Shown here one piece after another: positions 1 through 20,394 of a stretch of DNA of 20,394 bases. The translations under genes were made by a program, and so were the position numbers. The notes below the pieces were generated by a model, which was not told where the DNA came from, searched no databases, and saw only the letters and a list, made by a program, of their open reading frames with translations. The stretch is from positions 1-20,394 of IMG/VR virus record IMGVR_UViG_3300042560_001311; one strand, written 5' to 3'. Numbering within the stretch: position 1 is the first letter of the stretch; each line of letters starts with the position of its first letter. The DNA comes from a virus.

Positions 1-222
1 TACCATCCCTCCCAACAGCGCCAGAGCGCCGGCTACCACCGTGACGGCAACCACGGTGCCGATGATGATCAGCGCAGCCCAGTCGAACGAAGCCGTCCCA
101 TCGTCCTGGCCGATGTCGGTGGCGGCTTCCGCCGCCTCGGGGTGTCGACCTTGCTGGTCCGTGCCCCGTGCACGTTGCCCAGACCGTGCCCACACCGTCG
201 GCTCGGTGTCTTGGTGTTTCAT
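1..222 (-). CDS. Truncated single-helix membrane protein (5' part only)
   Basis: An open frame of 74 codons starts at ATG 222 and runs off the window edge without a stop. The first ~48 residues are polar and rich in Gln, Asp and Glu. They are followed by a strongly hydrophobic segment at about residues 49-74 (starting WAALIIIGTVVAV) that looks like one transmembrane helix. An AGGAAGG-type ribosome-binding site lies 5-10 bases before the ATG. The start overlaps the stop of the upstream 46-residue gene as ATGA, which suggests translational coupling. I do not recognise the family. A small phage inner-membrane protein is the most that can be said, and because the C-terminus is missing, topology and further helices are unknown. 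Confidence 0.6.
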   Translation of the reverse strand, partial: MKHQDTEPTVWARSGQRARGTDQQGRHPEAAEAATDIGQDDGTASFDWAALIIIGTVVAVTVVAGALALLGGMV

Positions 223-359
223 GGTGCCTTCCTCTCCACATACGTGGCAAGTAGCCACTTGTGGCCCAGGCGGCGAACGGCGCGTACCCAGGCCAGCTGG
301 TTGCGCCTGTCCAGGCGTCGGTTACCCGTGGCCCAGAGGGCCCGGGCCTTGCGAAGCAT
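219..359 (-). CDS. 46-residue basic hypothetical protein
   Basis: A short frame of 46 residues, rich in Arg, Leu and Trp (it contains the pieces RKARALWATGNRRLD and WVRAVRRLGHKWLLATYV). It is too short for usual ORF cut-offs, but the context supports it: its TGA overlaps the ATG of the membrane-protein gene as ATGA, and its start lies inside the 3' end of the upstream winged-helix gene (38 nt overlap). This fits the tight packing of the rest of the operon. No catalytic motif is visible. The ribosome-binding site is weak, so translation may depend on coupling to the upstream gene. Function unknown. Confidence 0.5.
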   Translation of the reverse strand: MLRKARALWATGNRRLDRRNQLAWVRAVRRLGHKWLLATYVERKAP

Positions 360-678
360 CTTGGTGTTCACTCATCGCTCCTGTATGTAAACGCTTGAGA
401 ATGTCGAGTTGCTTTTGTTTAACCCGATACGCTAGAGATCTTTTGCTTGCGCTGATCTTCTGTCTTTTGGCATCTTTCCCAGGGCCGATGTGGTAGACCT
501 TAATCATGTGCCTACCACGGCAGTCTGCCTCCCACGCCCCGATGTGGACAGCACCGGCCTTGTACATGGATCTTGTGTATTCCAGCACCGTCACATAGTG
601 CAATCCTGTCAGATCTGCTAGTTCTTTACATGAGTACAAACCCTCATTCATGTACTTGATCAACTGTGCGAACGACAT
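322..678 (-). CDS. Winged-helix-like DNA-binding protein
   Basis: A 118-residue protein when started at ATG 678. The frame stays open upstream to ATG 729 and TTG 765, but those starts lack a clear ribosome-binding site and overlap the previous gene. Residues ~5-45 (SFAQLIKYMNEGLYSCKELA, then LTGLHYVTVLEYTRSM) read like a helix-turn-helix with a recognition helix. They are followed by a wing-like stretch around HIGAWEADCRGRHMIKVYHI and a basic Lys/Arg-rich tail. This is the pattern of small phage winged-helix proteins that bind DNA or regulate transcription. It sits near the distal end of the recombination operon. The DNA-binding role is inference from fold-like sequence, and the target is unknown. 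Confidence 0.6.
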   Translation of the reverse strand: MSFAQLIKYMNEGLYSCKELADLTGLHYVTVLEYTRSMYKAGAVHIGAWEADCRGRHMIKVYHIGPGKDAKRQKISASKRSLAYRVKQKQLDILKRLHTGAMSEHQDASQGPGPLGHG

Positions 679-700
679 CGCGTTGACCCTGATGATGTTC

Positions 701-943
701 CTACCTTTGTTGCTTGGTGGCTTGTGCATGATCTTTGGTCTTGTAGGCTTCAGGGACGCTATCAATGTGAAGGATCTCTTCCATTGAGATGTTTAACGTC
801 CATGTGTGCATATACCAGGGTTGAAGCCTCATCCAGCACCAAAAGCCGTCCAATGCTTCGCTTGGTGAATTGGCAGAGATGACAATGTGAGTGGTTGGAA
901 GAACATTTCCTTCTGAGCAGAACTTGATGGTGTACATCTGCAT
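701..943 (-). CDS. Hypothetical protein, 80 residues
   Basis: The frame starts at ATG 943, one base beyond the TGA of the upstream gene (TGACATG), with GAAGG as ribosome-binding site. A second ATG two codons in is an alternative. The protein is aromatic-rich (WCWMRLQPWYMHTW in the middle) with a polar Lys/Gln-rich C-terminus. I see no recognisable domain, signal peptide or transmembrane helix. It is probably real because the operon is continuous on both sides and its start is coupled to the upstream stop. Function unknown. Confidence 0.5.
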   Translation of the reverse strand: MQMYTIKFCSEGNVLPTTHIVISANSPSEALDGFWCWMRLQPWYMHTWTLNISMEEILHIDSVPEAYKTKDHAQATKQQR

Positions 944-944
944 G

Positions 945-1214
945 TCACACCTTCATGTCTTCTTCAAGCTCAGCAAGGTCTTCCAAGAGTCTTTTCTGGA
1001 AAGACTCTTCATCGTCATCACCACTGATCAACCAGTCAACCCTTTTCGCGTAAACGAATGCCGTCTCAAGAGCGTATATGGCTTCCGTTAGTTTTTGAAT
1101 TGTTGCCGGCGAAAACGGAAACTGAGATTTATCGTTGTCGCGGATCACTTCGGATATTTGGTCAGAGATCTGATCGATCTTGTACTGCGCGTATCCAAAG
1201 TAGCCGCCACTCAC
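945..1214 (-). CDS. Conserved phage hypothetical protein, 89 residues
   Basis: The frame begins at GTG 1214, which overlaps the TGA of the MazG-like gene as GTGA. AAGGAG lies six bases before it, so the GTG start is well supported. The protein is mostly helical by inspection (YAQYKIDQISDQISEVIRD near the N-terminus) with a very acidic C-terminal third (SGDDDEESFQKRLLEDLAEL). Small proteins with a similar YFxYAQY...RVDWLLSGDD pattern occur in other phages to my recollection, but I know of no assigned function. It is cytoplasmic, with no membrane segment. Confidence 0.6.
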   Translation of the reverse strand: MSGGYFGYAQYKIDQISDQISEVIRDNDKSQFPFSPATIQKLTEAIYALETAFVYAKRVDWLISGDDDEESFQKRLLEDLAELEEDMKV

Positions 1215-1525
1215 GATTGCTCCTTGACGAACGTGCCGTCGGGCATCAGGTAACCCTTGCGGTGCTTGATCTGTTCAAACGCAAGGTTCAAGCAGTCCAC
1301 CAGATTGATGTCTTTCAAGGCGCAGTAGTTGATGAGACATACCATCACATCTCCTACTGCATCCTTGATGGACTCAATGTTGTTTTTTCCCTCCGCATCG
1401 GCCAGTTCTCCAAACTCGGACATGGCCTTGAGGAGTTGAGAATGCGGTTTTGCATTGGGAATGATCCCCCGGGCTTCTGCCCATCGGATCACCTCAAGCT
1501 CAACGATGGGATAAGACATGTTCAT
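1211..1525 (-). CDS. MazG-like nucleotide pyrophosphohydrolase
   Basis: A 104-residue protein. The start is taken at ATG 1525 because it overlaps the upstream TGA as ATGA; the frame is open upstream, but that part is not protein-like. Residues ~29-60 hold the MazG-type metal site pattern: an acidic helix with EFGELADAE followed by IKDAVGDVMVCLINY, i.e. the E-x2-E and later D/E residues that bind Mg2+ in this all-alpha NTP pyrophosphatase superfamily. Family members hydrolyse (d)NTPs, and some alarmones, to monophosphates and pyrophosphate. In phages they are thought to adjust nucleotide pools or host stress signalling. Single-domain size fits phage MazG-like proteins. Substrate is not predictable here. 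Confidence 0.75.
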   Translation of the reverse strand: MNMSYPIVELEVIRWAEARGIIPNAKPHSQLLKAMSEFGELADAEGKNNIESIKDAVGDVMVCLINYCALKDINLVDCLNLAFEQIKHRKGYLMPDGTFVKEQS

Positions 1526-1737
1526 TCGTAGTCCCTCGGCCAGAGTTTCATCACTACCCTTTTGGCACCAAGCATCTTGAGTTGGTTTTCCCGGAAAGTC
1601 CTTGGAACCAGCTTGGTGTGCCCGGGCGCAACAAAAGTCATCGGCAGTTGATAGTGGGGCAGAAAGATAACCTTCCCCAGGACAAAAACAACCTGCTCCA
1701 CCATCCCCTGGGGTTTGTTCATTTCCATCGGGCTCAC
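1522..1737 (-). CDS. Hypothetical protein, 71 residues
   Basis: Starts at GTG 1737, which overlaps the TGA of the 53-residue upstream gene (GTGA), with AGGAG six bases before. ATG 1728 is an alternative start. It ends in an ATGA overlap with the MazG-like gene. The sequence is a mix of short hydrophobic strands (VEQVVFVLGKVIFLPHYQLP) and basic residues (LKMLGAKRVVMKLWPRDYE), suggesting a small beta-rich fold. No known family was recognised. Its place between nucleotide-metabolism and regulatory genes does not fix a function. Confidence 0.5.
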   Translation of the reverse strand: MSPMEMNKPQGMVEQVVFVLGKVIFLPHYQLPMTFVAPGHTKLVPRTFRENQLKMLGAKRVVMKLWPRDYE

Positions 1738-1895
1738 AGCTTCTCCTGTTTGAACTTCGTGGGAGGTTGGGTGGCAACCTTGTTATCTGTTGCCCAAGCT
1801 CGGATGGCTGCATCCTTCAATCGTTGAGCCTCACGTTGCTGCTCCGGGGTCGGAAGGGATCCATTGTTCTTCTTCTTTCTGGCTTCTTGGTTCAT
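1734..1895 (-). CDS. Small basic hypothetical protein, 53 residues
   Basis: A 53-residue frame from ATG 1895 to TGA 1734. It is highly charged: an N-terminal RKKKNNG patch and a C-terminal FKQEKL. Its stop overlaps the next gene's GTG as GTGA. Its 5' part overlaps the 3' end of the ribbon-helix-helix-like gene by 62 nt in another frame, so this stretch would be read twice. Without it there would be a ~90 nt gap in an otherwise gapless operon, which argues that it is real. The ribosome-binding site is not obvious. Function unknown. Confidence 0.45.
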   Translation of the reverse strand: MNQEARKKKNNGSLPTPEQQREAQRLKDAAIRAWATDNKVATQPPTKFKQEKL

Positions 1896-2184
1896 GTTGG
1901 TGCCTCAAGTAAAGTTTCAGATCATCGATGATCATCTCACCGAACGTTTTCCCAGAGGGGAAGGACATCTTGGAAAGGCTGTTGGTATTGATGACCGCGA
2001 TGGCGTCTTGCATCGCTTGGTTGTACCCGGCGATGAACTGATCACCAGATGACAGGCGGGCATCGACACCCTCACGAATCAGCATGGACATTGAAGAGCC
2101 AGTCTTCTTTGAAAACTGTTTCAACGCCAAGAACTGCTCTTCGCTCAGATAGGCAAAGAATGGTTTCAGCTTAGAAGGGGTCAT
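1831..2184 (-). CDS. Ribbon-helix-helix-like DNA-binding protein
   Basis: A 117-residue protein started at ATG 2184 (GGAG eight bases upstream), overlapping the end of the previous gene by 14 nt. Residues ~5-38 (PFFAYLSEEQFLALKQFSKK then GSSMSMLIREGVDARL) match the beta-strand plus two-helix rhythm of ribbon-helix-helix (MetJ/Arc/CopG) proteins, which dimerise and bind DNA through the strand. The remaining ~75 residues are helical with a charged tail and could be an oligomerisation or partner-binding part. It may be an operator-binding regulator of the early operon. The family call is by pattern only. Confidence 0.55.
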   Translation of the reverse strand: MTPSKLKPFFAYLSEEQFLALKQFSKKTGSSMSMLIREGVDARLSSGDQFIAGYNQAMQDAIAVINTNSLSKMSFPSGKTFGEMIIDDLKLYLRHQHEPRSQKEEEQWIPSDPGAAT

Positions 2185-2548
2185 TTTCAAACTCCGCCAC
2201 AAGGTCATCAAACAGAGACTGCGCCAAGGAATTGCCGTTGAGTTCAGTCCGGGATTCGATCCCAAGCCGAGAACACAAGGCATTTGCGGTAGCTGCTTCT
2301 CCTTCTGTGCCGAGGAACTGTTGAAACAACGGAGTCTTGCAAAGCATTCCTGCTTTTTGAACTCTGTTCTTGTACTCGACGGGCGTCTCGTCGTCGTTGA
2401 TCCTGACCATCACGCAGGCATACCGTGCCCCGACGAAATCCCTTAGAAGCTCTGAAGGGAACTCATCGGGGTGGACGGACAGAGTCAACACAAAACCTGT
2501 CCTGTCCTGCTTGAGGGCGACCTTCCGCGCCTCAAACTGCATCGGCAT
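2171..2548 (-). CDS. Conserved phage protein of unknown function, 125 residues
   Basis: Started at ATG 2548 with GGAAG about seven bases upstream; ATG 2542 is an equal alternative. It overlaps the upstream helix-turn-helix gene by 17 nt. The N-terminal half alternates strands (FEARKVALKQDRTGFVLTLS then VHPDEFPSELLRDFVGARY), giving the impression of a small beta barrel or sandwich. It continues with a helical half ending in an acidic FEFENDPF-like tail (its last residues are EFENDPF). That acidic plus Pro-Phe end is reminiscent of SSB tails. Because it sits two genes from the SSB-like gene, a recombination accessory role is possible but unproven. Confidence 0.55.
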   Translation of the reverse strand: MPMQFEARKVALKQDRTGFVLTLSVHPDEFPSELLRDFVGARYACVMVRINDDETPVEYKNRVQKAGMLCKTPLFQQFLGTEGEAATANALCSRLGIESRTELNGNSLAQSLFDDLVAEFENDPF

Positions 2549-2888
2549 CTTCGATCTTCCGCTCAAGGTAGCGGATGACCACCCGGTACTCCTCCGCCCT
2601 GCGGAGTGCCTCGCTCAGTTGAGCCTCCAGAAGGATGATCGCGTCCCTCTGCAACTTGATGGTCTTGTCCTTTTCATCGGACTCCTTGGCATCGTTGTTG
2701 ATCAACGAGACAACCACCTTCTGTCCTGCGGTCTGGTACTTGCGATAGGCCCGCTTGGGCTTGCCAAACACCCGGCTACGCACGGCGTAGGCATGTGCCA
2801 CCGTGATTCCGCATTGGGCTGCGACATCCTTCACAGCCACATCCTTGTTTGCCTGGAACATCTCCTCGGCTTGCTTCGTCTTGCTCAT
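2532..2888 (-). CDS. Helix-turn-helix protein with C-terminal coiled coil
   Basis: A 118-residue protein with ATG 2888 and an AGAGG ribosome-binding site. Residues ~10-45 (VAVKDVAAQCGITVAHAYAV) form a clear helix-turn-helix of the type that reads DNA without a wing. Residues ~70-115 are a regular heptad-like coiled coil (KTIKLQRDAIILLEAQLSEA onward), suggesting a dimer. This layout is common in small phage regulators and in terminase-small-subunit-like or replication accessory proteins. It lies directly downstream of the SSB-like gene. Binding to an operator or to origin DNA is inference. Confidence 0.6.
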   Translation of the reverse strand: MSKTKQAEEMFQANKDVAVKDVAAQCGITVAHAYAVRSRVFGKPKRAYRKYQTAGQKVVVSLINNDAKESDEKDKTIKLQRDAIILLEAQLSEALRRAEEYRVVIRYLERKIEDADAV

Positions 2889-2896
2889 AAAACCTC

Positions 2897-3172
2897 TTAA
2901 AAGGGAACGTCGTCATCGTCTTGACGACGGGGTTTGCGGGCCTCCTCCTGGGGAACCCGGCGGTCGATTGCCAAGCTCAGGTAGGTGACACCGCTCTTGC
3001 TTTGCTTCTTCCAGCCCGAGAGCTTGAAGACAACAAAACCCTTGTCAACCTGGGCGTTTGTCAGGTCTTTGATGTTGATCGCCAGTTCTCCCCAGTAGTC
3101 CGGGGCCTTCTCGGAACGCTTGCTCTGAGCGGCCATCAGCCGCCCGGAGTCGGGACGTTGTTCAAATGCCAT
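2897..3172 (-). CDS. Small single-stranded-DNA-binding (SSB-like) protein
   Basis: A 91-residue protein. The start at ATG 3172 is fixed by AAGGAG five bases upstream. The core (~residues 25-73) has the strand pattern of a small OB-type or DUF736-like fold: DYWGELAINIKDL, then FVVFKLSGWKKQSKSGVTYL. The C-terminus ends in RRQDDDDVPF, almost the DDDIPF acidic tip with which bacterial SSB recruits RecO, PriA, exonuclease I and others. It lies directly after the annealing-protein gene, so it probably coats ssDNA and hands it to the SSAP and exonuclease. The length is about half that of E. coli SSB. The acidic tip is seen directly; the fold is inference. Confidence 0.7.
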   Translation of the reverse strand: MAFEQRPDSGRLMAAQSKRSEKAPDYWGELAINIKDLTNAQVDKGFVVFKLSGWKKQSKSGVTYLSLAIDRRVPQEEARKPRRQDDDDVPF

Positions 3173-3174
3173 GA

Positions 3175-3960
3175 TCACTCCTTGCTCAGTTGTTGACGCC
3201 GGTCCTTGGCAACGGACAGGCACCTCTCATACAGATCGGGGTAGCCGGTCTTCAGCTTGTCGAGCCTGGACTGATTGCTCTTCCAGTAGCTGTTCAAACC
3301 TTCGTTGTCCTTCACCACGATCATGTACTCCACAAAGGACTCGGTGAACAGTTCAGCCGAGAGCCTGGGATCTGTGTCCTTCTTCTCCTCCTTCTTCTCC
3401 TCCTTCTTTTCCTCCTTCACCTCGGGCTTCTTTGGCTCCTTCACTACCGAAGGCTTCTCTTCCTTTTTACCGGCGGTCTCTTCGTTTTTCTCATCACCGG
3501 GAACCTCCAGGGGAAGATCCTCGCCCGCGTAAACATTCAGACCGATGCCGTGGAACCCCAAAGCCTTGGTCATGCAGCGCATGAGTGCCGTGTTGATCTG
3601 GAACGCATCCGGGTCTGGGATGGGCTTGTTGCGATGATCCATCACGGGAAGCCACGCGGTGACGGTCTTGCCGAACAGGGTTACATCAACCCAAACCATC
3701 GCAGTGCCGTTTACATACATGGCACAGCGCCCGTCGAACATGCGAACGTTGAAGTTCGCTGCGGGGTCCGCTTTCAGAGCAATCGCCCAGGCATGAGCCC
3801 AGGAAACGTAGCTCAGGCCCTGCTTCTTCTCGATGAAAGAAGAAACATCAAGCTTCAACAAGTCCCGAACGGACCTCTGACTGGTACTGATCGCAGTACT
3901 CTGCGACGTTGCAGAAGTTTCCGGTGCAACGGCGGGGCTCTCCAACTCTGGCTTCGACAT
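3175..3960 (-). CDS. DUF1071/Sak-type single-strand annealing protein
   Basis: A 261-residue protein starting at ATG 3960, fixed by AAGGAG plus seven bases. Residues ~35-150 carry the features of phage DUF1071 (Sak/Rad52-like) annealing proteins: GLSYVSWAHAWAIALKADP, YVNGTAMVWVDVTLFG, and DAFQINTALMRCMTKALGFH. Such proteins form rings on ssDNA and anneal complementary strands. Residues ~155-197 are a Lys/Glu repeat linker. The C-terminal ~60 residues form a separate helical piece, which in related proteins often contacts partners. It is encoded between its likely exonuclease partner and an SSB-like protein. Its first 113 nt overlap the exonuclease gene out of phase. Confidence 0.8.
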   Translation of the reverse strand: MSKPELESPAVAPETSATSQSTAISTSQRSVRDLLKLDVSSFIEKKQGLSYVSWAHAWAIALKADPAANFNVRMFDGRCAMYVNGTAMVWVDVTLFGKTVTAWLPVMDHRNKPIPDPDAFQINTALMRCMTKALGFHGIGLNVYAGEDLPLEVPGDEKNEETAGKKEEKPSVVKEPKKPEVKEEKKEEKKEEKKDTDPRLSAELFTESFVEYMIVVKDNEGLNSYWKSNQSRLDKLKTGYPDLYERCLSVAKDRRQQLSKE

Positions 3961-4723
3961 AGCCTTTCTCCTTCTGGGCCAACTCCTGGGCCTCTTCAAT
4001 GGACTTGAACACACGGATGGCAGTCTTCCTGCCTTCCCTCTTCACGGCGTAGGTGGTCTCGGAGAACCACCGTTCATCGTCAGTGCAATGAGGCAGAGGC
4101 TCATCCATCGCATCGGCAAACTTAGCCTCTGCATGAAGATGTAAACGCTCACGCACAAACATCTCTGCCTTGACAGAGTCCCACATCGGGATCTCCACCA
4201 TGTGGATAGGACTGGACGGATAGTTCTCGCGCCGGTCGTGGCGGGAAAAGTCCCGGATCAGGGCGCAGATCCGAAGACTCACAACCGGAATCCGCTTGAC
4301 GGACTCCACGAGCCACTTGTACAGGTTCAACTGCTCTTCCCACTCCTTCTTCTCGTTCATCACGGAGTAGGCAGAGGTGAACTTGTAGTCGGTGATGATG
4401 ACCCCCTCGGGGGTCATCTCTTGGAGGTCAATGCCACCGGAAACCTTGACTCCATCAATGTCTGCAAGAATTCTCTCCTCTGTGACATGCTGAGCCGCAG
4501 AGGCCCGCTCGGCAACAACATGGAGTGCCGATCCGAGCAGGGACCACAGCATGTCAGAGACATCCTGTTTGAGGAGGGAGTGATGACGCTCCCTCAGCCG
4601 TCGTACCCTTGGGGGTGACAGAAGCTCCGTTACGGAGTAGTCTGCATCCCCTTTCGAGTAGTAGTTCTTGTTCGCCAGGGCAACCAGCGTAGCCGGTGCG
4701 CCGTGGATGTTGGTGATCAGCAA
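3848..4723 (-). CDS. RecB/Cas4-like PD-(D/E)XK exonuclease
   Basis: A 291-residue protein, probably started at TTG 4723 because AGGAGG sits five bases upstream and the N-terminus (MLITNIHGAPATLVALANKN) is typical of this phage family. Nuclease motifs are visible: H68 in LGSALHVVAE, D99 in GGIDL, D112-Y113-K114 in IITDYKF, and Q131...Y135 (EEQLNLYKW). Four cysteines at C213, C266, C271 and C277 (CTGNFCNVAEYC) fit the Fe-S cluster of Cas4/AddB-type nucleases. It probably resects dsDNA ends to make ssDNA for the DUF1071 annealing protein encoded next. It is the first gene of the leftward operon and has its own promoter candidate. Confidence 0.8.
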   Translation of the reverse strand: MLITNIHGAPATLVALANKNYYSKGDADYSVTELLSPPRVRRLRERHHSLLKQDVSDMLWSLLGSALHVVAERASAAQHVTEERILADIDGVKVSGGIDLQEMTPEGVIITDYKFTSAYSVMNEKKEWEEQLNLYKWLVESVKRIPVVSLRICALIRDFSRHDRRENYPSSPIHMVEIPMWDSVKAEMFVRERLHLHAEAKFADAMDEPLPHCTDDERWFSETTYAVKREGRKTAIRVFKSIEEAQELAQKEKGYVEARVGEPRRCTGNFCNVAEYCDQYQSEVRSGLVEA

Positions 4724-4734
4724 GGAGACCTCCT
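4722..4734. promoter_or_regulatory. Back-to-back ribosome-binding sites shared by divergent genes
   Basis: AAGGAGACCTCCT holds AAGGAG for the rightward GTG at 4735 (seven-base spacing) and, on the other strand, AGGAGG for the leftward TTG at 4723 (four to five bases). The two start codons are only 11 bp apart, so both mRNA leaders must extend into the opposing gene. The near-palindrome could also fold as a hairpin and hide both sites. Confidence 0.6.
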
Positions 4735-5238
4735 GTGGATGACAACGGAACCAATCCTAGCACTAGCGCGGACGGCACGCAAGCCCTTTTTGTGGAAACC
4801 CGACAAATTTTTGGGGAGCCTGCCAGCAAGGCCAACAGCAGGAGACTTGTAAGGTTCGGAGGGATGTCCAGGCTGATCAAGAGCGAGAAGGCTTTGAGTT
4901 ATTCACAGGCGTTTCAACAGCAATGTGCCCCTGTGGATAACCCTACAACCCTGGATGTGTCCGTGGAGATCCACATCTGGTATTCCTCCCGAAGGCCGGA
5001 TCTGGACGAGAGCCTCATCTTGGATCTGCTTCAGGGAAGGCTCTATGTAAACGACAGGCAGGTCAAAGAGAAGCACATCTACTGGCATCAAGACAAGGAG
5101 TGCCCTCGGTGTGTCATCACGGTCAAAGAGATCCCGGGACAAAAAAAGACCCCGGGAGCGCGGCTCACCGGGGTCAAGACGCCAGGGGGGCGTCACAGGA
5201 GGGAGATCGCTCAAGCAACTGAGCGGAAGACAGTGTAG
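4735..5238 (+). CDS. rusA: RusA-like Holliday junction resolvase
   Basis: A 167-residue frame from GTG 4735 (good AAGGAG); GTG 4792 is an alternative that would remove ~19 unconserved residues. The RusA fold pattern is clear from ~residue 19: IFGEPASKANSRRLVRF, then RRPDLDESLILDLLQ (acidic residues D89 and D91), and LYVNDRQVKEKHIYW (D107). RusA dimers use these acidic residues and a Lys to cut four-way junctions symmetrically, which fits a neighbour of recombination genes. E. coli RusA is about 120 residues. Here the C-terminal ~35 residues after VITVKEI are basic and low-complexity and overlap a leftward terminator hairpin, so that tail may be dispensable. Confidence 0.8.
   Translation: MDDNGTNPSTSADGTQALFVETRQIFGEPASKANSRRLVRFGGMSRLIKSEKALSYSQAFQQQCAPVDNPTTLDVSVEIHIWYSSRRPDLDESLILDLLQGRLYVNDRQVKEKHIYWHQDKECPRCVITVKEIPGQKKTPGARLTGVKTPGGRHRREIAQATERKTV
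4754..4782 (-). promoter_or_regulatory. Leftward sigma70-type promoter for the recombination operon
   Basis: On the minus strand, -35 TTGCGT (4782-4777), a 17 bp spacer and -10 TAGGAT (4759-4754), preceded by an extended -10 TGC. Transcription would start near 4747, giving a ~24 nt leader with the AGGAGG site before TTG 4723. It lies inside the 5' end of the rusA frame, which favours a downstream rusA start or dual use. Confidence 0.5.
5141..5175 (-). terminator. Leftward Rho-independent terminator inside the rusA 3' end
   Basis: Perfect 8 bp arms GACCCCGG (5148-5155) and CCGGGGTC (5168-5175) with a 12-base loop. On the minus strand the stem is followed by seven T (5147-5141). On the plus strand no T-run follows, so it works leftward only. 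No leftward gene lies to its right before 5734, which points to an unannotated leftward transcript. Confidence 0.7.
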
Positions 5239-5602
5239 CTCAAAGGTCACCGCTTGCAAAGCCCTTCAACATCCATTAGGATGGCCCGGTCGTCTGTACC
5301 GAACACCTTCGGGGCTCTCACCTTAGGACAACCAGACTGAGCCTCTGGCCCCAGGTGCCGGGGGTGTTCAGTGCAGATGATCGTCAGGGCGCGTCAGCAA
5401 ATGGCCTGCATGGGCTGAACCCAAGAAACACCTCACCGATCAGAGCATGTGATCGGGCCTGTCAACGCCGGTGATCCAGGGGACCGGGCTGCATGTGTCC
5501 TCCAGCACAAGCAGCAAACGATGCGTACAGGGTGATGTGCGGGGCGGCAGGGACCAGCCGGTAGGACTTACCCACCTACTCAATCGGTCAGCATCCGATA
5601 CA
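5176..5602 (-). ncRNA. Candidate structured non-coding RNA region
   Basis: About 495 bp between rusA and the next gene (5239-5733) has no convincing coding frame but many short perfect inverted repeats. CGCTC/GAGCG at 5208-5225, CCGAA/TTCGG at 5299-5312, CCAGA/TCTGG at 5332-5348. GTTCAG/CTGAAC at 5366-5420 encloses TGCAG/CTGCA. CCGATC/GATCGG at 5436-5456, CCGGT/ACCGG at 5468-5487, GTAGG/CCTAC at 5561-5579. The leftward terminator just beyond suggests a minus-strand RNA of roughly 400-450 nt. However, two stems extend by G-U pairs only if read on the plus strand, so the strand is uncertain. I found no clear promoter and cannot match it to a known RNA family. Confidence 0.35.
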
Positions 5603-5633
5603 GAGGATGACAGGCATTACGGAGGATGACAGG
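5603..5633. repeat. Two 12-bp direct repeats
   Basis: GAGGATGACAGG at 5603-5614 and again at 5622-5633, centre-to-centre 19 bp. They lie in the non-coding stretch upstream of the gene at 5734 and could be tandem sites for a regulator. No partner protein can be named. Confidence 0.5.
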
Positions 5634-5733
5634 TTCTTCTCTGACTCTCTCAGGGAAGGACAGTGCAAGACAGGGGGGATCACCCAACCCCTGGCTTTGG
5701 CAGCCTCATGTCTAAACACAAACAGGTGCAGGA

Positions 5734-6045
5734 ATGGATGGGCAATCTCTGAGAGATGCAGGTGCTCAGCAAGCTCTGTTCAATGCCGGTGAAGATTGGC
5801 ATAGCGCAGCAGAAAAGATAGTGCTTGCATACCTGAAGGACATCGGTTACAAAGGCGCTCTGTTTGAGGAGTTGAGGCTCCGGGCGGAGCGAAATGGCTT
5901 CCCCGGCCCTCCTTCCCCAAACGCCTGGGGCGCGGTTTGTTTACACCTGTCCAAGCGAAAGCTCATCGAGAAGACTGGCGAGTACAGGAGTAGCCGTGCG
6001 TTGAAAAGCCATGCGCGGGCACAGCCCGTTTGGAGATCGAAGTGA
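5734..6045 (+). CDS. Conserved phage protein, possibly winged-helix, 103 residues
   Basis: Frame from ATG 5734; the AGG upstream is close and weak. Residues ~17-90 (GEDWHSAAEKIVLAYLKDIG, then PSPNAWGAVCLHLSKRKLIE) have the helix-turn-helix plus short hairpin rhythm seen in small winged-helix proteins common in phage early regions. The PNAWGAV...LIEKTGEYRSS segment is the most family-like part. The C-terminus is basic (SHARAQPVWRSK). It is the first gene of the rightward run leading to the primase-helicase. Its stop overlaps the next start as GTGA. A DNA-binding role is inferred. Confidence 0.6.
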   Translation: MDGQSLRDAGAQQALFNAGEDWHSAAEKIVLAYLKDIGYKGALFEELRLRAERNGFPGPPSPNAWGAVCLHLSKRKLIEKTGEYRSSRALKSHARAQPVWRSK

Positions 6046-6293
6046 ACAAGGAACTGAGCAAGGAAGAGCATCCCATCGGCATGGGCATCGATGAGATGAG
6101 TGCCACGGTGGATCAGTTGAGGAGCGGATCCGGGAAGCCGGCGATCCTCATCACCGTGGACGAGTACGAGAACAGCTACAAGATCAACATGTGCAGCTTC
6201 AACCTCGATGAGTACGGGGTAGTTCTCACCCTTATCCAAGCTGTCAGCATGCTTCGGGAAAACATTCAAACGCGCCCGGAGATGATGCAATGA
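6042..6293 (+). CDS. Hypothetical protein, 83 residues
   Basis: Start chosen at GTG 6042 because it overlaps the previous TGA (GTGA) and has GGAG six bases upstream; a TTG at 6030 is also in frame. The protein is acidic with alternating polar and hydrophobic stretches (ILITVDEYENSYKINMCSF, then VVLTLIQAVSMLREN), suggesting a small alpha/beta fold. No known family or motif was recognised. It ends in an ATGA overlap with the HNH-like gene, so the run 5734-8205 is translated as one coupled unit. Confidence 0.5.
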   Translation: MNKELSKEEHPIGMGIDEMSATVDQLRSGSGKPAILITVDEYENSYKINMCSFNLDEYGVVLTLIQAVSMLRENIQTRPEMMQ

Positions 6294-6526
6294 GGGACTA
6301 CAAGCAGGAGTACCAGACCCAGAAAGCGAGAGGTGAACACCCCTCTCGGATGGAGCGCCAAAGGGCCAGGAGAGCCCTGGATGCGAAGGGAGTGGACCGA
6401 GCGGGCAAGGACGTAGCGCACACCGTTGCGCTGTCCAAGGGCGGTTCAAACAAGGACGGGTACAGGCTGACCAGCCCCTCCAAGAACCGTAGCTTTCCAA
6501 GGAAGAAGGACGGGTCCATGAAGTGA
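6290..6526 (+). CDS. Small HNH-nuclease-like protein
   Basis: A 78-residue basic protein coupled to the upstream gene by ATGA. The C-terminal half, GKDVAHTVALSKGGSNKDGY then SPSKNRSFPRK, follows the D-x2-H...GGSN...KNRS pattern of small phage HNH-like proteins, where His and Asn form the beta-beta-alpha metal site. The first half is a charged helix (YKQEYQTQKARGEHPSRMER). HNH proteins cut DNA and in phages can act in packaging or recombination. Here the classic final His appears replaced, so it may be a reduced or non-catalytic version. It sits directly before the primase-helicase. Confidence 0.6.
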   Translation: MRDYKQEYQTQKARGEHPSRMERQRARRALDAKGVDRAGKDVAHTVALSKGGSNKDGYRLTSPSKNRSFPRKKDGSMK

Positions 6527-8205
6527 TAGCCCTCGACGGCATTCAGTTCCAAGACAACGACCGCGTGACCTGCCCCGAGTGCTCGGGAGACAGGAAAAAA
6601 ACAAGAAGCAAAGACATGACCCTGACCCGTAAAGAAGACGGGTCAGTGCTCTACTTTTGCCATCACTGCGGTGTAAACGGGATCATTCCAGTCCATCAAC
6701 ACAGGAAGGAGAGATTCGTGCAGGCGGTTCCCAAGATACAGGACGCATCGCTGACTGAAGAGCACTATCAATGGCTTGAGAGCCGAGGCATCTCAAGGCT
6801 GACAGCAGATGACGCAAAGCTCTTTTCAACGAGGAAATACTTCAACAAGCTAGACCGGGAGGAGGATGCCATTGGGTTCCCTTACTTCCGGGACGGAGCG
6901 ATGGTCGCAGCCAAGTACAGGGCTGTACCTGAGAAGGCATTTACACAGGATGCCGGAGGAGCGCATGATTTCTTCGGGATGCAATGGGCAGACAAGACAA
7001 AGCCTCTGGTCATAGTCGAAGGAGAGATCGATGTCCTCTCAGCAAGAGAGGCGGGCATCGATAACGTCGTGTCTGTACCCGGTGGTGCGCCGCTGAAGGT
7101 GGCAGATGGGAAAGTTCTCCCATCAGAGGACAAGAAGTTCGCATTTGTATGGAACGCACGGGAACTCCTGGACGCAGTTCCATACGTTGTCTTGGCTACA
7201 GACCAAGACCCTCCTGGGCAAGCGTTGGCCGAGGAGTTGGCTCGCCGGATTGGCAAAGACAAGTGCCGTCTTGCGAAGTTCGATGGGAAGGATTTCAACG
7301 AGATCCTCAATGACCCCTCTCGGAATGGCAAAGAGGATGTGCGGGGGATCGTGGAGGCGGCGGAGCCGTACCCCATCGCGGGCTTGTCGGATGCGTCCAC
7401 CTTCGCAGAGCGTGTAAACGAACTCTATACCCGAGGGCAAGGGTCGGGTTTCAGTACCGGCTACCCGGCACTCGACACCATCTACACAGTAGCCCCGGGT
7501 CAGTTGACCGTGGTCACCGGCTACCCATCCTCGGGCAAGTCGAACTTCGTTGATCAGCTAATGGTCAACCTAGCCCAGAAGAGTGATTGGAAGTTTGCGG
7601 TCGCGTCATTTGAGAACAGCCCAGAGATTCACATTAGCAGACTCATGGAGATCTACCTGCGGAAGCGGTTTTTTGAGGGCAGGGATCGCATGACGGAAGA
7701 GGAGAAGAACGAAGCGTTTACATGGGTCAAAGATCACTTCCTCTTCATTGACTCGGCGGGAGAAGAGCCCAACACCCTAGATTCCATCCTGACCAGGGCC
7801 AGGGCTGCAGTCAAAAGGATGGGGATCCGAGGGATGGTGATCGACCCATACAACTACATTGACCTTGACAGAAAGGACACCACAGAGACGGACGCTATCA
7901 GTCAGATGCTGACCAGGGTCCAGAGGTTCTGCAAGGCTCAGGACGTTCACACATGGTTCGTGGCCCATCCCTCAAAGATGCAGCGGTCAGGGACAGATCA
8001 ACCAAGACCGGATGGCATGAGCATCAGCGGGTCAATGGCATGGTGGGCCAAGGCAGACTGCGGCTTGACGGTCCACCGGCAGGATAGGTACGTCGAGATC
8101 GCAGTTTGGAAATGCCGGTATCGGTGGGTCGGGACGCAGGGGGAGACTACCCTCCTCTTCAACCGAACATCAGGCACCTACGTCGAGAACCTCGACGCCT
8201 TCTGA
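6523..8205 (+). CDS. T7 gp4-like DNA primase-helicase
   Basis: 560 residues, close to the 566 of T7 gp4, starting at GTG 6523 (GTGA overlap). Domains in order: zinc-binding domain with C17-x2-C20 and C46-HH-C49; TOPRIM primase core with VEGEID (165-170) and ATDQDPPG (D227, D229); RecA/DnaB-type helicase with Walker A GYPSSGKS (333-340), Walker B VIDPYNY (439-445) and a later FVAHPSKM motif. It should unwind the fork as a hexameric ring and prime the lagging strand. All key residues are present. It ends the rightward early operon and runs into the double hairpin at 8213. Confidence 0.92.
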   Translation: MIALDGIQFQDNDRVTCPECSGDRKKTRSKDMTLTRKEDGSVLYFCHHCGVNGIIPVHQHRKERFVQAVPKIQDASLTEEHYQWLESRGISRLTADDAKLFSTRKYFNKLDREEDAIGFPYFRDGAMVAAKYRAVPEKAFTQDAGGAHDFFGMQWADKTKPLVIVEGEIDVLSAREAGIDNVVSVPGGAPLKVADGKVLPSEDKKFAFVWNARELLDAVPYVVLATDQDPPGQALAEELARRIGKDKCRLAKFDGKDFNEILNDPSRNGKEDVRGIVEAAEPYPIAGLSDASTFAERVNELYTRGQGSGFSTGYPALDTIYTVAPGQLTVVTGYPSSGKSNFVDQLMVNLAQKSDWKFAVASFENSPEIHISRLMEIYLRKRFFEGRDRMTEEEKNEAFTWVKDHFLFIDSAGEEPNTLDSILTRARAAVKRMGIRGMVIDPYNYIDLDRKDTTETDAISQMLTRVQRFCKAQDVHTWFVAHPSKMQRSGTDQPRPDGMSISGSMAWWAKADCGLTVHRQDRYVEIAVWKCRYRWVGTQGETTLLFNRTSGTYVENLDAF

Positions 8206-8212
8206 AACGAAA

Positions 8213-8259
8213 GACGGGGCCGCAGCCCCGTCTCGGATTGAAATAAAGGATTTCAATCC
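8213..8259. terminator. Double-hairpin bidirectional terminator between convergent genes
   Basis: Hairpin 1 has 8 bp arms GACGGGGC/GCCCCGTC with a CGCA tetraloop (8213-8232). Hairpin 2 has 10 bp arms GGATTGAAAT/ATTTCAATCC with a five-base loop (8235-8259). Leftward transcripts meet hairpin 1 followed by a T-rich TTTCGTTTC. Rightward ones meet both hairpins after the helicase stop. Hairpin 2 overlaps the stop of the leftward gene at 8253. Confidence 0.7.
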
Positions 8260-8489
8260 AGTTGCCCCGCCTTGTGCAGGGCACTCATCAGATCCCGATA
8301 CAGACCAACGAACCTGGGGGCTCGGTCTTCAGTCAACCGGAACAATCCGTAAGCCCTACCCTGCCACTGTATAAACAGCTCGCCGGGCAGGACTTGATCA
8401 ATGGTCGGCACCAGAAGGATGGAAACCTCATGGTGGGGCCATGCCTCCTTCAGAAACTGAGGGGCATGGTGAGTGATGGTCTTGATCAC
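8253..8489 (-). CDS. Hypothetical protein, 78 residues
   Basis: Frame from GTG 8489, overlapping the TGA of the upstream zinc-ribbon-like gene (GTGA). It has an N-terminal THHAPQFLKEAWPHHE stretch with several His, then strands such as VSILLVPTIDQV and LFIQWQGRAYGLFRL, suggesting a small beta-rich protein. No family was recognised. It is the last gene of the 6 kb leftward block and ends inside the terminator hairpin. Confidence 0.5.
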   Translation of the reverse strand: MIKTITHHAPQFLKEAWPHHEVSILLVPTIDQVLPGELFIQWQGRAYGLFRLTEDRAPRFVGLYRDLMSALHKAGQLD

Positions 8490-8695
8490 TCAGTCACCTC
8501 GGACCCGCAGCACTCGCTCAGGAGTTCCATGCGGACATCGACCCCCTTCGCGCCCCAGTATTCGTAGGCACCGATCCCGGTGTCCTGCCAGGACACCGAG
8601 CACTCCTCCCCGCAGGCTCTGCATGTAAACGGCCCAGTGGGTACGGGGCGACCGTCGTCGCGGTCGTAGTCCAGATAGCTAACGTCTCTGTCCAT
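8486..8695 (-). CDS. Small zinc-binding-like protein, 69 residues
   Basis: Start at ATG 8695 with GAGG six bases upstream; the frame is open further upstream, but those codons lie beyond the stop region of the L7/L12-like gene. After an acidic N-terminus (DRDVSYLDYDRDDG), residues ~20-65 contain C-x2-C (FTCRACGEEC) and a distant CC pair (SECCGSEV), a zinc-ribbon-like arrangement. Such small Cys proteins are frequent in phages and are usually of unknown function. Metal binding is inferred from the cysteines only. Confidence 0.6.
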   Translation of the reverse strand: MDRDVSYLDYDRDDGRPVPTGPFTCRACGEECSVSWQDTGIGAYEYWGAKGVDVRMELLSECCGSEVTE

Positions 8696-8702
8696 GATTG
8701 CC

Positions 8703-9083
8703 TCAGAAGGGGATGTCGTTGGGCTTGGGTGCGTTCCAGGTGGCAATAGTTTCCAGGATCAGGGAGGCGTCATTGCCCATGCGCCGCTGTTCCTCCGCTC
8801 GGTCAACGACATCCTTTGCCTCCTTCAGCCCAAGACCCCGGTTCGTGCGGATGATCTTGATCGCCTCGATCTTGTTCAGGGGCATGGCCGCGATGACATC
8901 ATCAACCCACTTGGCATGGGTGCCAGACCCAGCACGGGCAAATCCAGAGGGGATCGTAACCCCCAGGGCGCGGCACAGTGAGTCGGGCTCATGCTCTGCC
9001 ACAAGGCAGAGGACATCCCATGCTTCTCGTTTCCCGAGCGCCACCTCGCGGATGATCCCAATGGCTAGCTTGTGCGTGTTCAT
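8703..9083 (-). CDS. Protein with ribosomal L7/L12 C-terminal-like domain and SSB-like tail
   Basis: A 126-residue protein from ATG 9083 (AGGAG seven bases upstream). Residues ~70-98 (NKIEAIKIIRTNRGLGLKEA then KDVVDRAEE) closely follow the L7/L12 C-terminal signature (KIxVIKxVRxxTGLGLKEAKDLVE), the part of the ribosomal stalk that recruits EF-Tu and EF-G. The C-terminus ends in KPNDIPF, like the DDIPF tip of SSB. The N-terminal ~65 residues are helical and unrecognised. Viral L7/L12-like proteins have been reported; the combination with an IPF tail is unusual. It may divert translation factors or dock on an SSB-binding partner; both are inference. Confidence 0.7.
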   Translation of the reverse strand: MNTHKLAIGIIREVALGKREAWDVLCLVAEHEPDSLCRALGVTIPSGFARAGSGTHAKWVDDVIAAMPLNKIEAIKIIRTNRGLGLKEAKDVVDRAEEQRRMGNDASLILETIATWNAPKPNDIPF

Positions 9084-9097
9084 CTCTGTTCTCCTGT

Positions 9098-9414
9098 TTA
9101 CACAATGAGTTCGTCGGGGACGTCAACCTCGTCACCGAGGCGGGATGCGACGTAGCAGCGCATCGCTGCTATCAGCGGCGTGGGACCGTAGCCCCACCGA
9201 TACCCTGCGCCCTTGGCAGTGATGCTGCCGAACGCCTCCCACTCCCTGCCGGTAGAGCAGGGGGCGTTTCGACGGATGCCGATCTCCTCGCGCTCGATGA
9301 TCGGCCCGCCCTCCTCCCAGGAGGTCGACGGGTGGTACCAGGAAGGGGGCCTTCGCACTTCCTCACCGCCCAGTCAAGGGCGGGGCCGGTGAGGTTGTCT
9401 GTCTTGATCTTCAT
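9098..9414 (-). pseudogene. ninX: NinX/DUF2591 family gene with a frameshift
   Basis: The N-terminus, MKIKTDNLTGPALDWAVRKC then EG, is in one frame from ATG 9414. The rest of the family signature, WYHPSTSWEEGGPIIEREE then YGPTPLIAAMRCYVASRLGD, continues in the frame one base back down to TAA 9098. The frames join at a run of five C (9346-9350 region). One extra C would restore a continuous protein of about 105 residues. So this is either a recent inactivating indel, a sequencing error, or less likely a -1 frameshift. NinX proteins belong to the P22/lambda nin region and have no settled biochemical role. The coupling motif GAGG-TGTAAAC-ATG supplies its ribosome-binding site. Confidence 0.75.
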
Positions 9415-9416
9415 GT

Positions 9417-9998
9417 TTACACCTCATTGATCTTGAGAAAGTTGTTGAGTGCCGCGACGAACGCGGGCAGCGTCTCGGGTCGTGCCTCCGCGATCAACTG
9501 ACCCATCCAGTGAACGCGCAGCCGGTCGGCATGAGCATGCGACCCAGTGATCCGCAGTCCTTTGAGGTAGACCTGCAGCTCCCCAAGGGCAACGCCGACC
9601 GTCCATCCATTTGCAGCAGCAGTACCGTGAAGCAGCGCAACGGAAGCCTCGTAGTTGCGCTCCCTCATCTCTTCGCGCACCAAGCTCGCGGCATATGCTT
9701 GATTGCGACCGTGGGCCTGCTCCACGAGGGCGCGAACCGTCCGCAGGATCCCCGGAGTGTTGTACTCGCCATCTCGCAGCGGGTACTGTCCGGGTCTGGC
9801 GCGGAAGAAGTCAGCCGTGATGGTGAACTCATCACGATGCCCATAGGACATAGGCAGCAGCGCCAACTGCCCGTGCGACTCCACTCGGACGTAGCCGGTG
9901 TCGTTCTCATCTACGGTTACACCGGGCAGGCTCAGTGCCCGGATGGCAGCGCGGACGGCAACCCTCTGCTGCTTGGCGATCAAATAACGTCTTTCCAT
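9417..9998 (-). CDS. Hypothetical protein, 193 residues
   Basis: Frame from ATG 9998 with an excellent AGGAGG five to seven bases before it, inside the sequence GGAGG-TGTAAAC-ATG. Sequence: a basic N-terminus (ERRYLIAKQQRVAVRAAIRA), a strand-rich middle (GQLALLPMSYGHRDEFTITA), and a helical C-terminal half. Cys is absent. It resembles no family I know. It is GC-rich like its neighbours, and its TAA stop lies within another TGTAAAC copy that also serves the next gene. Function unknown; a cytoplasmic, probably mixed alpha/beta protein. Confidence 0.6.
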   Translation of the reverse strand: MERRYLIAKQQRVAVRAAIRALSLPGVTVDENDTGYVRVESHGQLALLPMSYGHRDEFTITADFFRARPGQYPLRDGEYNTPGILRTVRALVEQAHGRNQAYAASLVREEMRERNYEASVALLHGTAAANGWTVGVALGELQVYLKGLRITGSHAHADRLRVHWMGQLIAEARPETLPAFVAALNNFLKINEV

Positions 9999-10019
9999 GT
10001 TTACACCTCCTGTTGAAGA

Positions 10020-10364
10020 TCAGTAATTGAACGTGACACTCATCCGCACCGCGTATCGATGCTTGCCGACCCTCCTCGCCTCCACCCAGCGAGAGGCGCA
10101 GCCGCAGCAGTCGTGCTCATGCCTGCATGACGACCCCCCGAGGGTATCGGCCAGGGCCTGGGCGATGGCGCGGGCGGCGCGGCGGTCCCGGGTGCGGACG
10201 GTGGCGGTGGACGTGTAAACGCCCCCGTCGTCATAGTCTTGAGGCGGTCGGGCCAGCCGCCACGGGGTGAGGCGGGCCGCGCCTACGTGCCGGTCGTCGT
10301 CCAGGCTGTCCCAGCCCGGGGCGAAGCGATGCGTCAAGCGCACGTAGAGGTCAGTTGAGAACAT
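10020..10364 (-). CDS. Hypothetical Cys/His-cluster protein, 114 residues
   Basis: Frame from ATG 10364 with GGAG eight bases upstream. It begins with a strand (FSTDLYVRLTHRFAPGWDS) and carries many Arg. It has a compact cluster CRHEHDCCGCASRW at residues ~80-93 that could bind a metal, although in the middle of the protein this could also be a disulfide or a chance cluster. A basic C-terminus ends in VRMSVTFNY. No family was recognised. Part of the GC-rich leftward operon. Confidence 0.5.
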   Translation of the reverse strand: MFSTDLYVRLTHRFAPGWDSLDDDRHVGAARLTPWRLARPPQDYDDGGVYTSTATVRTRDRRAARAIAQALADTLGGSSCRHEHDCCGCASRWVEARRVGKHRYAVRMSVTFNY

Positions 10365-10418
10365 GGGGAAGCTCCGATCAGATGATGCCTGCTGCCATGA
10401 GCAGCAGGGCTACTGGTT

Positions 10419-10490
10419 TCAAATAATGCCAATCAACATAAGTGCCGCGACAACGGTGCAGAGAATCAGCAATAGGCGGTCGTCGTTCAT
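10419..10490 (-). CDS. Tiny single-transmembrane protein, 23 residues
   Basis: A 23-residue frame made almost entirely of one hydrophobic helix: a short acidic MNDDR start and then LLLILCTVVAALMLIGII. Its ATG 10490 overlaps the TGA of the VWA gene as ATGA, so it would be translated by coupling to that gene. The acidic N-terminus and helix suggest a small membrane peptide. Whether it is a membrane anchor or regulator of the adjacent AAA+/VWA machine, or unrelated, is unknown. Too short for confident prediction; the coupling is the main support. Confidence 0.45.
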   Translation of the reverse strand: MNDDRLLLILCTVVAALMLIGII

Positions 10491-12181
10491 TGCGAATCCC
10501 TCATCTGTCCGAAAGCCACGCGCCCTAGGTCTTCTAGACGGTCGACCTGCACCGCCGTGTTGCCATAGGTTTCGCTGACGTTGTGCCCGATTCCTAAGCC
10601 GATCACGCGGATGCCAAGCGCCCGGGCGGCCTCGATCTGGCGGGCGGTCGACCAGATGTTTCCGTCGCCGTCGCTGATGCTGATCAGGATCTTTCGCTGC
10701 GCGGGGTGGGCCATCAGGGCCTCGGTTGCGTAGCGTGCGGCTGCGTAGTCGTTGGTATCTCCCTGTCCGTGTAAACGACGCAAGTCCGGCAGCGCCTTGC
10801 GCCACGGCTGACCCCAACCCTTTAGGATCACCGAGTCGCTGCCGAATGCGATCAACATGGACTCACCACGCGCCTGTGCCACCGAGTCGAGCAGCGCGGC
10901 GCAGGTCGCTACCGCCAGACCTATGCGGGAAGTCTCCACCTTGTTCCGGATTCTGCTGAGGAGGTACTCGTCGTGCACTGTGCAGCCGCCCGCAGGGAAC
11001 ATCGAGCCCGAGACGTCCAGCATGATGCAGACCGCTGAGTCAATGCCATCGGTCGAGTGGCGGCGGGCGAATACTTCCCTTTTGCCAGTCGCCACGCTGG
11101 CGAGTGCGGGTCGGTGCAGGGTGCCGGACCGATAGCCTCCCTCGCGCCACTCGGTCGCGCTGTTCTCCAACATCTTGCGGACCTCCAAGCGCATGCGGGC
11201 CGGGACCGTTGCTTCTGTGGGCCAGATGTCCATCGGGGCGCAAGAGGGCAGGCGTGCTTGAAGTACTGACTCACGGGTGTAGGTTCCGCCGGGTGCGCTC
11301 TCCTCGGGCCTCGGTTGTGAGGGCTCTACCTCTCGCGCCTGCTGGTGCCCACTGGGGGCCCTAGCGGGGCCTGTAGGCGCGTCTTGCGGCTCACCCTTGG
11401 TTTGACCTTCGTCCTGGCCTTGCGCGTCTCCTGCGCCTTCCTGGCCGTCGCCCTGGCCGTTCTGTCCCTGGCTCCCTTGGTCGTCGCCTTGTCCGTCCTG
11501 GCTCTGGTCTTCGTCCTGGCTTCCATGGCCGTCGCCCTGGTCTTCGTCCTGTCCCTGGGGCGGCTGTTGCAGTTGGTCGAACACCCAACGGGCAAGCTCC
11601 AGCGTGTCGCTGGTCGAGTGGCAGGTGTCGAGTCTCGATGCGGCGGTGCGCCAGATCGGGATCAACTCGGCGGGCGTGGGTACGGTGTGACCGTAGTCGC
11701 GCAGGTAGACCGCAAGGCTGAACGGGTATTGCGCCGGGTCGGCCCAGTCGGTCACGCCTTCGCGGGCCTGGGTGACCATGGTCCCGAGCAGTTCGCGCAG
11801 CAACGCACCGATGTTGCCCGTCAGCCCTGCGCGGATGGCTTTGCGCTCGATCCAGGCGTCTTCGATGGCGTTGTGCAGGGTATCGACATAGCGCCGACCG
11901 TCGGACCATACAAAAGTTGTGAACTTCCGGTGTAAAAGCTCATGGACTACATAACCGGCGTAGTGATGGATAGTGGCGCGGGTGACGGTGGCGGCGTCTC
12001 CGATGTCGGACAAGATCATGTTTCCCGCTGCGTTGATTGCGGCGGTCTGGATGCGGCTCGACCATTGGATAGTGATCGGTGGCAGGCCGAGCGTCTTGCA
12101 CAGTCGATGCGCGAACGCCTCAAGCCCAGCCCGGGCCTCGATGCCGCGCATGGTGCGGCTCATAAGTAGATCGGTGGTCAC
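10487..12181 (-). CDS. CobT/DUF2201-like metallopeptidase-VWA protein
   Basis: 564 residues from GTG 12181 (GTGA overlap, GAGGAG upstream). The N-terminal part holds HELLH at 80-84 followed by NAIEDAWIE (E107 as a possible third zinc ligand), the layout of putative metallopeptidase domains that precede VWA domains. Residues ~205-270 are a Gln/Asp/Gly-rich linker. The VWA domain spans ~380-555 with the MIDAS motif DVSGSM (389-394), T477 and D504-D506. This architecture pairs with MoxR-type AAA+ ATPases, as in CobS-CobT chelatases and gas-vesicle or metal-insertion systems. The direct upstream partner is such an ATPase. Likely role: ATP-driven substrate or metal handling, or proteolysis. Substrate unknown. 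Confidence 0.8.
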   Translation of the reverse strand: MTTDLLMSRTMRGIEARAGLEAFAHRLCKTLGLPPITIQWSSRIQTAAINAAGNMILSDIGDAATVTRATIHHYAGYVVHELLHRKFTTFVWSDGRRYVDTLHNAIEDAWIERKAIRAGLTGNIGALLRELLGTMVTQAREGVTDWADPAQYPFSLAVYLRDYGHTVPTPAELIPIWRTAASRLDTCHSTSDTLELARWVFDQLQQPPQGQDEDQGDGHGSQDEDQSQDGQGDDQGSQGQNGQGDGQEGAGDAQGQDEGQTKGEPQDAPTGPARAPSGHQQAREVEPSQPRPEESAPGGTYTRESVLQARLPSCAPMDIWPTEATVPARMRLEVRKMLENSATEWREGGYRSGTLHRPALASVATGKREVFARRHSTDGIDSAVCIMLDVSGSMFPAGGCTVHDEYLLSRIRNKVETSRIGLAVATCAALLDSVAQARGESMLIAFGSDSVILKGWGQPWRKALPDLRRLHGQGDTNDYAAARYATEALMAHPAQRKILISISDGDGNIWSTARQIEAARALGIRVIGLGIGHNVSETYGNTAVQVDRLEDLGRVAFGQMRDSQ

Positions 12182-13695
12182 AGTGCGGACTCCTCGGATA
12201 CGAGTGCTTCATCGACGCATGCGCTGTAAACGGCTGCAAGTGCAGCTTCAGACTCGGCGGGCTGGCGGGCAGCGATTGCCGACCTCCAAGCCTCGGCCAC
12301 CGGCAGGACCCGGGCGGCCTCGATGAACGCCACCATCTGCCGGATGCTGGGGGCGTCGATGATGTCGCCGCTATCGACCTTCGACCGCAACACGCCCATG
12401 GCCGCGACTAGGTGCGTTGCCAGGGCGGGAGTGCATCCGGTGTGCCGGGTCAGTGCTTCGGCCTCGGTGGCAGCGTCGAGGTAGCGGAACGGGACCACTA
12501 GGGAGAACCGCTCGGAGAATGCGACGTTCATCGGCTGGACCCCGGCGTATCGTCCCGACGGATCACCCTGGGTCAGGTCATTGCTGGCGGCTAGGTAGAT
12601 GGTCCCCGGGGCGCGGTGCCAGACCTGACCGGCATAGGCAACCTGGGCTTGCCGCTCCAGGAAAGCGTTCAGCGCCGACAGTGCACCGGGTTGTCCCATG
12701 CCGACCTCGTCCAACAGGCAAACAGCGCCCGGGGTGGTGTATGCGGCCAGGACCGCGCCCGGTTCGAACACGGTCGAGCCGTTGCTGAGGCCGGTCGCTC
12801 CAAGGAAGTCGTCCCGAGTGCTGAAGCGGTCGAAGACGAAGCGCCGGAACATGCGCCCGGTGCGGGCGGCGAATTGCTGCGCCGTCTGAGTCTTGCCTGT
12901 GCCTGCTGGACCACCTAGCCATAGATTGCGCCCATGAGTCGCGGCGATGTGCAGGTGTCGCACGATGGACTCGGACCAAATGAAGCACGGGTCCACGGCT
13001 GGGGCCTCGGGGTGGGTGTAGGTTGCGAACATCAGCGGGTTGCCTTTGGCATCGGACAGGTCCAGGCCGAAAAGGGTGAGCGCCGACTGTCGCCCCGTGG
13101 GCGCTGCAGTGGCAGCGGCGACGATGCTGGGGGCCGTCTGCGGCGTGGCCTGGGCGATCAGGGGGGCGAGTGCCGCCCGCACCTGGGTGGCGATCTCCGC
13201 ATTGATCGCGGGGCCAGCATCGCGCAGCGCCTCGACCTCGGCTTTGATTCCGGCCCAAATGGTGGCCGATGCCCGGTCGGACGCCTCGGCCAGGGTCTTC
13301 AGGACTGCAACGGTCTGCGTGACCTGCGACACCGCAGTGCGGATAGACGCGACCTCCGCGCCCGTCCTGAGGGCCTCTTGCTCGGCCCGGGCTGCGACCT
13401 GGGCAGCGGCGTCGATCCTGGGATCGGGCTGGGGAGTGGAGGGGCGGGGAGGCTGGAAGGTGGGCTGCGGCAGGCCGACGGTAGCCGTGCCGATGGTGGC
13501 GGGGGGCTGGGCGATTACGCCCGAGACCGCCTGCCGCACCTGATCAATCGTGACTGTTCCACGGGAAACCTCGTTCGCAAGGGCCTGCGCGGCCTCGACC
13601 TTGTTTCGGTCGGCGGGGCCGACGATCAGGTTGGCGGCTCGGGCGAGTTGTGCCCCGGGCAGGGCGAGCAGGGTCTGAAGGACTCTGGTGTTCAT
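12178..13695 (-). CDS. MoxR/CobS-type AAA+ ATPase
   Basis: 505 residues from ATG 13695 (GAGGAG six bases upstream); GTG 13701 in frame overlaps the previous stop. Residues ~1-65 form a small helical domain, then a Pro-rich linker and a long Ala-rich helical/coiled region (~95-185). The AAA+ module has Walker A GPAGTGKT (262-269), Walker B CLLDEV (326-331), sensor 1 AASND (N372) and a SERF arginine finger (R396). The extended N-terminus is unlike the short MoxR proteins and may bind substrate or the membrane. It is in an operon with a VWA partner, which in this family couples ATP hydrolysis to remodelling of a target. Confidence 0.85.
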   Translation of the reverse strand: MNTRVLQTLLALPGAQLARAANLIVGPADRNKVEAAQALANEVSRGTVTIDQVRQAVSGVIAQPPATIGTATVGLPQPTFQPPRPSTPQPDPRIDAAAQVAARAEQEALRTGAEVASIRTAVSQVTQTVAVLKTLAEASDRASATIWAGIKAEVEALRDAGPAINAEIATQVRAALAPLIAQATPQTAPSIVAAATAAPTGRQSALTLFGLDLSDAKGNPLMFATYTHPEAPAVDPCFIWSESIVRHLHIAATHGRNLWLGGPAGTGKTQTAQQFAARTGRMFRRFVFDRFSTRDDFLGATGLSNGSTVFEPGAVLAAYTTPGAVCLLDEVGMGQPGALSALNAFLERQAQVAYAGQVWHRAPGTIYLAASNDLTQGDPSGRYAGVQPMNVAFSERFSLVVPFRYLDAATEAEALTRHTGCTPALATHLVAAMGVLRSKVDSGDIIDAPSIRQMVAFIEAARVLPVAEAWRSAIAARQPAESEAALAAVYSACVDEALVSEESAL

Positions 13696-13697
13696 GG

Positions 13698-14279
13698 TCA
13701 CTCCTCGTCGTTGGACTCAAGCTGGAACTGCTCACCATCCTGGGAGCAGAGGGGCAGACCTTTCTCGGCCCAGGTGCGGGTCAGCCTGATGGTGTAGCCG
13801 CACCCGGGGCAGACTGCCTTGAGCATGCGAGTCGATTGCTTTGGCTTGGCCGACATGATCAGGTGGGCGTGGGGATAGGGTCCGAGGTCGGCCAGGATGG
13901 CGCTGTAGCGGGCGTCGAATTCGGGGCCGGGGCCGGTGCTCTTCCAGCCCTTCGCGCCCGCGACTAGACCCATGTTCCAGGCATGGGCGGCGAACGTCTT
14001 GCTATGGTTCATCGAACCCGGCAGGGCGTGGCACAACTCGTGAATGAGGGTGGCGGCCACCGTGGTGACATCGTCCACGACCGGCGAGATGAGGATCTCG
14101 ACCGTCCCGTCGGCGCTGGAGGCGTCGGCCCAGCACTCGCCAATCGCGCCGCTGCGGCGGGCGCTGCTGGGGAATCCGCAGGCGACGCGGATGCGGGCGG
14201 GGAGGGACTGCCCAGTGTGGGCCGGGAACAGGGGGCGGACTTCGTCCACCAGTTGGGTAAGCCAGTCTTCGCGTGTCAT
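13698..14279 (-). CDS. SprT-like zinc metalloprotease
   Basis: 193 residues from ATG 14279 with AGGAGG five bases upstream. HELCH at 80-84 within VAATLIHELCHALPGS, plus H92 in MNHSKTF, matches the active site of SprT/Spartan-type gluzincin-like proteases (two His of HExxH and a third His). A C-terminal zinc-ribbon-like part has C157-x2-C160 and C178; a fourth ligand is not evident. SprT-like enzymes in eukaryotes degrade DNA-protein crosslinks; bacterial ones are poorly known. First gene of the leftward operon that continues with the AAA+ and metallopeptidase-VWA genes, so a role as the cutting subunit is an attractive inference. Confidence 0.8.
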   Translation of the reverse strand: MTREDWLTQLVDEVRPLFPAHTGQSLPARIRVACGFPSSARRSGAIGECWADASSADGTVEILISPVVDDVTTVAATLIHELCHALPGSMNHSKTFAAHAWNMGLVAGAKGWKSTGPGPEFDARYSAILADLGPYPHAHLIMSAKPKQSTRMLKAVCPGCGYTIRLTRTWAEKGLPLCSQDGEQFQLESNDEE

Positions 14280-14335
14280 AGAACCTCCTGCTACCTCCGC
14301 AGCACCCTGCTGCGGGGGCCCTTGCGGGCACCGCG

Positions 14336-14364
14336 AGCATACCGTGCAAACGAGCGTATGGCAA
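14336..14364 (-). promoter_or_regulatory. Leftward promoter for the SprT-AAA-VWA operon
   Basis: Minus strand -35 TTGCCA (14364-14359), 17 bp spacer, -10 TATGCT (14341-14336). Start would be near 14329, leaving a ~50 nt leader that includes the AGGAGG for ATG 14279. An inverted repeat lies just upstream of the -35 (14391-14414). Confidence 0.55.
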
Positions 14365-14390
14365 TAGGGGGTTGCATGGTGCTTGCACTA

Positions 14391-14435
14391 TCAGATCAGA
14401 GCCGGGTGATCTGACCAACGAACGTGCGCGCACGT
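14391..14435. repeat. Inverted repeats flanking the leftward promoter (operator candidates)
   Basis: TCAGATCA (14391-14398) and TGATCTGA (14407-14414) are perfect 8 bp arms around an 8-base spacer. Next to them ACGTGCGCGCACGT (14422-14435) is a perfect 14 bp palindrome. Further on, CTAGAACG occurs at 14498-14505 and 14508-14515, exactly 10 bp apart, and GTATG/CATAC arms lie at ~14480-14495. These look like protein-binding sites in the divergent control region. Confidence 0.5.
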
Positions 14436-14585
14436 GAGTAGCAGAACAGAATGACCAAGTAAACCCAAGGGCTATACCTGTATGGACGTACATACCGCTA
14501 GAACGCACTAGAACGGCCCAGGATCGACGCAAGGGGGCAGGACATGCCTTGCCCTTCAGAAAAATAGATCGGAGCTTCTAGCGAG

Positions 14586-14701
14586 TTGTTCACAAAGTTA
14601 TCCACAGGGGTTTCATAGGTAAATGCTCAAAAATGAGGCAAATCTAAGGCTTATCCACAGACTGTGGACAACTTGCGTCGTTTGAACAACCTGTGGATAA
14701 T
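14586..14701. other. DnaA-box cluster, candidate replication origin or DnaA-controlled switch
   Basis: Three perfect TTATCCACA boxes: 14598-14606 (+), 14651-14659 (+) and 14692-14700 (-). Two near-matches: TTGTCCACA at 14663-14671 (-) and TTGTTCACA at 14586-14594 (+). They lie in an AT-richer ~100 bp between the divergent leftward and rightward operons. Such clusters mark replication origins and DnaA-regulated promoters. The location between gene blocks favours an origin, but no phage initiator gene was seen nearby. Confidence 0.55.
14673..14701 (+). promoter_or_regulatory. Rightward promoter for terS, overlapping DnaA boxes
   Basis: -35 TTGCGT (14673-14678), 17 bp spacer, -10 GATAAT (14696-14701). 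The -10 lies inside a perfect DnaA box, and another near-box touches the -35, so DnaA binding should compete with RNA polymerase. The -35 is identical to that of the leftward promoter at 4754-4782. Confidence 0.5.
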
Positions 14702-14729
14702 GTGAACATCACTGGACAGATACACAGCT

Positions 14730-15383
14730 ATGTACAAAACCACAAGGGAAGACAGCGAGCCTGGGCCGCAGCGGGGTCGAGCGAGCCAGCGGGACGTGCT
14801 CGATGCACTCGCCCAGGCTGAGGCTGACCTGGACCGTTTACACGAAACAGAGCCCGGGCCGGTAGGTAGCGAAGCGGAACAGATGGCATGGGCTTCACCG
14901 GCACCGCACAAGAGGGCAGACGGGCAGTTGAAGGGTGCTCCCAGCTATCGTCGTCTCCGCCCGCTGACAGCCAAGCAACAGGACTTCGCAAGACGGGTCA
15001 TAGAGGGCAGCAGCCTCCGTCAGGCATATAGGGATGCCTATGGGTCCAGTGCCTCGGATGAGTCAGCGAGCGTCCAGGCATACCGGCTGGGGCGCAACCC
15101 GAGGATCAGGGCATTGATCGATCAAGCCTGGGAACAGACACAAGAGGCGCTGGTGGAGGACCACATAGCGGCGAGGAGGTACGTGGTGAGGAGTCTTGTG
15201 GAGCTGAGCAAAGGGACCGCTGACAACACCCGGCTGCGAGCCCTGGAGCTACTCGGCAAGGCCTCAGGCGCGTTTACACCAGCACCAGCCGAGCGTGACC
15301 GCACCGCGTCGCCTGACGCACTGCGCCGAGACCTAGCGCAGCACCTGCGCCTAGTGGGCAAGACCGGCACCGATGCCGGGTGA
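14730..15383 (+). CDS. terS: Terminase small subunit
   Basis: 217 residues from ATG 14730. The ribosome-binding site is weak, and GTG 14794 is an alternative start. After a charged N-terminal ~85 residues comes the signature LTAKQQDFARRVIEGSSLRQ AYRDAYG (split here; residues ~88-114), the helix-turn-helix of Terminase_2-type small subunits. It is followed by a helical oligomerisation region (VEDHIAARRYVVRSLVELSK). TerS binds the pac or cos site and feeds DNA to TerL, encoded 480 bp downstream. Codon use is GC-rich, like the left half of the window rather than like terL. The C-terminus is a basic, unstructured tail. Confidence 0.8.
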   Translation: MYKTTREDSEPGPQRGRASQRDVLDALAQAEADLDRLHETEPGPVGSEAEQMAWASPAPHKRADGQLKGAPSYRRLRPLTAKQQDFARRVIEGSSLRQAYRDAYGSSASDESASVQAYRLGRNPRIRALIDQAWEQTQEALVEDHIAARRYVVRSLVELSKGTADNTRLRALELLGKASGAFTPAPAERDRTASPDALRRDLAQHLRLVGKTGTDAG

Positions 15384-15430
15384 TCGTGTACACGGGCAGC
15401 GTGCAGGCGCGGCGTGCGGTCGGCGTGCAG

Positions 15431-15469
15431 CGTGCAAACGCTCGGCGTGCAAACGGGTGGGCGTTTACA
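15431..15469. repeat. Tandem CGTGCAAACG repeats next to a TGTAAAC copy
   Basis: CGTGCAAACG at 15431-15440 and 15446-15455 (15 bp period), followed by CGTTTACA at 15462-15469. They lie in the 280 bp gap (15384-15663) between terS and the LexA-like gene, where no convincing gene is seen. A packaging (pac) or regulator site is possible because terS-adjacent repeats often serve that purpose. Confidence 0.45.
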
Positions 15470-15545
15470 TGGCGGCGGGAGGCGGACCCAGGGGCGGGGG
15501 GAGGGGCCCGTGGTGGCGATGACCACCCTCCGCCACGTTACGCTC

Positions 15546-15586
15546 AAATCCACTCAAACATTCCACCTTAAATCCACTCAAACATT
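15546..15586. repeat. Two 17-bp direct repeats upstream of the LexA-like gene
   Basis: AAATCCACTCAAACATT at 15546-15562 and 15570-15586, 24 bp apart. The following ~70 bp are C-rich, with AT stretches such as TATATT at 15630. The repeats sit at the point where base composition changes from GC-rich to a more balanced one, so they may mark a recombination joint or a binding site for the adjacent gene product. Confidence 0.55.
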
Positions 15587-15663
15587 TCCCCACCCCCTTG
15601 CATTTCCTCCCGCCAAAACCCCACCCCCCTATATTTTGGAAACCACCCCCGTCAATATGAGAA

Positions 15664-15924
15664 ATGGAAAACGCGGGATATATGTTGACGAAAAGGCAGC
15701 GGTTTGTCTTGGAGTTTATTGGGGCGTACAAGAGGAAGTGGGGGGTGGTTCCGACGTACAGGGTGATAGCGATAGGGTGCAAGGTGAGGTCATGTGGTGG
15801 CACGTACAGGTTGGTGAATGAACTGAGCCGAAAAGGTTATATATCCAAGGACAGAGGGCGGTATGACATTGTTATCGAGACAGGAGATCACCAGCTATCT
15901 GCAGATAGTGGACAAGGTGTCTGA
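15664..15924 (+). CDS. LexA-DNA-binding-domain-like protein
   Basis: 86 residues from ATG 15664 (ATG 15682 is an alternative with a better-placed GGGA). Residues ~8-58 (LTKRQRFVLEFIGAYKRKWG, then VPTYRVIAIGCKVRSCGG, then LVNELSRKGYI) follow the winged helix-turn-helix of the LexA N-terminal domain. There is no C-terminal Ser-Lys autopeptidase domain, so it cannot self-cleave. It could bind SOS-like operators or a phage operator, e.g. the direct repeats just upstream. Its last 62 nt overlap the start of terL. The lower GC content resembles terL, not terS. Inferred regulator. Confidence 0.65.
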   Translation: MENAGYMLTKRQRFVLEFIGAYKRKWGVVPTYRVIAIGCKVRSCGGTYRLVNELSRKGYISKDRGRYDIVIETGDHQLSADSGQGV

Positions 15925-17359
15925 GGGGGATAGGAAGAAGATCAAGGCTTTGTTGGAGATGGACAGGGTACAGAGGTGCCGGGAGAGTTTTTTGTTCTTT
16001 GTGAAGCAGATGTGGCCGGTGTTTATCTCGGGGAAGCATCATCAGATCATGGCTGATGCTTTTGAGAGGGTGGCTAATGGGGAGTTGAAGAGGTTGATTA
16101 TCAATATGCCTCCGAGACACACGAAGAGTGAGTTTGCTTCGTATTTGTTGCCGGCGTGGTTTCTTGGGAAGTTTCCTGAGAAGAAGATCATTCAGACGGC
16201 ACATACGGCGGAGTTGGCTGTGGGGTTTGGACGGAAGGTCAGGAACCTTGTGTCTTCTGAGGATTATGGGAAGGTGTTTCAGACGAAGTTGTCTAGTGAT
16301 TCGAAGGCTGCGGGGAGGTGGAACACGGACAAGGGTGGGGATTATTTTGCCATTGGTGTTGGTGGTGCTGTGACGGGTAAGGGTGCTGATCTGTTGATCA
16401 TTGATGATCCTCACAGTGAGCAGGAGGCAAAGCAGGGCAACCCTGCGGTGTATGACGCTGTGTATGAGTGGTATACGTCGGGTCCGAGACAGCGGTTGCA
16501 GCCTGGGGGTTCTATTATTGTTGTGATGACCCGGTGGTCTAAGAGGGATCTTACGGGTCAGATATTGAAGAACTCATCGAAGGATGGCACTGATGATTGG
16601 GAGGTGATTGAGTTTCCCGCCATTCTTCCTTCTGGCACTCCTTTGTGGCCTGGGTTTTGGAAGAAGGAGGAGTTGGAATCTATCAAGGCTGAGATTCCTG
16701 TAGCTAAATGGGAGGCTCAGTATCAACAGAATCCCACCTCTGAGGAGGGGGCGATAATCAAGAGGGATTATTGGAAGATATGGGAGAGTGAGAAACCTCC
16801 TTCTTGCGAATACATCATTCAGTCTTGGGACACGGCATTTGAGACGTCAAACCGTGCTGACTATTCGGCATGTACCACTTGGGGGGTATTTGAGAGGGAA
16901 GACAGGCATGGGAATATGGTTCCAAATGTCATATTGCTGGATGCTTTGAAGATCAGATTGGAGTTTCCTGATTTGAAGAAGAAGGCGATAGAGATGTATA
17001 GGGAGTGGAGTCCTGACACCACGATCATTGAGAAGAGGGCTGCTGGTGCTCCGTTGGTGTATGAGTTGCGCAAGGTGGGTGTTCCGGTGTCGGAGTACAC
17101 GCCTTACAAGGGGCAGGACAAGATTGCCCGGGTGAACTCGATAGCGGATCTGTTTGCTTCTGGGATGGTCTGGAGGCCGGATACGCGCTGGGCTGAGGAG
17201 GTTGCTGAGGAGATGGCAGCGTTTCCTCATGGAGAGCATGATGACCTGACGGACTCTGCTTCGCAGGCTCTGATGAGGTTCCGCAAGGGAGGGTTTATCT
17301 CGATTGAGACGGATGAGCCGGAAGAGGCTGTTGACAGAAGGCGCGTCGGGTATTATTGA
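15863..17359 (+). CDS. terL: Terminase large subunit
   Basis: 498 residues from ATG 15863, preceded by GAGGG. The N-terminal ATPase has Walker A PPRHTKS (83-89), Walker B LLIIDDP (177-183) and the coupling motif VMTRW (221-225). The C-terminal RNase H-like nuclease has D323 (SWDTAF), E390 (IIEKRAAG) and D460-D461 (HDDLTD). This is the Terminase_6/6C organisation; the length is normal. It packages DNA into the procapsid through the portal and cuts the concatemer. Codon use is clearly different from terS, with many T-ending codons, suggesting a separate origin for this segment. An N-terminal ~32-residue extension before MDRVQRC could be optional. Confidence 0.92.
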   Translation: MTLLSRQEITSYLQIVDKVSEGDRKKIKALLEMDRVQRCRESFLFFVKQMWPVFISGKHHQIMADAFERVANGELKRLIINMPPRHTKSEFASYLLPAWFLGKFPEKKIIQTAHTAELAVGFGRKVRNLVSSEDYGKVFQTKLSSDSKAAGRWNTDKGGDYFAIGVGGAVTGKGADLLIIDDPHSEQEAKQGNPAVYDAVYEWYTSGPRQRLQPGGSIIVVMTRWSKRDLTGQILKNSSKDGTDDWEVIEFPAILPSGTPLWPGFWKKEELESIKAEIPVAKWEAQYQQNPTSEEGAIIKRDYWKIWESEKPPSCEYIIQSWDTAFETSNRADYSACTTWGVFEREDRHGNMVPNVILLDALKIRLEFPDLKKKAIEMYREWSPDTTIIEKRAAGAPLVYELRKVGVPVSEYTPYKGQDKIARVNSIADLFASGMVWRPDTRWAEEVAEEMAAFPHGEHDDLTDSASQALMRFRKGGFISIETDEPEEAVDRRRVGYY

Positions 17360-17379
17360 AGTCGTTTAAAGGATTAGAC

Positions 17380-19788
17380 ATGGCAACCAACATCGACCGG
17401 GCACTTGTTCCTGCTGTGATTCCGATGGAATCGGAGCCGATACTGGAGATAGAGATCGAGAATCCTGACAGTGTCACCATTGGGATGGATGGCTTGGAGG
17501 TGACCCTGGAGAAGGAGGATGAGTCAGAGGAGTTTGGTGCAAACCTTGCAGAGGTTCTGGATGAGGGCACTCTGGAGTCGATTGCCTCAGAGCTTGTGGA
17601 TCTGGTGGATTCGGACATCAACTCCCGCAAGGAATGGTCTGAGATGTACATCAAAGGACTTGAAGTCCTTGGGATGAAGTATGAGGAGAGGACGGAGCCT
17701 TGGTCTGGGGCATGTGGGGTTTTCTCTCCTCTTCTGACGGAAGCTGCTGTCAGGTTTCAGTCAGAGATGATCGTTGAAACGTTCCCGGCCCAGGGTCCGG
17801 TCAAGACCCAGATCATTGGGGAGGTCACCAGAATCAAGGAAGAGGTTGCTGATCGGGTTCGGGAGGACATGAACGTCACCCTGACCGAGAAGATGATTGA
17901 CTATCGGTCGGAGCATGAGCGTCTTCTGTATTCCTTGGGTCTGTCCGGTGCGGCATTCAAGAAGATCTACCCGGATGAGGGCACCAAGCTCCCTGCTGCT
18001 CCGTTTATCCCGGCAGAAGACATGATCATCCCCTACGGGGCTGCTAATGTTTACACGGCAGAGCGGGTCACGCATGTGATGCGCAAGACCAAGAACGAGA
18101 TCAGGAAGCTGCAGGCATCTGGGTTCTACCGGGACATTGAACTGGGGGAGCCTGTGACCTTCTTCTCTGACATTGAGAAGAAGAAGGCAGAGGAGCAAGG
18201 GTTCAACCTTCAGGATGATGATCGCTACCGGGTCATGGAAATCCATGTGGACTATGACCTTCCGGGGTATGAGGAAGAGGTTGCTCTTCCTTATGTGATC
18301 TCCATCGAGAGGGGATCGAACAAGGTTCTGGCTATCCGACGGAACTGGGAAGAGGATGATGAGCGCAAGCAGAAGCGCCAGCATTTCGTCCAATACACCT
18401 ACATCCCCGGCTTTGGGGCGTATGGTCTGGGCTACATCCATCTGATTGGTGGATATGCCCGGGCAGGCACTTCCATCATCAGGCAGCTTGTGGATGCAGG
18501 AACTCTGTCCAACCTCCCTGGGGGTCTGAAGGCCAGGGGTTTGCGGATCAAAGGAGATGACACCCCAATTGCTCCCGGAGAGTTCCGGGATGTGGATGTG
18601 CCCTCTGGTGTTGTCAGGGACAACATCATGCCCCTTCCATATAAGGAGCCTAGCCAAGTTCTGTCGGCTTTGCTGGAAAGGATCACAGAGGAGGGGCGCA
18701 GGCTGGCCGCTATCGCGGATTTGAAGATCAGCGACATGTCCGCCCAAGCACCCGTTGGCACAACCCTGGCTATTCTTGAGCGGCAACTGAAGACCATGTC
18801 TGCCGTCCAGGCCCGGGTTCATGCCAGTCTTCGGATGGAGTTTAAACTTCTGAAGAGGATCATCCGAGACTTCATGCCGGATTCCTATTCCTATACCCCG
18901 GAAGGTGGGAACAGGGGGGTCAAGCAGGCTGACTACGACCTTGTCGAGGTGATCCCGGTCAGCGATCCGAACGCCGCCACGATGGCCCAGCGGATCATGC
19001 AGTATCAAGCGGCACTCCAACTGGCCCAGGGCGCTCCTCAGATCTATGACCTTCCCAAACTTCACCGGCAAATGCTGGAGGTTCTCGGGATCAAGGACGC
19101 AGAAAAGTTGGTTCCGTCCTCGGAGGATCAGAAGCCACGGGATCCTGTGTCCGAGAACATGGCCGTTCTGAGGCTTCAGCCCATCAAAGCCTTCGCATAT
19201 CAGGATCATCAGGCTCACATGGCGACCCATCAGGCGTTCATGCAAGACCCGAACATCGCTGCGATCCTGGGTCAAAACCCCATGTCCCAACAAATGATGG
19301 CTGCTCTGATGGCTCACATGGCAGAACATGCCGCGTTTGCCTACCGGGCGCAGGTTGAGATGCAGTTGGGCGTGCCTCTGCCGGAACTGGACGAGGAAAA
19401 CAACGCTCCCATTGCCCCGGAGGATGAAAAAGCCCTGGCCCCCCTCATTGCGGCGGCAGCACAGAGGACGATGGTGCAGAACCAAGCTATGTTTGCCCAA
19501 CAACAGGCACAACAGCAGGCACAAAACCCCGAACTGCAGCTTCAGCAGGCAGAACTGCAGCTTCGGGCCCAGGAACTTCAGCGAAAGGAGGCCGACAGCC
19601 AGCGGGACTTCCAGATTGCCCAGCAGAAGATTGCCCTTGAGCAAGAGCGCATCAAGACAGAAATGGTCAAAGAACAGGCCAGACTGCAATCGAGTGCCGC
19701 GCAGACGGACAAGAAGTTACGTACTGACCTTGTAAAAACGATGGTCAAGCCGTCCCAGCAGAGGCAACCCCAAAAACCAACCCAGTAA
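17380..19788 (+). CDS. Phage portal protein
   Basis: 802 residues from ATG 17380 (AAAGGA seven bases upstream; a TTG at 17356 is also in frame but without support). It follows terL directly, as portals do. The N-terminal third includes SGACGVFSPLLTEAAVRFQS and ALPYVISIERGSN, typical of P22-type portal cores. A helical barrel-like region follows, and then a C-terminal ~110-residue Gln-rich coiled coil (QLQQAELQLRAQELQRKE and on). Dodecameric portals form the channel for DNA entry and the docking site for terminase and tail. The long Gln-rich tail is larger than usual and may form the barrel or a scaffold contact. Confidence 0.85.
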   Translation: MATNIDRALVPAVIPMESEPILEIEIENPDSVTIGMDGLEVTLEKEDESEEFGANLAEVLDEGTLESIASELVDLVDSDINSRKEWSEMYIKGLEVLGMKYEERTEPWSGACGVFSPLLTEAAVRFQSEMIVETFPAQGPVKTQIIGEVTRIKEEVADRVREDMNVTLTEKMIDYRSEHERLLYSLGLSGAAFKKIYPDEGTKLPAAPFIPAEDMIIPYGAANVYTAERVTHVMRKTKNEIRKLQASGFYRDIELGEPVTFFSDIEKKKAEEQGFNLQDDDRYRVMEIHVDYDLPGYEEEVALPYVISIERGSNKVLAIRRNWEEDDERKQKRQHFVQYTYIPGFGAYGLGYIHLIGGYARAGTSIIRQLVDAGTLSNLPGGLKARGLRIKGDDTPIAPGEFRDVDVPSGVVRDNIMPLPYKEPSQVLSALLERITEEGRRLAAIADLKISDMSAQAPVGTTLAILERQLKTMSAVQARVHASLRMEFKLLKRIIRDFMPDSYSYTPEGGNRGVKQADYDLVEVIPVSDPNAATMAQRIMQYQAALQLAQGAPQIYDLPKLHRQMLEVLGIKDAEKLVPSSEDQKPRDPVSENMAVLRLQPIKAFAYQDHQAHMATHQAFMQDPNIAAILGQNPMSQQMMAALMAHMAEHAAFAYRAQVEMQLGVPLPELDEENNAPIAPEDEKALAPLIAAAAQRTMVQNQAMFAQQQAQQQAQNPELQLQQAELQLRAQELQRKEADSQRDFQIAQQKIALEQERIKTEMVKEQARLQSSAAQTDKKLRTDLVKTMVKPSQQRQPQKPTQ

Positions 19789-19848
19789 TGTCCGAAATGT
19801 CCGAAAAGGACAAAACGGATCATGTAAACACCTCCGAAAGGAGCTTAG

Positions 19849-20046
19849 ATGGCAACCACTGCGTTCTCCGTGGTGCTGAAAGAGATTGAAGACAGGCGAC
19901 AAGACATCGCTGAAGCCCTCATCTCCGGCGCTGCGAAGGACTTTTCCGAGTACAAGTCCATGACCGGCGAGATAAGAGGTCTATCGCAGGCTCATATGTA
20001 CATCACCGACCTCGTAGACCGACTTCAAAAGGCTGAAGATGAGTGA
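19849..20046 (+). CDS. Small helical protein of the head operon, 65 residues
   Basis: Frame from ATG 19849 with AAGGAG six bases upstream. That ribosome-binding site is inside a CTCC-GAAA-GGAG tetraloop hairpin (19832-19843), so translation may be modulated. Mainly helical and charged (VVLKEIEDRRQDIAEALISG, then MYITDLVDRLQKAEDE). Its position after the portal fits small head-assembly or chaperone-like proteins found in many phage head operons. It overlaps the co-chaperonin start by 8 nt. Function unknown. Confidence 0.6.
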   Translation: MATTAFSVVLKEIEDRRQDIAEALISGAAKDFSEYKSMTGEIRGLSQAHMYITDLVDRLQKAEDE

Positions 20047-20394
20047 ACTGATCCTATCCGACGGTGAAACCGAGACCGTTTTGCCGGAAACTGAAGCTGA
20101 AAAGGCACGACAAGTGCCCGATCCTGTGACTTACCACCTTCTGTGTCTTGTTCCAAAGGCTGAACAAGAGTACGAAAGTGGCATTGCCAAGGCTGGACAG
20201 ACGATGCACTACGAAGAAGTGCTGTCTCCGGTGCTTTTCGTGGCAAAGATGGGTCCGGATGCCTATCGAGACCCCCTCCGATTCCCTTCTGGTCCGTCCT
20301 GCAAGGTCGGTGACTTCGTTCTGGTCCGCCCAAACACCGGCACGAGGCTGAAAATCCACGGAACGGAGTGGCGAATCATCAACGACGACAGCGT
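20039..20394 (+). CDS. GroES-like co-chaperonin (3' end cut by window)
   Basis: 118 codons are visible from ATG 20039, then the window ends. After an acidic N-terminus, residues ~33-118 read like the GroES beta barrel: HLLCLVPKAEQEYESGIAKA (the mobile-loop region), VLFVAKMGPDAY, CKVGDFVLVRPNTGTRLKIH, and TEWRIINDDS. GroES caps GroEL; phage versions such as T4 gp31 allow folding of large capsid proteins. Its place right after the portal, before the expected capsid genes, supports this. Identification is by pattern; the C-terminus is unseen. Confidence 0.7.
   Translation, partial: MSELILSDGETETVLPETEAEKARQVPDPVTYHLLCLVPKAEQEYESGIAKAGQTMHYEEVLSPVLFVAKMGPDAYRDPLRFPSGPSCKVGDFVLVRPNTGTRLKIHGTEWRIINDDS

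Follow-up and report, generated by a model that had tools for sequence, protein, structure and literature searches.

The gene-free stretch that follows rusA in a piece of viral DNA of 20,394 nucleotides, analysed here over its full length and called the window, holds a real structured-RNA gene, read from the plus strand between about position 5289 and about 5717. We are highly confident in the joint statement that this is a functional plus-strand structured RNA and that it is a divergent relative of an RNA family found in the course of this work. The family comprises covarying RNAs in at least 195 phage loci, is absent from Rfam 15 and appears to have been overlooked.

The structured RNA of the window

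The ORF list gives no gene-like ORF at 5239–5733, between rusA and a 103-aa ORF (Table 1), as a sequence-only reading of this DNA had claimed. On the plus strand, 5198–5725 folds at -216.1 kcal/mol, as against -191.1 ± 7.65 kcal/mol for shuffled sequences (z -3.27; 0 of 100 shuffles fold as well), whereas the minus strand gives an unremarkable fold (z -0.45; 30 of 100 shuffles as good). Among the variant pairs of the family 120 cells are G-U and 33 are A-C, a count partly biased toward the plus strand because the structure was drawn on that strand. The folding asymmetry, these counts, a promoter-like start and the co-orientation of downstream genes all favour the plus strand. Of the structured RNA that had been proposed for 5176–5733, with leftward transcription, the RNA-like fold is retained, the extent is redrawn and the direction is reversed.

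Table 1 Features in and around the RNA of the window
Feature	Position	Strand	Description
rusA	4762–5175	+	PHROG 34 / 140, RusA-like resolvase; neighbour, outside the RNA
Leftward intrinsic terminator	5141–5175	-	stem 5175–5168/5155–5148, then seven T at 5147–5141
Promoter-like pair	5254–5282	+	-35 TTGCAA 5254–5259, 17-nt spacer, -10 TAGGAT 5277–5282
Structured RNA	5289–5717	+	putative start from promoter spacing, 3' end from conserved tail
5' domain	5289–5381	+	long helix 5289–5312/5358–5381 (alifold and pair counts)
Inner hairpins of 5' domain	5319–5328/5350–5357 and 5332–5336/5344–5348	+	enclosed by the long helix
Conserved 5' module of the family	5382–5432	+	CGUCAGGGCGCG...GGCCUGCAUGGGCUGAACCCAAGAAACACC
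Helices of 5' module	H1 5387–5389/5420–5422; P2 5403–5406/5413–5416	+	P2 with UGCAUG loop
Central multihelix domain of window type	5433–5628	+	kept in six relatives, covarying pairs
Invariant long-range helix in central domain	5457–5464/5608–5615	+	GCCTGTCA/TGACAGGC
3' domain and tail	5671–5717	+	helix 5671–5678/5684–5693, then ...CTTTGGCAG..CATGTCTAAA
103-aa ORF	5734–6045	+	PHROG 27658; downstream neighbour

The RNA is presumably transcribed from the promoter-like pair, whose two hexamers and 17-nt spacing are identical in all six window-type sequences while the spacer itself diverges. Each hexamer agrees with the consensus at four of six positions, and a simple scan made no call there. The putative start would lie at about 5289 in the window and near GTTGTCGT in the relatives.

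Eight other contigs carry an RNA of the window type, and six sequences were aligned, across which the RNA region is almost unchanged. The alifold structure comprises 135 pairs, with 97.6% of the pair cells kept (six relatives) and double-sided changes at 12 of the 135 pairs; slid structures are 35–45% paired. Further pair types showed no excess over shuffles in the window type (321/500), and the window-type fold is less strongly supported than that of the family core described below. Compared with locus L061, the RNA (5289–5700) is 90.5% identical and the neighbouring genes are 80.4% (exonuclease), 83.9% (rusA), 79.2% (103-aa ORF) and 82.1% (helicase) identical, the poorly aligned segment 6046–6526 (46%) having been left out of the comparison. 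The nested pairing of GTTCAG near 5366 with CTGAAC near 5419, singled out earlier from the sequence, is broken in three of the six aligned sequences (L254, L257 and L258); the other pairings are supported in the window type by alifold and pair counts.

Behind the conserved but weak promoter-like pair, the 5' helix of the window has the layout of the family's 5' domain and may correspond to type X, the one with the paired loop; the helix stretch GAACACC/GGTGTTC of the window is GACCACC/GGTGGTC in L061. Helix H1 is assigned in the window by homology, since the window-type alifold pairs 5383–5390 with 5694–5701. At 5600–5632, GAGGATGACAGG occurs in two near copies, adjacent to each other, one of which overlaps the TGACAGGC strand of the long-range helix. 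The helix of the 3' domain is invariant across the window type, and the tail resembles, by eye, the family tail CACCCTTGGRGAACCTATGTCTAAA.

The strong leftward terminator that had been noted upstream of the RNA is confirmed: its stem and run of seven T are conserved, with a compensatory change from A-T to G-C (GACCCCGG/CCGGGGTC in the window; GGCCCCGG/CCGGGGCC in L254, L257 and L258), although a simple scanner gave an overlapping weaker stem at 5157–5132. No partner promoter or gene was identified for it; one speculative role would be to keep antisense transcripts from running into rusA. The terminator, being real and conserved, would suit the earlier suggestion of a leftward RNA, antisense to rusA, that ends near 5141, but the minus strand folds no better than its shuffles, the G-U counts favour the plus strand and the RNA adjoins many other genes in the relatives, so that we consider such an RNA highly improbable. 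The C-terminus of rusA itself is uncertain, because the 3' reading frame differs among relatives, varying after about 5140 (5140–5238) through an A7/A8 run and indels.

The wider RNA family

When the region was compared by BLAST with phage records, a single 55-bp hit was obtained, in MW202484.1 and within a 'hypothetical protein'. An exact 20-mer at the centre of this hit, part of the 5' module, was found in 14 IMG/VR contigs that are otherwise dissimilar, and their alignment contained further conserved blocks 3' of the 20-mer. With looser patterns, three scans of viral contigs yielded at least 119, at least 120 and at least 119 stretches, and three variants of the 5' module anchored at least 196 loci, one of them spurious (L135). 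Before counting, L135, the protein-coding L020, the deleted copy L085 and near-identical copies were left out. The covariance model R2 matches all 195 non-spurious anchored loci (98/98 and 97/98 by batch, with L135 the sole miss); it was trained on 70 sequences, two of which (L179 and L282) lie outside the tested batches. Each of 15 virus records of 32–54 kb carries one copy of the RNA.

The family has a core of about 170 nt with exchangeable 5' domains. Among 66 non-redundant v1 loci it measures 168–177 nt in 60; the exceptions are L002, L020 (spurious), L029, L061, L085 (deleted) and the window. It is laid out as H1, P2 (with a UGCAUG loop), P3/P3a, P4, PK2, P5 and P6, followed by a conserved tail, and contains invariant unpaired blocks. 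H1 differs with the module (GGG/CCC, CCA/UGG or GAC/GUC), and PK2 is a six-pair pseudoknot in which the P4 loop pairs with a strand further downstream.

Covariation across relatives, which the sequence-only reading had named as a check, is strong in this core. In an alignment of 70 core sequences fitted to the covariance model, 97.2% of pair cells are standard and 36 of 38 pairs have changed on both sides; covariation was as high in 0 of 500 shuffles, and slid structures are 25–39% paired. With a MAFFT alignment of 46 sequences, 93.3% of cells are paired and 31 of 38 pairs are double-changed, including all six pairs of PK2, which are 100% paired. Unguided RNAalifold on the same 46 sequences found H1, P2, P3, most of P5 and PK2, with 17 double-changed pairs. 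In 62 of 127 loci, every frame of the 171-nt core is interrupted. A 3' hairpin, P7, stands by eye only, because its statistical test failed to discriminate (6/13 distinct arms; own locus 69/116 versus 34% cross-locus).

Most loci have an extra domain upstream of the core, behind a sigma70-like promoter: a -10 element matching at five or more of six positions is present in 56 of 70 loci (control 3.8%) and a -35 element of the same quality in 40 of 70 (control 4.8%). In the commonest 5' domain the loop of the first hairpin pairs with a loop about 60–90 nt downstream, and for 24 of 29 distinct 7-nt loops a perfectly complementary sequence is present within the same locus, compared with 126 of 6714 cross-locus comparisons (1.9%). 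Two further 5' domains were found on the same core. Types X, Y and Z number 73, 24 and 10, with none in 24 of 131 loci, as counted by a loose regular expression that is wrong for L012 at least and that files several visible X variants under 'none'. All three types end in a G+C stem and a U-run and are terminator-like, whereas no U-run follows the 5' domain in the window type. Some loci have no recognised 5' domain, and in L003 and L005 the core comes directly after an ORF. At the other end, the tail motif ACCC-[TA]-[TA]-[GA]-[GAC] is found at the expected position in 116 of 124 loci versus 9 in a control stretch. In L085 (3403–3511) an internal deletion joins the 5' module straight to the 3' tail.

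Although neither the window nor L061 was part of the model training alignments, the 5' module of the window scores 64.2 bits with model R1 and 53.1 bits with R2. Core stems P3–P6 and PK2 were not matched in the window (best 0.2 bits, for 5430–5800 with the 5' module removed), and the shared part, on which the proposed kinship draws, is therefore the 50-nt 5' module together with the layout of 5' domain and promoter and a tail matched by eye. A divergent RNA in L002 (1606–1867) likewise has the 5' module common to the family and a different downstream fold, which suggests that more undiscovered RNA types use the same 5' module.

Gene neighbourhoods and distribution

Genes for a Sak-like annealing protein and an exonuclease lie upstream in the window, and divergent Erf-type annealing protein and exonuclease genes are often found upstream in the family. 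The first downstream gene falls into 26 clusters across 131 non-redundant loci; it encodes replication initiation (PHROG 9474) in 61 of them and the major capsid protein in 10. It is co-oriented with the RNA in 114 of 117 assigned loci, while in L037 the RNA is followed by convergent ORFs. The 103-aa ORF of the window and the RNA are not tied to each other, since relatives of this ORF in L262–L269 (55–61% identity) are without the 5' module upstream.

In the capsid-type loci that were read, the capsid gene has its own promoter-like sequence after the RNA. Another conserved, possibly structured leader with its own promoter-like sequence lies between the RNA and the major capsid gene in L019, L026, L073 and L079; it is also present at about 3640–3790 of L278 (Methylophilales phage MEP301), and has blocks of the form AGCAAGCA..GGCCC..GGCATACC-like. 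MEP301, which shares 78.6% capsid identity with L073, is without the RNA at the same place. At E ≤ 0.01 no RNA was detected in the first 50 kb of MW574966, the first 50 kb of OR003939 or 20.0–34.8 kb of MEP301; the best match, in L279 (11.9 bits, E 0.031), was taken as chance.

No family member was found in plasmids. In bacterial genomes, sampled in overlapping sets, R1 matched 1 of 399 from the family of G016 (L281) and 1 of 399 from the order (L282), and R2 matched 0 of 369 from the class and 1 of 389 from the order of G470 (again L282, 39.8 bits). In a bacterial genome from the order of G016, a 37-kb contig carries one divergent copy together with Erf-like and large phage-like ORFs, read by eye; G016, the genome of L135, is labelled an uncultured Pelomonas, and its order would be Burkholderiales. 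Two matches were set aside, a partial one of 31 nt in L135 (20.4 bits with R1, no R2 match at 0.01) and one of 34 nt only in L281. A DNA-pattern scan of genomes gave 36 hits, none of them genuine, which were judged by eye to be protein-coding coincidences; most look like one enzyme gene (KQGA..FAHGLNVHF), which we take to be ketol-acid reductoisomerase.

In L001 (5908–6267, corresponding to 33533–33892 of MW202484.1) the annotated hypothetical protein UOF77725.1 coincides in part with the RNA, and its ORF is probably spurious. The RNA seems to have escaped notice, in part because its phages are uncultured and this ORF had been annotated in MW202484.1, the one GenBank phage record found with an RNA of the family.

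Possible function and comparison with known RNAs

The best explanation overall, to which we give somewhat better than even credence, is a self-contained folded RNA gene, kin to this family of tailed-phage RNAs and most likely trans-acting, not a protein-coding stretch or a switch dedicated to a single gene. Its own promoter would drive, rightward, a folded RNA of about 430 nt, with different 5' domains attached to a core made up of the hairpin/pseudoknot 5' module, stems, six-pair pseudoknot and tail; made during infection, the folded RNA or a ribonucleoprotein scaffold would act in trans. Trans action and the scaffold role are presumed, the former because the RNA turns up in one gene neighbourhood after another as an independent module; the varied gene contexts, the own promoter, the absence in a related phage and the one convergent case favour it. 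Taken by itself, trans action has in our judgement slightly less than an even chance, and we prefer it to a cis-acting leader, which we regard as unlikely if still worth serious weight. As such a leader the RNA would make up the 5' portion of an operon transcript; its 5' domain, which in many relatives ends in a terminator-like stem and U-run, would decide whether RNA polymerase, or a ribosome at GGAG..AUG in the tail, proceeds into the next gene. The co-orientation of the downstream gene, the G+C stem and U-run that end domains X, Y and Z, the frequency of replication initiation as the first gene and a tail, GGAGAACCTATG, whose SD-like sequence and AUG coincide in many loci with the beginning of the following ORF agree with this alternative. 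The 26 downstream clusters, however, show no constant link to one gene function, another promoter-like sequence stands between RNA and gene in capsid-type loci, convergent genes follow in L037, the tail motif is retained where the gene starts later or elsewhere, and the window type is without the U-run.

A transcript-processing RNA, either a ribozyme or a mobile one of intron-like kind, would account for the compact pseudoknotted core with its invariant unpaired blocks, for presence or absence between related phages and for loci without a recognised promoter-bearing 5' domain, but two stretches searched against Rfam at E 10 gave no ribozyme or intron match and no split gene was seen around the RNA, making this improbable. 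We give marginally less credence still to a DNA-level element, such as a replication origin or packaging site, that mimics an RNA: the frequent adjacency to a replication initiation gene is what such an element would lead one to expect, whereas the strand asymmetry of folding, the promoter-like start and the preponderance of G-U over A-C cells, partly biased as that count is, argue against it.

Returning to a trans-acting RNA, we tentatively propose a new class of large modular phage RNA with a core common to unrelated phages, a reading to which we lean less than to trans action itself. Such an RNA, with interchangeable 5' domains and its own promoter, would be a module made of RNA only that is placed between genes. 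The analogy of GOLLD and ROOL suggests that several copies may form a homo-oligomer, or that the RNA may capture a factor from the host.

At gathering thresholds, Rfam 15 has no match in the window or in 12 loci, and 15 further sources gave none apart from three tRNAs in L169. Only chance-level matches were obtained at E ≤ 10 for 4900–5900 of the window and 4300–5000 of L093, with GOLLD and ROOL not listed, in keeping with the earlier description of a structured phage RNA like these in spirit but not matched to them. The family was not found in literature searched by topic, a search that mostly excluded subscription papers. We rate the family as categorically new, because Rfam finds no match; its broad type has precedents.

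In phage lambda, P_R'-6S RNA-tR' is a promoter, a short structured RNA and a terminator that head a phage operon. This layout resembles the X, Y and Z 5' domains; the family differs in the conserved pseudoknotted core that comes next, and the window type in being without the terminator U-run. The c4 antisense RNA of phages, listed as RF01695 in PMC2864571, is also a structured phage RNA, with the differences that the family has no Rfam match and that no antisense target was identified here.

Nearest in kind are GOLLD and ROOL (PMC12286853). There, GOLLD is described as a large pseudoknotted phage RNA of unknown function, often near tRNAs, with a conserved 3' and a less conserved 5' region, and ROOL as a phage or prophage RNA, likewise of no known function, that contains several pseudoknots. 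The conserved core and exchangeable 5' domains of the family recall the 3' and 5' regions so described for GOLLD, although the family RNA has roughly half the length of GOLLD. With ROOL it shares the pseudoknot and a phage setting, and neither RNA is matched to it by Rfam. Proximity to tRNAs differs from both, being found in 1 of 45 loci scanned (L169) and not in the window; in L169 (5518–6236) tRNAs Met, Pro and Asn immediately precede the RNA, an arrangement described for GOLLD and ROOL. Those two are characterised by homo-oligomeric RNA cages, which the family RNA may also form. If trans-acting, the family RNA would join GOLLD and ROOL as a phage RNA machine of unknown purpose, one for which family alignments and a pseudoknot open to testing are already available.

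Follow-up and report, generated by a model that had tools for sequence, protein, structure and literature searches.

A SprT-like, MoxR AAA+ and zincin-VWA gene trio of one phage family is exchanged with ArdC and is probably an early anti-defence system

A trio of phage genes, encoding a SprT-like protein, a MoxR-type AAA+ ATPase and a protein that joins a metallopeptidase (zincin) domain to a VWA domain, forms a conserved unit in one large, uncultured phage family and has been replaced by ArdC in at least three of its lineages. This replacement favours an early anti-restriction or anti-defence role over virion assembly, crosslink repair or a cobaltochelatase. We therefore regard the trio as probably an early anti-defence weapon, and not the vitamin B12 enzyme of the usual annotation. 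Our main reading, to which we give a probability of about 0.5, is that the trio makes an early-expressed, ATP-driven remodelling and probably proteolytic machine that would shield the DNA of the infecting phage against restriction or other defence complexes that sit on DNA.

The DNA analysed, hereafter the window, is a virus contig from IMG/VR, 20,394 b long, with genes for terminase, portal and primase-helicase. On its minus strand an operon runs from the SprT-like gene through the MoxR AAA+ gene and the HELLH metallopeptidase-VWA gene to a 23-aa membrane peptide, with overlaps of ~4 bases between adjacent genes (Table 1). A sequence-only reading of the window had described three coupled genes, namely a SprT-like protease with a HELCH motif, an AAA+ ATPase with a long N-terminal extension and a protein joining a HELLH domain to a VWA domain with a DVSGSM site. 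All three were present with these motifs, the extension proved to be 205 residues long, and the 23-residue membrane peptide that it had coupled to the end of the operon was found there as well. Similar short membrane peptides recur in some relatives only, e.g. L004, L008, L090 and L091. The strand of the operon is that of the recombination and MazG genes and of the genes for an annealing protein, an exonuclease and an SSB-like protein, and is opposite to that of the terminase-portal genes. A misassembled contig was ruled out, as the locus is common to many independent contigs.

Table 1 Features of the operon and of the exchangeable interval in the window
Feature	Position	Strand	Remarks
SprT-like protein, 193 aa, first operon gene	13698-14279	-	phrog_6361 E 3e-41; PF10263 weak
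HELCH, putative zinc site of SprT-like protein	14028-14042	-	candidate third ligand H92 at 14004-14006
C-terminal zinc ribbon CPGCGY..C of SprT-like protein	13746-13811	-	kept in pseudoprotease versions
MoxR/CobS-type AAA+ ATPase, 507 aa	12178-13701	-	AAA_5 E 3e-14; bpMoxR; phrog_249 E 6e-38
N-terminal extension of AAA+ protein, residues 1-205	13087-13701	-	poorly conserved
Walker A GGPAGTGK	12892-12915	-	168/168 distinct trios
Walker B LLDE	12706-12717	-	166/168 distinct trios
Metallopeptidase (zincin)-VWA protein, 564 aa	10487-12181	-	AlphaFold mean pLDDT 74.6
N-terminal zincin domain	11567-12160	-	HExxH helix, then second helix with HNAIEDAWIE
HELLH, putative active-site motif of VWA protein	11930-11944	-	167/168 distinct trios
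HNAIEDAWIE, candidate third zinc ligand helix	11846-11875	-	HExxH plus pattern in 164/168
Low-complexity acidic/Gln linker, zincin to VWA	11210-11566	-	natural gene split point in many relatives
VWA domain, MIDAS DVSGSM at 11000-11017	10490-11209	-	VWA_2 over cut-off; MIDAS 164/168
23-aa membrane peptide MNDDRLLLILCTVVAALMLIGII overlapping VWA stop	10419-10490	-	like peptides in some relatives only
Primase-helicase, left border of exchangeable interval	6523-8205	+	phrog_239 E 3e-89
Terminase small subunit (terS), right border of exchangeable interval	14730-15383	+	Terminase_2, phrog_51

The sequence-only reading had suggested a search for the gene trio in other phages. With scans seeded by SprT, VWA, MoxR, TerL and primase-helicase, at least 168 sequence-distinct trios were recovered, every one of them from a single diverse family of phages. 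The three genes form a conserved unit: they lay on one strand in 168/168, and the order SprT-MoxR-V held in 289/289 loci having all four domains (loci not deduplicated). This arrangement is far beyond chance. Among the 138 loci newly obtained by VWA and MoxR queries, 133 had SprT and the other 5 stop at a contig edge, so that the SprT-like gene, found in 133/133 pairs with upstream sequence, is a core gene of this phage family. The surroundings of the trio are syntenic, with genes for terminase, portal, primase-helicase, exonuclease and annealing protein. The nearest isolates by TerL are HTVC023P-type podoviruses (50-58%), and the relatives of the window are 55-66 kb contigs with HTVC023P-like TerL, not jumbo group 2.2 genomes. 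A cellular source of the trio was considered and dropped, since a scan of genome_contigs with query A1 gave no confirmed relative.

The third component is variable in its architecture. Zincin and VWA form one fused ORF in 89 of the 168 distinct trios and two ORFs in the remaining 79; by parsimony on the MoxR tree the fused or split state changed at least 4 times. In L041, L043 and L050, an in-frame TAA followed by an SD-like GGAG and an ATG lies exactly within the linker. Four further loci (L350, L352, L353 and L358) encode SprT (HEYGH), then a phrog_249 AAA+ protein and then a DUF7192 protein that replaces zincin-VWA, so that SprT and AAA+ stay coupled even where the third partner is a different one. 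TerL or primase-helicase placed L350 and L358 in the phage family of the trio. AAA+ and DUF7192 are also close together in Tunturi_4 and RHph_X2_24.

AlphaFold modelled the zincin-VWA protein with a mean pLDDT of 74.6, and with about 85-95 in the N-terminal domain, where the HExxH helix is followed by the HNAIEDAWIE helix, an arrangement that we would expect in metallopeptidases of the gluzincin type. Of the distinct trios, 167/168 retain the zincin HExxH and 164/168 have an intact VWA MIDAS (DxSxS). The VWA half matched VWA_2 over the cut-off and CobT weakly. Foldseek against the PDB gave a match to the NorD VWA (E 1e-9), with only the VWA half covered among the matches listed, and against viral models it gave full-length matches of large rmsd.

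The SprT-like protein behaves differently. PF10263, the Pfam SprT-like model, matched 30/30 aligned members at E<=0.1 (best 1.2e-5); the window protein scored 17.5 bits against a gathering score of 25.6, below the curated cut-off, and we therefore use the name 'SprT-like' only. Foldseek with the SprT model returned no match at E<0.001, finding abylysin weakly (E 0.05) and not Spartan, and we accordingly make no claim of SprT/Spartan membership at the level of fold. The HExxH...H zinc site is present in the window protein, whereas HExxH is missing in 41 of the 161 distinct intact-trio SprT proteins, which takes at least 7 changes on a SprT tree made without the catalytic columns, and 12 on the MoxR tree. 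In the proteins without HExxH, both the GEC(W) region and the zinc ribbon at the C terminus remain. An invariant SprT HExxH held true only of loci found by the SprT query and reflected the sampling bias of that query; sampling via MoxR, VWA and primase-helicase revealed frequent loss. The reverse case is L494, with HELAF in the zincin and HELCH in SprT, and in L425 and L500, which have lost the machine, the SprT zinc ribbon alone remains. Because the SprT HExxH is often lost while its ribbon and the zincin HExxH are kept, the SprT subunit is best read as an adaptor, the simplest reading being that its conserved role is binding; on the same simplest reading the zincin tethered to VWA would be the main, conserved protease candidate. 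The two outcomes that, by the sequence-only reading, would speak against it came out differently: the SprT gene was present in all homologous operons of this family with upstream sequence (133/133), and its HExxH was often absent (41/161). Of the two HExxH sites from which that reading suggested proteolysis, the VWA-joined one is conserved (167/168) and the SprT one is not.

The ATPase belongs to the MoxR/AAA_5 group, with 53.5 bits for AAA_5 (cut-off 22) and 30 bits for the bpMoxR model (cut-off 27). Its family phrog_249 is labelled 'porphyrin biosynthesis'/CobS, and a PDB profile search gave CobS and Midasin matches. The N-terminal extension has a median pairwise identity of 22-23%, vs 55% for the AAA core. 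In its evolution the AAA core goes together with VWA, and SprT follows more loosely: the partial rank correlation of distances was 0.59 for AAA core vs VWA and 0.24 for the extension vs SprT, a comparison confounded by physical adjacency. That the extension might dock SprT is kept only as an idea. The trio also diverges fast, with median identities to the window of 52% for SprT, 50% for the AAA core and 38% for VWA, vs 79% for TerL, 69% for primase-helicase and 64% for portal. Single loci are mosaic: L004 is 94% identical to the window in primase-helicase, 82% in SprT and 39% in VWA, and L090 73% in primase-helicase, 96% in the AAA core, 85% in VWA and 48% in SprT. Such fast mosaic evolution is a tendency of genes in conflict with hosts, which is supportive of an anti-defence role and not decisive.

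Some relatives are without the trio. One is L254, whose TerL shares 82% and whose portal shares 72% identity with that of the window; it has no SprT, MoxR or VWA and carries a minus-strand ArdC between primase-helicase and terS (ArdcN 46.5 bits vs cut-off 22.6). The ArdC proteins score over the ArdcN cut-off (E 5e-12 to 8e-35) with HExxH intact. We surveyed all contigs spanning primase-helicase to terS, clustered at 99% primase-helicase identity: 63 clusters had the trio, 4 had ArdC, 1 had neither and 0 had both (Fisher p 6e-6 for exclusion, not corrected for relatedness). Replacement of the trio by ArdC occurred in at least 3 lineages (L254/L391/L393/L395; L425; L433/L456), with L433 and L456 being 75% identical in ArdC and 73% in primase-helicase. 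The primase-helicase of L456 is 95% identical to that of the trio contig L453, and L425, in which a 52-aa SprT zinc-ribbon remnant is left, is 92% identical to the trio contig L420; as these nearest relatives have the trio, the exchanges are recent. ArdC was absent from 21/21 trio contigs of 55-66 kb and MoxR from 5/5 ArdC records, one of them of 58.9 kb (the L391 record), and ArdcN had no match in the trio proteins. Some observations count against the anti-defence reading: the ArdC replacements number at least 3 and not dozens, L500 (64 kb) has neither trio nor ArdC, and the related HTVC023P-type phages have neither MoxR nor ArdC. R388 ArdC counteracts restriction by type I HsdRMS without needing its protease residue, and the fold most similar to that of its metalloprotease domain is the Spartan SprT domain (PMC7213743); the dispensable protease residue has a parallel in the trios, where the SprT catalytic site has been lost repeatedly. 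The replacement by ArdC lends support to the suggestion of the sequence-only reading that the operon acts on host defence proteins. Since ArdC also binds ssDNA, the role it shares with the trio could be general DNA protection or repair.

In the proposed mechanism the three proteins would form a complex. The zinc ribbon of the SprT-like protein, with its own protease site where intact, would engage protein-DNA complexes. In CbbQO, NorQD and RavA-ViaA, substrate capture by a VWA MIDAS is combined with ATP-driven MoxR remodelling; by analogy, the MIDAS of the third protein would capture the substrate and a MoxR hexamer would remodel it in an ATP-dependent manner. The zincin on its flexible linker may then cleave the substrate, as its conservation suggests. 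Strand and neighbours make early expression likely. Restriction complexes are the presumed target, given the ArdC exchange and the precedent of ClpXP, an AAA+ protease whose degradation of HsdR during translocation alleviates type I restriction (PMC4231737), and type I restriction would be the first candidate because ArdC acts there. PADLOC, which lists defence and not anti-defence, gave no match for the trio. We put forward tentatively, as somewhat less than an even bet, the fuller proposal that an AAA+ metalloprotease interchangeable with ArdC strips restriction or other defence complexes off DNA with SprT as a repeatedly non-catalytic DNA adaptor, and that the many phage and archaeal-virus 'CobST' genes are anti-defence relatives and not B12 enzymes.

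Of the alternatives, the one that survives best, though unlikely, is that the trio serves some other complex, of phage or host, as a general chaperone or regulator and that ArdC turnover is coincidental, in a hot spot of unrelated early genes. The interval does hold many unrelated small genes, partners vary (DUF7192 for zincin-VWA in L350/L352/L353/L358) and the ArdC events are few; against coincidence, trio and ArdC never occur together in the sampled intervals, trio-less lineages have ArdC with one exception, and an ArdC probe matched few phage records overall (at least 58 of 50,697). Next in standing, and improbable, is clearance of DNA-protein crosslinks or replication forks, in which a Spartan/Wss1 analogue with a Cdc48-like motor would clear phage DNA for replication. 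The known role of ArdC is anti-restriction, the SprT catalytic site is gone in a quarter of distinct trios and the Foldseek search with the SprT model pointed weakly to abylysin (E 0.05) and not to Spartan, all of which speak against this alternative in spite of the zinc ribbon of the SprT-like protein, the strand shared with annealing protein, exonuclease and SSB-like genes and the resemblance of the ArdC fold to Spartan. Lower again, and quite improbable, stands a role in virion assembly or maturation, with MoxR-VWA remodelling structural proteins and the zincin trimming them. It was proposed for the same MoxR and metallopeptidase-vWA pair by Iyer et al. 2021 (PMC7824862), and the trio adjoins terS; however, the 58.9-kb L391 record and L254 have ArdC and no SprT, MoxR or VWA, the operon strand is opposite to that of terminase and portal, and HTVC023P-type phages that share the TerL lack MoxR. 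A cobaltochelatase CobST raising host cobalamin synthesis, as proposed in PMC8651126 and consistent with the sequence similarity of the AAA and VWA domains to CobS/CobT, is very improbable, since the NCBIfam equivalogs score far under cut-off (CobS TIGR01650 53/559 bits, CobT TIGR01651 32/759), CobN was not found in 12 phage contigs of 55-64 kb (the proposal relies on host CobN), and the HExxH domain, SprT partner and ArdC replacement are left unexplained.

The locus gives a testable alternative for phage cobS/cobT-like genes, in which a remodelling machine and an established anti-restriction protein can stand in for each other, and a natural dissection of that machine: protease site kept, site lost, and a separation point between zincin and VWA. 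If true, the anti-defence reading would add an ATP-driven class to phage anti-defence strategies.

The pair of MoxR and metallopeptidase-vWA was already described in group 2.2 jumbo phages, with virion assembly proposed, SprT-like proteases of these phages noted separately from the pair and a MoxR-vWA role in tail assembly cited for Acidianus two-tailed virus (Iyer et al. 2021, PMC7824862). By its description the jumbo pair resembles ours in its adjacent MoxR ATPase and vWA fused to an N-terminal metallopeptidase; it differs in that the trio is in ~60-kb phages, has a SprT-like core subunit upstream, often splits zincin and VWA into two genes and is exchanged with ArdC. The pair is widely mislabelled 'CobST'. 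One proposal has virus CobST contribute to cobalamin synthesis together with host CobN (PMC8651126). Genes like cobS/cobT have been reported as core genes in T4-like cyanophages and also from many further tailed viruses; what phage cobS does is described as still uncertain in a recent paper. The 'CobST' of phages and archaeal viruses (PMC8651126; Mae-Yong1326-1, PMC9503304; CRP-810, PMC11288001) are homologues of the AAA+ and zincin-VWA proteins of the trio. HExxH, an ED..[IL]E motif and a MIDAS are present in the proteins annotated as CobT in Mae-Yong1326-1 and CRP-810, and HExxH and a MIDAS in ICP2 gp40. The 'CobST' genomes differ in having no SprT relative at E 0.01, and MoxR-zincin-VWA stands without SprT in Mae-Yong1326-1, CRP-810 and ICP2; a search with the CRP-810 CobT gave no viral relatives. 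Conversely, SprT occurs without MoxR in the isolates Zeta1847, Mica, Pan1 and CN1. The SprT-like protease of actinobacteriophages (e.g. Microbacterium phage Zeta1847) is homologous, at 44% identity, whereas 52/59 Pan1-type SprT contigs have no MoxR or VWA within the flanks examined. RavA-ViaA, CbbQ-CbbO, NorQ-NorD and CobS-CobT share with the trio an AAA+ with a MIDAS VWA partner; the conserved HExxH domain and the SprT-like subunit are extra in the trio, which differs from the MoxR-vWA ternary conflict systems (VMAP, iSTAND, beta-propeller) in that its third gene is SprT-like. ArdC of R388 is likewise a zincin with HExxH and occupies the same genomic interval in trio-less relatives, but it is a single protein with an ssDNA-binding ArdcN domain and without AAA+ motor or VWA. 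A literature search found no paper on the SprT partner, SprT pseudoprotease forms or ArdC exchange; the SprT partner as a core gene, the loss of its HExxH and the replacement by ArdC are new.

The zincin and VWA parts of the machine are encoded by two separate genes, naturally split at the low-complexity linker, in contigs L041, L043, L050, L072, L075 and L078. Three of these contigs (L041, L043 and L050) show an in-frame fission accompanied by an SD-like GGAG, and the VWA gene lies in another frame in the remaining ones.

The small phrog_20892 protein repeatedly adjoins the trio in several relatives. Its gene precedes SprT in L009-L011, L347 and L349, and in the window it follows VWA. Peptides resembling the 23-aa membrane peptide of the window were found in L004, L008, L090 and L091, and short membrane peptides unrelated to it in L016, L099 and L114. 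In some loci with the trio (L058, L062 and L127), VWA is followed by ORFs resembling the NinX-family protein of L254, an ArdC-bearing relative without the trio. Judged by eye, the phrog_4389 ORF of the window resembles the NinX-family ORFs.

G+C content was 0.60-0.69 across the trio interval versus 0.49-0.57 in the flanks (window 8000-15500), which is consistent with exchange of that interval. Lone SprT zinc ribbons of 52-58 aa occur in L425 and L500, where the remaining machine parts are absent; they may represent either a remnant or a small DNA-binding gene.

Features of the window and other loci
Feature	Location	Strand	Remark
SprT zinc ribbon	L425:10990-11148	minus	lone
SprT zinc ribbon	L500:4662-4838	minus	lone
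Small protein, phrog_20892	window 10020-10364	minus	
23-aa peptide	window 10419-10490	minus	single-pass membrane; overlaps VWA stop
NinX-family protein (PF10765)	L254:6111-6455	minus	in primase-helicase-terS interval
ORF, phrog_4389	window 9098-9358	minus	
SprT of DUF7192 operon	L352:4302-4901		
N4 gp25	L083:3165-4307		annotated 'HNH endonuclease'

Within the same phage family as the window, L350, L352, L353 and L358 carry an operon of SprT (HEYGH), a phrog_249 AAA+ ATPase and DUF7192. Since Tunturi_4 and RHph_X2_24 also encode DUF7192 close to a CobS-like ATPase, DUF7192 may be an alternative adaptor of phrog_249/CobS-like ATPases. N4 gp25 did not match the profiles built in this analysis. 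Because it contains HELWH and a DTSGS MIDAS-like motif and adjoins the gp24 ATPase, N4 gp25 may, judging from these motifs, be another zincin-VWA protein.

Follow-up and report, generated by a model that had tools for sequence, protein, structure and literature searches.

How replication starts in phages without a polymerase or a known initiator, and how their late genes sense replication, are questions that stand open in most uncultured lineages. Both are raised by a cluster of DnaA boxes found between two operons of a tailed phage, within the window analyzed here, i.e., the whole 20,394-base stretch corresponding to IMG/VR record IMGVR_UViG_3300042560_001311. A compact conserved element in which a candidate origin and the packaging promoter are linked through host DnaA would make both questions testable with one fragment.

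According to ORF, Pfam, and PHROGs analyses, the products encoded in the window include a Sak annealing protein, a PD-(D/E)XK nuclease, RusA, a Toprim + DnaB_C primase-helicase, a MoxR-like ATPase, a VWA protein, TerS, a LexA-type DNA-binding protein, and TerL, the primase-helicase being the sole fork enzyme recognized (Table 1). The cluster region is divergent since the ORF on its left is read leftward and terS rightward. The left-hand ORF had no match in the Pfam search; it contains a HELCH motif that we take, by eye, to be zinc-metallopeptidase-like and SprT-like. About 300 bp of noncoding DNA to the left of the boxes (14280-14585), with blocks such as GTGAGTAGCAG and GACCAAGTAAA kept in close relatives, probably serves as promoter region for the leftward operon. 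Further left, a leftward MoxR-like ATPase and VWA pair (10487-13701) is CobS/CobT-like by PHROGs, and the annotation of cyanophage MinM2 also has MoxR and VWA genes.

Table 1. Coordinates of the cluster, its predicted elements, and reference genes in the window
Feature	Position	Strand	Basis
Toprim + DnaB_C primase-helicase	6523-8205	+	Pfam
Leftward ORF, 193 aa	13698-14279	-	phrog_6361 (function not assigned), E 3e-41
13-mer-like element GATCTATTTTTCT	14558-14570	-	Sequence; same or near-identical in six of seven close relatives aligned (deletion there in L007)
DnaA box 1, TTGTTCACA, two mismatches	14586-14594	+	Pattern and eye; kept in close relatives retaining the stretch (TTGTCCACA in L014)
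DnaA box 2, TTATCCACA, perfect	14598-14606	+	Pattern search; alignment with close relatives
Candidate DNA-unwinding region between left and right boxes	14607-14650	.	Computed stability
DnaA box 3, TTATCCACA, perfect	14651-14659	+	Pattern search; alignment with close relatives
DnaA box 4, TTGTCCACA, one mismatch	14663-14671	-	Pattern search; alignment with close relatives; centre at about -41 of the putative terS promoter
Putative -35 of terS promoter, TTGCGT (3 of 6 vs consensus)	14673-14678	+	17-bp spacing
DnaA box 5, TTATCCACA, perfect	14692-14700	-	Pattern search; its GATAA is the first five bases of the putative -10
Putative -10 of terS promoter, GATAAT	14696-14701	+	Conservation; followed by conserved GTGAAC 14702-14707 (GYGAAC in most relatives)
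Degenerate sixth site ATGTTCACA	14701-14709	-	Read from sequence; abuts box 5; also seen in relative L263
terS, small terminase subunit; first gene of rightward packaging/late block	14730-15383	+	Pfam PF03592 (Terminase_2), E 9.9e-7
terL, large terminase subunit; anchor for finding relatives	15863-17359	+	Pfam and relative search

An earlier note on this DNA had described three perfect and two near DnaA boxes within 115 bp between divergent operons, and these were confirmed over exactly 115 bp (14586-14700). The boxes at 14586 and 14598 stand in tandem on the left, those at 14651 and 14663 form an inverted pair spaced by 12 bp start to start, and one more is located at 14692. When up to one mismatch was allowed, the window contained 8 box matches versus 2.57 expected, a number reached in 1 of 100 shuffles, and none of 2000 Markov-1 simulations of the window had more than one perfect box in any 115-bp stretch. 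The boxes are thus clustered beyond chance, as in oriC-type origins. When repeated 9-mers were counted over 300 bp in the window, the box, with 3 copies, shared the top rank with repeats near 11.4 kb, and no other array was found at the cluster. A lone perfect TTATCCACA (4932-4940) occurs inside the rusA ORF, where TTATTCACA is present as well (4899-4940), near the minimum of cumulative skew of the window. These two sites are probably due to chance, since in the relative G004 a single TT[AG]TNCACA site, at 58387, lies outside the cluster.

A TerL search of viral_contigs returned 80 relatives. From 81 loci, 41 extended 1800 bases or more upstream of terL, and 34 were nonredundant after removal of near-copies. 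Counting boxes as TT[AG]TNCACA within 300 bp upstream of terS, at least three were present in 29 of the 34 and at least two in 32, the others being L062 with one box and L043 with none. Boxes, spacing, and intervening DNA all align in the closest relatives; in more distant ones, single boxes have been turned over, such that their number, order, and orientation differ, and the array is still found upstream of terS. Arrays reach 7 to 8 boxes over 200 to 300 bp in relatives, and neighboring boxes are mostly 11 to 13 bp apart. Of the 57 perfect boxes present in 18 whole records, 54 belong to the cluster (G006:23400, G012:23129, and G012:23196 lie outside it; G018 has no perfect box), and a reversed control pattern gave 2 matches in all. 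Across the 33 loci used for a box profile (all but the boxless L043), the 6,269 bp of cluster DNA contain 93 perfect boxes versus 0.13 expected from the remaining DNA of these loci, along with the variants TTGTCCACA (31), TTATTCACA (7), and TTATGCACA (3). Position 8 is invariant and positions 3 and 5 are the most variable, a substitution pattern that matches the tolerance expected of DnaA. Searches with the cluster sequence found no relatives among phages and no informative plasmid match. The record carrying L007 (G001, 95467 bases) exceeds those of the other relatives in length, and a second copy of its first 40 bases is present at 65721, without a second box cluster; chimerism or partial duplication of this contig is possible.

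The identity of the protein binding these boxes was then considered. The DnaA domain IV family (Bac_DnaA_C) was detected in none of 18 phage records, with the control positive for 10 of the 14 named genomes. A scan of 84,980 species, each represented by one genome, for the inverted box pair of the close relatives yielded 37 stretches, 16 of which contain, within the same stretch (at most 8 kb), a DnaA-type P-loop (13 GGxGLGKTHL and 3 GASGLGKTHL, the latter in Nocardia), motifs that we take to mark DnaA. The paired-box signature is thus one that bacteria keep near dnaA. Because the boxes are conserved through turnover, their degeneracy is DnaA-like, and the phages have no DnaA domain of their own, host DnaA is by far the likeliest binder, and very likely does bind, the box consensus being assumed for the host. 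No tRNA genes that could point to the host were found in 12 stretches of four records.

The earlier note had also described one box as covering the -10 of the terS promoter and another as touching its -35. The former holds, as box 5 covers most of the putative GATAAT hexamer; the latter holds in part, given that box 4 abuts TTGCGT but stops one base short and does not overlap it. The promoter call itself rests on conservation across relatives, since the -35 agrees with consensus at no more than 3 of 6 positions and a 9-of-12 promoter scan of the window did not return the site among its matches. Where the array ends on its right side, a -10-like hexamer followed by GYGAAC or GCRTAC occurs in 31 of the 34 relatives (the element is absent from L043, L062, and L076). 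The element appears to be a sigma70-type promoter for terS, because several relatives show near-consensus -35 hexamers at 16 to 18 bp (e.g., TTGACA in L028 and L046; TTGACG in L026, L020, and L082). None of the 31 relatives with the element has a box to the right of the -10, and in 26 of them a box overlaps the promoter core, the overlapping or abutting position expected of a DnaA-controlled promoter; no box does so in the other five (L020, L026, L028, L030, and L084). The box TGTGGATAA itself forms the start of GATAAT (GACAAT in L060) in 14 of the 31, as it does in the window, and this arrangement requires at least five changes on the TerL tree, four of them forced by well-supported branches, meaning that it has arisen or been lost repeatedly. 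The centre of box 4 near -41, beside a weak -35, is an activator-like place and box 5 on the -10 a repressor-like one, so the sequence would fit a putative DnaA effect on terS in either direction. Control of the terS promoter by DnaA is plausible, with the recurrent architecture in its favor.

The conserved array, with boxes often in pairs 11 to 13 bp apart, lies beside unusually unstable DNA. Computed stability near the cluster is lowest in a 120-bp stretch centred at 14613, which ranks at the 99.98 percentile of the window, and the corresponding 120-bp stretches of six relatives rank at the 98.6 to 99.9 percentile of instability. Unstable DNA is thus found at most 150 bp from the boxes in 7 of 7 sequences (98.6 to 99.98 percentile), and an AT-rich, easily opened stretch beside the boxes is a trait of oriC-type origins. 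The element GATCTATTTTTCT resembles the AT-rich 13-mer of E. coli oriC (consensus GATCTNTTNTTTT) and points away from the boxes, unlike the 13-mer in E. coli; with one near match in the wrong orientation, it was set aside as origin evidence. Inspection of the window by eye revealed no convincing run of DnaA-trio elements. The turn in GC skew typical of oriC-type origins, which the earlier note would have counted as support, was not seen at the cluster: cumulative extremes lie 3 to 9 kb away in the near-complete relatives G004, G006, G011, and G012, among which convincing end overlaps, i.e., circular closure, were found only in G004 and G012. Transcription direction confounds skew in phages. 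In the window, the minimum falls near 4.2 to 4.5 kb, where gene direction changes, and skew was rejected as an origin marker.

Phages bearing the array have no recognizable DNA polymerase or DnaA-type DNA-binding domain. In eight long relatives, PolA, PolB, and PolIII-alpha were each detected in 0 of 8, as was integrase. For the 59 ORFs of G004, no polymerase was present among the 25 families listed of 30 for Pfam and the 25 listed of 121 for PHROGs, and its large ORFs, checked singly, were structural or without assigned function. All 12 records with a perfect-box cluster (the eight long relatives, G019, G020, G022, and G024) are without PolA, and the cluster was found in 0 of 8 PolA-bearing TerL cousins (023Pt_psg01, HTVC027P, DSL-LC04, HTVC023P, and contigs G034-G037), a count that for the four named phages (W01-W04) covers only 34 to 41 kb. 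For HTVC023P-type pelagiphages, the passages available from PMC9599517 list the polymerase among core genes and do not mention DnaA. A strict rule by which absence of a polymerase means presence of the cluster was rejected, since PolA-less genomes without a perfect-box cluster exist (G025, G027, G029-G033, G038, and MinM2) and the unrelated 180-kb G040 has boxes and PolA together; G039-G041 were retrieved through the box-pair pattern and left out of the polymerase counts. The association is a tendency and no rule. From 80 primase loci, 57 were taken forward, 9 of which were left out for short flanks, and at least three boxes were found in 23 of the 48 primase-helicase relatives counted. Because several PolA-less primase-helicase relatives have no cluster, another replication start is possible in the wider group. 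Other box spellings in 18 cluster-negative relatives gave nothing convincing, with an ATATCCACA pair present in L312, L319, and L320. MinM2, in which no PolA was found, has no cluster of the cyanobacterial box TTTTCCACA in the 25.9 kb searched, and its repeats are unremarkable.

We give about even chances to the reading that the cluster is an oriC-like phage origin to which host DnaA binds, joined to a packaging promoter that responds to DnaA; origin function taken by itself appears somewhat likelier than not. Early on, DnaA-ATP would fill the boxes and open the AT-rich gap (14607-14650 in the window), the phage primase-helicase or host DnaB would load at the opened stretch, and host polymerase III would then copy the genome from the cluster as phage origin. 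High DnaA occupancy per genome would at that stage cover and block the -10 of terS. Later, as copies multiply, the limited DnaA would be spread over more boxes and the terS promoter freed. By running into this promoter, the array would let DnaA occupancy time the expression of packaging genes, and phage late timing would be tied directly to the replication licence of the host. The complete scenario, i.e., a lytic lineage without its own DNA polymerase that uses an oriC mimic bound by host DnaA together with a copy-number clock, in which one box is the packaging -10 and terS is released once replicated genomes dilute DnaA, is put forward tentatively and is rather unlikely to hold in every part. 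The proposal of the earlier note that host DnaA could both initiate phage replication and repress late transcription is partly supported by comparative inference (likeliest binder, oriC-like anatomy, and terS-promoter overlap in several lineages), with skew speaking against it.

The boxes might instead serve regulation only, with DnaA or DnaA-ATP controlling the terS/late promoter, possibly along with the divergent operon, thereby reporting the host cell cycle or phage copy number while the origin lies elsewhere. This possibility, which we hold to be on the unlikely side, agrees with boxes that crowd the promoter and end at its -10, with the repeated gain or loss of the box on the -10 (14/31, at least five tree changes), and with a skew that does not mark the cluster as origin, and passages of the literature offer precedents in repression of mioC by DnaA (PMC5835720), activation of lambda pR (PMC3698200), and CtrA sites in phage promoters (PMC9437464). 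However, up to 7 to 8 boxes over 200 to 300 bp exceed what a promoter needs, the boxes adjoin unusually unstable DNA, and the lack of a recognized phage polymerase points to a role in replication.

Dense boxes of the high-affinity type in a multiplying genome could also act as a decoy, each phage copy titrating DnaA like a datA-type sink, halting new rounds at the host oriC, and freeing replisomes. Titration of DnaA by box-bearing plasmids is known (passages of PMC5835720), but a decoy has no need for a fixed place by one promoter or for 11- to 13-bp pairing, both seen in most of the 34 relatives, and we consider it improbable. It is less probable still that DnaA is uninvolved and that a phage protein with DnaA-like specificity, or another host factor, binds the sites: many phage ORFs have no assigned function and the case for DnaA binding is built on sequence, yet Bac_DnaA_C is absent from the 18 records, the substitutions follow the DnaA-box pattern, and 16 of the 37 bacterial stretches with the paired signature have it close to dnaA. 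Isolated boxes such as that at 4932-4940 do arise by chance, but chance or coding constraint as the source of the whole cluster is already refuted in practice by the simulations (0/2000) and by the 29 of 34 relatives with at least three boxes.

Compared with bacterial oriC, the phage cluster similarly has several R-type boxes in close pairs by AT-rich unstable DNA and a paired signature like that near bacterial dnaA; it differs in being located at a packaging promoter, in spanning 115 bp only, and in having no skew turn and no dnaA/dnaN neighbor, and its unwinding region is a prediction. Phage lambda initiates replication with its O protein. In lambda pR/pO, host DnaA acts at a phage promoter tied to replication (passages of PMC3985674 and PMC3698200), as proposed for the cluster, whereas pO has two box-like sites only, at an early promoter, and the cluster lies at the packaging promoter. 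The origin of P1 has DnaA boxes, and P1/RK2-type plasmid and prophage origins resemble the cluster as extrachromosomal elements with host DnaA boxes by an AT-rich unwinding region (passages of PMC5043065). They require an element-coded Rep and iterons, neither of which came to notice here. Initiator titration with promoter derepression is established in E. coli, where the mioC/dnaA promoters carry a box and repression is lifted by titration (passages of PMC5835720); in the phage, terS is the candidate for such control and titration would be exerted by the phage DNA. As with CtrA, a host cell-cycle regulator whose sites are focused at phage promoters, the boxes sit at a putative promoter, the candidate regulator here being DnaA. 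According to the same passages (PMC9437464), DnaA sites showed no asymmetry of position in the Alphaproteobacteria phages scanned, which makes the focusing of boxes upstream of terS notable. The origin of Pseudomonas phage PseuGes_254 was also predicted from DnaA boxes, by Ori-Finder; it is a single software prediction, with neither conserved-array evidence nor promoter overlap in the passages available (PMC11512268). Within the parts of the literature that our search covered, we found no description of DnaA boxes arrayed at the promoter of a terminase gene.

Box clusters extend beyond this lineage, into unrelated viral contigs. For each of two arrangements, pairs of perfect boxes were present in at least 120 viral stretches, and among 156 viral pair loci that were read, 60 had at least four boxes in 400 bp, none had a DnaA P-loop, and 23 were relatives of this phage. 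Because the same kind of cluster is found in unrelated viral contigs, the use of host DnaA by phages may be common and under-reported. One locus, L519, unrelated by terL, terS, and primase, has 24 DnaA-type boxes within 400 bp (around 7065-7191) and no DnaA P-loop.

Two further features were observed downstream of the terS promoter. An 86-aa protein encoded between terS and terL (15664-15924) has only a PF01726 LexA DNA-binding domain (E 3.6e-8), with no peptidase domain listed, and is a possible regulator of the late block. In the DNA separating terS from this LexA-type gene, two perfect 17-bp direct repeats AAATCCACTCAAACATT (15546-15562 and 15570-15586, 24 bp start to start) are possibly an operator or a packaging site, and in G004 the 9-mer CCACTCAAA is found three times near 417, close to its terS.
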